DNA of 64,000 nt from Hydractinia symbiolongicarpus (lineage: Eukaryota; Cnidaria; Hydrozoa; Anthoathecata; Hydractiniidae), in contig NC_079888.1 of the NCBI RefSeq assembly GCF_029227915.1, positions 13,559,001 to 13,623,000 of the forward strand. The letters are read 5' to 3'. The notes beneath the pieces are model-generated. The model did not search any database, was not told the origin of the DNA, and saw only the letters and a program-made list of their open reading frames with translations. The position numbers and the translations under genes are program-made. Of this stretch, positions 1 through 64,000 are shown in pieces; within the stretch, counting starts at the first letter, position 1, and every line of letters starts with the position of its first letter.

Positions 1-388
1 ATTTTGGTTCTTTTTTCTATTTTCGAAGTTTCACTGAGTTCTCTCTATTCAAATTTCAATTTTTTTTTATCTTAAATAATTTAATTAAAATTTTCGTGAA
101 AGGTCGGTTGAGCGTTGTTGTTTGAGAAAGCAGAACTTTCTTTCCACAAAACTCGGAAATATAAGAATTTCAAGGACTACATTTTCGAGGATCACAAAAC
201 GATGACGCTAGTAAACAAACAAATAGAAACCTAGCATATATTAAAATTTCAGTTTCCAAGTCACTTGCAACTATAGGAATAAACCAAAGACGTTTAAGAA
301 AAAATCTAAATTTAAATATTTCAAAGCCTTAAAAAGTGAAATTTTTTAAAGTACAATTACTGTTGCAAAAAAACAAAAAAACTTCAAC
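1..388. other. AT-rich non-coding stretch
   Basis: I see no gene, motif or repeat of note before the (TA)n tract. A/T runs dominate. Confidence 0.5.
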
Positions 389-389
389 T

Positions 390-1342
<953 letters not shown>

Positions 1343-1705
1343 TCAAGTAGAAGCGTAACCACTGGAGAACGTATCACTACCATCTGTTCCCTTGCTTCTT
1401 TTTAATAAACCTTTTGAGGTTATGGAAGCCACTGCGCACTCTTGCTGCTTAAAACTATGATGATCCGCATCGTAACCTCTGATGTTTTGTTTCGAGGAAC
1501 AAAACGGTAACGATTGTCTACTACTGTCACAACTATCGCTGTCTTCTTTAACTTCAGTTCTCTGTAGCAATTTTGTCAGCAGATCAGTGTCGACACCACT
1601 GTTTCGAAGCACGTTCAGCGTTAGTGGGGTTATTATAGAATTATTTTCCGCATCTCTACTCGATTGGCTTTCCGCTTCGTCGTGTACTAATAATACAAGA
1701 TTACA
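1343..1705 (-). CDS. BMAL-like gene, terminal exon
   Basis: Acceptor TTTTCAAG, 120 codons to TGA. Rich in Ser, Asp and Lys, with LTLNVLRNSGVDTDLLTKLL, an amphipathic helix, and the end SDTFSSGYAST. No recognised domain. It replaces the long C-terminal region and transactivation terminus of bilaterian BMAL. Confidence 0.68.
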   Translation of the reverse strand, partial: CNLVLLVHDEAESQSSRDAENNSIITPLTLNVLRNSGVDTDLLTKLLQRTEVKEDSDSCDSSRQSLPFCSSKQNIRGYDADHHSFKQQECAVASITSKGLLKRSKGTDGSDTFSSGYAST

Positions 1706-4700
1706 CTTGAAAATACATAAGTTACCGAGCTTTTGAGAAAGTGATCAAAAGCGAAAAAAACTATAAGGCGAAAGTGCAATCTTCTAACACGCACACGCAT
1801 GAAAGTGTTCAGTATTGCGCAATATTTAAGAGTGTTTTTGCACACACTGTTAGTTACAAAGTCAAAATCAAATGTAATGTATGGTGACGTAACTTTATGA
1901 CTTTGGAAAATAAATTAGCTTTGATTGTTGCCATTTGTGCGCGAATTTATGCTTCCAGTGGACATTGTTTAAATATATCTAGGGTTGCAGAGCTATGCTG
2001 TATAAAGATCCAATAATAAGGGCACAATACAGCAAAGGTTTTCTAGGAACATCATACTTTTCGATCGAAGTGGAGTTTAACCTCATGGAGCTACTGCTAC
2101 TTTTATTTACATCGAAAGTGTTGCATTTTTGTAGGATAATCAGTCACAAGTTATTGCGTAGAATACTCCACCCCAACAATAGCATAAAACGCCTAACCTA
2201 CAGAAGTATAACAAGGACGCAACAAAAATGCTCTTACTATGTCCCATAGCTCTATATTGAAGTTCCAATGAGCTTAACCTGTCCAAATCATTCGGAACTG
2301 CTTTTGTGCATTCGGAGCGGCCTTTAAGTTCCCTAAATATAATTTTTTTACGCAGAATGATTTCACCATACCAAAAGGCTGTCGAATATAGAACGCTTTT
2401 GGAATATGCCTTAAAAGCTCATATTAAAAAATCTAATTGACTGGCGAAACATACTGCGCTGCTGGAGATAGAAATCAATTCTACCTTGGAAAGCTGAATA
2501 CTCGTAATATTTCGCCTAGTAGAGATAAAACTTAAGTCTTAAAATCAATATAATTGTTCCCACCACTTACACGACACGCAAATGGCGAGGGCGTTAACGT
2601 AAGGGCGTTGGTACAAGATTAAACTATTACCTTCCCATTACAAAATTTTGGTGAGAAACAAATTCAAGCTCTTTTGTAAAGGGATTGAATAAACTGAAAG
2701 CAACGGTACGCATGTGCAACAAACCACCATTTTTTAGTTTGAACCGGTATATGTCTGATACAACCTAAAAACAATATATAACATTTCACAAACTTGCTTT
2801 TCTGCAACAAACTAGTCACAAAATTCCAAGCATCTGAACCAAACACTTAAAATCAAAAAAAAAAAAAAACCCGTAGGCATAAAGGGGAATCTTTTCGTTG
2901 AGATTCAACAACGAGTATACGCGGTTGTGTATAGCAACAGTAGCCGTTAGAAGCACTAATTTTCGCGTTTTTTGAGCATTTTAGCGAAATTAAATGCCCC
3001 GCGAAAATTATTACCCGCGAAATTCTTTTTTAATTGAAATTTGCGAAAATTAATACCCGCAAAAAAGCAAAATTTATCAGGTAGAGATGATAAACAAGAC
3101 ATCCTTAAAAATACCACGCATATATTCCCAAAACCTAATCGACTACAACTTTATCACATCGTTTGTTTTTCTTCCCAAACATGTCTCCAATGTCTCTTGA
3201 CCGAACTTCCGCCTTCTTTTTATTTTTTGTGTTTGACGAAGCCACACACGGCGTACATTTGCTGATTCCCACGAAATCGTTTTCCATTATCTCTTCATCT
3301 TTTGATTCGAGATAGAGTTCCCCTAACAACAGTTCATACTGGGCAATCAATGAATGGTTCGTTATGCTGCTGGGCATTGTGACGGTGACAAGACCAGGAA
3401 CCTCGAGTCCACCTTGAATAAGAGGGCTACGATACGAACAATTCGTAAAAATCAATACTCGCGAAAAATCAAAATATCTTCGATTCGCCAAAATTAATAC
3501 TTTTTTTGACTCGCGAAAATAATATTAGTACTCCCAAGGTGAGTAAACATGACAAATGCGACAGAACGAAAACAGTAGGATAAAAAAGGAGTCCCTTTCA
3601 TAAGAATCGTGATAACCGGTAGAGTTTACCTATTTTTCTTTCTTATGTGTATCAGAAATCTAGGATGCAAATCTTTGTCCGGGTTGCTATTAGCTGTCAC
3701 ATGCATAAGGAATGAGTGTTTGACTCATTGACGGTAACATAAACTTTCTAGCACAAAAAGCACAACAAGCAGCTACATTAAATTTCTTACATTAGTTTGA
3801 TAAAATGAGACATGACACAAACGAAAAGTGGTATCTTAAGGCTGACTTACACTAAAATAAGGTGTGGAGCAAGCAAACCTTGTCACGCCTGCAAACGACA
3901 CTTGAATTTCTACCATAATCGTATTATAATGTCAAATAAATAATCGTTTCGCGTTTGCTTTATACTCACCCTTTCTTGGTGTTTATTTTGTATAGCTAGC
4001 CTGTACGTTTCACTTAAAGCCTGGATGTCATTTTTGTGTACAAATCTGTACTCAGAATTACCTACAAGTTCTTGAGGTAGGTAGCCAGAAACTGGGAACA
4101 CCCTAACAATAGAACAAAAATATTACAATGGCTACAAGCGAATATCAAACACGAGAATAACCAATAAAACAATGACATTTTTACACAGGCGTGCAAACCT
4201 TATTTACAGTTATTGCAGGCATATTATGATTTTTTTAGAAAATCCAAAATCTTTACTTTCTAGCGTTTATTAATAAGTATCATGTGCAAAAAATTGTAAA
4301 ATTATTATATCATACAAATTGTTATTCACATTTGGTGATAATATGGGATAATATAGCACACGGATAATATACCAAATATGCCAAACATTGGACCGTTCTA
4401 ATAGTTTGTTTATTATCCTTGGTGTTAAACGACCTAGGTATTAGCTACCTTCTTTTTTAAACAACAGTTTTGAAAATAACATTATCCAGGCTTACTGATA
4501 GTGGTTTAAAAATAGTAGTTGACCTCGTGGGTGTCTTACCTCGTTTTTTCTCCAAGTGAGGGTAGTTTTGTTAGTATTTATAACTCACATTTTACGCATT
4601 TATTTGTTATTTCAGAATTGGGATACTAATATGACTTAGTGGGACAAGTTGGACTTTCCTTGGAATGCTCTTGCTTATTTGCGCCACATTTTAAGCCTTT

Positions 4701-7700
4701 ATCGTAGATTGTGTTCGTTAAAAAAAAATTAGTAAATTTTTGTAAAGTAAGTAAAACTTACTTTAATCAGTAAAAACAATGTAAAATTTTTTTGTGGGGT
4801 CAAAAACAAAATTTTTGGTTTTATAAAAATTCCACCTTCTAGTATTTTTTGATAAGTAACTTTGTTAAAAAAATCAAGAAATCCAATGAATGGATGCAAA
4901 GAAAAGCTGTGACGGGTTTACACATTGGCTCGCTCACCTAAGGAGGAATTTGGATGCACAACGCGCTTTCTTGAGTCTTTACAAATGGGTTCCGTTTTTA
5001 CCTCGCCATAAGTTTTGTTGTTATCTGTTAGTGCTTTGTCCACGATTTTGCGGAGTGTTATGGTACCGATTTAACATTGTGTCCTGTCCTGGACGAAATG
5101 TTAAACTTTTAACCCAATTTGCTTGGTAAGCTCGGCGAAAAGCACATCTCAACGACTCAGGAGTGCTTTTCGCTTTTAAAAAAACATAAGCAGAAAAAAA
5201 AGTTGCTTACCTCTTAATATATGCCTCGGGTTTTTAAGCTAATTTGACAAAAACATTTACTGTTTTATAAAATTGTGTTTACTGAAGAATTTAAAAAAAA
5301 AGACCTATAAAGGTCCTGGCTAAGACATTTTTAGTGCAAAAATAGGTAAATTGGCAATTGTGCCCCTACACTCCCAGCTGTAGCAGTACGCGTATGTTGT
5401 CGCTTCGTTCAAAATTTCGCCTAAGGAGAAAAAAATCATGTATCCGCTCCTGGATGTGTAGACCCTAATTTATTACAACAAAGTACTTTCGCAACCGCAG
5501 CCAGTAACTGTGGTGTCCCTCTATGGTCCATCCTTGGATCCCTCCTTTTTCTTATTACATTCAAAGATGCTGGGGAATCCTTGATTCACTCTAAGGTTAT
5601 CATGTATGCTGATGATACAGTAGTCTATGTATCAGGCAAATCAAAAGATGAAGTCGAGAAAAAAAACAGACGGACAATTTTGCTGGAATTGCTGACTGGT
5701 TAGACAAAAACGATTTAATTATAAACACGAGGAAAGGAAAAACGGAGCTTAAGATATACACAAACAAAACAGTTACCAGAGAGAGAAGCTGGATACTTTT
5801 AAAGAACACATTAAACATGTGTTTTTCCCAGATAGGTCACGCAATAGAAGATATAGTACAAACCAGTTACTACACCTCACTCATCAACATTTAACGCTAT
5901 TGCCAATCGAAAATAAAAATGTTGCAGTGGTGACAATTTTAAACATGGCGTGATTTGAGGGACTTGGCATTTTGACTAAATATTTAAGAGATTGAGAACT
6001 CTATGGAGAGCGGCACTTATCTGATGAGATGTCAAACAAAGAAAGCATGGTTGCTGACTTACCTAGGATCAACATACAAGTATGTCGCATCTGCAGTATG
6101 CCTAGAGGAGTACTGACCAGGAGTAGCTGTATACCGTTTTGTGTTAGCTGTTGAAGGGACAGCAACACCAACGAAGCAAGAAAATGTTGACACCTTTTCA
6201 TTACTACTGGTTTTTGACATGTTGGTTTTCCACGACTTCAGGAAACCGTTACATGACACTGTAAATAACCGAATAAGAATAGATTTAGATATAAAGGTTA
6301 AAAATGTAATACACACAACACATATCAGAAAACATAACACAATATTACCTGGTATATTAAAAACTGTTGCTGATGATATAATATTCAATTTTGAAGGTTT
6401 TAGGCGTAAACAAAACGATCGCTTTGTACTTCTACAATCCAGTGTTGGACTATCAGATAATCTATTCCCTGGCAATGAATCGTTGGGTAACAGCATATTT
6501 TGAACAACATCAACATCCTTTGGATCAACAAGATCTAACAGACTATGACCTACCAGTTCATCCTACGTAAAAAAAACATACATCAAAACATATCTGAGAT
6601 GAACTGCAATTGTCGAGCAAGCAAGATAACAATCCAGACTGAAAAAAGCCGTCTTCATATTAATAATAATTTGTCTGTCACTGCGCGAGAATAAATATTT
6701 TTGCTTGATATTTCCATGCATCAAAACAAGTCTTGTTTATTGCCAACTTAATTAGCTTACAGAGTAAGCTTTGGTTTCCACATTTATTTTTTGTATTTTC
6801 TTTAGTTTTAAAGTTACCTTTTAAGAGGTGCACAAAAATTAAATGTGCGCGAAACCTAGGAGGGAGTAAATAAAATGAGCACTAAAAGATGCGCGGAAAT
6901 TAATCTCAGATGCAAATTTCATGAATTAGGGTAATGTCAATCTTGGTACATTTATGCATTCAAAAAAAGATATTCTACTGATAGCTAAATCTAAACACAA
7001 TTACGGGTCCCTTACATAATCATGTTGCCACATATAACGTCGATTGGAGGTTTACCTCCTCCCCTGTTACTTTTTTATGCAAGACGCTATATTACAATAA
7101 TGTAAATGTCGTCAAAAGTGCTTCATGGTCATAGCACCAACAAAATTTAAACAAAAAACGTTTACATTTCGTTTTGCAAGAAGTTTGTAAGGCACCCCAA
7201 GACACCAGCAACAAATAAACAAAATTGGTTTGATAGGAAACTTTGGAATCTATGCAAAAAGTTGGTTTAGTGATATAATTTGTCAGATTAAATAGATTTT
7301 TCATGCAATTTTTATTGTGAAACTTCATAGGCCGTTTCAATATTCTCGGTTGGTGTCCTTTTTCCATGGTCTTAAAAAAGGTGGGATGTTTTTAAAAGTT
7401 AACTTAATATATATAACAAAAACAAATTCTTTTTGAGGGCTGCTTATTTTGTGTATTCACGTGAACAAGGTAATCTTACGAAAAGTTACAACCTTCAACA
7501 AAATTTTGTAACAGTCGACTCATGATATCCGAATTGCGGTAGGTCTCACTCTTTTATATAAAAATATATATATGCCTGAAAACCATGGTAGCGACATTTT
7601 GTAAGGACAACGAGGAGAGCAAAAAAAGTCAAGGTAATTGCTTGAATTTTATGATTTTCCAACTTGTAGTAAATTTTTTGTATTTTCTGAATTTTTTAAT

Positions 7701-10700
7701 GGTCAGTGAGAAAGCACGAAACGATGCTATTTCCGGAAATAGTTTATTAGCAATCATTCAATTTCTCAGCTAGCTAGGTACGTTCGAGGTGCAATCTATT
7801 AAGATATAAAATTACTAGTAAGTTTTAACAAACCATATATTGCACATCTTTCAAAATTAAGTTTTTTATGGCTGATTGGTAGCAAACAGCTTCATCATTC
7901 TTAAATTTACGCAAATCAACACAGCTTTTCGATGCTATTTAATTTTATGATTAATTTTGTGCGTAAAAAGTATTATAATAATATAAATTTTCTCATTTAT
8001 TACTAGGAAAATTAATTTATATATTGGAATATAATTGACATAATATTCCAGTACCATAGAGGAAATTGAAAAGGATATCGCTATGTTGAAGAAGTGTGAT
8101 AAATAGGGAAGAAGAAGCAACTTTAATGGTCCACAATTTAACATATGCAGAAGCACATGGAGGAGGAGGCTTAGCTTATTCTTTCGTTACATTGTTATGT
8201 AATGTTCATAAAGGTTGTTCTCACAGCAATTTGATATAATGTGGTCTAAAAGCTCATCTTGTTGCACTTATTATGGGTGTACAGTATCCAGATGTTATCC
8301 CTTTTCTGATATGATGGCTGGGCAAGTTTTCTTCTTTAGAAAAAATCCAGGAACGACTTTGGATAGCTTTAATTCCATGATTGCGAGTTTTTATTACATA
8401 GTTTTTATTAAATATATATCCCTGCATATTATCTCTCGAGTTTTTATAACTTAGTTCCAGGCCTTTCCTCAACAGCAAACCTGGTTCCCAGGGCCATTTT
8501 TTGCCTATTGATATCAGAGACGGTACAAAGAAATTAAATTCTTTGCACCTTCTCAAAAAACTTTCTAAATAGTAGCGAGCCAAGGTAGTCAAAGAAATCC
8601 TGAGATAAGGTTGCAATTTTAATGGACTGTTGGGCCACTGACAACCTCTTAGATGATGTTCACATGTTGGGGATACAAATCATTTCGGAATATCATGTGC
8701 ACAGGCTACACGGTTATTTGTATACAATAATGTTTGTTTTAATTTTCAGGCTGCCATTTTGTTTCGCTTTTTCTTTTTACACGATGGTGTACTAGTATCA
8801 CATTGAAATCATTTCACTGTTTGCATTGGAAAGGAATAATTTCGTTTCGCATATTGGTTACGCTCGGTTTAGTGTGAACAGACACATTATCTGGCACGAA
8901 TTCGTTTCAGAACAATCAATATGTCTGCAGCATGTGAACATGTTTCAGTTTAGTGGGACTTTCTCCTCGTCTAATCTTACATTCAGTGGCATGGTAAGCA
9001 AGGCTTCGTCAACTTCGTACCCAAGGCTAACTTAAATTTTGTCATAAGAAACGGTTGCTAAACTATAACCTGCCGGTTACAGTATTGCTAGCCTAGTTTA
9101 CAAGTCTAGCATGAGCTTTCAAGTAGTCAGGCTTCATGTCCTCTTTTAAAAACAAACAAAAACATGTTTTTCAATCGCTGTACTTTCAGGTGCTTCAAAA
9201 TAAAAATTTAACTAATTTCATATAAGGCAGAAAGAGTATGATACTTCTCCAAAAATTGGTATGAAAAATACAATGGTTAAATCTGCTGCTACAAATAGGG
9301 AAGAAGCTACTCCCTGACTGCTCTGTGAAATTTAAGTACTGATTCGTCTAAATCACACATCTGAAAGAAGACAGCCTTTTTGTTTCTTTCTTAATTTTGA
9401 ACAAAAATAGAGGTGCTAAACTGCACAAATCAGGCAATAGTTAGAATGTACAGAATAGAAAAAGCTGAGGAAACCCACATAAGAACAGCACAAACATATT
9501 CACAAATCGGTCAAATGGACACGTGTCATATGACAAACAAGCTAGCAATAAAATGTGATCATAATTTACTTACAGGGGTATGCATAATTAAACCACAAAC
9601 AGCATCAGATACGTGAAGAACCTTCCCCTTGTCACAACTAATAACTATCAAAAAACCATTTTGTTTTTGCTCCAAAAGATACTTCATTTCACCCTCAGTA
9701 AGTGCATCAGGTTTGTAAGTGGCATTTGTCTGTTTACTTAAAGTTTCTAAGTGAACAAAGTGGACTCATTAGACACAGCAGTCATAACATTTAAATTACT
9801 GCTACTTCTTTAATGTCATTTTTCAGTCTCACAAATCAGTGTATATCTGAAACACACTAAAGAAACTTTTACACTTAAGAATCCAATTAATACAAAGTCT
9901 TGGCTTTTTCCCAGAAACTATTAAGTCTCTACACATTTTTACCTAATTATTTAAATCTATCAACCAACTCAATGTTCTTATCTGCATGACATCTCTAATG
10001 CAACAAATGCTTAGCCTGCTTTTTAGTTAATCTAAACCTTTTTTGTCCCCAACACTGGTGCCACATTCCCGCTAACCATTCACATATAATTCCTTTCTAC
10101 ACCGTCCAGATCTTCCTGCTTAACTGTCCATATCTCACTATCGTACAACATAACACTTGCCTCAAACAACCTACCTTTAATCTCAATAAACAAAACTCTG
10201 TTAGTCAACAAAAGAACTCTTTAATTTTTTTCCAGGCAACACCTATTCTGAAATAACACTTCTTCCCTCTTCACTATCAAACATATCACCTATAAGTAAC
10301 AGAATTTTATCACTAACATGCCACTGATGTACATTATTATTAAAGCTAAAAATACTTTGTCAGCCATCAAAACTCGCTAATTTGAAAACAACATAATGAA
10401 AGAAAATACTTTGATCTGACTTACGAGTTAGCATCTCCACTTGTTGCACAGCTAATTCTAAAACAGAAAGTTTGTCCAATTTGTGTGGTATACTTTGACA
10501 GATAGGCACTAAAGATGAAATATCTTCAAGCATCTTATTTATACGGTTTCTTCTTTTCTTCTCAATTTGTCGATGATAAGCCCTAAGGAATAAAAAAAGA
10601 GTAAATTTGTTTATCACAGCCATGTAAAAATAAGTTTTGTAATTGAACAAAAAATATTCTAAGAAATTTTATTTCCACAACAATAAATGTTTAGTTTTGC

Positions 10701-13700
10701 GTTAATTTTAGAGTTATTCAAAGAGAGAGAGAGTTAAGCATTATTTTACATCCTTCTTGTTTTATAAAAAATATTGCCTCAGAATTTGTTAAAAAACAGG
10801 AACAAAATAAGGTTAACTTCAGAAAAATAACTTAGACTAAATCTTCTCAAAAAATATGGCTGTTTCTTTCCTTATCTATAATGAGTGCAAAATAATAAAT
10901 TCATATTTTCTTACTTATTTATAAACATGAAGCTCCAATAGCAACAAAAACAAATTTTTCGTATATAAGCATTCACTAAAATTTGAGAAAAAACAAGGAC
11001 CTACCTAGATTTAAAAAATCAGAAAATAACTAATAATCCAATCTTCAGAAAAGTTTGAAAATCTGTATTTTTAAAAATTTTGACTCATTTTACCCAAGAA
11101 TCGGCATTATTGGGCAAAAAACAAAATTGTCAAAAAACTGACTTGGTCACATTTAAGAGTCAATTGTTCCATATCCTTGTGCAAAAAATCAGAATAAACT
11201 AATGATCTAACCTTGAGAAATGTCCCAAAAACCATATTTTAGGACCTGTTCATTTTGCACATAAATTCTGCAATTTTTGAGCTAATAAGATTTTTTTTAA
11301 TGAAACTAACTTTGAATAAAACGTAGCCTAGAATAAACTCGCTTGTTCATGACATGATAATATTTATGTTATTCAATGACGATGACTGAACAGATAAGTG
11401 GTAATATTTTGAAAAGAAACTAACATTGTCACATTCCAGGGTCTATTTTTCCCTGTCACTGTCGGAAAAATCAAAAAAACCCTGATTATCCAATCCTAAG
11501 AAATGTTGTTAACAATTGGACAGGTTGCATAAATCTGCCATTTTTGACCCAATAAGATTTTTTCTAAAAAACCTGAATTCGACACATTCAGGGGTCTATT
11601 GTTCTCTATCTTTGTGCAAAAAAATCAGGATACTAATACTAATAATCAAATTCTTAACAAATCTGGTAACGTACGGACACAGGTCAATTTATAGGACCTG
11701 TACTTGGTAGGTTCAAAAACTTAAATAAGAACAAAATGAGGCTAATTTAAGATATTGTGTTCATACTATAAGAAAAAAAAAGAACAAAACAGGCTAATAA
11801 AATGCTGAAAAATTAAAAACAACCTAACTAAGGTCAGACTTTACTGGTTCTTTTAAGAAAATGTTCATTCTCAATGATGACAAAAATGATTTCTTTATCT
11901 TCTTTGCATTTGCATTTAAAATCTTTAGGTAGAGAGTTTTTTGAATCCTAATGGGCACTGGATATTATTAACACTGAAACAATAATTTGACTTCGTGCAG
12001 ATAAAAATCCACAGAGAATAAACAGAAAATTACATAAAAAATACACAATAATTATCACCTGTTTCAAAATAGTGAAAGTACCACAAGACAACATAGTACA
12101 ATAGTATAATAATAAATTAAGATATAAATTTCCCTTCAATGTTCATCCTTCTACATCAGCTCTACTTAATTTATGTGGGCAAGTACTTATGCATTAATGA
12201 TGTGACTCGTATGAAACTTATGGAAGTTTTGCTCTTATTTCTACATTTAACTGTGTTCCTTATGAAACAGCCTCATCAAAATATAAAGGCCAACTTCAAT
12301 TTTTCAAGAAATAAGATTTTTCCAGTTTTGCTAACATGCCCTTATCTTTTTAGCAACACCCATGTGCAAATAACTCCCAACTTTTAAAATAAAAATTCAC
12401 AAAGCACTAAGTGATAAAAATTGGCAACGAATTTTAGCATCAATTTTACATTGGTGAACCCTCATTATAATAGTTGCGTTTCTGGTGCTGTAAAAAGTTA
12501 AATAATTAATCGAGCATTGATTACTACCCATGTAAGTATTTTTTAGCCTCATTCATGAAAGGAATAATGAAGAACTCCTTGCTGTAGGGGCCATGCATTA
12601 AACTCAAAAAGCATTTTTATACAGAAACAATTAAAATGTATTATTTATGTAACACACTGATTATTCATTGCATGCTTATTCTCTGAGTGCTGGAGGATTG
12701 CTGATATGTATTATAAAAATGATGAAGTTTTATGTTATATTAGCAAATTATGTTTATTTTAATATTTAAATTTTCTTCAAGGTCTGTTGTCCCACTTTGT
12801 CTCTTGGCTAAATTGCTTTGCAGCCAAGCATGTGCTTCTTTCTTTTGAGATAAGGTTGGGAAATAGCTGTTTCTTAGTGCTATCAGCTTATTGTAAGTAT
12901 GCAAAATGATTGAAAGTTTGCTGCCATGGAAACAGCCATTTTTAAACGCAGAATATAAGTGGAGCCTAATTATACGAGTTGTTATTGAAACCATGGGTCA
13001 AATAATTTTTTTAATACACAGTTTATACACATTTTCACTATTAGAAGTTTCAATAGTTGTTACTAGCTGGCAGGTCTGATATTGGTAAAAACATAAGTGA
13101 CTATCTTTGTCCCTTCTGGAGATTTTTAAAGACAGTACATCTCATGTATCATATCAATCATTATTCCTAATTATGGAGCAAACGTTTTAGTTGATTGATA
13201 AAGTCTATATTTTGATAAAGGGAATTTTCCAGTAAACAAAAAATTTAGATGTGTAGGGAATTACTCACAAACAAACAATCTAGATGTGTCATTTTCATAA
13301 TGTGATCAAGTGTCGGGATTGAAAAGAAATTTGGTACAGTATACAAACAAATCATGCTCAATCAGATGCTGGCATAATATGAACAAGAACATTTGTTGAA
13401 GTATAATTTGAATGACAAAGGCATATCCCAGCATATTATTTTTTCTGAGCAAGATTTTCTTTCAGATAATTTTCTATTTCTTTTTTCTTGCAACAAATGC
13501 CCATGAGACCTTGTTTGTAGATGCAAGCTCTGGCAACTTCAATGTTGTGAATATTGTAATTATGCAGATACTAACATAGACATTTGTGATGTTGATGTAA
13601 TTGTACAAAATATGAAAAATATTCAATCAGTTGTAACTTTTAAACACTTTATTTTTACCCCATGTCACAAAATTTTATTTCTGATTTAGCAAAGATTTCG

Positions 13701-15482
13701 TTTAAAATCCTAATCCTTGGACCATTATCTAGTCAAATTAGGAATCAAAACCTCTCCACAATGAACTTTGTACAAACTACTCTCAGCTCCCAGAGCAATT
13801 TTATAATACTTAATTTGCATTCCTTTTACATCATCTATACTTTTGAATTTGCAAAAAAATTTAACCTTTTAAGGCTAAGGACGGTAGTCCCCCACCCAAA
13901 ATGATTTTGCTTCCTACAGAGCTGCATCATGATCAACACCATCCTTTGAATTTTCTTCAGTTAAGGTGGCAGTAACCCTTTTTAGCCGTTCTAACAGATG
14001 GATTTTTTATCACTGGATTATCAATACGAACTTTTAGTATTTCCTGCAAATATTGGTCTTCAGGCACATAGAAACAGTTTTGTTTAATTTTTAAATCATG
14101 CTGCATCCAGCCACTGTCAAAAATAAAAAATATTTAAAAAAATAAAATAATTCTGCACACCTTTTTAAAGCTGTATGATTTACAAAGCTTGTCAAAAGTT
14201 AGAGCTCTTGGGGTGAACTGCTATGGTTTATTGTTACTTTATGCACCATCTTTATTATTATTACATTTCTCTTTAATAATTATGTCATTTCTTTATGTAC
14301 AGTTTCCCAAGCGCGTAGACTAAAACTATAATTGGCAGAACTAATTAATTTTAATATAAAAAGGAATTGTTGATGATGAATATTTTTATTGAAAGATAAC
14401 AGTATTATAGCTATAAAATCGTGACAAGTGTTTCATAACAAAAAAAATATGGATATATAGTCTGAAATTAACCTTTTGTAACTAATTATGTAAAAGGGTT
14501 AAAATTGAAAAAAGGAAAAAAAGAAAGCAGATCTTATTAACTGATGAGAATGCCAAAGCCAAAATCCAGGATGAGAACTTTGGAGTTACACTTTTTTATA
14601 TTGACATGGGGAAATATAATTGCCAGCACGAAATTAAACTTGACATAGGCAAATGGAATTTCATGTTAACAAGCTACGTACTTGTATGAGTTTGGGCGGA
14701 TTCTTCTTTCCTTGTCTTTTGTTTGATCATGACTAACGTTTGTAGGTGAATCATTGTTTGAACTGACTTCTACATTTTCTATTGGGTATAAAGATACATG
14801 TGCATTAAAAACAAAGGAAACTGATTTGCACACATCTTATGGATTTTTATCCTTCTTTCATATGCATTATTTCTCACTGGATAGATAACTTTAATTTGTC
14901 AACACACACAATTAAATAGCAATATCACAATTAAATGTTTTAAGGTTTTCAAGGTGGAACAGACAACAGAGTTTTAAAAATAATCATCTTTGAAAGAAAC
15001 ACATATATATGTTTCATTTTTTATTTGGGAAAATATAAGAACTTCATATCTCATTCCAGGAAATTGATGAGGAACAATATTATTGATCACAAAATTAACA
15101 AATAATAGTTTAATAACAGGTTTTAAATTAAGTCGTAAATTTTTTAACATTCATTATATTAAAGACCACTTAACACTTTAATTTCCTGGAATAGTCAAGG
15201 ACCATAATTTGTTTGGTTTGTGTATGCATAGCACAATATTTATTTAAGACAAAATATGGGTACTATTAAATAGAAAAAGGTGAATGGTAAATGATTTGAT
15301 GTTATTTGGTGCTAGCTAACGCCCTAGTAATGACACAATAAGTTTTCAAATTCTTACCATTTTTGGATTTACAATTTTCAGTACAACTGTGTTTGGATGA
15401 ATAATCATACAATGATACAGTATCAGAATTGGAACTACCACATGGTGATAATTTTAATTTTTTTAAAGGTGATGTGACCAAG
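1343..15482 (-). CDS. BMAL/cycle-like bHLH-PAS transcription factor gene (5' end missing)
   Basis: Minus-strand gene assembled from ten exons: 15358-15482, 14682-14778, 10425-10582, 9574-9746, 6349-6562, 6063-6258, 3970-4102, 2631-2764, 2485-2515 and 1343-1705. Every junction has GT/AG borders and the phases agree throughout, giving about 540 codons to a TGA stop. Domain order is basic helix-loop-helix, PAS-A, linker, PAS-B, then a short unique tail, as in the ARNT/BMAL class of DNA-binding partners for other bHLH-PAS proteins. Signature words match BMAL better than ARNT: KLDKLSVLELAVQ in helix 2, YKPDALTEGEMKYLL and CDKGKVLHVSDAV in PAS-A, GFLKSWK before PAS-B, GYLPQELVG and NPFTKELEF in PAS-B. 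The tail is short and has no bilaterian-type LPWPL terminus. An upstream exon with the start codon must lie above 15482 and was not found. BMAL-like is firm; exact orthology needs a tree. Confidence 0.85.
2485..2515 (-). CDS. BMAL-like gene, candidate 31-nt micro-exon
   Basis: Placed because the PAS-B exon (phase 2) and the terminal exon (phase 0) cannot be joined directly. This segment has acceptor CTACTAG and donor AAG|GTAGAA and repairs the phase exactly, adding about ten residues. It rests on splice logic alone. Confidence 0.45.
2631..2764 (-). CDS. BMAL-like gene, second PAS-B exon
   Basis: Encodes DIYRFKLKNGGLLHMRT and FSLFNPFTKELEFVSHQNF, the last PAS-B strands. Acceptor TTTTAG, donor AAG|GTAATA, phase 2 out. 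Direct read-through would hit a stop two codons later, so splicing onward is needed. Confidence 0.8.
2952..3534. mobile_element. Small inverted-repeat element in a BMAL-like intron
   Basis: The left end (cactaattttcgcg...) and right end (reverse complement tactaatattattttcgcg) are imperfect inverted repeats, with sub-terminal 'cgcgaaa' blocks inside both. The total is about 580 bp. A minus-strand open frame inside (3135-3445) may be the remnant of its protein. I cannot name the superfamily. Confidence 0.5.
3135..3445 (-). pseudogene. Unidentified ORF remnant inside the inverted-repeat element
   Basis: About 100 codons open on the minus strand, including LIAQYELLLGELYLESKDEE and a basic C-terminus with RSRDIGDMFGKKNKR. 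It reads like protein rather than AT noise. I do not recognise the family. Its position between the inverted repeats suggests a transposon gene fragment. Confidence 0.35.
3970..4102 (-). CDS. BMAL-like gene, first PAS-B exon
   Basis: Encodes VFPVSGYLPQELVG then the VHKNDIQALSETYRLA helix, the PAS-B core. Acceptor TTGTTAG, donor AGG|GTGAGT, phase 0 out. Confidence 0.85.
5490..5830 (+). mobile_element. LINE reverse-transcriptase relic
   Basis: The plus-strand translation gives GVPLWSILGSLLFL, then VIMYADDTVVYVSGKSKDEV. This is the RT palm with the F/YADD catalytic motif of CR1/jockey-type LINEs. Both ends are missing and it is frameshifted. It sits in an intron of the BMAL-like gene, opposite to its transcription. 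Confidence 0.75.
6063..6258 (-). CDS. BMAL-like gene, exon linking PAS-A to PAS-B
   Basis: Encodes SCNGFLKSWK (compare the TGYLKSW motif of BMAL), the strand FSCFVGVAV, and SRHTADATYLYVDPR opening PAS-B. Phases match both neighbours. Confidence 0.82.
6349..6562 (-). CDS. BMAL-like gene, second PAS-A exon
   Basis: Begins DELVGHSLLDLVDPKDVDVV, the PAS-A helix region, and continues through an RSFCLRLK strand corresponding to the RRSFFCRMK strand of BMAL proteins. Ends CCAG|GTAATA in phase 1. Confidence 0.85.
6570..9573. other. BMAL-like intron, no further gene seen
   Basis: AT-rich intron between the two PAS-A exons. Small open frames occur at 7092-7367, 7585-7773 and 8254-8616, but none shows motifs, splice support or sensible composition. 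Confidence 0.45.
9574..9746 (-). CDS. BMAL-like gene, first PAS-A exon
   Basis: The acceptor at CACTTAG gives correct phase from the bHLH exon. It encodes YKPDALTEGEMKYLL, then GFLIVISCDKGKVLHVSDAV, the first strands of PAS-A. Donor CCCCT|GTAAGT leaves phase 0, matching the next exon. Confidence 0.85.
10425..10582 (-). CDS. BMAL-like gene, bHLH exon
   Basis: Encodes basic region HRQIEKKRRNRINKM, helix 1, loop and helix 2 (KLDKLSVLELAVQQVEML). The His, Glu and Arg positions that class B bHLH proteins use to contact the E-box are kept (H-x3-E-x3-R pattern). Acceptor CCTTAG, donor C|GTAAGT, phase 2 in and phase 1 out. Confidence 0.88.
10980..11720. repeat. Degenerate intronic tandem repeat
   Basis: Phrases of the type 'cacatt...gggtctattgttc...ttgtgcaaaaaaatcag' recur near 11150, 11430 and 11580. 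The phrase 'gacctgtt..cataaattctgcaattttt..aataagattttttt' recurs near 11240 and 11515. Spacing is irregular (150-280 bp) and copies are well diverged, so this is an old array in the BMAL-like intron. Confidence 0.55.
11721..13100. other. BMAL-like intron, nothing recognised
   Basis: AT-rich. A minus-strand open frame at 12740-12994 has partly protein-like composition (SQKKEAHAWLQSNLAKRQSG) but no splice or family support. Confidence 0.35.
13120..13320. repeat. Dispersed repeat, copy 1 (inverted partner near 45470-45590)
   Basis: The string 'tttagatgtgtagggaatt' followed by 'acaaacaaacaa..tagatgtgtca', preceded by 'tctcatgtatcat', recurs as its reverse complement at about 45470-45590. No coding content. 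Probably a short non-autonomous element; its ends were not defined. Confidence 0.6.
13932..14113 (-). CDS. Possible alternative terminal exon of the BMAL-like gene
   Basis: After an acceptor (TTTTGACAG) there is an open frame of about 50 codons in phase with the 14682-14778 donor, ending in TGA. It reads like protein: GWMQHDLKIKQNCFYVPEDQ, then EILKVRIDNP and NPSVRTAKKG. I found no phase-matching donor leading on to the bHLH exon. It could be an alternative last exon giving a product without bHLH or PAS, part of another gene, or a chance frame. Confidence 0.3.
14682..14778 (-). CDS. BMAL-like gene, exon ending in the basic region
   Basis: Acceptor CAATAG, donor AA|GTACGT. It encodes an acidic/Asn-rich stretch ending KDKERRIRPNSY. 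Its last two bases join the bHLH exon in phase and place a basic run directly before AYHRQIEKKRR, as in BMAL proteins. The same donor would also fit, in phase, an open exon at about 13930-14113. Confidence 0.6.
15358..15482 (-). CDS. BMAL-like gene, N-terminal exon (Ser-rich)
   Basis: Follows a TTTTTAG acceptor and ends at a GTAAGA donor in phase 1. It encodes a basic patch (PLKKLKLSP) then a Ser/Asn/Asp-rich low-complexity segment, as expected ahead of a bHLH domain. It begins in phase 2, so another coding exon lies upstream. Confidence 0.55.
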
Positions 15483-16004
15483 CTAAAAATTAAAAAAAGA
15501 TTTCTACCACATGTAATCACAGATAAGGGAAATGCATGCATGTTACCTTATATTTATTTATATATAATCTGACTTCATGCTGGCAAACAATTGCTGAACA
15601 TGGTTTTTTCTAATGCAAGCTAAACTAATACAAAGATTTGCTCTTGCTTGTTTGCTACTGGTAACTGTTCCTGTATGAGTGTCAAATGTGAAACACTCAT
15701 CTATAGCATTCCACATCAGCACTTTTTCAGTAAAAAAAGAACTAAATCAACCAGGAGTGATACATCACTTAAAAACTTAAAATAAGGCGGTTTAAGCTGC
15801 AAGTCTACCTAGCATTCCAAAATAGGTCAAGTTTGCATACATGAAAGAGTAAAAAAGAAAAACACCCCCCTAAATACAGCAAATCAGTGAGGATAATAAC
15901 AAATGAGTTTCCACTAATGACCTACTCTATTTAAAATTTACCTCCCACTTAAAAAAAGGAATTGAAAATCAACTCAAAGTATTGTACTAATAACGATAAA
16001 CAAT

Positions 16005-16675
16005 TTTTACTATCTCGCCTGCGAGGATAGTATTGGTTTCCAACTCGTAACTGGCTATGTCCCAAATGGTCAAATGCAATGTCACAGATTTAAACTTCGT
16101 ACCTAAACTCTCTAAGTACTTAAAAGTCATCTAAATGACGTTTTAGACCAAAATTGGTATTTGTTTTCGACAAAATTTGACACAGTTAACAAAAAAAGTA
16201 TGCTGAACATGATGGTGACATCAAAATATGGATTTCTTGTCACCTATATGTCATTTTAGGCCAAAATTAGCCCAAAAATTAAAACTACTTTATTTTCGAC
16301 AAAATTTGGCTCAATTAACGAATAAAGTATGCTGCACATGATAGTTACTTCAAATTTTTGTTTTTTGTCACCTAAATGTCATTTTAGGCCAAAATTAGCC
16401 CCAAAATTAAAACTACTTTATTTGCGACAAAATGTGGCTCGGTTAACAAGAAAAGTATGCTGAACATGATCGTGACGTCAAAATTAACAATTTAACCGTT
16501 TAAGACCATAAACGTTTCAACCAGGAACGTACCAGGAATGATCGGCTGTATTTTTTGTTGGCAGAAATTGTAGAATTGGGTTGCATTGTCGATGTTTCAT
16601 AGTTGTGCATTTTTAATAGAGAGATTATGCAGCATTATGATAGAGTTTATGCAGCGCCTGCATCTTGTTTATACT
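16005..16675 (+). repeat. Dispersed MITE/SINE-like element, copy 1, with internal repeats of about 110 bp
   Basis: Begins near 'actatctcgcctg' and ends near 'gcgcctgcatcttgttt'. Three internal copies of a unit containing 'gtcattttaggccaaaatt', 'ttcgacaaaatttggc' and 'agtatgctgaacatga'. The same element, reversed and with fewer units, lies at about 50350-50872 in a DD3-3-like intron. No protein coding. Confidence 0.75.
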
Positions 16676-16943
16676 TGTTTTGCTTTGTTCGCAAGGTATT
16701 TGTTGTAAAGTTGCCAAATATTAGCAAGGGAAGAAACTTAGTGCTGTTTGCCATCTGGTTTCGCAAATGTAAATAAATTCCTAAGTAAGTGTTATATTTC
16801 TCCTATACAACAAGCTTTGTACATCTGTGTTAAAAATACCATGTATACATATTTAAATATACTTTTTACAATATGTCTAGTTAAATTACTTATTTTTTTC
16901 TAGATATTACATGCATAAATATCAGTACAAGGTACATAATTAA

Positions 16944-17393
16944 TTGTTTTTCAGGAAGGAAGGCTATGAGAATAGCAAATTTGCTAGGAAATTCATAGTC
17001 ACCGTGATTGTAAACTCGGGTAGGTCATATTATGAGAGTACGCTCCCATACCATGTTCCTTATGCCACAATTAATCTGCAAGGCTGGAATAAGAAAGAGA
17101 TACATGAGAAGGACGAAACGAAATTACGGTTGCCACAACACGTTACTAATACACTAAAAAGTACGATAATAGAGTCACAGCATGTCACAGATACTTTACA
17201 AAGTACGATAATAGAGTCACAGCACGTCACAGACACAATACATAGCACAAAAATAGAGTCACACACGTTACAAATACACAACAACGTAGTCACAGTAGAA
17301 CAATGCTTGGTGCAACAGTCAAAGAGTTATCATTTTTATGTTAATTCAATGTATGTATTTAAGGCTTACATTTCAAACATTATATTGACATAA
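16944..17393 (+). other. Unidentified 149-codon open frame with internal repeats
   Basis: Translates to a basic N-terminal half and a repeated ESQHVTDTLQSTI-type unit of about 15 residues. The DNA repeat of about 42 bp at 17130-17270 explains the second half. The end of the frame overlaps the CR1-like LINE 3' end. No family recognised and no splice evidence; probably not a host gene. Confidence 0.25.
17125..17275. repeat. Imperfect tandem repeat of about 42 bp, three copies
   Basis: The block 'agtacgataatagagtcaca' with a following 'cgtcacagacac'-like segment recurs three times, the last copy more diverged. Confidence 0.7.
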
Positions 17394-18032
17394 AAAATAG
17401 TTAATAAATTTATTCCTTGTGTAGTTTTTTGAAGATGTGGTTATATTGAGGTTAAGCTTCGGCAAAATATCATTCCAATGTTTAATTGCTTGACTTTGGA
17501 TGGAATAAGTACCATGCCAAATTGTATTGGTTCTTTGCGTATGTAGTCTCAAGGAGAATTTTTTTGTATTATAATTATGAGCATTTTGCAGTGGTACAAA
17601 AAGTTTATTGAAGGGTGCTGGAACCAAAAACTTCAGATGTGGTAGAATGAAAGTACAGTTTCTTCTTAATTTTATTAGGTCATTTATTCTAAGTATTTTA
17701 GATTCGTAGTAAATAGGTGACAGATGGTCATGTTTTGGTTTGAAATTTATTATCTTTATGGCCTTATTTTGCAAGGCAATAACTTTTTAACTCATTTTGG
17801 TTGGTGACTGGCCCCATATTTGTATGCTATATTCAAGATGAGAGTTAAATATAGCATGATATATTGGAATTAAAGTCCTCCGTGAAACGTAATGTCTTAT
17901 CTTCACTAACATACCTGCAGCTCTTGCCAACTTTAGCCTGAGATTTTCGAGTGCCTTTTAAAACATAAAAATTCATCAAGTATTACGCCCAAGTAATTTA
18001 CAGATTTTGAAAGTTGAATATGTTGTCCATTA
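17340..18032 (-). mobile_element. CR1-like LINE, 3' segment (RT thumb and C-terminus)
   Basis: The minus strand encodes NYLGVILDE after the palm, then QNKAIKIINFKPKHDHLSP, KILRINDLIKLR and NAHNYNTKKFSLRLHTQRTN, ending YFLCQYNV and a stop at 17373. These are the thumb and C-terminal motifs of CR1/jockey-group LINE ORF2. Frameshifts lie between 17775 and 18000. The segment is continuous with 19541-20205 once the intervening element is removed. Confidence 0.85.
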
Positions 18033-19540
18033 GGGATCGTCTCAAAATGTTTGTACGTTTTTTTCGTATAATTATACGAACACTACGAAGTACTTCGTTT
18101 CGTGAAACGAATGTCATACGAAGTGCTTCATTTAAAATAAAAAATATAAACAAAGTTTATACGAACTTTTTTAATGCATGATACGAACTTAAACGAAGTT
18201 TTTTTATTATACAAAATGAAATGATACAAACTTTGAACGAAGTAAATTGCTATACGATTTTGAAACGAACTTCAAAAGTACCGGGGTAATAGCGCGTAAT
18301 TATTTCAATACAAAATCAAAAACAAAAGAATTAAACAAAGTTTTTTTGACATAGGAAAAGAAATGATCCAAACTTTAACGAAGTAAATTGCTATAGGAAC
18401 TTAAAACAAACTTCAAAAGTACCGGCGTAATTGCGCATAATTATTTCAATACGAAACCAGAAATAAAAGAAGTAAAATATACAATTTATTTTAATAGTTT
18501 CAAACTTAAATTTAATATCAAATATTTGTATTTCCTTTTTAAAATATGGAATTTAAATTATATTAAACAGTTTTTTTTAAAACTAGCTACTTTCATAGCA
18601 TGTCTAAAAATTACAACAGCGATATCGATTGGATATATGACACAGCCAGTTCCGACGAGGAGACTGATTTGTTGCAAAGTATATATTTTTTGAAAAAACC
18701 TTAGGTATAAGTGTTAGTCGGCACACCATTCACAGATTAATGCTTCCACCCCGAAAAAAAACACAGCGAGTAAAAACTACAAATGTCTGATAGACGCATG
18801 TGTTCCTCCAAAAAGAAATACAAAAGAAAAAAACACACGACAAATTTCATTTCACTTGCGGTCAAGTTCGCATAGTTAACAAAATGGGATCTTTGCAAAG
18901 AAAACACACTTATGCTGTCTGTGGACAATAAAAATAAAGTTGATGTGGATATTACAGCGAACAGCAGACAAACGAAAATACTAACAGAATCTCAAAAGTA
19001 ACTCTGCCAGACAATATTGAAGGCGTAACACCACATCAAAATGACGTTGAGGGGTGGATGAAAGTTCTTGTCGATTTGTGTGCTCGATATTGGCATAATA
19101 AGACCTATTGTGGATTCCCCATAGCTGTGGAAACATTTAAAAGTGACAATCCACTGGTACCACATTTAAAAAATGCTCATACCATGCTGAGAGATTTTTC
19201 GAATGCGTCTAAGAAAAACTGAATGAAACCCCTGGTTATTCATAACTGGTGGATATTTATTAAAGTTCGTGAGATGCGCCGACAAATCATGCGGTAGATA
19301 ATAGTCCAATTACAATAAACGAAATTCGTAAAAGCAAATTTTGATACAAACGTCTTTAAAAGTGATACGAAGTACATACAAACTTTATTTTAAATGATAC
19401 GAACTTTATACGAACTTTTAATTTTGATGATACGAAAAAGTTCGTATTAAAAATAAAATGATACAAAAGATTTAATAAATCGATACAAAGTTTTTTATAC
19501 AAATTATATGAACTATGTACGAACATTTTGAGACGGTCCC
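18033..19540 (+). mobile_element. TTA-flanked inverted-repeat DNA transposon inserted in the CR1-like LINE
   Basis: Terminal inverted repeats of about 25 bp start GGGATCGTCTCAAAATGTT on the left, with GGGACCGTCTCAAAATGTT as the reverse complement of the right end. They are flanked by identical TTA triplets at 18030-18032 and 19541-19543. Three-base TWA duplications are typical of PIF/Harbinger. Sub-terminal regions repeat 'tacgaactt' and 'acgaagt' words. No transposase was found. A broken plus-strand coding remnant lies inside (18600-19220). The host LINE frame continues on both sides. Confidence 0.85.
18601..19222 (+). pseudogene. Unidentified coding remnant in the TTA-flanked element
   Basis: Starts MSKNYNSDIDWIYDTASSDE at 18601, then after several stops resumes around 19000-19222 with TLPDNIEGVTPHQNDVEGW, LVDLCARYWHNKTYCGFPI and HLKNAHTMLRDFSNASKKN. 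It looks like a real but decayed protein. I do not recognise it as a transposase or as the Myb-type partner protein of Harbinger elements. Confidence 0.45.
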
Positions 19541-20205
19541 TTAAGTCTGAAATTCAATTTTTTCTTATAAGTTTTGTGTTTTGAGCGAAATAATATGATT
19601 TGTGTTTTCTGATGATTTAGACTTATTTTATTTGGCCTGACCCAAGTATTTAAGTCTTTAAGATCTTTATTTACCTGCTTATTAATTTTCTTAAGGGATT
19701 TGTGATTGTTTAAAAAGCTGGTATCGTCAGCAAAGTGGAACACGTAGGAGTGTTTAATGACAGTGTGTAGATCATTGATATATATTAAAAACAAAAGTGG
19801 GCCAAGTACAGAACCCTGAGGTATTATACCCCATGTTGAGAAAAAACATCAGTGGATTTTTTACCTTGTATAATTACATGATCTAGCCTTTTTGTTAGAT
19901 AAGAATTTATCAGATCATTAAAAATTCCTCAAATCCCATATGGTTAAGTTTGTACCGAAGTATTTGTGGTCGACCGTGTCAAATGCCTTTTGAAGGCCTT
20001 TTGAAGGTCTAAAGACACCACAGGAGAACTGGTTTTTATCAAGCACATCTCTAATTTTTTCAGTTAAATTTACTAATGCTTGGTTCGTGTTTTTTTTTTT
20101 TGTTGGGGATAGAAAAATTTATATGTTTCTAGAAAGTCATAAAGCCTGGTATGGATAGTCCGCTCAAATATTTTATTGATATTTGATAACATGAATTGGT
20201 ACAAT
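19541..20205 (-). mobile_element. CR1-like LINE, reverse-transcriptase core
   Basis: The minus strand gives LSNINKIFERTIHTRLYDFL, VSLDLQKAFDTVDH, GSVLGPLLFLIYINDLHTV and FHFADDTSFLNNH, which are RT motifs 2 through C with catalytic FADD. Several frameshifts and stops are present. The fingers region upstream is missing where the RTE insertion begins. Confidence 0.9.
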
Positions 20206-20401
20206 GATACCCTTCAATTCTTTAAGAGACAAGAGACGAGTTGAACGTCCTCTAGTTAATCAGACAAACTGCGTAAATGGGGCTGGAACTCTAAGAAGTA
20301 AAGGTGTCGCGCACGGTAGGACAGATGTCAGGTGAGAGCATCATCAGACCATCATCATTACCCAGCTATCAAATCACAAGGTAGATAACACTAGGTTGAG
20401 G

Positions 20402-21060
20402 ATGGCTAGTGTAAATGTTGGTACTCTGAGAGGTAGAGCAGGCGAAGTAGTTGAAATGTTATAACGTAGATCTGTTGATATATGTTGTGTTCAGGAAGTC
20501 AGGTGGAAAGGAGCTTCAGTGAGATTTGTGGAAGGTAGGAGGGCAAGGTATAAGCTTTTTTGGATTGGTAATAGTGATGAATATGGAGCAGTTGGCATAT
20601 TTGTTGCAGAGAAGTGGGTAGAAAAAGTGATAGATGTTATGTGTGTTAATGGTCATATTATAGTGATAAAGTAATAATAGGATTGTCACTTTTCTGTCAG
20701 TTTATGATCCACAGTGTGGACTCAGTGAGGAAGATAAAGATAAGTTTTATGATGATTTAATAGCAGTCACATCAAAGTTTGGAGACACTGAACTTGTCAT
20801 AGTGGGCGGGGACTTTAATGGTCATGTTGGGAAGTCATCTGAAGGTTATAGAGGTGTGCATGGAGGCTATGGATTTGGGAGCAGAAGTAAGGAAGGGGAG
20901 AGATTACTTGAGTTTGGAATAGCAACGGACATGGTGGTTTGCAACACATCATTCAGTAGAGACATAGGCTGATAACATGAGTCAGATAGCTGTAAGACAC
21001 AGACAGATTACTTCATGGTTAGAAAGTCAGACAAGAAAGTGGTGGAGGACGTGAAAGTTA
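20402..21060 (+). pseudogene. RTE endonuclease domain (broken)
   Basis: From the ATG at 20402: MASVNVGTLRGRAGEVVEML, a stop, then VDICCVQEVRWKG (metal-binding Glu of APE-type nucleases). After a frame change come VIVGGDFNGHVG (the Asn-bearing GDFN motif) and a degraded final Asp/His region. Stops and frameshifts rule out an active product. Confidence 0.85.
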
Positions 21061-21482
21061 TATCAGGGAGAGAGTGTGTGGCTGGTATAGGTTGCTGGTT
21101 TGTGATATTATCTTGAAGAGTGTTAAAGAAGTCAAGGGAAAGTACAGGCCCCATCATAAAGTCTGGAAGCTGCAGGAAGATATTGTAGCAAGACAATTTA
21201 GTGCAACAGTTCAGCAGTTAGCCCGCAATGGTCAGTGTGATATAGTGACAATGTTGAAAGTACTTGGACTACTTTTGAAGAACTGTCTTTGTTGAAAGTA
21301 CTTGGACTACTTTTGAAGACTTGTCTTCTAGAAGCTTCTGATAAGCTAGACATAGACAGACCTGGTGGTGGAATAATGAGGTTGACCAGTGTATAAAGGA
21401 AAAGAGGAAACTTTGGAAAGAGTGGAAGTCAGGTGGTAGTAAAAATATTTACTTAGAAGCTAAGCGTCGTGCTCGTACAGCA

Positions 21483-23409
21483 GTGTATAAGGCAAAATTA
21501 GAAGCAGAGAGAAAAAGATTTGAAGATGTGTTAAGAAGGGAAGACCAGCGCAATGAGGTATTCAAGATAGCAAAGCAAATGAAGAAGACTAATCAAGATG
21601 TTGTAGGTGAGAAGTGTATACGTAATGATGAAGGTGTTTTGGCCAGCACAGGGCAGGAGAAAAGGTCAGCTTTTAAGAATTATTATCAGAGGTTGCCTAA
21701 CACTGAGTTTGATAGGATAATTTGTCTGATGATGATGTTGTAGAAAGGACAGCTATGCAGATCAAGACAGAATGGGTAGTGGAGGCTATTAGGAAATTGA
21801 AGATTAAAAAGGCTACAGGAGTATCAGGTATTGTTGCAGAGATAGTAAAAGCATCTGGATATATTGGAGTTGAGCTTATTACAAGTCTTGCTAATCAGAT
21901 TATAAAGGATGATGATATTCCGAGTGAGTGGCAGTTAAGTGTAATATTGAATTGTTTCAACAGCAAGGGTGATGCATTAGAAAAAGGTAACTATAGAGGT
22001 TTGAAGTTGGTTGATCAAGTAATGAAAGTTATTGAAAGAGTGATTGATAAGTTACTTAGGGAAAGAATTGATATAGATAAGATGCAATTTGGTTTTGTTC
22101 CAGGGCGTGGCACTACAGATGCAATAATTTTACTCAAACACCTTCAGGAAAAGTATTTAGGAAAGAGAAAGAATCTCTTTTTTGTAGATTTAGAGAAAGC
22201 TTTTGATAGAGTGCCACGTAAAGTTATTTAGTGGGCTATGAGAAAATTAGGTGTGGATGACTGGCTAGTAACGATGGTACAGTCTATGTACAGCAATGCT
22301 AGAAGTTGTGTCAGGATTAACGATTCACTTAGTGATGAATTTAGTGTAAATGTTGGTGTACACCAGGGTTCTGTACTTAGTCCTTTGTTGTTTTTTCTAG
22401 TCTTAGAAGCGCTGTCGATGGAGTTCAGAACAGGTTGTTATTGTATGCAGATGATTTGGTTCTCAAAGCAGAGTCGATGGAAGCATTAGTTAAAAAGTTT
22501 GAGAAGTGGAAGAAAGGACTAGAAGAGAAAGGGCTAAGGGTGAACACAGCTAAGTCTAAAGTCATGATTAGTAGCATTGCAGCCAAGTGTGACCTTGTAG
22601 TTGGAAAGTGGCCTTGTGGAGTTTGCAGGAAAGGGGTTGGTAGTAACTCAATTTTTTGTCAGACTTGGAAGCATTGGGTACATAAGAAGTGCATTATTAT
22701 TGGAAGGTTAAGAGTTGATATTCAGTTTGTATGCAAGTGTTGCAAGGGTGAGATTATAGAGAATGAAGTATTTCCAGCTTCAATGATGTACAACAGTGGC
22801 TCGTTAGAGATAGTTGGGAACTTCTGTTACTTAGGTGATATGTTGGGCAGTGAAGGGGTGTTGAAAGAAGTGTTACTTGCAGGATAGGTTCTGCTTGGAA
22901 AAAGTTCAGAGTTACTTCCTTTGTTGACTAGCAGAGTCTTGTCAATTGAGTTAAAAGGTAGGTTGTATGAGGCCTGTGTAAGAAGTGTTATGTTGTACGG
23001 TAGTGAGACATGGGCAGTGAAGTAGGAAGATCTTGACCGTTTAGAAAGGAATGATATGAGAATGGTTAGGTGGATGCGTAACGCCAGTCTGAGAGACAGA
23101 AAGAGTTCAGATGAGCTAAGAAGCAGGCTAAGTATCCGTAGAATTAAAGATCTTATCCAGATAAGAAGACTGAATTGGCTGGGGCACTTGGAAAAAATGG
23201 AGGAGGATAATTGGGTAAGAAATTGTAGAGACTTGATAGTTCCTGGGGCAAAGCCCAGAGGCAGACGGAGGAAGACTTGGCAGGAGGTTATCAGGACAGA
23301 CTTGATACAGAGGAAGTTGGGTTTAGATCTAACACAGTCTAGATCAGATTGGAAGAGGGTCATTAATATACCCCGTCCAACCCATGCTAGCATGGAAAAC
23401 GGTCGTTAA
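21483..23409 (+). pseudogene. RTE reverse transcriptase with PHD-like finger (broken)
   Basis: Motifs in order: IRKLKIKKATGVSGIVAEIV, PSEWQLSVI, GNYRGLKLVDQVMKVIERV, QFGFVPGRGTTDAI, FFVDLEKAFDRVPR (motif A), VHQGSVLSPLLF, MLLYADDLVL (motif C, YADD), then CGVCRKGVGSNSIFC, WVHKKC and VCKCC (PHD-like Cys/His finger), and RIKDLIQIRRLNWLGHLEKM near the C-terminus. At least one TAG (22229-22231) and several frameshifts interrupt it. A 5' repeat of 'ttgaaagtacttggactact' at 21256 and 21293 is a local duplication. Confidence 0.9.
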
Positions 23410-23440
23410 GCTGAGAATGATGATGATGATGATGATACAG

Positions 23441-23759
23441 TACTGGAAAAAGGTTGTTTAACATATCGAGCTTGCAACGTGCGTGGACTCCCTCGATACG
23501 CAATGTACTGCGTTTATAATAATAAGAAACAATTAAAATAAATTGTTGCGATCTATTGAGAATCTAGTATCGTGACAAAATCCGTCTCGATGTATCGCGA
23601 AGGTAGGTGATAATGCGAATAAAGAGAAAGTTTTTTTAATGAGAACAGAGAGAAAGTTTTTTTTATTTCAAACACATCTCTGATTTATCTTTCTTTTATT
23701 TTAAATAAGTGTATATTATAAGAAAATTTTTAACTTTCATATTTATTAAAGTAATTCTA
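23441..23759. other. AT-rich spacer between RTE end and minisatellite
   Basis: Contains a short duplication (aagagaaagttttttt and agagaaagtttttttt near 23620-23660). No gene seen. Confidence 0.4.
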
Positions 23760-24415
23760 GCGCATTACTTTTTCAACGCATTTTTTTTTCTAACGCTACT
23801 TTTCGTTCTTAAACTTTGAAAATGTGATCTCTAACAAGCTTTTTTTGTCACCGCTTTTCGTTCTTAAACATTTAAAATGCGATCTAAAAAAACGTTTCTA
23901 TTGCCGTTCTTTCGTTATTAAACTTTTAAAATGCGATCTTAAAAACCATTTCTATCGCCGCATTTCATTTATAAACTTTTTAACTTCGATCTAAAAAAGC
24001 ATTTCTATCGCCCCATTTTGTTCTCAAACCTTTAAAATTCGATCTAAAAAAACATTTCTATCTTCGCTTTTCGTTTATAAAAACTTTTAAAATTCGATCT
24101 AAAAAAACATTTCCATTGCCGCATTTTTTTTATAAACTTTTTAACTTCGATCTAAAAAGCATTTCTATCACCACATTTCGTTTATAAAAAATTCTAAAAT
24201 TCAATCTAAAAAAGCATTTCTATCGCCGCATTTTGTTCTTAAGCTTTTAAAATTCGATCTAAAAAAACATTTCTATCATCGCTTTTCGTTTATAAAAACT
24301 TTTAAAATTTGATCTTAAAAACATTTCTATCGCCGCATTTCGTTCTTAAGCTTTTAAAATACGATCTTAAAAATCATTTCTATCGCCCCTTTTTGTTTAT
24401 AAACTGGCTATTTTA
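23760..24415. repeat. Minisatellite with unit of about 55 bp, about 11 copies
   Basis: Unit of the form 'cgatctaaaaaaacatttctatcgccgcatttcgtt' followed by 'cttaaacttttaaaatt'. Copies vary by small indels and substitutions. It separates the RTE insertion from the next CR1-like segment. Confidence 0.9.
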
Positions 24416-25088
24416 CTGGCTACTGGCAAAGTAGTTTTTAAAGAGGTTCGCAAGGTCTAAAGGTTCAAACACTATTTCCCCATCTTTTAGTAGTAAATTA
24501 GGTGCATTATCATGACCAGATTTAATATTAATTAAGGACTTGATACCTGTCCAGGATTTTTTTAAGTTGTTTTTGTGCTCAGTAAAAACGTTTTTGAAAT
24601 AAATCTCTTTACTATTACAGAGTAGTTTATTTAAAGTGTTCCTATAGCTTTTAAAATTTTCATGGAATTTCTTTTTTCTGGTCAGGTTTTTTTCCTATAC
24701 ATATTTAACATAGAATTTGTTTTTATTATTTACTGAAACTAGTAATCCATGGGTAACCCAATTTATACGTCTTATCTGTTTTGGTTTTTTTTAACTAAGG
24801 GAGCATGTTTGTCAATTAGTTGATTTACGTGCTTTATTAGTAGCGATGTACATAGTTCTGGATCAGAGCTGTTGAGACAAATGAGATTGTCCCAAATTTT
24901 TGAACCAATTTCTAGTTAAAAAGTGTGCCTAGCAATTTTTAAAATTTCTTGTGTATTTCACTTTGCATGGAGTATGGGACATTGTATCTAGGTTAAAAAG
25001 ACTAAACTGGGCAGATGGTCTGATATCGACAACATTAGATTTGCAGAAGTTAGTGGCGCTTGTATTAGATTCGTAAATATATTAAGTC
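24416..25088 (-). mobile_element. CR1-like LINE, segment between endonuclease and RT
   Basis: The minus strand from 25088 reads IFTNLIQAPLTSANLML and SISDHLPSLVFLT (endonuclease C-terminus with the SDH motif), then RINWVTHGLLVSVNNKNKFY and KNNLKKSWTGIKSLI..LLLKDGEIVFEP, typical of the linker to RT. It is continuous in frame with 30070 upward if the Copia element and one target duplication are removed. Confidence 0.88.
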
Positions 25089-25093
25089 TTGTT
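25089..25093. repeat. Target-site duplication of the Copia element (left)
   Basis: TTGTT directly before the left LTR matches TTGTT at 30065-30069 after the right LTR. Five bases is the usual Copia duplication. Confidence 0.9.
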
Positions 25094-25373
25094 TGTTAAC
25101 TACATGTATTTATTGTCATATAGAACAAAGAGTAAGACAATATCACTGACCCCGTAAATATAGCTAAGAAGGTGTTGGGTTATACAAGAAAGATTGCATA
25201 TGAGTATTGGATGAAAGTATTATTGAGCAAAGAAGAATATTAGAAAGCAAGAGAAGCTGTTGGATTCCATCAAAAAGATTATTATCAAAAAGATTATCAG
25301 AACAAAAGATTACTGAGGAAGAATATTAGAAAGTCTTATAGAAACAAAAGGTTAGTGGTTGTAATAATTATCA
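25094..25373 (+). repeat. Copia 5' LTR
   Basis: Starts TGTTAACTACATGTATTTAT and ends ...ataattatca. The 3' LTR lacks two bases near its start and has several small differences inside. Poly-Lys/Ile-like 'aaaaagattat' stretches are shared. Confidence 0.93.
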
Positions 25374-25374
25374 A

Positions 25375-25389
25375 TGGTAGCAGAATTGG
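25375..25389 (+). promoter_or_regulatory. Copia primer-binding site
   Basis: TGGTAGCAGAATTGG starts two bases after the left LTR and resembles the complement of the initiator-Met tRNA 3' region used by Copia elements. Confidence 0.75.
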
Positions 25390-25402
25390 AACGATCTATA
25401 TT

Positions 25403-26274
25403 ATGACCTCAACAAAAATCCACCTGTGTTAAAAGATGGGTCCAATTATATTGATTGGAAAAAGGAGTTAGAAGTGTGACAAGCACTGACAGATTTAGCT
25501 GATGAGAAGAAAGCTTTAGCTGTATTTGCTTCATTAGATGGTAAGGCTAAAAAGACTGCCTTACAACTTGACATTCGAGATTTAAAAACTGAAGATGGTA
25601 TTACAAAACTTACGGACAAATTGGACAAGATATTTCTTAAAGATGTAAAGCATCGTGCATATAAAGCATATGAAAAATTTGGGCGATTTAAAAGGAAGAA
25701 AGACATGTCGTTACAGGATTATACCATTGAGTTTGAAGACCTTTACTATAATTTGAAAAAGTATGATATTGATTTACCAGATGCTGTTACAGCTTATCGA
25801 TATTTAAATAGTGCTAACCTTTCTACGCAACAGAAAGAAATTGTTCGAGCAACAATTCCAGATTTAAAGTATAACTTGATGGTTGATCAAGTTAAGAAGG
25901 TATTTAATGAATCTTCAAATTCAAAAGAAGATGATGATGTGGCGGTTCAAATTAATGAGGTTTCGGGTGATAGTACTTCCAGCGAGACATTTCATGGTGC
26001 TTCACACAGCAAGGTTCCTCACTCACGGTATGCGGACAGAGGGTGGAACAGACGGGGTCAGGGATATCATGGGCCACGAGAAACACAAGAGTATAGGTTA
26101 AAGGATTATCGTAGAAGCAGTGGAAATCGAAATGACAGAGAGGAGAATAGAAGATCGGGTGATCGTCCAAGATGTTACATCTGTGGAAGTATTTACCATT
26201 TTGTTAGGGAGTGTCCAGATAAAGCTAAAAGTAAGAGTGATGAGATTAAACTTCAATTTTATACGAGGAAATAA
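25403..26274 (+). pseudogene. Copia Gag polyprotein (broken)
   Basis: Begins MTSTKI at 25403, shifts frame near 25420 into VLKDGSNYIDWKKELEV, then has TGA at 25477 where Trp is expected. From there it runs open to 26274: LDKIFLKDVKHRAYKAYEKF (retrotransposon gag helices), then a basic Arg-rich stretch and the zinc knuckle CYICGSIYHFVRECPD (C-x2-C-x4-H-x4-C). Gag and protease lie in different frames. Confidence 0.9.
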
Positions 26275-26303
26275 TGGAAATTCTCGTTGGTTAGACATTT
26301 ACC

Positions 26304-26575
26304 ATGGCAGTATTGGATTCTGGTTGCACTAAAACAGTTTGTGGGCAGAATTGGTTAAACTATTACGTGGAAAGTCTTTCAGTTGAGGATGCTTCATCAA
26401 CAAAGAAGAGCCATCATCAACAGTATTTAAATTCGGAGATGGTAAAGAAATCAAAGCATCAAAACGTGTCACCATCCCTGCTTGGCTTAGTGGAAAATAT
26501 GTTAGCATAACAACAGAAGTTATAGACAAGGACTTACCATTACTATTTAGTAAGCAAGCAATGAAGAATGCAAAA
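26304..26575 (+). pseudogene. Copia aspartic protease (frameshifted)
   Basis: AVLDSGCTKTVCG carries the D-S-G catalytic triad. A frame change near 26405 moves the reading to FKFGDGKEIKASKRVTIPAW and LPLLFSKQAMK, the C-terminal protease fold. Confidence 0.88.
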
Positions 26576-27569
26576 GTTTTTATTGATTATGAAAATGACA
26601 AGGTTGAAATTCTGGGACAAGAACACCAGATCCAATTTAGTTCCACCGGACATTATTGTATTTTCATTAACAAAGAGGGTAGCGAAATTGAAAAGACTTC
26701 TGCTCAAGTATGTCTGATAATGAATAATTTGGATGATACTCAAGAAAAAGAAAAAGTGGCCCTGAAATTGCATAAACAGTTTGCGCATCCATCAAAGGAC
26801 AAGCTTCAGCAGCTTTTGAGAAATGCTGATGTAACTGACCCAGATCTTTTAAAAATGATTGCTGAAGTTTCAGATAGTTGTGATACATGCATCAAGTACA
26901 GAAGAAATCAACCAAGACCAATTGTTTGGTTACCACATGCAACAGTATTTAATAAATGCGTTGGCATGGATTTGAAACAACGCATGGTGATAAAATTTGG
27001 TTGTTACATCTTGTTGATCACTTCACCAGATTTAGTGCATCCTGTGTTATTCAAGTAAAAGGAAAGAAATTATCATTAACTCAATTTTTAAGGTCTGGAT
27101 TTCCATATTTGGGTCTGCTAAAAAGTTTTTAGTGGATAATGGTGGGGAATTTGATAATGAGGATTACTGTAGCATGTGTGAGAATTTAAACATCAATATT
27201 GTTAAAACAGCTGCTGAGAGCCCATGGAGTAATGGACTTGTTGAGCGACATAATTCCACACTTGGCAATACAGTTTGTAAAATGATGGACAAGCTTAATT
27301 ATTCATTAGAAACAGCTGTGGCTTAGGCTGTTGCTGCAAAGAATTCCTTAAAAAACGTACATGGCCTTTCACCGAACCAACTAGTGTTTGGCAGCAATCC
27401 CAATTTTCCAGTTATAGAAATGAATGATCCACCCGCTCTAGAAGGAAGGACGAGTAGTCAAGTAGTTGCTGATAACTTGAACGCATTGCATGCTGCAAGA
27501 GAAGCCTTTATAAAATCTGAATCCTCTGAAAAGCTCAGAAGAGCCTTGAAACATAATGTAAGACCTTAA
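26561..27569 (+). pseudogene. Copia integrase (broken)
   Basis: HKQFAHPSKDKLQQLL...CDTCIKYRR is the H-H-C-C zinc domain (first His region changed to HKQFAH). The DDE residues are the Asp in GMDLK, the Asp in VDNGGEF and the Glu in GLVERHN, with a frame change between the first and second near 26985. In-frame TAG at 27324 and TAA at 27567 interrupt the core and C-terminal part. Confidence 0.9.
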
Positions 27570-27575
27570 ACAGGT

Positions 27576-29183
27576 GTGAAGTATGTAACAGGAGATAAAG
27601 TATATTATAAACAGAGATCTGATGATACTTGGAAGGGTCCTGCTACTGTGATAGGACAAGAAAGTCAGCAAGTTCTAGTGAAGCATGGATCAACATATGT
27701 TAGAATGCATCCATGCAGACTACGATTAAAAGAAGAAAAGTTAGAAGCACATGTAGAAGTGGAAATTGACCATGAAGACAAACAGGAAACTGGAAAGGAA
27801 ATATTGGAAGATGAGGAATTAAGTAGTGAAGCATCAATTACTAACAACGACGTTAATAATGATACAGGTATGGATAATTCATTTGAGAATAACAATTTAT
27901 TAAAGACAAATGTGAAAGCAAAGAATATTATGCCAAACATTAAAGATAAAGTGAAATACAAAACAAAAGTTGGTTGGAAAACAGGAACTGTGCACTCAAG
28001 AGCTGGGAAAGCAAGTGGAAAGTATAGGAATTGGCTGAATATTGTTGATGAAGTTGGGAATGTTGAGAATTTAGACTGGACAAAGGTTGAAGAGTGGGAT
28101 TTTGCTGAAAAGGTATCACAAGAGGCTTTGATATGCTTGAATAAAGCCAATGAAAATGAGATTAAGTCTGCCAAGGAGAAGGAATTGAACAACTGGATCG
28201 AAAATAAAGTTTTTGATGAAGTGGAAGATAAAAAGCAAAGTTGCATTAGCACCAGATGGATTCTGACAGAGAAGAATGTTGATGGACAAAGAATTGTGAA
28301 AGCTAGATTAGTGGCACGAGGTTTTGAGGAGTTTGAAAAACCAATTCAGACAGACTCTCCAACTTGCACAAAGAAATCGTTACGTTTAATGTTGTCAATT
28401 TTAGCTTGTAAAGAATGGGACTGTAACTCTATTGACATTAAAGCTGCCTTTTTGAAAGGAAACCCCATTGAAAGAGATATATACCTTAAACCACCTAAAG
28501 AGTTCCAGAAAGATGGATATGTCTGGAAATTGAATAACACAGTCTATGGCCTTGCAGATGCATCTAGAACATGGTATTTCAGAGTAAAGGAGGAACTGTT
28601 AAAGCTTGGTGTTGCAGTAAGTAAATTTGATGCAGGATTGTTCTACTATCGAAAAGATGGGCGTCTACATGAAATTATGACAACCCATGTAGATGATTTT
28701 TGTTGGGGTGGTACCAAACGTTTTTTAAACAATGTGATATTGCCATTGCATCAGACCTTTAAAATTGGGACAGTGCACAACATAGCGTTTCAATATTTGG
28801 GATTAGACTTAATGAAAAGAAAAGATAGCGTTATTGTATCACAAGATTCATATTTACAGAAGATTACAGTACTCCCCATTGATAAACACAAAGATAAAGA
28901 TGAATTGTTGAATAAGAAACAAAAATATGATTTGAGAGTATTGATTGGACAATTAAATTGGTTGGCTACACAGACACGTCCAGACATTCTTTTTGATTGC
29001 TGTGAACCAATGGGTAACATCAAAGATGCCACTGTTTCAGATATGCGAAGAGCCAACAAAGTGTTACAAAGAGCTAAGTGTGAACCTGTGGAATTGAAAT
29101 TCAAGGCAGTTGGAAACATAACTAAATCAATCACTATCCCTCATTTCGTGGCAGTCAAGAAAATTGAAAAGAGTAGTGAATAG
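27576..29183 (+). pseudogene. Copia integrase tail and reverse transcriptase
   Basis: A 535-codon open stretch. The N-terminal part has GDKVYYKQRSDDTWKGPATV, the Copia integrase C-terminal (GKGY-like) domain. Then an acidic spacer, and the RT from STRWILTEKNVDG through VKARLVARGFEE, SIDIKAAFLKG (motif A Asp), TVYGLADASRTWY, TTHVDDFCWG (motif C, HVDD in place of YVDD) and RVLIGQLNWLATQTRPDI. The frame is lost at VAVKKIEKSSE, where the start of RNase H should be. Confidence 0.92.
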
Positions 29184-29529
29184 TACCCTTTCTGCAGAGA
29201 CCATGCAATTAATCGATGCTGCTGGCAAAGGATATTGGATTCGATGTTTATTCCAAGAAATTTTCAATATTGCACCATCAATTCAATGTTTAACAGATAG
29301 TAAAACACTTTACGATGCTGTACATTCCACAAAACAAGTTTTGGACAATCGCTTAAGAGTAGATTTGGCTATTTTGAAAGAAATGATTCGAAATAAAGAA
29401 GTGAATCAAATAACATGGGTTTCAAAAGAACAGCAAATCGCTGATTGTCTTACCAAACGAGGAGCTAGTTGTAAGAATCTTCTTTTTACGTTGGCAACTG
29501 GTGTACTCAAACAAGAAAAAGAAAAATAG
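29164..29529 (+). pseudogene. Copia RNase H, N-terminal part deleted
   Basis: Reads VNSTLSAETMQLIDA (catalytic Glu), LTDSKTLYDAV (catalytic Asp), LDNRLRVDLAILKEMI and WVSKEQQIADCLTKRGAS (final Asp). The expected first strand with its leading catalytic Asp and the GGSQ-like loop is absent. The sequence passes from the end of the RT connection straight to the KK-I/R-VV-STL segment in another frame, so about 40 codons are deleted. Confidence 0.85.
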
Positions 29530-29763
29530 AGGAGATCTGAGGAGAGATGTGTACATAGTTTAAACATTTTTGTTATTTTGTTAATACTAACCATTTTGGA
29601 GTTGATTTCGTTAAACTGGCCACAATATGGATTGGTTAAAGTTGCTGTTTTGTTTATGTGTCAAATGACTTTTGTTGTTGTTAACTCGGATATAGCTGCA
29701 TATGGATATCCATTCAATTCTGTTAATAAATTTGGTTGAACTAAAAGTTCATCAAACTGACAA

Positions 29764-29790
29764 AAGAAAGAAAAAGAAAAGAGAGGAAGG
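29764..29790 (+). promoter_or_regulatory. Copia polypurine tract
   Basis: A pure purine run ending gagaggaagg abuts the TG of the 3' LTR and fixes its start at 29791. Confidence 0.88.
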
Positions 29791-30064
29791 TGGTAAACAT
29801 GTATTTATTGTCATATAGAACAAAGAGTAAGACAATATCACTGACCCCGTAAATATAGCTAAGAAGGTGTTGGGTTATACAAGAAAGATTGCATATGAGT
29901 ATTGGATGAAAGTATTATTGAGCAAGAAAGAATATTAGAAAGCAAGAGAAGCTGTTGGATTCCATCAAAAAGATTATAGACTATCAGAACAAAAGATTAC
30001 TGAGGAAGAAGAATATTAGAAAGTCTTATAGAAGACAAAAGGTTAGTGGTTTTAATAATTATCA
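29791..30064 (+). repeat. Copia 3' LTR
   Basis: Starts TGGTAAACATGTATTTATTG and ends ataattatca. It aligns with the 5' LTR over its whole length. Confidence 0.93.
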
Positions 30065-30069
30065 TTGTT
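30065..30069. repeat. Target-site duplication of the Copia element (right)
   Basis: TTGTT, identical to 25089-25093. Confidence 0.9.
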
Positions 30070-30680
30070 GGTCTTAATATTGTTGGAAATACCCCATAAG
30101 ATGTGATCATATCAATAAAATCACAAGTAGCATTGTCAACATCAAAATTCATAAGGTTAATATGTGAGAATTAAGTTTTTACCTTCAGTTAGATTTTATC
30201 TAGGGTTTCTGAGAGCAGGCTATCAAATTCTTCGATCAACATGTTAGGGTGTTTATAGATGCAACCCATAATAAGATTTTTCTTTTTTAATATTGGAACT
30301 TCTACAAAAATGGATTCTATCTCTTTTGGTTTATACAGCTGTAGGTCTTGCCTAGGCTTAGGGCTATATTTATCAGAAATGTATAACCTGGTGCCACCTT
30401 TTTTGATTCAGCATTACAGTCAACACTTTGGTATCCCTGCAGTTGAGTAGGAGTGGTTGAGTTATTGTTCAAACCAGTCTCACTTATACCTAAGAACTCG
30501 AATTTTACGTTGCAAGTAAATAGCACAGTGTGCAATTCATCAAAATGTAGTCCCAGTGATGATATATTGATATGAAAAATTGACAGTCCACTCTCAAATT
30601 GTTTTATTTTATTAATCTCTCTTAGAGTATAATATAGACATTCATTTTTAACAATATCAGATTCGTCTGCTTAGGAAATT
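30070..30680 (-). mobile_element. CR1-like LINE, endonuclease domain
   Basis: The minus strand encodes FEFLGISETGLNNN (the S/NETW/G-type motif of APE nucleases), then ATQLQGYQSVDCN-like text, a frame change to ISDKY, and IFVEVPILKKKNLIMGCIY with KHPN and FDSLLSETLDKI. It ends SYGVFPTILRPT at the Copia junction. Frameshifted and inactive. Confidence 0.85.
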
Positions 30681-30684
30681 TTTT

Positions 30685-30990
30685 CTATTGATCTTTGTAA
30701 TATTTAATTTCACGAATTACAATACCAGAAATGATGTTAATATTTATGTTCTTACCTTGATTTGTTAATTCTAATAGTTCATTATTAAGACTCATGTAGG
30801 GAATGCTTTCTTCGATACATTTCTTGCAACTACAGGTACCATCATTCTGTTGAAGTTCTCTATATTCTGTTATTTTTATATTAATGCATTTTGCATGAAC
30901 CCAACAATTACACACATCACAGAATATAGCAATTTGCTTATTACAGACTGATCTAAATCATAATCCACATTGACATAAACTGGACATAAA
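30685..30990 (-). mobile_element. CR1-like LINE, PHD-finger domain upstream of endonuclease
   Basis: The minus strand gives a C-x-C-G-L start with one stop, then RSVCNKQIAIFCDVCNCWVH and AKC, followed by CSCKKCIEE. The Cys4-His-Cys3 spacing is that of a PHD finger. It precedes the endonuclease in the same direction, as in CR1-group LINEs whose N-terminal part carries a PHD-like finger. Confidence 0.78.
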
Positions 30991-32429
30991 AAACAAGTAT
31001 ATAACACAAAACAAATAACAAGTAACAACAAGCAGTATCAGAAAAAGAAAGTGTAAAGAGTCTTAGCAGATAGTTTAGTGACAAGTAGACGCCTTTGAGA
31101 GGAACCACTCAGTTAGATGACTTACACAGGTATTGTTATTTTAATAAGATAAACAATAGGTAAAAGTTCCATGTGCATAGCTGTTGATTGTTTCTTACTG
31201 CTAAATTATACAATTATAACAAAATAAGGCGAAGTATCATAAAACAAATAAAAAAAACAACAAAAGAAAAACAAGAACAAAAGAAATTTAACATGTCCAA
31301 AACAAACTCATAAGAAGGTAATAGCTTTAATTTTAACTAAAGCTCTTGGAACACAAGCGGTTCCTTACTTCTTGTTTTGTAGCAATGAAGATAAGTTTTA
31401 GTAAAAAGACTCCAAGAGAGTTTTTATTGTTTAGTTTGACTCAACAAGCCTTTTTGATTCAAAATGTTTTCTTATCCGCAGCGTTGATCATCACAACTAC
31501 GTGACTAAAAACACAAAGCAAAAAAACTTACTGGTCAAAGTGTTAGAATAGGCTTAGTGTGCCATAGCACCTAACCTTAAAGCTCATGCAACCTTGTTCT
31601 AGGGGTCCATGGCGTTCTTTGATATGAGGATGAAACAAGACACTTAAAATGAGTAATATAAAATATAAATAAAGAACAAGAAACACTCAAAATTACCTAA
31701 ATTAATAATAATAATAACAATAATAATAAATATTTAAAGTGGCTAGCCCAGAAAATCACAAAAACCTATAGTTAGTGGATTGTTTCCACTGGGGGCCACT
31801 AATTCGAAACGTAAAAACAGCTAACGACCGCTAGTTTGATCCACTACACGAACCCGTTGGCTCACCTAAACTTACGCAATCGGCCATTGAAAACCTAAAG
31901 TTACATCAACCAAACAAAACCTATTAACAAAGTCAGACAATACCTCTTCCCCAAGGACTGGTTTTCTAACTTGGTACTATCCGCCATTTGACAAGTAGTA
32001 TTTGTGTGGTCTTATTATGAAAACTGTACATTGCAACTCACATTTTTACAAAACAAACCTCATATTCACTCACGGAATATTATCTCACGCTATCCACAGG
32101 GACAACCTAAATAAATGCACCTTTTCCTTTTCCGAATTTAATTTCTTTGATGTGCCACAGCTTTTTCAGAATTTTTTTAAAAAATGGATAAAATGTAATA
32201 TTTAAAATCCTCAAACTAAACCTTTTGGATTTATACAGCAGGTTTTTAAGTTTTTGTACTAATCTGCTTAAAACCAGGTCTATCAGTACCAGTTATGTCC
32301 GCGAGATTGTCAGCAGGAGATAAAGAGCCCAGGGGACAAGGTTGGCCTTCTTTGGCCTGTAAACGATAATGCCACCCCTCAAAGAGAACTTTTTCATGTC
32401 GGATTATAAGGTGAAAATTTTACACATTA
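30991..32429. other. Probable 5' part of the CR1-like LINE and unassigned AT-rich DNA
   Basis: No long open frame. Upstream of the PHD domain there may be the LINE 5' UTR on the minus strand, but I cannot place its end. Short (AAT)n and (AAC)-like runs occur at 31700-31730 and 31250-31290. Confidence 0.35.
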
Positions 32430-32841
32430 AAGCCTAGTTCAGACTGAATTGCAGTTGCGTTGCGACCACGTTGCGGTTGCACAATGTTGCGTACAGTGTG
32501 AACAGTTTTAAAAATAGCGCCTCAAGAGTGCCGCAAGATGGACACAAGAGCTCAAAAGAATATCAAAACTTTTAAAAATCTTGCGTCGTTGCATCAATCT
32601 TGCAGCACTCTTGCAGCACTATTACGTTTTTGTGTTCACATTATAAAAATATGCCGCAAGAGTGAAGCAAGAGCAACGCAGCGACGCAAGATATAAAATT
32701 TTTTGATATTCTTGCGTCGTTGCGTCAATCTTTCACCACTTACTTCATTCATGTTCACACAGTGCGCAAGATTGACGCAGACGCAACGCAGACGCAGCAC
32801 AGCAAGTAAGTGTGAATCAGTCTTCAGTCTAAACCAGGCTT
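32430..32841. mobile_element. MITE with inverted termini (412 bp)
   Basis: The left end AAGCCTAGTTCAGACTGAA pairs with the right end ...CAGTCTAAACCAGGCTT. Further inverted blocks lie inside, built of 'cgcaagattgacgcaacg' and 'aagaatatcaaaa' words on both sides, so much of the element can fold on itself. No coding capacity. The flanking triplets TAA and TAC match only partly. Confidence 0.82.
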
Positions 32842-33318
32842 ACCTTAAAACAATGATGTTGGGTATAAAGTTAAAATGAAATTGTAAACTGACAAAATTT
32901 TAAGAATCACGTAGTTTTGGGCAGGCTTAGTTTAACCACACGCGCCGTATTTACACATTTGTTTAAAAGGATGATAAAAATCAGGTTAAAAAATCTTAAA
33001 TTTCGTCCCTTTTCGGACTGAAATGATTTGTTAGCATGTTCTTATTATTACCATTTTCCGAGTTATTGCGTACACGCTTTTTCTTTTATAACAATACGCC
33101 TTATAAGAATATCAAGCTGGGATTTCAGGTTAAAATCATCTTGATTAGAATTTGGATATTCTTATTATTAAAAAGCAACAATTATGAAATTTATACAGAA
33201 ACACTTTCTCTTATAAACAATTCCATATTCAAAAGATCGCCCAAATTACAAAAATTTAAAAAATTGGCTGCCAGTGTGACAAAACAAGTCATCATTGTCC
33301 ATAGGCTCCCTGAGCCAT
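32842..33318. other. AT-rich spacer, no gene
   Basis: A 100-codon plus-strand frame (33036-33338) has no motif and AT-driven composition. I regard it as chance. Confidence 0.4.
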
Positions 33319-33571
33319 GGGACGGCAGTAATATTTAAGGGACAGCAGTAATATTTAGGGGACAACAGTTATATTTAAGGGACAACAGTAATATTTAGGG
33401 GACAACAGTTATATTTAGGGGACAGCAGTAATATTTAGGGGACAGCAGTTATATTTAGGGGACAGCAGTTATATTTAGGGGACAGCAGTTATATTTAGGG
33501 GGCGGCAGTTATATTTAAGGGGAAGCAGTAATATTTAAGGGGAAGCAGTAATATTTAAGGGGCGGCTGTTA
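33319..33571. repeat. 20-bp minisatellite, about 12 copies
   Basis: Unit 'gggacagcagttatatttag' with variants at a few positions (cagca/caaca, gtaat/gttat, aagg/aggg). The period is close to 20 bp throughout. Confidence 0.95.
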
Positions 33572-34117
33572 CATTGGCATACGGCGTTCTCGTTGATATA
33601 TAATTTAAAACAAAATGCCATGGGAACGAGTTTGACAGTAAATCTTATTACAAATCAAATAAATACTTGGAAAATAAACACTTCTTCATTTGAATTTGCC
33701 TATGTATAAAATGGCTGAGAAGTTGGGTTGTGCAGCTAAACAGGGGCAAACTGCAACAAAATCAATTATTTAGAAGAGTTAGGGAAACTTGTTGAAATAT
33801 CTGAATACGGACATTGAAAGACAAGTCGTTTAATGGTATAATGTGTTATTTCAAAGAAAAAACGTTTGCTGAATGCCGACTCGTTTCGTACTCCTTTCTA
33901 TGAGGATTAACCTGAGAATTTTTTAATTTTGGAGTGAGTCTAACATTCTATGGTATCCATTGAGGTAAAGTGCGCTGTGTCTACTATTTTAGAATTAAAC
34001 ATGAGAAATAGGAAAATGTATGTTCTGGTACAGTCGACGACGACGACGACGACAATTTGGGAAATCCCTCAAATCCTGAATTCCCGGAAATCATCCCTCT
34101 CGGCAATTCCGAAAATC
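33572..34117. other. Left flank of the palindromic element
   Basis: AT-rich with a short (GAC)n run at 34034-34052. No gene. The last part (34080-34130) becomes richer in G and C and may belong to the element's left terminus. Confidence 0.4.
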
Positions 34118-34233
34118 TCGAGCATGCGCAATCGCGCAATATTGAGAATGGGGAAATTCGCAAATAAAGTGCTGACATCAACAGAATTTCGAACATGCGC
34201 ATTTGAGTAGGGGGAATTCCCATATCCAAAGCT

Positions 34234-34884
34234 ATGGCTGCTGGTTGGGGTTTTGTCTCTACAATAAAGAGGATACTGATGAAATTTGGAGACAAAACTG
34301 TTAAATCCGAAGACTTTTACACCAATTCGAAACCGCTAAAGATCGAAGAAGTGCAAGTCGAAAACATTGTGCTGAGCGACTGTATCCCAGCAAACAAAGG
34401 CAAGGATGAGCGCTTCGTGATTGGCTACCAGGATCAAGACGGCAACCTATCACAGTTACTGATACTGACCCCTGAAAAGATCCACTTCAAGGGTGCCTCT
34501 CAATATACCGAGGGTTCTGCGCTTACTATGTTGTTTGATCTAGCCAGCTATCTCGAGTGGTTAATAAAATACGAGGAGATTCTGACCAAGGGGAGTCAGT
34601 TGGAGGGGATTTGGTTCACCAACACCAGCGTAAAAAAAGGGCGGTACCTCAGCACCAAGCTGAAGGAGTGGGATGGCGAGGTCAGAACAAAATTCCACAA
34701 GAAAAAGATACCACAAAAAAGCTGCGAGTGTAAGGCTATCATCAAGCTAGCGAGCATCTACAACCAAGGGCGCAACTACTACGTACAGACCTACTTGGAA
34801 GAGTGCAAATACAAAGAGGTTGAAGGATACGGCACTTGCTACTTTAGGGACTCTGATGACGATGAGAGCTTCACTGTATTGTAA
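34234..34884 (+). CDS. Gene A, left copy (216 aa, unidentified)
   Basis: ATG at 34234 is the first in a fully open frame of 216 codons. The protein starts MAAGWGFVSTIKRILMKFGD and has ERFVIGYQDQDG, LLILTPEKIHF, YEEILTKGSQLEGIWF and near the end YYVQTYLEECKYK followed by an acidic DSDDDE tail. There is no signal peptide or membrane span. An acidic tail after a mixed alpha/beta body is compatible with a nucleic-acid-handling protein, such as a single-strand binding type, but that is a guess. The right copy differs by one residue (Ser here, Ile there). I associate this wording with repeated cnidarian proteins, from memory only. Confidence 0.85.
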   Translation: MAAGWGFVSTIKRILMKFGDKTVKSEDFYTNSKPLKIEEVQVENIVLSDCIPANKGKDERFVIGYQDQDGNLSQLLILTPEKIHFKGASQYTEGSALTMLFDLASYLEWLIKYEEILTKGSQLEGIWFTNTSVKKGRYLSTKLKEWDGEVRTKFHKKKIPQKSCECKAIIKLASIYNQGRNYYVQTYLEECKYKEVEGYGTCYFRDSDDDESFTVL

Positions 34885-34930
34885 GTGGCTTGTGAAGGTT
34901 CTATGGTTGTCTTCAGCCATAGAAACAAAC

Positions 34931-35209
34931 ATGAACGTTCCCGCACTGAAAAAAGAAGCAAAAGCACTACGCGTTCCTCGCTACTCAACTATGAATAGGG
35001 GTCCTCTTCTTGAGGCGATCCGCAAGGCCAAGTACAAATCCGCTTTAAAACAAACGGACGGTCCCTATTGCGAACCTTGTACTAGGCTTAGCTGGCACAA
35101 AAATCTCGAAGAATACTCGAGACAGCTCGCTGAAAAGCAGCGACGTGACGTACATGACTGTGGCCTTATCATCGACTATGATACTGGAGAAGTACTCGAG
35201 ATCATCTAG
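34931..35209 (+). CDS. Gene B, left copy (92 aa, SAP-like N-terminus)
   Basis: Start chosen at 34931 (MNVPALKKEAKALRVP), 46 bp after the gene A stop. The open frame extends further upstream but only through gene A in another frame. Residues 4-32 form LKKEAKALRVPRYSTMN..LLEAIRKAK, the helix-extension-helix pattern of SAP/Rho-N type nucleic-acid binding folds. Then a CEPC pair and a C-terminal DYDTGEVLEI. The function is unknown; DNA or RNA binding is an inference from the fold pattern. Confidence 0.75.
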   Translation: MNVPALKKEAKALRVPRYSTMNRGPLLEAIRKAKYKSALKQTDGPYCEPCTRLSWHKNLEEYSRQLAEKQRRDVHDCGLIIDYDTGEVLEII

Positions 35210-35232
35210 TATGTTGAAGAACACACTAGAAT

Positions 35233-35805
35233 CTATGAATACGAGGTGGGACTAAGTACCGCTGACATACTGCGCAGATTGAAGTTTTTTGAGCGCTTAT
35301 CCTTGGCCTCTTCACGCCCTTGCGCAACAAGCTGTTGTCGCTCCCGTTCGTTAATAGAATCCACGATTTTGCTTGTTCGTTGTCGGGCTTGCTCCTTCAG
35401 CACCAGGTATTTCTGCTTTTCCTGCACTATTAGGCTGAACTCGTAGTCGCTAATCACACCATTCTCCACGGCTCTCGAGATCAAGTCAACGATAGAGTTG
35501 AGCTTGGTCTCCGCCAATAGCCTTATCCCTTCGTGTTTCTTGGATTTTGCACCAGGCCTTCTCCCGGCATTACGTAGACCCGCTTGTCCCAGACCTACGG
35601 CGATAGTGATCCCACCCACGGCTATGTACAGGGGAGCTCCCAGGCCAGAAGCCAACGCCCCTATTCCAACACCGGACGTGATAATACTGATGCTCAATGC
35701 TGATGCTTCTTCGATTTTGCTGAGTCTGTAGACTTGTGAAGTATCCTCCGTACCCTCCGGAGATGCAGAAGGGAAGCTCGGGTAAAACTTAGCAATGTCA
35801 GTCAT
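35233..35805 (-). CDS. Gene C (190 aa, hydrophobic and helical, unidentified)
   Basis: Runs from the ATG at 35805 to 35233, converging on gene B with a gap of 23 bp. Residues about 35-75 are Gly/Ile/Ala-rich (ISIITSGVGIGALASGLGAP, AVGGITIAVGLG), enough for one or two membrane segments. Then a basic RRPGAKSKKHEG, and a long charged helical part (KLNSIVDLISRAV...ISDYEFSLIVQEKQKY) with a coiled-coil look. Small membrane proteins of this shape occur in virus-like elements. A KHE-KI..AESKLN-like segment is, from memory, common in cnidarian repeat proteins. The last 60 codons lie in the left arm, so a fragment is repeated in the right arm. Confidence 0.8.
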   Translation of the reverse strand: MTDIAKFYPSFPSASPEGTEDTSQVYRLSKIEEASALSISIITSGVGIGALASGLGAPLYIAVGGITIAVGLGQAGLRNAGRRPGAKSKKHEGIRLLAETKLNSIVDLISRAVENGVISDYEFSLIVQEKQKYLVLKEQARQRTSKIVDSINERERQQLVAQGREEAKDKRSKNFNLRSMSAVLSPTSYS

Positions 35806-35830
35806 ATTTATTCTATAAGCAGATGCATCG

Positions 35831-35965
35831 TTATTCCCACGAGCAAAACGTTCTTATCCTTGGATACTCATCCGTCAGCATAAACTCCAGCCTGTCTGTT
35901 GAGCCCTTCAGGGGAAGGTAAACAGGGTTATCGAAACTCCATGCACGCATGTGGGTGAGGTTCTG
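35831..35965 (-). pseudogene. Gene D, 3' end only (interior lost)
   Basis: Open frame from the arm/centre junction at 35965 to a stop at 35831: LTHMRAWSFDNPVYLPLKGS, then DRLEFMLTDEYPRIRTFCSWE. It lies 25 bp upstream of gene C in the same direction, an operon-like spacing. The start is missing, because the sequence passes directly into the right arm in an unrelated frame. It is the clearest sign that a longer interior existed. Confidence 0.55.
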
Positions 35966-36139
35966 CCTGGTGCTAAAGGAGCAAGCCCGACAACGAACAC
36001 GCAAAATCGTGGATTCTATTAACGAACGGGAGCGACAACAGCTTGTCGCACAAGGGCGTGAAGAGGCCAAGGATGAGCGCTCAAAAAACTTCGATCTGCG
36101 CAGTATGTCAGCGGTACTTAGTCCCACCTGCGTATTCAT
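35966..36139 (+). pseudogene. Gene C, 3' fragment in the right arm
   Basis: LVLKEQARQRTRKIVDSINE through ERQQLVAQGREEAK and LRSMSAVLSP match the gene C C-terminus with a few substitutions (Ser to Arg, Lys to Glu, Asn to Asp). The end differs by one inserted base. The upstream part of the gene is absent. Confidence 0.85.
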
Positions 36140-36164
36140 AGATTCTAGTGTGTTCTTCAACATA

Positions 36165-36443
36165 CTAGACGATCTCGAGTACTTCTCCAGTATTATAGTC
36201 GATGATAAGGCCACAGTCATGTACGTCACGTCGCTGCTTTTCAGCGAGCTGTCTCTAGTATTCTTCGAGATTTTTGTGCCAGCTAAGCCTAGTACAAGGT
36301 TCGCAATAGGGACCGTCCGTTTGTGTTGAAGCGGATTTGTACTTGGCCTTGCGGATCGCCTCAAGAAGAGGACCCCTATTCATAGTTGAGTAGCGAGGAA
36401 CGCGTAGTGCTTTTGCTTCTTTTTTCAGTGCGGGAACGTTCAT
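36165..36443 (-). pseudogene. Gene B, right copy (nonsense mutation)
   Basis: Same start MNVPALKKEAK at 36443, but a TAG at 36255-36257 replaces a Ser codon after LEEY, removing the last 29 residues. A two-residue change (ALKQ to ASTQ) precedes it. Sequence beyond the stop is still open and similar, so the mutation is young. Confidence 0.85.
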
Positions 36444-36489
36444 GTTTGTTTCTATGGCTGAAGACAACCATAGAACCTTCACAAGCCAC

Positions 36490-37140
36490 TTACAATACAG
36501 TGAAGATCTCATCGTCATCAGAGTCCCTAAAGTAGCAAGTGCCGTATCCTTCAACCTCTTTGTATTTGCACTCTTCCAAGTAGGTCTGTACGTAGTAGTT
36601 GCGCCCTTGGTTGTAGATGCTCGCTAGCTTGATGATAGCCTTACACTCGCAGCTTTTTTGTGGTATCTTTTTCTTGTGGAATTTTGTTCTGACCTCGCCA
36701 TCCCACTCCTTCAGCTTGGTGCTGAGGTACCGCCCTTTTTTTACGCTGGTGTTGGTGAACCAAATCCCCTCCAACTGACTCCCCTTGGTCAGAATCTCCT
36801 CGTATTTTATTAACCACTCGAGATAGCTGGCTAGATCAAACAACATAGTAAGCGCAGAACCCTCGGTATATTGAGAGGCACCCTTGAAGTGGATCTTTTC
36901 AGGGGTCAGTATCAGTAACTGTGATAGGTTGCCGTCTTGATCCTGGTAGCCAATCACGAAGCGCTCATCCTTGCCTTTGTTTGCTGGGATACAGTCGCTC
37001 AGCACAATGTTTTCGACTTGCACTTCTTCGATCTTTAGCGGTTTCGAATTGGTGTAAAAGTCTTCGGATTTAACAGTTTTGTCTCCAAATTTCATCAGTA
37101 TCCTCTTTATTGTAGAGACAAAACCCCAACCAGCAGCCAT
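36490..37140 (-). CDS. Gene A, right copy (216 aa)
   Basis: Identical to the left copy apart from one residue near the C-terminus (Ile for Ser in the acidic tail, one G/T change). Fully open over 651 bp. Near identity of two copies in an otherwise decayed neighbourhood means recent insertion or gene conversion between arms. Confidence 0.85.
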   Translation of the reverse strand: MAAGWGFVSTIKRILMKFGDKTVKSEDFYTNSKPLKIEEVQVENIVLSDCIPANKGKDERFVIGYQDQDGNLSQLLILTPEKIHFKGASQYTEGSALTMLFDLASYLEWLIKYEEILTKGSQLEGIWFTNTSVKKGRYLSTKLKEWDGEVRTKFHKKKIPQKSCECKAIIKLASIYNQGRNYYVQTYLEECKYKEVEGYGTCYFRDSDDDEIFTVL

Positions 37141-37243
37141 AGCTTTGGATATGGGAATTCCCCCTACTCAAATGCGCATGTTCGAAATTCTGTTGATGTC
37201 AGCATTATTTGCGAATTTCCCCATTCTCAATATAAATATATTC

Positions 37244-38380
37244 TCAATATTGGCGTATTGTGCGCAAGATTTATTTGGAGAGGAAAACGAAAAAAGAATA
37301 CAACCTGCTTGTAAATGACATGCGACTATTTGATAGAGAATTCTTTTTTCGTCAATTTAGAATGACAACCACCAAATTAGAAGAACTTCTTAGCTATGTT
37401 GCACCTGTTATAATGAAATCCTCGATGAGACGGGAAGCAATAACTCCAAGTGAGAGATTATGTGTTACCTTACGCTACTTAGTCATTGGAGATGCCCAAA
37501 GCACCATAGCTGATAGTTATAGAACGGGAAAAACATCAGTTTGTAGAATAATCAAAGAAACCTCAGATGCTTTATGGGACCAGCTTTTAAAAAAATGGAT
37601 TTCTTAAGGCCACTAAAACTGAAGAAGAATGAGTTGAAATCCAAGTGGAACTTTGGAAATTGCCTTGGAGCCATCGACGGAAAGCATGTTGTCATGCAAG
37701 CTCCCGCACGTTCAGGATTGTACTACTATAATTACAAAAAGACTCTAGTATTGTAATTAATGGGTGTAGTTAACTCGAATTATGAATTCATTCTTGTTGA
37801 CATCGGCGACGCTGGAAGACAAAGCGATAGTGGCGTATTCACGGCTTGTCATATTGACCGTGCACTAGAAAAGCAGAAACTTAATATTCTGAAGCTAAGA
37901 TCGTTAAAAGGTACATCAAAGGAATTCCCATTTGTATTTGTTGGGGACGGGGCATTCCCATTAAAGGAGTATTTGATTAAACTATCTATACAAATGAAAG
38001 AACAAATTGCTATTATCAAATATCAAGGGCTCGTCGACAAGTAGAAAACGTTTTTGGGATCTGTGCATCACGATTCCGGATTTTTAGACGCCCAATTATA
38101 GCAAATGTTGAGACTGTCACTTCTGTCACTAAAGCAATTGTGGCACCCCATAACTTTTTTATGTTTGGTAGAACCTACAGGCTATGAAGATGGTGAATGG
38201 AGAACAGAGGATATTGAGACAGAAGGTTTATTGCCACTTTCTAATGCTGGATCGCATAATTATTCAAAAGATGCTAAACAATTCCGTGATGACTTTAGAG
38301 ATTATTCTATTGGTGCAGGAACAGTGGCATGGCAGTGGGACTATATTTCAAAAACAACTGATTCATTTGATCAAAATTAA
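37244..38380 (+). pseudogene. PIF/Harbinger (HARBI1-like) transposase, frameshifted
   Basis: Reads in pieces: RLFDREFFFRQFRMTT, ITPSERLCVTLRYLVIGDAQ, SYRTGKTSVCRIIKE, then in another frame CLGAIDGKHVVMQAP (first catalytic Asp), VDIGDAGRQSDSGVF (second Asp region), FVFVGDGAFPL, RQVENVFGICASRFRIFRRP (catalytic Glu) and the C-terminal YEDGEWRTEDIE and DDFRDY motifs. Order and spacing are those of HARBI1-type DDE transposases. Stops near 37754 and 38042 and frame changes near 37595 and 38170 kill it. The N-terminus abuts the right arm of the palindrome. Confidence 0.92.
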
Positions 38381-38635
38381 GCAGATATTTTAGAATATAT
38401 ACCAGTTTCTTAAAAAAGCGTGTAAAACTAAATCTAGGAAGCTACAATGTTGAAAACTACAATGTTTGAAAAAGCTTTAAAATAACATGCCTCTTTACAG
38501 GCAAAAATATCAATCAAATAACAAATGTAAAAATAAAAGGTTTTCTTTTTTATTGCTAGTAAACATCTATTGTTAATCACTATGTAGTTCATTTTATGTG
38601 TAAGTACTTGAATATAGATATGAATAACAAATAAA

Positions 38636-38863
38636 TTATTCTTCAAACTCATATTTTATGAATAGTTGCTGAATTTTAACTTTAACAAGCCTGTTTTTTT
38701 CTTTATCCACAACACCATCTTGTCCTTTACAACTTTCAAATTTCTCAGAACTTTCAAGAACTTCCTCTTGTATACTTCGCGTACTTTGTTGTTGTGAATT
38801 ATTTGGTTGTAATTGCGTCAGAAGAACTTGGATTTGTTCTTGAGTAAGTTGCTGATATTCCAT
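38636..38863 (-). CDS. Short ORF in the Harbinger element (75 aa)
   Basis: MEYQQLTQEQIQVLLTQLQ, a Gln/Ser-rich part, then KNRLVKVKIQQLFIKYEFEE. It lies opposite to the transposase where Harbinger elements carry their second (Myb/MADF-like) gene, so it may be a shortened version of that. No SANT motif is visible. Confidence 0.35.
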   Translation of the reverse strand: MEYQQLTQEQIQVLLTQLQPNNSQQQSTRSIQEEVLESSEKFESCKGQDGVVDKEKNRLVKVKIQQLFIKYEFEE

Positions 38864-39229
38864 CTCGTTTCTGTGTCAAAGACCCACATCTGCCGTTATG
38901 ATTTCAATGTTTTGAATTCTTGATAAATGACGGCTTTTGATTGGTTAAATTATTTTTTATTCGCTTGGTAGTTCAAAAAGTTTGAACTTCTGATGACCAT
39001 TCGCGCGACCAACAGAATGTTGCGTAAATGTTCAAAAATAGATTTTGCGCATGCTCAGATATCTATTTGCTAGAGTCGCGCGACTAAAACGAATGAGTGG
39101 AAACCGGCCTTTAGATTCTTTTTTTTTTTCATGGCAGTTCTAGGCCACCATATACTAGAGTCAACCTATGTGGGCCTGGCCTATTTTTAGTCAGAAAGTT
39201 TTGAACAAACCTGTCAAAATAGTTTCGTT

Positions 39230-39242
39230 ATGGTATAAATAT
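39230..39242 (+). promoter_or_regulatory. Possible TATA box
   Basis: GGTATAAATA lies 40 bp upstream of the ATG at 39279 of the candidate first exon. In AT-rich DNA this is weak evidence on its own. Confidence 0.3.
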
Positions 39243-39278
39243 TAGTAGGGCATGCGGAAGATTCTTTCTGTTCTCAAT

Positions 39279-39499
39279 ATGGCTTGCGAGAGCTTGAGAG
39301 AGCGTGTGAAGTTAGGTCTCGAAAACGAGGATTTTGATAAGCTACTTCACATTTACGCTGGTTTAATTAAAAAGGTTAAATGTAATTCTGTTTTGCCATC
39401 CACTGACGTGTTGCAAGAACAACTTACTTTTGTTTTTATCCGAAGAAATTGCCATGCGGAATACTACCTGCCTGCCTACCTATGTGAAATCAAAGAAGG
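39279..39499 (+). CDS. Candidate first coding exon, unidentified
   Basis: From ATG 39279 (or 39252 in the same frame): MACESLRERVKLGLENEDFD, then LLHIYAGLIKKVK, VLQEQLTFVFIRRNCHAEYY and LPAYLCEIKEG before a GTTAGT donor. The composition is clearly protein-like and helical. I do not recognise the family and found no second exon downstream before the LINE relic at 41.1 kb. It sits just outside the Harbinger terminus. Confidence 0.35.
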
Positions 39500-39503
39500 T
39501 TAG

Positions 39504-41070
39504 TTGTGCAATTACGTTGAAGTGAGTTGTTTATGTTTATATCTTTTGTTGTTTCTATAATAGCTATGCGTTTTTGTTACTCTGACCACTAACTATGTCG
39601 TAGTAGCTTTATTGATGTAGCTAGCTATCCCAATTTTTTGGTGCTGATTTGGATCTCTTTTTGATTATTGACTTTCACTAGCTATTAAGCTAGCTAGCTA
39701 CACCAAATAGTGCTCTGATTAGAGTGCCTTTTTTCGCCAGCAACAAAAAACCGTTGTCCTGCTTTGCGAAATTTTTCCATGAGGGGCTGAACACTCAACT
39801 CCTGTTCTTTTGGGCAAAGGGGGACCAAAATAACTTATATCAGATAAAAAGATATTCCTCACAGGATTTTTTTTTATATCTTTTGCAGAAAAGTTGTCAA
39901 AAGTTTATTGTTGCTTGCACCGAGCAGTCAGAGGTGAACTGGTGTTTAACTTTTTGAATTTGTCACACAAAACAATGATCAATTATTTTCTTCAAAATGA
40001 AAAACTGCAACTAATCAGACTCTCCAAAAAGATATTCAAATTCGAGAATTTGGATAGTAAATGATAAAATTTGTTGAATTCAATATTAATCCTTTTCGAC
40101 AAAATGCATCCTGTATATATCGCATCCTGTATATATCGTCCACAGGTCATGTATCGCCTGCTTAATATGTTACTTGTTTAACAAAGATATCAAAAGCCAG
40201 CTTGATTAAATTTATGCTCATATATTTATATATATACATATATACAATATACCTTGTGCATCACATGGCACTGATTTGTATCTTTTTAATAAATCCCCTC
40301 TTCAAATCAAAGAGGCAAAGGACGCAATAATAAAACAACCTGGTGTTAATTATGGTAAAATTGTATTCATGTTTCTCATTTTGTACTTTCTTCTTTAGAT
40401 CAGCTGTTCAAACCATGCACCATCAGCATTTTTAAAAAATCTTCAATGAGAGTGAATTTTAAAGGCCTAAAAACTGAAATATTCAAATGCTAATACGTAT
40501 TTATTGCTGAATTAATTGAATAATAATTCATTGAAATTGAACTTGTTCAGAAGTTATCTTCAAATCTTCATGTTCATACATAAGATTTGTATCCTGAAAT
40601 TTCCAGAATTTTCCAGATCAGTTTCAAAAATTTCCAGTTAAAGTTTTACTACTATTTTAGAGTACTATATATATAATATGTAAAAAAAATTATTTAATTT
40701 TTTATTTATTAAGTTGTATTTTAACATTGCAAGTTAGTTACAATAATAATTGAGAATTAGTATACTCAATGATTTGCTTACCCCATTCTCCGTTTTCAAG
40801 GTCCACTTCAAATTTTAGAATTTTCCAGACTACGACGGAAATCTTCGAGCCGCAAGGCTTCTTGTTTTCTATTTGAAGTGTTTATGTGGTGCCGGGGCGT
40901 TTAAGAGAATGTTTCGTTTCTGTTATCAAGGCCTAAAACGTCTGCTTACGAGGTTGTTTTTTGTCCCCGTTTAAGCCTATTTCAGGGTTCGCGAAGCCTG
41001 TTTTAGCGAAAGCTTCGGGGGCTCCACCCCAAACCCCGCTTGAGGGCTTACAGCGCCCCCCAGCTGCATA
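39504..41070. other. Mostly non-coding
   Basis: AT-rich. Short (ta)-like runs at 40220-40250. The segment 40880-41060 is richer in G and C (ttcgggggctccaccccaaaccccgc). No gene supported. Confidence 0.4.
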
Positions 41071-41081
41071 TTAAAATTTTC

Positions 41082-41118
41082 TTAGTAGGTCATGATGCTG
41101 CGCATCATGACCTACTAA
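41082..41118. repeat. Perfect 17-bp hairpin
   Basis: TTAGTAGGTCATGATGC at 41082-41098 pairs exactly with 41102-41118 around a 3-base loop (TGC). It lies at the edge of a LINE relic. Confidence 0.95.
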
Positions 41119-41127
41119 AAAAATTTC

Positions 41128-41825
41128 CTAGCCCTGCAGAATTTGGTACAAAACAGACTTACAAATACAAAAAGGCTTCAAAGAAACTTGGTGTTCTTCG
41201 GAAGCTAATGGTTTTTTTGACAACTGAGGATGCACACTTAGTGTATGATAGTATTATAGTGTCAGCTCTGAAATATAATTGTATTGTCAACTTGATTTTA
41301 ACTCGTCCCAGCAGTCGAAGCTGAAGTCTCTTCAAAGAGCGGAATCATCGTTTAATGTTAAAAAACTCAGATTATGAACACTTTCAATAAACAAGCTTTA
41401 ATTCTTGTTAAAAAATGTTTGGATGGCAATGTTGCTCCTGCTTTCGTGGATTACTTTAAACTGATCGCGGTGTTAACACTAGAAACAATAGAATATCGGT
41501 TGATCTTCCTCGTGTTAAGCTTTCTTTTGCTAGAAATAGTTTTTATTTTATGGGGGCAAAATTATTTAACTCCCTTTCTTTGGGTCTTTGACATATTCTT
41601 GGAGTGTATTTGGGTTGGTTTTTGAATCAATTGAACTAGTTTTTTTAATCGAGTTTTATTTTTACTGTAACTATACCTTTTTAAAATATTTTTTTTTATT
41701 TTAACTTTTTATACATAATAAAAATATTACATTAATAAATTTTAAGGACACATATTGATAGCAGATTTGTATCTGAAATGTATATATCCTTGTAAAATAT
41801 TCATGATAAATAAATAAATAAAACT
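41128..41825 (+). mobile_element. LINE 3' relic
   Basis: The plus strand gives KASKKLGVLRKLMVFLTTED and VYDSIIVSALKYNC (RT thumb), then, across frameshifts, NKQALILVKKCLDGNVAPAF, an LPRVKLSFARNSFYFMGAKL-like part and a short final run, ending in an 'aaataaataaataaaa' tail at 41803-41823. 5'-truncated as is usual for LINE copies. Confidence 0.78.
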
Positions 41826-42759
41826 TGATTTATCCAAAAAATTTGATTTATCGAAAAAAAGGTTAAAAAAAGTTGTCAAAGAACCCACCTTAAATCATGC
41901 CTGTTAAACTCATTCAGTGCGAACCAAGTTTAATGCGCACTCATGAAAGAGCATTCCCGCATCCTGTGTTCAGTTTGGGAGTGGAATAAAATATCATTAT
42001 TCTTCGTTACTACTACAATGGAATTCCGAACCTTTTTTTAACTTTTTTTAAAGTTTAATGTCAAAATTTTTGTAACGTAACTTCCGCAGTTATCAGACAT
42101 TAAAATCACTACAAGCGTTACCCAGATCTTAAATAACAATTTAATCAGCGATGACCATGACGCAAAAAGGTAAAATATTTATATAATTCATATAATTGCT
42201 TGGGATATAGTCACAGTGACAAACAAAAAAAAAACATAGCAACAAGCCCAAGGTTACGAAAACAGTGAAAATATTGAAGACTATTTAAAGGGGAGGGGAA
42301 ATTTACCAACGAATTTACCAAATCCGCGGAAATGTAAAAAAAAAACGATCATAAATTTGAGATTTGAAATATTTGTATGATTGCTTGTAATTTAGTCACA
42401 CAAATTCAGTTACAAACAAAGAAATAATGTAACAATATATAATAACAAGTGATCCTGAAACTTGTAACTTGTAATTTTTTTTTTGGTAAAAAGCCACTTA
42501 ACTCGAACAGATGGTTGCCATGCAAAATTTCAGCATTTTTTCCCCCAAAAAACTTTTTGGAAAAATGAAAGCTAAATAAAAAAGTAACAAACTTTCAACA
42601 GATAAACATATAGTAAGTTAATAAAGTTGAACACAACATGGTTAAGCAAATCAACATTTTAGTGCTTTCACTAACTAACTTTAGCTATCGTATATCAGGA
42701 TAAAATACAACACATTAAGACGTTCCCTAATAAAAAATGTGCAAACATTTGTGAATGGT
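41826..42759. other. Non-coding, downstream of the DD3-3-like gene
   Basis: Probably includes the 3' UTR of the minus-strand gene near 42700. Nothing else recognised. Confidence 0.45.
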
Positions 42760-42944
42760 TTAAACTTTTGAACCCATTTTTAAACCGGAAAACCGTTGCT
42801 TCAAGTTAGCACCAGTTTCTGGATGTTTGCGACAAAAGATAACGATGCCGACGATAAGTACAATTGCGACAATACCACCGATGACGCCACCGACAATCGT
42901 ACTTGTCTTTGAGTTGTCCGACTTCCGTGCAACATAAACACCTC
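42760..42944 (-). CDS. DD3-3-like exon 14: transmembrane segment and cytoplasmic tail
   Basis: [14 protein letters not shown], then [20 protein letters not shown] and VIFC, one clear membrane span, followed by [20 protein letters not shown] and a TAA stop at 42760. Gly/Ile-zipper spans with a short basic tail are typical of type I proteins. Confidence 0.93.
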
Positions 42945-45900
42945 CTGCAAAGGAGAAGAAAGAGAAAAGTGTAGAGGGAAGGTAGGTAGTCGGTTGAGAT
43001 AAGCGCGGGTTGCTGTTTGAGATGAGCGCGGGTTGCTGTTTGAGATGAGCGCGGGTTGCTGTTTGAGATGAGCGCGGGTTGTCGTGAAGGGTGAGGACGC
43101 GTTGTTGTACTGGGTAAACGAGGGTTGTGTGCGATGGTTGTGCGCGAGGGTTGCGTGTGAGACAAGCGCGGGTTTTCGTAAGGGTGAGGACGCCTTGATG
43201 TGCTGGGTAAATGAGGGTTGTGAGCGAGGGTTGCGTGTGAGATGAGCGTGGGTTGTTGCGCGATGTGCGCATTGGTTATTTTGCGGGATAATTGTGGGTT
43301 GTTATGCGGGTTGCGCGAGGGTTGGTATGCAAGTACTTGTGGATTGTTAGGCGGGTATGGGTGTGTTGCTAAAAAGCGCTAAAGCATAACATTACACTGC
43401 TGCGTGTTTATGAAATGACATCAATCTTTATGAGGAAACTGTCATTTGTAACCCTGACAGTTTGTAGACACAAAAACAACTTTTGCATATAACGTAAATA
43501 CCGTATGGACACACAGAAATAGAACAGTACCTTCTCGAGCTTGGAAAGTTGCCACGTTGTCAGAAATATCTGCGCCGCTTATTTCTCTCCAGTTTTTGTA
43601 GTCGGTGGAGTGATAGATTTCCGCGTCATCCGACTCCACTTTCATTTTTATCGTTACCTCTGCGCCGTTGGCAAGCTTTTCGAACGGATACACCACAAAG
43701 TATTTGCTTTCGTACGAATCTCCTTTGTTTAACTCTCCACCTTGCTGCTTAACAACTTCTTCTCCAGCACTCTCGTCCCATTGCTCTACCCGAATTTGTT
43801 TGCCATCTTGAACTGTCGCTGGCTTTATCCAAACGCCTTCACTAAACAACAAATAATACAAGAGATAAATATGCGAAAAACAAGAGGCAGAAACAAACGA
43901 ATAAATTACGTTTCCTACTTATCGCTAAGCTGAACGGCTCCACCACTATAGCCAACTTGCTGTTCCGCGCTTTTAGCCTCGCTCACTACAATTTTTCCTT
44001 TCTGACCGCGATTGGAGAAGTTGTTGTTTCGAGTGCACATGTAATGGTAGTCACCAGCTCTCGTGATTTTGCGTGGTGGTAAATCGAAATATGTGCCAGC
44101 ATCATCTAGTTCAGATAATTCACCACGTAGCTGACCTATACATCATTATAAAAAGTGCGTTAGAGAAATTAAAAAACATTGGGATGTATATCATTTGTTA
44201 AATTTTTTTAAAAAAACCGAGGAAACAAAACGATAACAAAGCGTACACAGTATACTCTCCAATTAGCGGACACCATCGGTGTATGACCAAAGTGTCCGCC
44301 AATTATAAGTGTCCGCCTTTTGGAAAGTGTTAAATTTAAAGCTAAAAATTAGAAAATAAAGCTGATTTTTGTATCACAAAGGGAAAATAACAAATGATAA
44401 TATAATGTTAACATAATGATAACGAACCAATCTTTAAAGTCAAACAAATTTTAACAAATGATAAATGATTAAAGATTTTATTTTTAAATTTTATTTTCTG
44501 CTACTTATCTTGACGATCTCTAGTCTCTCCTTAATGGAGGAAAGAGTTTCTCTTTCCTCTCTATTGAGATTGTTTAGTTCTATAAGCTCGTCAAGCATTG
44601 CTAGCGTTGTCGCAATAGAAATTTCTTTTTTTTCAATCACAGAATTATCACCATCTTCTTCACCGTCATCAGATAAAACCTCTTCTATATTTCACATAAT
44701 ATTTCAGTAATATGCTTAATGTTTTAAAAGATTTCAAACACTGCCATTACGGTTAAAGTCATTGGGAAGCGATTGAATCGTGGAGGTGGATGGTGTGGAG
44801 TTTTCTGTTATTTATCACTTTCATGGCCATGAAAAGCTGATAAAGTGGTTAATAAAGAAAATTGACAAGATTAAAAGCAATCTGGACAGAAAAGAAAAAT
44901 GTTTGAAATAAATGTTAGAAAAACTATCCTTTTTTATATTTTTCTTTGTTCGCTTTTGATTTTTATGGACTGTCCGCTAATTGGAAAGAAAAAAGGCATA
45001 TTTGCTCTTTGGTGCAAAAAATATTTTCCGCTAATTAAAGTATCCGCTAATTAGGTGTCCGCTTTTCTGTCTACGTGTCTGCCTTTCTCCTTGATTGGAG
45101 AAAATACTGTATACGTAAACTAGATCGCGAAATACTTTTAAGTGGAGTAAAAAGCACTGGGAAGGAGTTTGTCGACAATTCGTGCGTTCCTGCAAGGAAA
45201 ACATCAAGAGTTCTAGTGACGAACTTTTGATTATATCAACCCACGTGTTTGCGCATAGGCGGGTGAGTAATTTTGCTAAAACTTATTTTAGTTTTTTACT
45301 GCAACTATGTGTAGACTAAAAATAAAATTAAAAAAGCTTCGTTAATAAATAAATTATACTTTGACAAATGTTCTTATTCATATTATGCTCGGGTTTAGCA
45401 TGATTTGCTTGTACAGTATATCAAATTTCATTTCTATCACTTGATCATATTATAAGAAACGAATATTGGAATGTGACGCATCTGGGTTGTTCGTTTGTAA
45501 GAAATTCCCTACACATCTAAAAAATTTTTTACGGGAAATTCCTTTCATAAAAATATAGATAAATATGATACATGAGAGATAGTGACGTCAAAAATGTCCA
45601 AAGGAAACAAAGATGTCAGAACTTACGTCTCCTTACAAATACCAGCCCTGCACTTATACATTGGCTATTTGGCCGTACCGTATTTACTCTAACGGGCACC
45701 TCCCTGGAATAAGTGCTTCATTTAATAGAAAATACTTTATTAGTTTCCCTATTAAATTGTACTCGAAGGGAAACATAACGTATAAAAAGAATTTTGTTTC
45801 GCAGAATTATTCCTATTTGGTACAAAGAATTTGAAATTGTTCATGCATCACATCAAACACACTCTTAACATGTGTTGCAAATTTAACAAACATAACACGC

Positions 45901-48900
45901 TTACCTGGCGTGAGAACGGCTAAACTGACCAAATCTTCTTTGGGCAATCCCAATAAATTTACTCCATTTAAATGTGCGGGATAGTTATTTCCAAAATGAC
46001 CAAACTTTAAATTTTCGGCAACAGCTTTTCCAGGTTCCCCTTCAGGGTAAATTTGTGACGTCAGCAGAACAACATTGTTGCGATCAGTTCCAGCCAATCC
46101 CTGTCCGTCGTTATTGTTGGGATTTGTGTTCGAACCAGTCCATCTGTGAAAACAGAATATTTTGATTAGTGAAACGTACGATCACACAAGCACGCTCAAC
46201 AAAGATTTTATATATAGTTGCTATCGCAAGTTAGACATCATGCAAAATCAACATCAAATTTTTTTTCTTACTGAAAGTGAATATGATCTCCAACACTTGC
46301 AGATAGTCTGTTTGGTACGAAGTCATATTCCACAGCTGGATAAACTTGTACAATGTTGCCTCGCTTACCTCGAACATTGAGATTGTGAATTTTCGCATCT
46401 TTTAATTCTGCAGTCCGCGCGCGAATTGCAAATGAATGCGATCTAATAAACATAAAAATATATATTGATGTAAACTTTGACAACACGAAGACGTTTTGAT
46501 GAAAAGGGGTGGCGTCTCGTCAAAATATCAGAAATATCTAAATATTGTACACGTCACTATAAATTTTGTTTTGATATAGGAAATATAAAAATTTAAGAAT
46601 TGTAGGTTATAATCAGGAGAAACGTGTGTACAAATTCTTGCAAGTAAGAAAAATTTTTTCGAAAAACCAACATAACATAGGTACCTATTTTCGAATGTTA
46701 CGCGCCTGTCTTTGAACTACATGTACATAACTTCAAACGCTACGTACCTATCCTCAAACGTTCTTCCATACTGCGCAGTGTTAATAGCTAGCTGTAAATT
46801 TAACTTCTTTCCAATGTTGGTGTTTCCACTTACGGCTGAGAGCGGATTCACAGTGGGGTTGTTTTCAAACACGTATCCTCTATCTTCAGCATCCGTTTCA
46901 GAGAGACCCACAAGAGAACCAATATCGATTTTAGCTGGACTGTTGTTGTCTAATTAAAAAATATTAAAACCAAATAAAGGAAGAAATATAGTAAGTAAAC
47001 CTTAAGATCTCTTAAACAAAAATTCTATTGTTATAGCCATCCAATTGTTATCGTCATTAAAAATATACAACGCAATGAGCCATAAAAAGAGAAATGTGTA
47101 AAAAACACTCCAAATGGGAAATCACTTCCCCATTTGTCGCAGAAAGCATAAAAATGCCAGCATTTGGCCAACCTCCAATAAAAATTACTCCTTAACAGTA
47201 CATATGAATTGTGGGAACAATCATATCAAACAATTTTACATTAACAAAAATTATGATTTGTATCAAAGAAATTGATATTACATGAAGTGATTTTAGTTAA
47301 ATCAAAATTAGAACTTTACATTTGAAACGAATATGAACAAAATATGTCTTTCTCATTATCAGAATCAATAGACTACTTTATCAAATTTGAAAGTAAACAT
47401 TTACTCTCTTACTTCCCAAGACCATCCCTGTCGTTATACGACAATGGACACACTTTCTATAATTAAAATAGAAAAACTCACTAGCAGCATTGTTGCTTGC
47501 GTTAGTTTTGACGGCATCATAATCAGCTGTGGAAATGTTATATCGCAAGCGAAGGGCGCAATGTTCATGAGGCGTATTTAAAATAGTCCAGTTAAACATG
47601 TTGGGAAATCCACTAGGCCCATTTCCGTTATGATTGTCACGTGACTTGGGTGAGGCAAGGCATGCCGGTGCTTCAATACCCCATGCGGGAGTTGGTGTCC
47701 ACTTGGAAAAGTTTCCAGAATTTGCTGGGTACTCGATTTTCTAATAAAAGAAACAAATAATGCTTTAATTGTGACAACTCTGCGTGTGATAACTTTTGGT
47801 ATTTTGAGCGTAATGAGTTTCGATAGTTTGTGCGTAATAAGTTTCGATCTTTTGGGCGTAATAATTTTCGATCCTTTGGGTGTAATAATTTTTAAAATAT
47901 CAAGGGATCGAGTACTCGAGACACCAAGAGTTGACGGTATCAACACAAATTTAGATTGTTCAAACACAGAGGATAGAGAATAGATTTCGAGAATAGATAT
48001 GGCTGGGATTCGTTAAAAAAGCGTTTTTTATTGTTGCTGTTTTTATAAAAAATTTGCGATTTTGGCTTTTATACGCAATGTTTTTTTTTTTAAACCTATG
48101 AAATCGCAACATCATTTGAAATCTTGAAATAAGTAAGACGTTTAAATAATGAATTGCATATCTTCTCTACATGTTATTCTGTACAAGAACAATTTTTTGA
48201 TGACACTTTCTTATCTCGTATGTTCTAATCGAGAAAAAAAAGTTCCGAAAAAATTTTTTTTAGGCCTCTCACTTGCAAAAATAAGTTCCGTAATTATTTT
48301 TCGATTCCGTGGGTCGTTTTTTAATAACTGTACACAATATCATTAATCCATCTACGATATCAAAAGCTTCTACACCCCTCAACATAATATCAACCTAGAA
48401 CACAAAATGTAATTCTGAAAATTATGTTAATTATTCCAACGCCTACCTCGCATTCTTCTTTCGTAATGGGAAGAATCTTTCGGTCACGTGCCGGACCTTT
48501 TCTTGCGATCAAGTGTTCCATATATCCTTTCGGAGGTACACAAGAGTATTTTTCTTTCACGTTTTGACTCTCGGCTAGATATTCCTCGCAACGTGAAACA
48601 TTGTTGGTCATAATTGCGATATCCTAAAACAAATTGTTACTTTTATATTTTCTTTACCAAAGACTATGCGCATAAAAATTGTGACTGTTACCAGGTTGAT
48701 TTTAAGCAGGAAACCCTCTTTAGTTATGCTTCTTTACACGGCGCGATTGGCTAGCTTCGAGCTTACTTGAAAGATGTATAACGAAAGAAAGGTTTCTGGT
48801 TAAGTTGCTTTCAAAGTGTTAATCAAACTAACATAGTGGAATAGTAAGTATGGAAACTACTTAAGATATTTCTAACGTCATTACCTGCCAGTAAAAACTG

Positions 48901-51900
48901 TTTTGAAGTCATTTTGTCCCGTTTGGATAAATAGATGGATCCGTTGATAAAAATAATATCAGAATTATACTACTTCGGTTAATGGTTAGGGAGATATTTT
49001 AGTTTAAACGTTTTAGCACGAACTAGAAGTTTTTTAAACGAAGTCAACGATTATTAATAAGAGTAAGTAGTACTAAATCACAAAGGTGTTTTAAAAATTT
49101 GTCAGGGTCAGGGCGTTTGTTTGCATGTTTATATGTGCACTTAGGTTGAAAACATTTAACACCTCCCATGTTAATATCCATTGGTTGACAGACTCAGGTC
49201 TAAATATATCGCTAATGTTTTACTTTAAGAGGGAAAAAGTCGATGCATAAATTTCAAGAGAAGTTTGCAGAGATAACATTAAAATTTAGGATAACTCAGC
49301 CACAACCAACCTTCCATGGTGTTGGGTGCCAATATGGATAATAATCTCTTTCTTCAGGACATTCGTAACCTCTTCTTGTACCTCCTGGATTTTGTCGTGT
49401 ATATTTTGCAGTTTCACCTTTTAATTTCTATAAGACAAATGAAATTAAACAACGACCACAACAACAACAACAATAACAGCGACGACCACAACAACAACAA
49501 CAACAGCGACGACCACAACAACAACAACAACAACAACAACAATAACGACGACCACAACAAAAACGACGACGACGACCACAACAACAACAACGACAACCAC
49601 AACGACGACTACAACAACGACGACCACAACAACAACAACAACAACAACAACAACGACGACGACAACCGCAACAACAACAACAAAAACAACGACGACGACA
49701 ACCGCAACAACAACAACAATAAAAACGACGATGAAAGCAACTGGTAGTCAACATTCTTTTATATTGGAGATATCAATAAAAATAGTTATAGTATTTTACA
49801 CACCTGGTCTGCTGTAAATAAACCCTTGTTACGCTCCCGATATTTACAATTCTGATACCAGTCATAATTTTCATTCATGCCATATCTGAAATATACGAGT
49901 CACACTTGATATTAGTTGCTCTACCAGACGGCAAGAACTCTATTTAAATTGATATAACATGTAGCGAAAATAACAGGTGACGGAGATAATGTGTAAGGGA
50001 GATATAATATTTATTCTATATGAGGTACATGTGTATATGTAATTCTTTATGTTAAAATCATCACTTTTTAAGCAAGTAAATACAATGTAATCTCTCAGTG
50101 GAATTTCTCTAAAGCGGACACTCGTTGCAAGAAAAATGTCCACTTTATCGAGATGTCCGCTTTATCGAGATGTCCGCTTTATAAAGCTTTTATCAAAAAT
50201 ATAATTTTAGACAGAATCTTGACAAGAAAAGATTTTTCAAGCTTTAATCGACGAGCAAATTAAGGGACTATTATTTGGGCGTAAAACATTATACATAGCT
50301 TGGAGGAAAGAATACGTATTCTTTTCTTCAAGTTCATAGCAAAAATAAGACAAGATGCAGGCGCTACATAAACTCGCTATTAAAAATGCACAACTACGAA
50401 ACATCGACAATGCGACCCAATTCTACAATTTCTGCGAACAAAAGATATATCATTTATGGTTGAAAGTCGCGCAATTAAAACGTTTATGGCCTTAAACGGA
50501 ATTAAGTGACAAAAAATCAAAATTTTGATGTCACCATCATGTTCAGCATACTTCTTTTGTTAACTGTGCCAAATTTCGTCGAAAATAAAGTAGCTTCAAT
50601 TTTTGGACCAATTTTGGCCTAAAATGACATTTGGGTGACAAAAAATCAAAGTTTTGATGTCACCATCATGTTCAGCATACTTTTTTTGTTGACTGTGCCA
50701 AATTTTGTCGAGAACAAATACCAATTTTGGCCTGAAACGTCATTTAGACGACTTCCAAGTATTAGGTACGAAGTTTATATCTGTGACGTAGCAAATGACC
50801 ATTTGGAACATAGTTAGTTAGTCAGTTAGCAGTTAAAAACCAATACTATTCCCACAGGCGAGATAATAATTACGAAAGATTTATAAATTATCAGTTGGCG
50901 CTGAAAAAGCTGTCAAATGTCAAATGGGCAAAAAAAAAAAAAACATATAAAAAATTATTAGATAACGTAAACAAAAAAGTGGTAAAATGTCTGGAATAGA
51001 AAAATGTCCGCTTTATAAAGAGAGTTCATAGCGAAAAGTTTTGTTTAGTGCAAAAATGGAAAATAAAAATGAAAATAAAATAATATATGGTTATAATGAG
51101 TAAGATAATTAGATGAAAACATTTAACCATTTGACGTCAATCTATGTGACTTGAAGTTCACTTGTTCATTAAATACTTACTCTAAATCGCTATCACAATC
51201 AAAGTTGGCACATTGAGATAATTTCTCTGGAATCGTTCTAAACAAATAAAATGATAACGTTATGAGACAGGCAGACAGACAGACAGACAGACAGACAGAT
51301 AAACAAAAAACTACCTTGTTTTAGCACCATCTCTTAACTGATCATCGCACATATATTGCACAACAAGCTCACAGTGGGCGTTTTTCTCACCACAAGAGTG
51401 CTGATTGGTCCACTCGATAGGTAGTTCAGAACCTTCATAATAATACAAACTACCAACATTGTAGCCTCCTCTATTGTTGTTTTGAGAGTCAAACATTCTA
51501 TAAAAAAGTTAATTTATTGTCTGATTGCAATTTGGTACAGTTGATATATTAAACTCTGAAGGAAAAAAAAATGCTCATAAAACCGAGAGTTCAATGGACG
51601 CATAATGTTCATAAAGCAGAGAGTTCAATGGACACATAATTGTTCATAAAACCGAGAGTTCAATGGACGCATAATGTTCATAAAGCAGAGAGTTTAATGG
51701 ACACACAATTGTTCATAAAACCGAGGCTTCAATGGACACATAATGTTCATAAAACTGAAAGTTCAATGGACACATAATGATCATAAAACCGAGAGTTTAA
51801 TGGACACATAATGTTCATAAAACTGAGAGTCCAATGGACACACAATGTTTATAAAACAGAGAGGTCAATGGACACATAATGTTAATAAAACCGAGAGTTC

Positions 51901-52997
51901 AATGGACACATAATGTTATTATAACCGAGAGTTCAACTAAATTTTACAAAAAATGTGGCATATAATTGTTAACATTATTCTCACATTCTTTTTTTTACCT
52001 GTTTGCGTTTGCTCTTTCTCGACCACGTTCATCAAGTCGGTTATTGCTGCCTCTAATAAAAAAGAATCATACTCGGTTAGTAGGTTAATTTCTTATAAAC
52101 TAAATTCAGGTTACTTTGGCTTATGCAAACAACTAAATTCAGGTTACCTTGTGTTAACAAACAACTATATTGAGGTTACTTTAGGCTAACAATGAACTAA
52201 ATTGAGGTTACCCTGCGTTAACAAAAAACTAAATTGAGGTTACCTTGAGTTAACTAACAACTAACTTGAGGTTACCTTGAGTTAACAAACAACTAAATTC
52301 AGGTTACCTTGGGTTAACAAACAACTAAATTCAGGTTACCTTGGGTTAACAAACAACTATATTGAGGTTACCCAGAGTTAACAAAAAACTAAATTGAGGA
52401 TACCTTGAGTCAACAAACAACTAAAGTCAGGTTACTTTGGGCTGACAACGAACTAAACTGAGGTTACCCTGAGTTAACAAACAACTAAATTCAGGTTACC
52501 TTGGGTTAACAAACAACTAAATTGAGGTTACCCTGAGTTACCAAAAAACTAAATTGAGGATATCTTGAGTTAATAAACAACTAAATTCAGGTTACCTTGG
52601 GCTAACAACGAACTAAACTGAGGTTACCCTGAGTAAACAAACAACTAAATTCAGGTTACCTTGGGTTAACAAACAACTATATTGAGGTTACCATGGGTTA
52701 ACAAAAAACTAAATTGAGGATACCTTGAGTTAATAAACAACTAAAGTCAGGTTACCTTGGGCTAACAACGAACTAAACTGAGGTTACCCTGAGTTAACAA
52801 ACAACTAAATTCAGGTTACCTTGGGTTAACAAACAACTATATTGAGGTTACCCTGAGTTAACAAAAACTAAATTGAGGTTACTTTGAGTTAACAAACAAC
52901 GAAATTGGGGTTACCTCGGGTTATGCAAATACACATCACAACGTACCAATCCAAAAAGCGCGCAGATGAAAAACAACATGCTTAGTTGTTGCCGCAT
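42760..52997 (-). CDS. DD3-3-like secreted/type I membrane protein, 14 exons, 778 aa
   Basis: Exons: 52915-52997, 51999-52052, 51315-51497, 51181-51237, 49804-49885, 49311-49427, 48447-48623, 47482-47740, 46748-46949, 46272-46442, 45905-46143, 43919-44135, 43531-43841 and 42760-42944. All borders are GT/AG, all phases agree and the total is exactly 2337 nt (778 codons plus stop). A cleavable signal peptide starts at the ATG 52997. The body has words I know from DD3-3 proteins (named from Dictyostelium): [64 protein letters not shown] cupredoxin-like segment ([19 protein letters not shown]) follows, then a C-terminal membrane span and basic tail. The molecular role of DD3-3 proteins is not established to my knowledge. 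Confidence 0.93.
42990..43345. repeat. GC-richer intronic tandem repeat (about 23 bp)
   Basis: Unit 'gagatgagcgcgggttgctgttt' and related 'gcgagggttgcgtg' blocks between exons 13 and 14 of the DD3-3-like gene. About ten recognisable but uneven copies, with larger duplicated blocks (43080-43160 against 43165-43240). Confidence 0.85.
43531..43841 (-). CDS. DD3-3-like exon 13
   Basis: [60 protein letters not shown], an additional beta-rich extracellular part before the membrane span. Donor GAAG|GTACTG. Confidence 0.92.
43919..44135 (-). CDS. DD3-3-like exon 12: cupredoxin-like metal-site region
   Basis: [20 protein letters not shown] then [13 protein letters not shown]. His, Cys and a following hydrophobic position recall the blue-copper C-terminal loop of cupredoxins. 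Whether a metal is bound cannot be told from sequence. Confidence 0.9.
44247..45112 (-). mobile_element. pogo/Tigger-like transposon relic
   Basis: The ends ACAGTATACTCTCCAATTAG and (reverse complement of the right) ACAGTATTTTCTCCAATCAA are inverted repeats followed by 'cggacac'/'tgtccgc' blocks. The minus strand at about 44690-44470 encodes [16 protein letters not shown] and [14 protein letters not shown], like the acidic C-terminal end of pogo-type transposases. The DDE core is gone. It lies in the intron between exons 11 and 12 of the DD3-3-like gene. Confidence 0.65.
45465..45600. repeat. Dispersed repeat, copy 2 (inverted)
   Basis: Reverse complement of the 13120-13320 repeat: 'aattccctacacatctaaa' with flanking 'atgatacatgagaga'. 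Intronic in the DD3-3-like gene. Confidence 0.6.
45905..46143 (-). CDS. DD3-3-like exon 11
   Basis: [65 protein letters not shown]. Confidence 0.92.
46272..46442 (-). CDS. DD3-3-like exon 10
   Basis: [51 protein letters not shown], beta-rich text leading into the cupredoxin-like region. Confidence 0.92.
46748..46949 (-). CDS. DD3-3-like exon 9
   Basis: [54 protein letters not shown]. Donor GATAG|GTACGT. Confidence 0.92.
47482..47740 (-). CDS. DD3-3-like exon 8
   Basis: [71 protein letters not shown]. Several N-x-S/T sequons are present. Confidence 0.92.
48447..48623 (-). CDS. DD3-3-like exon 7
   Basis: [50 protein letters not shown]. Contains three Cys. Confidence 0.92.
49311..49427 (-). 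CDS. DD3-3-like exon 6
   Basis: [20 protein letters not shown], then [19 protein letters not shown], the most diagnostic DD3-3 motif in the window. Donor AAG|GTTGGT. Confidence 0.93.
49440..49735. repeat. (AAC/GAC)n trinucleotide tract
   Basis: About 290 bp of mixed CAA and CGA triplets beginning 13 bp upstream of the exon 6 acceptor. It creates poly-Asn/Asp, poly-Val, poly-Leu and poly-Cys frames that are not genes. Confidence 0.95.
49804..49885 (-). CDS. DD3-3-like exon 5
   Basis: [19 protein letters not shown] and KGLFTADQ, a well-conserved DD3-3 block. Donor CAG|GTGTGT. Confidence 0.92.
50085..51025. mobile_element. Possible second pogo-like relic hosting a MITE
   Basis: 'ctctaaagcggacac', 'atgtccactttatcgag' and 'tgtccgctttataaag' near 50105-50190, and 'atgtccgctttataaagaga' near 51005-51025, resemble the sub-terminal blocks of the 44-45 kb relic. 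The termini are unclear. The 50350-50872 repeat sits inside. Confidence 0.35.
50350..50872 (-). repeat. Dispersed MITE/SINE-like element, copy 2
   Basis: Reverse complement of the 16005-16675 element: starts 'gacaagatgcaggcgct', ends near 'actattcccacaggcgaga'. It has two internal units of about 110 bp instead of three. Confidence 0.75.
51181..51237 (-). CDS. DD3-3-like exon 4
   Basis: 57 nt encoding [19 protein letters not shown]. Acceptor TGTTTAG, donor A|GTAAGT. Confidence 0.88.
51265..51299. repeat. (AGAC)n tetranucleotide
   Basis: Eight near-perfect copies of 'gaca' units within intron 3 of the DD3-3-like gene. Confidence 0.9.
51315..51497 (-). CDS. DD3-3-like exon 3
   Basis: [20 protein letters not shown], then [20 protein letters not shown] and [15 protein letters not shown]. 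Paired Cys residues fit an extracellular, disulphide-bonded domain. Confidence 0.93.
51565..51940. repeat. Minisatellite of about 34 bp in intron 2, about 11 copies
   Basis: Unit 'ggacacataatgttcataaa' plus 'accgagagttcaat', with scattered changes (accg/gcag/actg). It ends 60 bp before exon 2. Confidence 0.93.
51999..52052 (-). CDS. DD3-3-like exon 2
   Basis: 54 nt, encoding [17 protein letters not shown] after the split Arg codon. Donor AACAG|GTAAAA. Confidence 0.9.
52085..52925. repeat. Minisatellite of about 32 bp in intron 1 overlapping the exon 1 splice donor, about 26 copies
   Basis: Unit, on the minus strand, 'aacccaaggtaacctgaatt' plus 'tagttgtttgtt'. A higher-order period of 160 bp (five units) is visible: 'ctgacaacgaactaaactg' and 'ctaacaacgaactaaactg' start at 52441, 52601 and 52761. 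The last unit is the exon 1 end itself, with 'ataacccgag' coding and 'gtaaccccaattt' intronic. Confidence 0.95.
52915..52997 (-). CDS. DD3-3-like exon 1: signal peptide
   Basis: [20 protein letters not shown] is a standard signal peptide with cleavage likely after the Cys/Asp region, leading into DVYLHNP. The donor CCGAG|GTAACC lies inside the first unit of the intron 1 minisatellite. Confidence 0.9.
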
Positions 52998-55200
52998 CAA
53001 TATGGATGATAATCTGCAAATTACAGTGCAAAATAAAATATAGAGCAAATAAGAAATTCACAGAAAAAGAAATGTAATTCATCATAACTAATAATTAATA
53101 ATACAAATAACAAATATAATTACAATTATAATTATAAAAACTAAAACTGAAAAACTAATTTCCTTTTTTTTATTTTTTAAAAATTTATTTCACTCCAAAA
53201 ATGTCAAAATATAACTAAACAGTTGACAAACTAAAGCAAGTTTCTCAAGAGCCACTCAAATATCCCCTCGCAACAATACGTCTAAGAAAAGTTTTAAAGA
53301 GGGGATAAACTATTGACAATCATATTTTCATTTACAAATGGCAAGCAATTACTTTGCGTTACAGAAGATGCTGCTTTCATAAAATGCCATAGTTAAAATC
53401 ACCAGTGTTAAAGCACCCAGGAGGGAAGAAAGTTAATTTGAATGTGCTAAGATTAACAGAAGGAGATTAATAAAGACCACCTCTATGAATGTATGATAAT
53501 GAGGTATTTTGAGGTATTGTTTTTAAAAAAAGAAAGAAAACCTAATCCTAAGCAAATGTAAATAGAAAGAATAAATTATTAGCTGACACAGAGCACATGT
53601 CTTATATACATTCTCCCATTACCCATTTTTTAGGTTAATATACCTACTTCCTATGGCCAAACTAGGGAGTGTTTTAGAGTTAAAAATATGTGTGTAAAAG
53701 AACACAAAGAGATCTTTAGAAAGTTATATGCATATGTGAGATGTATCAGTACAAATGTATCAGTACAAGTGAGTTTGCACACTACTTCATGTCGCACTCG
53801 ATCCATCATAATTGTATCACTTGAGAAACCTTGATGTTTTAAATAAGAACATGCATGAATGAATAAGAACATACAAACAAGATATATTTAATTAGGTAAA
53901 AATGCTTAATGATAACTGAAATGTGATAAGGGCAGCATATTATTCCTCCCTTTAAAGAAATTACACCAAAGTGACTTCTTTTAGATAGTTTAAGGTTTAT
54001 AATGTAAAATAACTTAGATATTATTAGTTGATTTATTTTAAAACCAATCGTATTAAAAGTAACTTAGCAGAGGTTTTTCGGACTATGTTAAGAATTGTGA
54101 CAACACCCTTGCTTATTTCAAAATCCACCAGATTGCCAATGCTTTTAAAAAACAGTCATAGCTCTCTCTTTTTATAAGAGTGATTAAGAGAGGAATCAAT
54201 GCATAACAATAAATAATCAATAACAAAAATAAACATACCTTGCTTTGCAACAAAAAACAACAACAAGAATCAACTAAAAAAACAACAACAACGCCTACAG
54301 CAATAAAAACAACAACAAAAAAAAACTACAATAAAAACAAAAACAACAACAAATCGTGAAAAGCAAGTACCAAGTCTACGCCTAACTTAAATAATAACAT
54401 CAAAATTATAATACATAAAAGGTGATTTCACAAAGTCATTATGATAAGTCATAATAAGCCATTATAATAAAAGAAAACGCTTTTAATAAATAAATATAAA
54501 TATATAACATTATAATTAAATTGTAAATTATGTGCATCGTACATACAAGAGTAACTTTAAATAATAAAATAAAAATAAATAAAAGCTTATTCAAATTTAC
54601 ATGCCATTGCTTGGTCAGTATTCAGATCTTGCATTGTGTTTTATGAGAAAGAACATTCTAAAAAAGAAATTATTGAATAACGTAAAATTAATTAAAATAA
54701 AACACAACGGTATTAAGTGTTTCATATCCCCAATTGTCCATGCAAAATAATTAATTCAACGAAAATAGATTAAAACATATGATATAATATATTTTGGATA
54801 ATGATTTTAATATGATATTTCTTGATCAAAAACAGACCTATAGATGGATTCATATTCTCTAGCACCACTAAGTAGACAGAGCTAAGTTTGCAATGCACAC
54901 ATCCACATTGTTTATGCTTAGGATGACTTACAAATCGAAAAGCGTTTGCACAACATCAATCTGACATTTAGATTTTACGTTCTTATTAGTTGATTACTAA
55001 TAAGAATCACTTGATGGTGGGGTTTAATTGTGTTGAAGCAATTTTGTTGGTAAAATCCTTGCATTTAATATAGTACTGCATATAACAAACAATGAGCATT
55101 CCATTTTGACAATATATTTCGACAAATTATTTGATCATCTTCAGATCTAAAATACAAAAAAACAAATTTAAAAATCTGTGATAAAATATGTACATACATC
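52998..55200. other. Upstream of the DD3-3-like gene, no gene seen
   Basis: Probably holds its promoter and 5' UTR near 53000-53100, with no clear TATA choice in AT-rich DNA. CAA-rich runs at 54245-54350. A 73-codon frame at 53651-53872 is not supported. Confidence 0.4.
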
Positions 55201-55239
55201 TCTACAGTAAAATATATTTAAAAGCTAAAGAAGAAACCA

Positions 55240-56520
55240 GACGCAAGGCCCACGGGACAGCATCTAAAAAAAATTCGTCTCTAGTGTTTAGTTGTGGGCG
55301 TAATTGATTGATATATAAAGCCTCTAGGGTCAAGAGAATGAATGACGTCATCCATCGAAAGGCAATGTTGACAAGAAGCCATGTGAATAGCTACCGGCGC
55401 ATTTTCTTCTTCTATGTTCTCTAATTCTAGTAATCAGGCGCGTCTGGCCGACATAGCACGACTTGCATCGCGGATATATAATTTTGTAAACAACAACACT
55501 TTTAAGAGATTTATCTACGGATGGTTTTAGCGACAGTAAATCAATTTTTAATTTCTTCAAAGTGAAAATATCCTGACATGGAGCTTTCGTTTTCGTAAGT
55601 TTTTTACATTGGTCTGAAATCTTCCCTCTGTATTCAATGAATAACATTTTCTTATCTTCTTCCACCTCTTTTCCTCAGACTCAACTCTCTTTTTTTTCAA
55701 ATAATTTGTTCAAAGTATCTTTTACAGTAGAACCAACAAAGACTTGGATACTGATTTCTCTCAAGAATCGCTCACTGTAGTCTTTCGTGAAGGGTTTTGT
55801 AAGCACTGTAAGCTTTAAAGATCCTGTTAATTATACCAATAACCACTGATTTCTTGGTGCAGGAAATAAAAGTTCATTAGCAATTACGTATCTGTGAGTT
55901 TGTATACCAAGTGGAAACTAACTTGTTGCCAGTGGAAATTATTTAAATACCAAAATAGCAATTGAATTATTATTTTGCTTTTTTTACAGTAAATTTTAAA
56001 TAAAGTGTAAGAAATTAATTTTTACCAGTGTTTGTTCTATCGGATTCCTTTTATTTATCGCAAATATCATCCATGTATCCATGCATCATCTCTTATTGTT
56101 GAATCGAAACTACTTATCAAGCCATTGGCTAACATGGAACCCGTAGGACTGCCCATTGCTAAAAATTCATTTGGTGGTTTAAACCATCGTTTGTCAACAT
56201 TATAACATCTTTACTATAAATAGTTAACAGATTAATAAAAGTTTCCTTGTCTACAGAAGGTTCTTCATGATTTCCAGAGTAGAGGGAACTAGAGCATATT
56301 TCAATTGCTTCATCCACTGGAATATTAGTGCAAAGGAAAACAACATCAAAACTAATTACTTCCATGTCGTTGTGGAGGAGTTGATTTTGCATCCCAGAAA
56401 TACCGATAGTCACTCTGCAACTTGTTTTATGATGTTGAATCCAGACATCAATAGCACAGGTCCTGATAGTACGTTGCTTTTATGCATTTTGGTGGGGTGA
56501 TTTCCAGTACAATCAAGTAC
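55240..56520 (-). mobile_element. Penelope-like element relic 1
   Basis: The minus strand from about 56410: VISFDVVFLCTNIPVDEAIE (RT motif A, FDV-x3-T-x-IP), then MGSPTGSMLAN after a stop, and further down KIIYPRCKSCYVGQTRLITR with IREHRRRKCAG, a GIY-YIG nuclease. RT followed by GIY-YIG is the Penelope layout. The middle of RT is missing. Confidence 0.82.
55348..55665 (-). pseudogene. Penelope GIY-YIG endonuclease fragment
   Basis: Has VYKIIYPRCKSCYVGQTRLI and IREHRRR. The first half of the motif is altered (YKI-I for GIY) but C-x2-C-YVGQT and the R-x3-H helix are clear. The upstream charged part SDQCKKLTKTKAPC is typical of the linker. Confidence 0.78.
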
Positions 56521-58019
56521 CAATTTTTAATTCAAGTATTTCCTAGTATTTTCAGTTTTTCAATTATGTGCATTCTGAAACTATTAAAACCATCCTATAA
56601 ATTTGTCCTACTTGATAATGTGACACGAATGTTTTCGTCTTTTTTCAAAAAAATAATATTAAAAAAGATATGATTCTGGGAATCCTGAAACAGTGAAAAT
56701 AATACTGCAAAAATTTTAGTTGAGGCATTTTGTTTTTTCCGCTTAAGAAAATCTAACGTGATTTTTAGATTATCTAATTTCGTCTAAAACAATTTGCGAA
56801 CTCTGAAGATTAAAATATTAAATTAGTCATTTTATTTAACGAACACAGCTAAAATCCAGAATCATCAAATTATCAAAGAAAAACTACGAAAAACAACAAC
56901 AAATCCTTAAGCTGTTTTGCATATCAAAAAGATTTTCACACTGTTTAAAAATGACCTTGCTGCTGCTTTAAAATACGAAAAAGAAAACAATGAATGAATA
57001 TAACTGCCCAATATCCTTTAAACGTCTTGCACAATGAGAAAATAAATTCACAACAATTCAAGTTCCAGACATGCAAAGGATTCATTACATTGGACAGTAA
57101 TATCAATTACACAACATTTAGAAGAAGCAAATGATAGTGAAATAAATATCCCCTTAGCATTTACAATGAACGATAACAAAATCGAAGAAATACTACATAA
57201 ATATACCATCATTTCAATTTTCACACTAAAATTAACAAATCTGTATCCTCCTGCAGTACAGGTATGAATTACATTTATTTATGCACTAATTTATTAACTG
57301 TATTCTTAATAATTTGATAGCTTGGATTTTATTAAAGCTCCATTGTTATTCAGTATTCAAGTATTTCAGTTTAGAAAGATGATATTGAATCTTTAAAGAA
57401 AAACTGATTGGTTTTGGTAATAAATTCTTTGGAATGTAGAAGGTTGCTAGGAAAAAAAGATAAGTTAATACAGCAGGTTAATATTTGATGCATAGTTACT
57501 AGTTTTGAAATTTTGCTTGCACGCAATTGAATTTAGAAAGCCAAGTAATACCAAGTAATTCAAATCATACCTTCATCAGTTGTTCATTTATTGCATCATG
57601 TTGTTTTCTTTACACTTGAAGTTAAAGAGTTGTTGATATAGTTTGGAGCCAGAAATCTATATTTATTCTAATACAATACACGAAGTAGCACAGTCCAGAT
57701 AAAGCATTATGTCATTTCATTCTTCCATGTGCTCGATGGCAGCGAGACCACATCTTCTATGACTAGAAAAGGAAAAATAGCTTTTCTTGACACCTAGAAT
57801 GTATTAAAAAGAAATTACACTAGTCGTCACAAAAAGAGGAGTTTTCTTGTCATTTTTTTTTAAATATAATATGTGGCTTCTTGTGCGATTTGGGATACTT
57901 GTTAATATTAACGCTGAAAAAAAAAGACATAAATACGACATATATTATAGCATATCATTTAAGCTTGAAGGATTAGTCCAACATTGTAATTAATCATGTC
58001 TCAATATGCCATAGACATT
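56521..58019. other. AT-rich, nothing recognised
   Basis: No open frame or repeat with support. Confidence 0.4.
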
Positions 58020-58023
58020 TCTT

Positions 58024-58180
58024 ATAATGGCTTATTAACCGTTTAGCCGGTCTATACGGGAAATTATAGACCGAGGTCATGACGTCATGGACCGAACGCA
58101 GTGAGGTCCATGCGAGTGACAGAGGTCTATATTTTCCCGTATAAACAGGCTAATAAGGTTAATAAGTCATTTATTACCCC
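58024..58180. repeat. Compound inverted repeat
   Basis: 'ttaaccgtttagccggtctatacggg' pairs imperfectly with 'cccgtataaacaggctaataaggttaa'. Within it, 'ggtctata' and 'ggtccatg' arms surround tcatgacgtcatg. The whole block can fold as a large cruciform. Confidence 0.8.
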
Positions 58181-58186
58181 ACCGAT

Positions 58187-58936
58187 TATTTCATAACCAT
58201 TAATGAAAAAAAGGTTTTAGAGTCCAGGGGTCTTTAACAAAAACAAGGCTTAGGTGGAAACCATGTAACTTTCTTTATATTTCGAACGTACACAGACATT
58301 TGATCCACAACTCGTTCAAAAATAAACAATACAATACAACTTTTAAAAAAAGAATATTTCCAAAACAGTTTTAAAATTCAATTCTTTGTCGTTTCGCTGG
58401 TGGAGTGTTCGTATTAAAATTAAATGTACAATTGTTAAAATTTCCTCCGGAAAAAAATGAAGAGAGGGTTAAAGACTGCGTGGAACTGGAAGTATTAAGA
58501 GCTGTCGATTGGTTATGTACGTCAAGTTGGTTATTATTTGAGCTCAAGATGTTTGACATTTTGTAACGGTGAGTGGTACTAGCTGATTTGTAATTTCTTA
58601 ACGAATCAATATTTTTGTGACCACTGTGATGGGCTACATAACCTTCGGGGACATTTGCATTCAAAAGCTTTCCAATCGATGTTTTTCTAACGGAATGATT
58701 TGCCACTTTTCTGCCTGTAAGCCCGTGTTTTTTGGAACTTAATAATTCTCCAATTTTATTTTTCCCGAAGGGGAGTTTTCAAATACCAAATACTTTCTTG
58801 TTTTGTTTTTGTTTTGATGTCGGTTAATACGGCGTCATATAGACTGGTCACGTGAAAAAAAAAACCAATCAAATTTTCCGAGAACGTTCGAATAAACGTA
58901 AACATTCGAAAATACTCAACAGTGGGGTAATAATAT
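58187..58936 (-). mobile_element. Crypton-related segment between inverted repeats
   Basis: TTATTACCCCAC at 58188-58199 is repeated inverted at about 58922-58935 (GTGGGGTAATAA). Between them lies the tail of a tyrosine recombinase. This may be a shortened Crypton-like element. Confidence 0.55.
58371..58790 (-). pseudogene. Crypton-type tyrosine recombinase, C-terminal part
   Basis: Minus strand: IGELLSSKKHGLTGRKVANH, then SVRKTSIGKLLNANVP and HHSGHKNIDSLRNYKSAS, then a Ser/Thr/Asn-rich tail ending PPAKRQRIEF. H-S-V-R, the later H-x-x and the Y of NYKSA correspond to the His-Arg-His-Tyr catalytic residues of eukaryotic Crypton/DUF3504 recombinases. The N-terminal half and first Arg are absent. 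Confidence 0.8.
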
Positions 58937-58939
58937 GCC

Positions 58940-59836
58940 GTATAAAATAATTATACCTTGCAACAACAAATGTCTACACTGGAGTTATCTTTCCTACGCT
59001 GTAGTTTAATTTTTCAACATTGCAAATAAATGACTCCATATTTTGTTAGAAAACCTAGGAAATTCTTGCATCGCTGTATTTTATTAAAAAATGAATAAAG
59101 AACTTTCTGAAAAAGTTTCACATTGCTGTAAGAAACAACAAACATCTCTTTTTTCAATCAGAATAGATTAAGAAACTTTCTTACAAAGTTTTTACATCAC
59201 CGAGTCTTCCTTATTAACTCTTATGTCCCCGTTTATTTGCTAAAAAAGGATTGAAATTATTATGCAGATTTTACATTAACGTATTTGTTGTAAGACCTGC
59301 AAAAAACCTTTTTACAAAGTTAACAATTTTATATAAATCTTAAACATTTTCCTTCAGTCACTAATAATTGCTTTAAATGTTTAATATAATCATCATAAAA
59401 GACAAACATTTGTTTCTGCAAGGTCCAGCAGATACCCAAAGTAACATATAGACCAGGGATGGAGACCTATATGTAAATTTATGTTATATATTAATTATAA
59501 AAAATTTAGGGTTTATAATTTAAAAGAACAAAAATTAATACTTGACTAAGTGGTATATTGAAAAACATTTCTGCAATGACGTTGTTACATTCTTTTGCTT
59601 TTAATGGATTTTAACCAGTCTCATTAAAACGTTCCAAATCCTCTTTTAAATAGCTAAGTGTCCTTGGCTCACAATCAGTGTTCCCTGTGTTCATTTTTTC
59701 AGATGTGATTTAACACCAAGACAGCTGTAACAAGTAATTCTATATATAAAGATGATTAATATATCAGGTGTTTGTTAAAGGAATCACCAATCTCCTGTAC
59801 ATGGCGCAAAGAAATTTATAACCACCATATAGAAAG
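58940..59836. other. AT-rich, nothing recognised
   Basis: No supported gene. Confidence 0.4.
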
Positions 59837-60034
59837 TCATCTTATCTGACCTTTAAATCGATCTAAACAAAGTCGAAGATTAAATAATCGATCCTTAGCT
59901 TCTAATATGCTAAAAACAAATGTGTTTTCCTTTTTCTTTAGGTTTCTAACATTAGCTATTTGATATGTTACCTTAAAAATTGTATCACCATAATCACCAG
60001 CAATTTTAACACGAATCTCTCCTTTAAGAAGCAA
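59837..60034 (-). pseudogene. Transposon-like ORF fragment, unidentified
   Basis: EIRVKIAGDYGDTIFKVTYQ, IANVRNLKKKENTFVFSILE and AKDRLFNLRLCLDRF. It reads as part of a real protein. I recall similar wording in repeated cnidarian ORFs with a KIGGD-x-G-x-SFK pattern, but cannot name the element. Confidence 0.4.
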
Positions 60035-60330
60035 ATATTTAGTTGTGCAATTTTAGACTATTTGTGTAGTATATGACCAACAATGTTGTACATACAAACC
60101 CACGGTTTTGGAACAATAAATATTCTCTTGCTGCTTTTGAATTTAACATGAAGGGGTTCTAACTCTGCTTGCACTCCCTTTTATACCCAATTACTTGTTG
60201 TTTCTGGTACAATTTTCTGATGCCATTTTAATGTCGAACGTTCGCAGCCATCTTGTTATCTATCTCATTTGGTACCAGGTTAACATAGGCTTAACTTCAT
60301 TGCAGCTACATGTTTACTTGACCATTATCT
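60035..60330. other. No feature seen
   Basis: AT-rich spacer at the 3' side of Penelope-like relic 2, possibly its 3' UTR. Confidence 0.35.
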
Positions 60331-61946
60331 TTATACACATGTCACAACGTTTATTTCCAGATTTGTATTGACTTGCGCGCATTGCAACAGACCAATTAAT
60401 CCAAAACGCACGGTTTTTGTCATTGAGCTTCCATATAAACTTCGAAAGCTCGGTTTTGTTCTGATATTTCCGGGTGTGGTTATTGTAACGCAGCTTACAT
60501 TCACCTTCTGATGTGCCATAATATCAAAACTTAAGTAACTTCTGCTCTGTATACAATGTTCGTAATCCAACAATCTCCATGAAGTGGGCAATTAGCTTTT
60601 GTTTGACAGTTACATGGCCTTTGTTTTTCCTTCAGATGGTCACTCAAGATCTTGTTGTTATGTTGTTTTATCAGGTTAGCCATGTTCGGCATACATGAAT
60701 AGCTGATTTTTAGTGTGCTTCGATTGAAAATTTTGCTGAAGCGGTTGTTAGGTGGGAAGTGCTTCTTGATTAATTTCAAGAAGATACTTCCAATGTTGGT
60801 TTCGACAGTGACGTTATACGGCGGGTTAAACCAGATGATTTTTTGTGATCTGTTTCTAATGCGTTGGATGCCGGTTTCTTTGTTATATTCAAGCGGATAG
60901 GTGAAACCAGTTTCTAACAAAGACTTTTCGTAATGACTTTTCGCCTTGTTGAATTCTTCCTCATTGCACGATAGGTCAGTAATTCTTCTGTTAACCATTT
61001 TTGGAAGTTCGGCCATGATACTACAAGGGTGGTTTGATTTAGAGTTTATATACTTGGTCGCGTCATTTGGTTTTCTGTAAGGGAAATATTTTCCACTTTC
61101 TAAGTCCAACATGACATCCAAAAATTCTGTGACTCTTAAGTTGGTTTGAATTGTAATCTTGAGTCTTTCTTTCTTGAACATTTTGGTTATATCTTATGTA
61201 GGTGATCCATCATGGGTCCACTGGCCTCCTCCACAACGCATAACCCGTCATCACGGTACAAGCCAATTTTTTCCTTATCAACAATAGATGACAGTTTGTT
61301 CAATAGGTATAAACCAACCAGTTTGCATAGCTCAGCACCGTCATATGATCCCATTGTGACATCGAATAATGGGTTTTCCCCCTTCTTTTTCCATACTTCG
61401 TTATTATTATTGAACAATAGAGACTTCCTCGCTAGCACAATGGTGTCTGCTATTTTATCGGGTAATGACGTAATGGTTCTTGCATATGCTATAGCTGTTT
61501 TCAGAAGGCATTCGTCGATGGAAGGGTAGAATTCGGCAATATCAAACTTAATGAACTTTGCCCTATGCTTGTTTTCGATGCAACTGGACCATTTGATAAC
61601 AAATTGGGAGTTTCTCCATTGCTTGACGTTTGTGTTAGATACAATTTCGGCGTTTATTTTCTCGAGGTAAGCTTTAGCCGAAAACTGATGTTGCGCATAA
61701 GGTTGTACATATCGTGCTCGAAGCCTTGCAAAAGCTTGTGTTGCAGTGGAACACGGGGTGATTTGAATCCAAACGATTGCGGTTCTTGTTCTTCCTGCTC
61801 AACGTTGTTTTCTAAATCATAGAAGTGCACATTCCATCTAAGTCTTTTCAAAAAAATTCCACTTTGTCGGTTAGGGTTTTTATGTATTGAAGTTTCAATG
61901 GAACAGGTATTTTTTTAAGGGAGTAGTCGAAGTTGGTAGGGTTCAT
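60331..61946 (-). mobile_element. Penelope-like element relic 2 (different family)
   Basis: From an ATG at 61946 (MNPTNFDYSLKKIPVP) the minus strand, across several frame changes, encodes KRLRWNVHFYDLE, then KFIKFDIAEFYPSIDECLL (motif A), FDVTMGSYDGAELCKLVGLY (motif B), GLYRDDGLCVVE (motif C, RDD), TIQTNLRVTEFLDVMLDL, then CNCQTKANCPLHGDCW and NIVYRAEV, and in another frame WYYGTSEGECKLRYNNH with FIWKLNDK. This is an RT with a C-terminal GIY-YIG-type nuclease preceded by a Cys cluster. It differs clearly from relic 1. Confidence 0.82.
60531..61181 (-). pseudogene. Penelope-like RT C-terminal half (216 open codons)
   Basis: Longest open stretch of relic 2: from MFKKERLKITIQTNLRVTEF through NRRITDLSCNEEEFNKAKSH and IKKHFPPNNRFSKIFNRSTL to CPLHGDCWITNIVYRAEV. 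It covers the RT thumb and the entry of the nuclease. It is open but separated by frameshifts from the palm (61187-61438) and from the nuclease core below 60540. Confidence 0.82.
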
Positions 61947-62862
61947 CTTGTTGTTTCTAAGTTTGATTTCTCAAAGTGACAATCTCCTCACCCACTAACC
62001 CGAGAAAGTAAAGATATTAATAATGTAATTTATTGTTTTTCCTTTTATGACACACACTAACATTACAATGACACACCCGTTTAATTGGACTGGATATCCT
62101 CAATAGAATTGTTGCTTCATTTGCTACAATCACCTCCAGCATCTGCAAATGTCCGATTGCATAAGCTTCACAGAAGAATAACCAATTGCTTTCACCACTG
62201 AAATAAAACTTTGCTGGTTCTAAGCAAACGTGGAGACATACAAGGAAACTATACAAGGGCTATTTTATGTCCTATATAACCCTAATCATTTTCAACTTTC
62301 TAAGACAAAGAAGCTGTATTTTTGCGTGTTTTGCCAAAAGCAATCACCTAGCTTAAATTTCAATGTTTCTGTTTTTGTAGATAGAACATGAAATTAATCA
62401 GGTTTTGTTTATAGGTGGGTCGAGCTAAGAAAAGAAATATGGGCGTAGATACTTCTTAAATTTATTGCATTTTTCTCTAAAAAGCTTATATTTTGCAAAT
62501 TGACAGAGTATTGATGCGATACTGTTAAAAAAATTTCGTTGTTTTAGCTACTATCTTCAAGCCTAAAACCATGTTGATTTTAATTTCTTTAACAAGAGCC
62601 ACAACATTTCAACGTCACATGTAATTAGATTTTTAAAAGGAATTTTTTGGAAAAGATTGATATTTTCCTTGTTTGCAGAGTTTTTTGGAATGAAAAAATT
62701 TCCATCTTTTTTTTCAAAAATAGCGAACCTCCTTAAATGGGTATATATCTACAATCTTCTTGGATTCTCCAACCACTACAACAACAAGCCAGGGCCTTTC
62801 TTTATCATGCTCCATTCTTGTGAGAAGGGCGCTCCTTATGCTCAGCATTAACACTTGCTCCA
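61947..62862. other. AT-rich spacer
   Basis: No gene supported. Small frames at 62017-62256 and 62657-62851 lack motifs. Confidence 0.4.
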
Positions 62863-63330
62863 TCAGCGGTTATACACAAGTATTTCGTGGTACAATTGCA
62901 AAGGAATTTTATCCTTTTTTAAAAAATTATTATTGATTGCATTTTTTAATGCTTTGGCTGCAGTTCCACCCCATTTAGCCATTTTCAGTAATGAAGCAAC
63001 TTTTTCATTCAATCTATAAATAGATTTGTGATCAACAAAAAGTGATGTATACAAAAAAGTAAAAAATTGTCTTTTTTTAAAGCACTGCAATTTTTTTGTG
63101 TTACTCCCTAATTCAAAGATTTTATTACCATTTCTCTCGGTATGTACTAACACCATTTCTTTGTCATTACCCGTTTTTTTAGCTTGTAAACCGTCTGTCA
63201 AAATGGCCATGAAATGTTTGCTTGCAATTATTGTGGCACATTTTTCAGTAACAGCTTCTGCGATACAATGCACATCCTCCTTCACAGCAAGATGGTCATG
63301 TTTTGCTGTGGTATCTACATGTTGGACTCG
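62863..63330 (-). pseudogene. hAT/ZNF862-like transposase fragment
   Basis: Minus strand: QHVDTTAKHDHLAVKEDVHC, then IASKHFMAILTDGLQAKKTG and NDKEMVLVHTERNGNKIFEL, then a later LLKMAKWGGTAAKALKNAIN. The FMAILTDG-x-QA-KTG and KE-VLV-TERNG words belong to the ZNF862-like, hAT-derived family. The order of the two halves is kept but the linking part is divergent. Truncated at both ends. Confidence 0.6.
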
Positions 63331-63546
63331 GTTAGCGATGATGTCGGGTAATCTAATACAATGAAAAATAAAACGCTCATATAAATTTATATTTCAACTC
63401 TATTTCTACAATATTAAAAAAATCTCACTTGAAATTTCGTTACAACATTGGTTTCATCAGTAAAGACATTTATAAACGCATTTTTTATATCCTTCGCTTT
63501 CTTATTAGCAGCACATGTCTTACACCAAACAATATTTGTTGGGTAG

Positions 63547-63622
63547 TAAAGGGAGTGATGGAAAAAGTGTTACTTGCAGGATAAGTTCCACGTGAAAAAC
63601 GTTCAGAGAGTTACTTTCTTCA
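63547..63622 (+). mobile_element. Short RTE LINE scrap
   Basis: 'gtgttacttgcaggata' and 'aacgttcagagagttacttt' repeat the text of the RTE-type LINE at 22868-22918. About 75 bp, no coding value. Confidence 0.7.
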
Positions 63623-63667
63623 CACAACTGTTTCGCAACGGTAAAACAGTGGACAAGATTAAAATGT

Positions 63668-63957
63668 ATTGGTATAGCAAATACTTGGTATAGCAAAAAG
63701 GTATAGCAAAAAGATGCTACATCAAATAATTTGTTAAAAGGTGAAATATGTGACTACCTGATAATTGTTGTAACACAACAGCAACGCAACGTTGTACCAA
63801 TGTATCAGATCTGCACCAAACAGAGCTAAAACCCCATCCAACACTATTGTAATTGGTTATACTGTCTAAACACGAACAGTAGGTTAACAAAAATTGGTAT
63901 AGCAAATACTTGGTATAGCAAAAAGGTATAGCAAAAAATGCTACATCAAATAATTTG
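63668..63957. repeat. Direct duplication of a 65-bp block, 225 bp apart
   Basis: 'attggtatagcaaatacttg' through 'ctacatcaaataatttg' occurs at 63668-63733 and 63893-63957 with one base of difference in length. Within each copy 'ggtatagcaaa' is itself tripled. Confidence 0.9.
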
Positions 63958-64000
63958 AGCTTGTAGTGCATGTAGTAAATGTAGAGAAAGCTAAAAAGAT

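Follow-up and report, generated by a model that had tools for sequence, protein, structure and literature searches.

A gene-bearing palindrome in the Hydractinia symbiolongicarpus genome is probably the folded-back end of a Polinton-type virus-like element

We analysed a 64,000-nucleotide stretch of Hydractinia symbiolongicarpus DNA (the window) and found that a palindrome within it very probably represents one end of a Polinton-type integrating virus-like element. This end, here called the A-end, comprises the terminus, genes A, B and C and the 3' end of gene D, and would have been folded back by one inverted template switch. The earlier note on this DNA had read the palindrome as the remnant of a long virus-like element with genes A and B inside its terminal inverted repeats; the first part of that reading held, whereas in place of the second we propose that one end was later duplicated in inverted orientation. 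Through this finding, four unnamed proteins are linked to a multi-copy Polinton-type element in the genome of a model cnidarian. The case also shows how the end of an element can turn into a palindrome that carries genes and decays as a single unit.

Results

Alignment bore out the two inverted arms of about 1.27 kb described before, with 1255 of 1270 aligned columns identical and the differences consisting of 12 substitutions, one 2-nt gap and one 1-nt gap (Table 1). The arms, which lie within C14:13592.9-13596.3 kb of the assembly, are separated by a spacer of about 559 nt. Scanning the window and 208 kb of other loci (overlapping pieces counted twice) for inverted repeats no shorter than 300 bp, with 90% identity or more and a spacer below 3 kb, returned only one further case, so the palindrome is not a product of chance and is confirmed as real. 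The outer limits first proposed, 34118 and 37268, had to be revised: exact arm similarity ends at 34139 and 37233, and only on the left does the element continue, as far as 34004. The intergenic gaps measured 46, 23 and 25 bp, in agreement with the 23-47 bp given earlier. The palindrome had also been called less AT-rich than all surrounding DNA, which holds against most of the neighbourhood (45-49% G+C versus mostly 23-39%) but not against the kilobase 43001-44000, which is equally G+C-rich at 46.5%. An Rfam scan and a tRNA scan returned nothing.

Table 1. Features of the palindrome, the element end and the flank (window coordinates)
Feature	Position	Strand	Basis or remark
Terminal sequence of element (A-end)	34004..34138	+	left side only; terminus motif
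kappaB-like site GGGAAATCCC	34059..34068	.	upstream of gene A; GGGAAATYCC also in 4 of 8 relative termini compared
Left arm of palindrome	34139..35407	+	arm-to-arm alignment
kappaB-like site	34211..34221, mirror 37153-37163	.	motif likeness
Gene A, left copy, 216 codons	34234..34884	+	open
Gene B, left copy, 92 codons	34931..35209	+	N-terminus SAP/Rho_N-like
Gene C, complete only here	35233..35805	-	lacks ~31 codons present in relatives
Gene D, 3' end	35831..35952	-	DNA similarity to parents
Central junction, ~13 nt	35953..35965	.	resembles neither D nor C of parents
Right arm of palindrome	35966..37233	-	halts 135 bp before mirror of terminus
Gene C, 3' part in right arm	35966..36140	+	arm similarity
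Gene B, right copy	36165..36443	-	broken by nonsense codon
Gene A, right copy, 216 codons	36490..37140	-	one residue differs from left
Right junction	37234..37250	.	11-nt stretch ATTCTCAATAT present twice around junction
Harbinger-type transposase gene, frame-broken, without 5' side	37251..38380	+	flank, outside element

As described earlier, the centre holds the rest of gene C, which is complete on the left only, and a 3' fragment of gene D, and the breakpoints in both genes are directly visible. At D, DNA similarity to the longer parents stops at 35943-35952 for four copies; for a fifth, L035, it stops at 35845. A 223-codon open reading frame lies at the position matching D in the copy L037 (L037:2248-2919); its product had no Pfam match and nothing better than E 1.4 in the PDB, and the window D fragment matched no solved structure. 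The two inward-facing genes said to be the same in each arm are indeed there, with A open in both, but the right copy of B is interrupted by its nonsense codon. The start of gene A common to the relatives lies at 34279. Purifying selection acted on both A and B: against 28 genome copies, dN/dS was 0.14-0.34 for A and 0.19-0.53 for B. Protein B would bind nucleic acid, going by its SAP/Rho_N-like start (PF07498, E 1.2e-4, below cut-off); for protein A such a role is only a guess. Gene A has three metagenome relatives (P0002-P0004). Searching PHROGs with A, B, P0005, P0006 and P0002 gave weak families only (best E 0.0092, function unknown there), and viral contigs searched with A, C, alignments of both and P0017 yielded no relative. 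Protein A matched no solved structure, and its predicted structure was poor (mean pLDDT 53).

The arm differences were polarised with the genome copies, giving 6 substitutions derived on the left and 6 on the right, with the call at one of the 12 sites resting on 14 copies against 12. Nine of the 12 are non-synonymous, the neutral expectation being 28% synonymous. All 12 fall within the innermost 540 bp of the 1269-bp arm (p = 3.5e-5), and the outer 729 bp have no substitutions. The even split, the non-synonymous majority and the inner clustering indicated that both arms decay symmetrically and neutrally, probably with gene conversion, which would have homogenised the outer 729 bp. No lesion is common to both arms, so there is no sign of decay that predates the duplication. 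These data also bear on an assembly fold-back of a single unit, which the earlier note had raised against its own reading. Amplification or mis-assembly can yield long near-identical palindromes (PMC6218980), but the 12 substitutions (8 transitions, 4 transversions), clustered inward and split by arm, and the asymmetric loop, with gene D on one side only, argue against an artefact, as does a second palindrome of the family, described below, one arm of which holds a 1.9-kb insertion that the other lacks. We consider an artefact extremely improbable.

The arm is present at no fewer than 38 other places in the genome, a lower bound since scoring covered 40 of the 562 first-look candidates. All five copies that were traced inward, each for about 16-17 kb, have A-B-C-D once, followed by a longer element, apart from an additional 59-bp fragment of A in L035. 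A longer virus-like parent in the same genome, as had been anticipated, therefore exists. Its rve integrase (PF00665) scored above cut-off (E 5.7e-10 in L031, 4.6e-11 in L035). Among the other core genes proposed for the search, a PolB-like match (PF03175, E 1e-4) in one open reading frame of L034 and, for the double jelly-roll major capsid protein of Polintons, capsid-like matches (PF16903 Capsid_N, E 8.9e-4 in L035 and 0.01 in L037) all fell below cut-off; no protease (among 29 open reading frames scanned), penton or FtsK-type packaging ATPase was recognised in the parents. Open reading frames of L040 contain YMDTDS, which we take to be a PolB-like motif, and the one carrying it had no Pfam match; L040:6394-6735 looks ATPase-like by eye and has no such Pfam match. 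The L037 capsid-like frame gave nothing relevant among solved structures (E 0.21 or worse). A Bro-N match reached E 2.9e-5, below cut-off. On these domain matches the parents appear to be of Polinton type.

If A and B lay in long terminal inverted repeats of an element with a lost middle, a palindrome with inward genes would be accounted for, and so would the fact that the arms differ more in their inner than in their outer part. However, none of the 38 other places (again a lower bound) has an inward-facing arm pair within 30 kb, and the five traced copies hold no inverted A or B. The only inverted partner of the terminal sequence, L034:3848-4011 (65% over 183 columns, without the outermost bases), is one probable far end and resembles the terminal sequence, not A or B. 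This part of the earlier reading is thus very improbable.

The end itself is well defined on the left. The terminus motif stands at 34004 with one mismatch, and with up to 2 mismatches it recurs in 8 of 39 other loci scanned (outside A in 7, in opposite orientation in L013), against no match in 217 kb of shuffled sequence. Alignments to L007, L013, L018, L019, L021, L024, L028 and L030 start at 33999-34008; with other loci the alignment begins farther inside. The terminal sequence is absent from the right side of the palindrome, whose right end is not a terminus, and none of the copies scanned carried both termini. The Harbinger-type flank there matches PF13613 (E 9.2e-4) and PF13359 (E 2.2e-4), both below cut-off. 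We rejected a clean insertion into the Harbinger gene, since the presumed Harbinger terminus occurs once in the window, on the right side only (39095-39109), and the left flank and element end resembled it no more than shuffled controls did.

Discussion

The geometry points to a single template switch. Copying would have run inward from the terminus through A, B and C into D; there it would have jumped to the opposite strand, at a point in C about 635 bp back, and from that point run outward through B and A again. The right terminus would have been lost by rearrangement with the Harbinger copy. The same junction is absent from the other copies seen, so this path rests on geometry.

Where the switch took place admits two readings. 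An ordinary integrated copy may have been broken in the chromosome and repaired by inverted copying that ended in neighbouring Harbinger DNA, and fold-back inverted duplications are indeed known in chromosomes (PMC3907307, PMC10622511). We give this origin just under an even chance: the right end looks like a rearrangement, with its repeated 11-mer, a Harbinger copy without its 5' side and no left Harbinger end found in the window, whereas the absence of a lesion common to both arms counts against it. A second fold-back of the same family, near a C9 copy (within C9:12701-12711 kb), cuts both ways. Its truncated arms fit breakage in the chromosome, while two fold-backs in one family do not, a point of little weight because nearly all DNA examined beyond the window belongs to that family.

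Alternatively, the fold-back may have arisen by copy-back during viral replication, as a defective snap-back molecule of linear DNA that integrated and later lost its right terminus. This origin is somewhat less likely than not. It agrees with the intact left terminus and with arms that have no common lesion, A being open in both and B in the left; and the C9 fold-back, if part of the adjoining C9 copy, likewise runs inward from the A-end and then turns. Left-end palindromic defective adenovirus DNA provides a precedent. Against copy-back, the right arm falls 135 bp short of the terminus, the C9 fold-back has its outer end about 0.4 kb short of a Bro-like open reading frame, far from the A-end, and neither a second terminus nor a target-site duplication, which is 6 bp in Polintons/Mavericks, was seen. 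If the fold-backs did arise while the virus was replicating, they would preserve defective viral genomes in fossil form and directly record how these elements copied their DNA.

The folded-back A-end very probably belongs to an element that resembles Polintons/Mavericks in its length, rve integrase, PolB-like and capsid-like matches, genes on both strands, common terminus and one probable inverted far end. It differs in that the window copy is one end only, folded back, that protease, penton and ATPase went unrecognised, and that DUF4116 and Bro-N-like genes occur in several Hydractinia copies; the Polinton set is described as 15-20 kb with pPolB, RVE integrase, ATPase, protease, MCP and penton (PMC4028283). 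Adintoviruses, defined by a PolB with an OTU domain, a BLASTp-detectable hexon and a chromodomain integrase (PMC11071296), and other meldviruses likewise have animal hosts, whereas the capsid signal of the Hydractinia element is a weak Capsid_N match. As in left-end palindromic defective adenovirus genomes, one genome end is inverted and duplicated around a short unique centre; unlike them, the window holds only a chromosomal remnant with one terminus missing. Our literature search found nothing joining Polintons to Hydractinia, or to late domains and ESCRT.

The N-terminus of the gene C family contains paired LYPxL and PSAP motifs, which look like late domains, akin to the cell-exit signals of budding viruses. 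In the window copy of gene C the two motifs are weakened, to FYPSF and PSAS. The parental protein C is most likely a virion or exit protein with a membrane hairpin and a coiled coil, which would recruit ESCRT through the paired motifs, and it is a candidate for the membrane-active Macc class of adintoviruses and other meldviruses (PMC11071296). The paired motifs make the entry of particles into cells, or their exit, testable by simple binding assays. Adenovirus protein VI, a capsid-associated protein of a non-enveloped virus, carries a PPxY late-domain-type motif (PMC2841620) and acts on membranes (PMC11071296); protein C, with LYPxL and PSAP in place of PPxY, would work in a similar way without being a member of its family. 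Pfam gave scattered weak matches for 18 C-family members (best E 3e-4, in one member; none common to more than 5), and the C alignment had nine weak matches among solved structures (best E 0.0091, to hypothetical protein 2h5n).

A more far-reaching scenario, which we regard as unlikely, is that linear Hydractinia elements repeatedly form A-end copy-back genomes that enter the germ line, the window and C9 palindromes being fossil defective-interfering genomes of a Polinton-type virus with an ALIX/TSG101-motif membrane protein and NF-kappaB-like end sites.

The palindrome and its longer relatives

The palindrome is real and mildly unusual. Its two arms agree in 1255 of 1270 aligned columns around a spacer of ~559 nt. 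The reading frame of gene A is kept in both arms, gene B is open in the left arm and carries a nonsense codon in the right, gene C is full length on the left side only, and gene D is a 3' fragment. Third-position G+C reaches 0.59, 0.47 and 0.54 in A, B and C; for three transposon frames in the window the range is 0.28-0.32. The left gene C is ~80-90 bp net shorter than in L031, L033 and L035 (L-numbers denote other genome loci bearing copies of the family) and ~31 codons shorter than the database protein P0001, and its N-terminal motifs are weakened. Very probably, the palindrome represents one end of a Polinton-type element that folded back on itself and is decaying.

Features of the palindrome and its relatives (bare coordinates are window positions)
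Feature	Coordinates	Remark
Left arm	34139-35407	inverted relative to right arm
Right arm	35966-37233	inverted relative to left arm
kappaB-like site	34059-34068	upstream of gene A
kappaB-like site	34211-34221	upstream of gene A
kappaB-like site	37153-37163	upstream of gene A
DUF4116 repeat frame	L018:1127-1411	between terminus and gene A; absent from window copy
DUF4116 repeat frame	L037:40-429	between terminus and gene A; absent from window copy
C9 palindrome	L041:519-3000 + L040:1-1311 against L040:1792-7471; C9:12701118-12711070	inverted; larger than the window's; adjoins C9 copy

Searching the 480.9-Mb assembly, in which the window is C14:13559001-13623000, with the arm gave at least 45 matching rows, with 40 of 562 first-look candidates scored. 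Once five fragment rows had been merged and the two window arms set aside, at least 38 other places remained, 74-88% identical to the arm. No inward-facing partner within 30 kb appeared among the 38 places listed, as read by eye from the table; one outward-facing pair, ~12 kb apart, lay on contig C10 among the matches listed. Five of the 38 copies were followed over two adjacent 9-kb pieces each. The earlier note had proposed that the arms derive from a much longer element, and all five copies are indeed longer and carry A, B, C and D once each, except that L035 has an additional 59-bp piece of A. Among the virus-type genes that the note proposed to look for, an rve integrase reading frame scored above cut-off in two of the five copies; PolB-like (E 1e-4) and Capsid_N-like (best E 8.9e-4) pieces were found only below cut-off, as was a Bro-N-like piece (best E 2.9e-5). 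DUF4116 repeats were present in L037, a followed copy, and in L018, a sixth copy (E 7.3e-11, above cut-off, in L018). The remainder of the 29 reading frames scanned with Pfam (30 entries, one entered twice) gave no clear match. The parents' gene set is Polinton-type, several of the hallmarks being putative. Along the flanks of L006, L008 and L010, coverage was low but parallel, which may reflect duplication of a locus and not new insertion.

Geometry of the fold

Parental similarity in D is lost at 35943-35952 for four copies, and at 35845 for L035; inverted similarity to parental C starts at 35966-35968 in all five; ~13 nt at the centre match neither. In the copy on contig C5, the D and C breakpoints lie 635 bp apart. 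Breakpoints so placed have the layout of a single inverted template switch, and one such switch between D and C would have made the palindrome. It may have occurred by copy-back in viral replication or by fold-back in the chromosome, two origins that jointly share the high probability we give to the folded element end.

A second palindrome lies on contig C9. Its arms differ by substitutions at 8/1311, 7/615 and 32/1872 aligned columns, its core is ~79% like L034:6749-7999, adjoining a PolB-like ORF, and its outer end falls ~0.4 kb short of a Bro-N-like ORF. The right arm bears a 1.9-kb insertion, judged by eye to be candidate reverse-transcriptase-like DNA. This insertion is missing from the left arm, a difference that an assembly artefact would not produce. 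The C9 palindrome is a second fold-back of the same family, and a fold-back found twice is a variant worth following. Only these two palindromes were found in the window and 208 kb of other loci; because those loci share some DNA and consist mostly of sequence from this family, the counts give no background palindrome rate.

Element ends and right flank

Window positions 34004-34236 correspond to the parents' terminal sequence, with matches in 19 loci, 8 starting at 33999-34008 and the others further in. Scanning for a 23-base terminus motif found it at window 34004 and in 8 of 39 further loci, with zero matches in 217 kb of shuffled sequence. In other copies the terminus and gene A are separated by additional DNA that is missing from the window copy; in L018 and L037 this DNA codes for DUF4116 repeats. 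The right arm stops 135 bp short of the terminus mirror and is followed by a Harbinger-type transposase frame; the presumed Harbinger terminus is present on the right side only.

At L024 the element terminus at 3737 adjoins DNA reading MHQFDLLYMPHD, and the closeness of this to the start of the L031 integrase ORF (MHHFDLLYMPHD) suggests that one element probably inserted into another's integrase gene. At L013:690-893 a terminus in opposite orientation lies upstream of gene A, perhaps from a nested or adjacent copy.

Sequence change before and after the fold

The arms differ by 12 substitutions. Polarized against up to 28 copies (site 35204 by 14 versus 12 only), 6 arose in the left arm and 6 in the right. 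Nine are non-synonymous, including the one nonsense change, and 3 synonymous (neutral expectation, 28% synonymous), and all 12 fall within the inner 540 bp of the 1269-bp arm (p = 3.5e-5). The even split, the mostly non-synonymous changes and the inner clustering indicate that the arms were alike at the outset and later decayed without visible selection; the outer part was probably held alike by gene conversion. Relative to the 28 genome copies, dN/dS was 0.14-0.34 for gene A and 0.19-0.53 for gene B, low values showing that the lineages had been under purifying selection before the fold. Apart from the window, a single one of the 28, L003, has a gene A with neither frameshift nor stop, judged over its aligned part.

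N-terminal motifs of gene C and upstream sites

Eighteen proteins match gene C, two of them from H. symbiolongicarpus. With the window C, 15 of the 19 sequences have the N-terminus (P0014, P0018, P0019 and P0020, which lack it, were set aside), several being mutually close and thus not 15 independent cases. All 15 carry a YPxnL-like motif, which takes the strict LYP form in 13 of them, and 13 carry PSAP; in P0017 the two stand in reversed order. Shuffling the first 40 residues gave both motifs together 0 to 3 times per 20,000. The C start was matched in 18 of 28 genome loci, with PSAP in 16 and LYPxL in 15 of the 18 (printed rows read by eye). A hydrophobic stretch and a charged part follow the motifs. 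Late domains such as PTAP and those of the YPDL type bind ESCRT-I and ALIX (PMC2958808), and the PPxY motif of adenovirus protein VI is used during entry (PMC2841620). By analogy, the gene C protein may use its LYPxL and PSAP motifs as late domains.

Two kappaB-like sites in 34020-34233, a stretch picked after the sites were seen, were matched by 0 of 2000 shuffles; across 34020-35407, 5 of 2000 reached two. One of the kappaB-like sites recurs, as GGGAAATYCC, in 4 of 8 relative termini, the stretch inspected ending inside the motif in three and one having none. The start of gene B resembles Rho_N with a score below that family's cut-off, and the predicted structure of gene A (mean pLDDT 53) was too poor for use.

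Elsewhere in the window, a tandem array of 20-bp units lies left of the element (33279-33598), a second G+C-rich kilobase (43001-44000; 46.5%) has reading frames without a convincing Pfam match, and LINE-like and copia-like reverse-transcriptase elements (RVT_1, RVT_2) occupy 21722-23409 and 25621-29529. A weak Phage_integrase match at 58374-58706 on the minus strand (PF00589, E 0.0037, below cut-off) perhaps marks a tyrosine-recombinase element.
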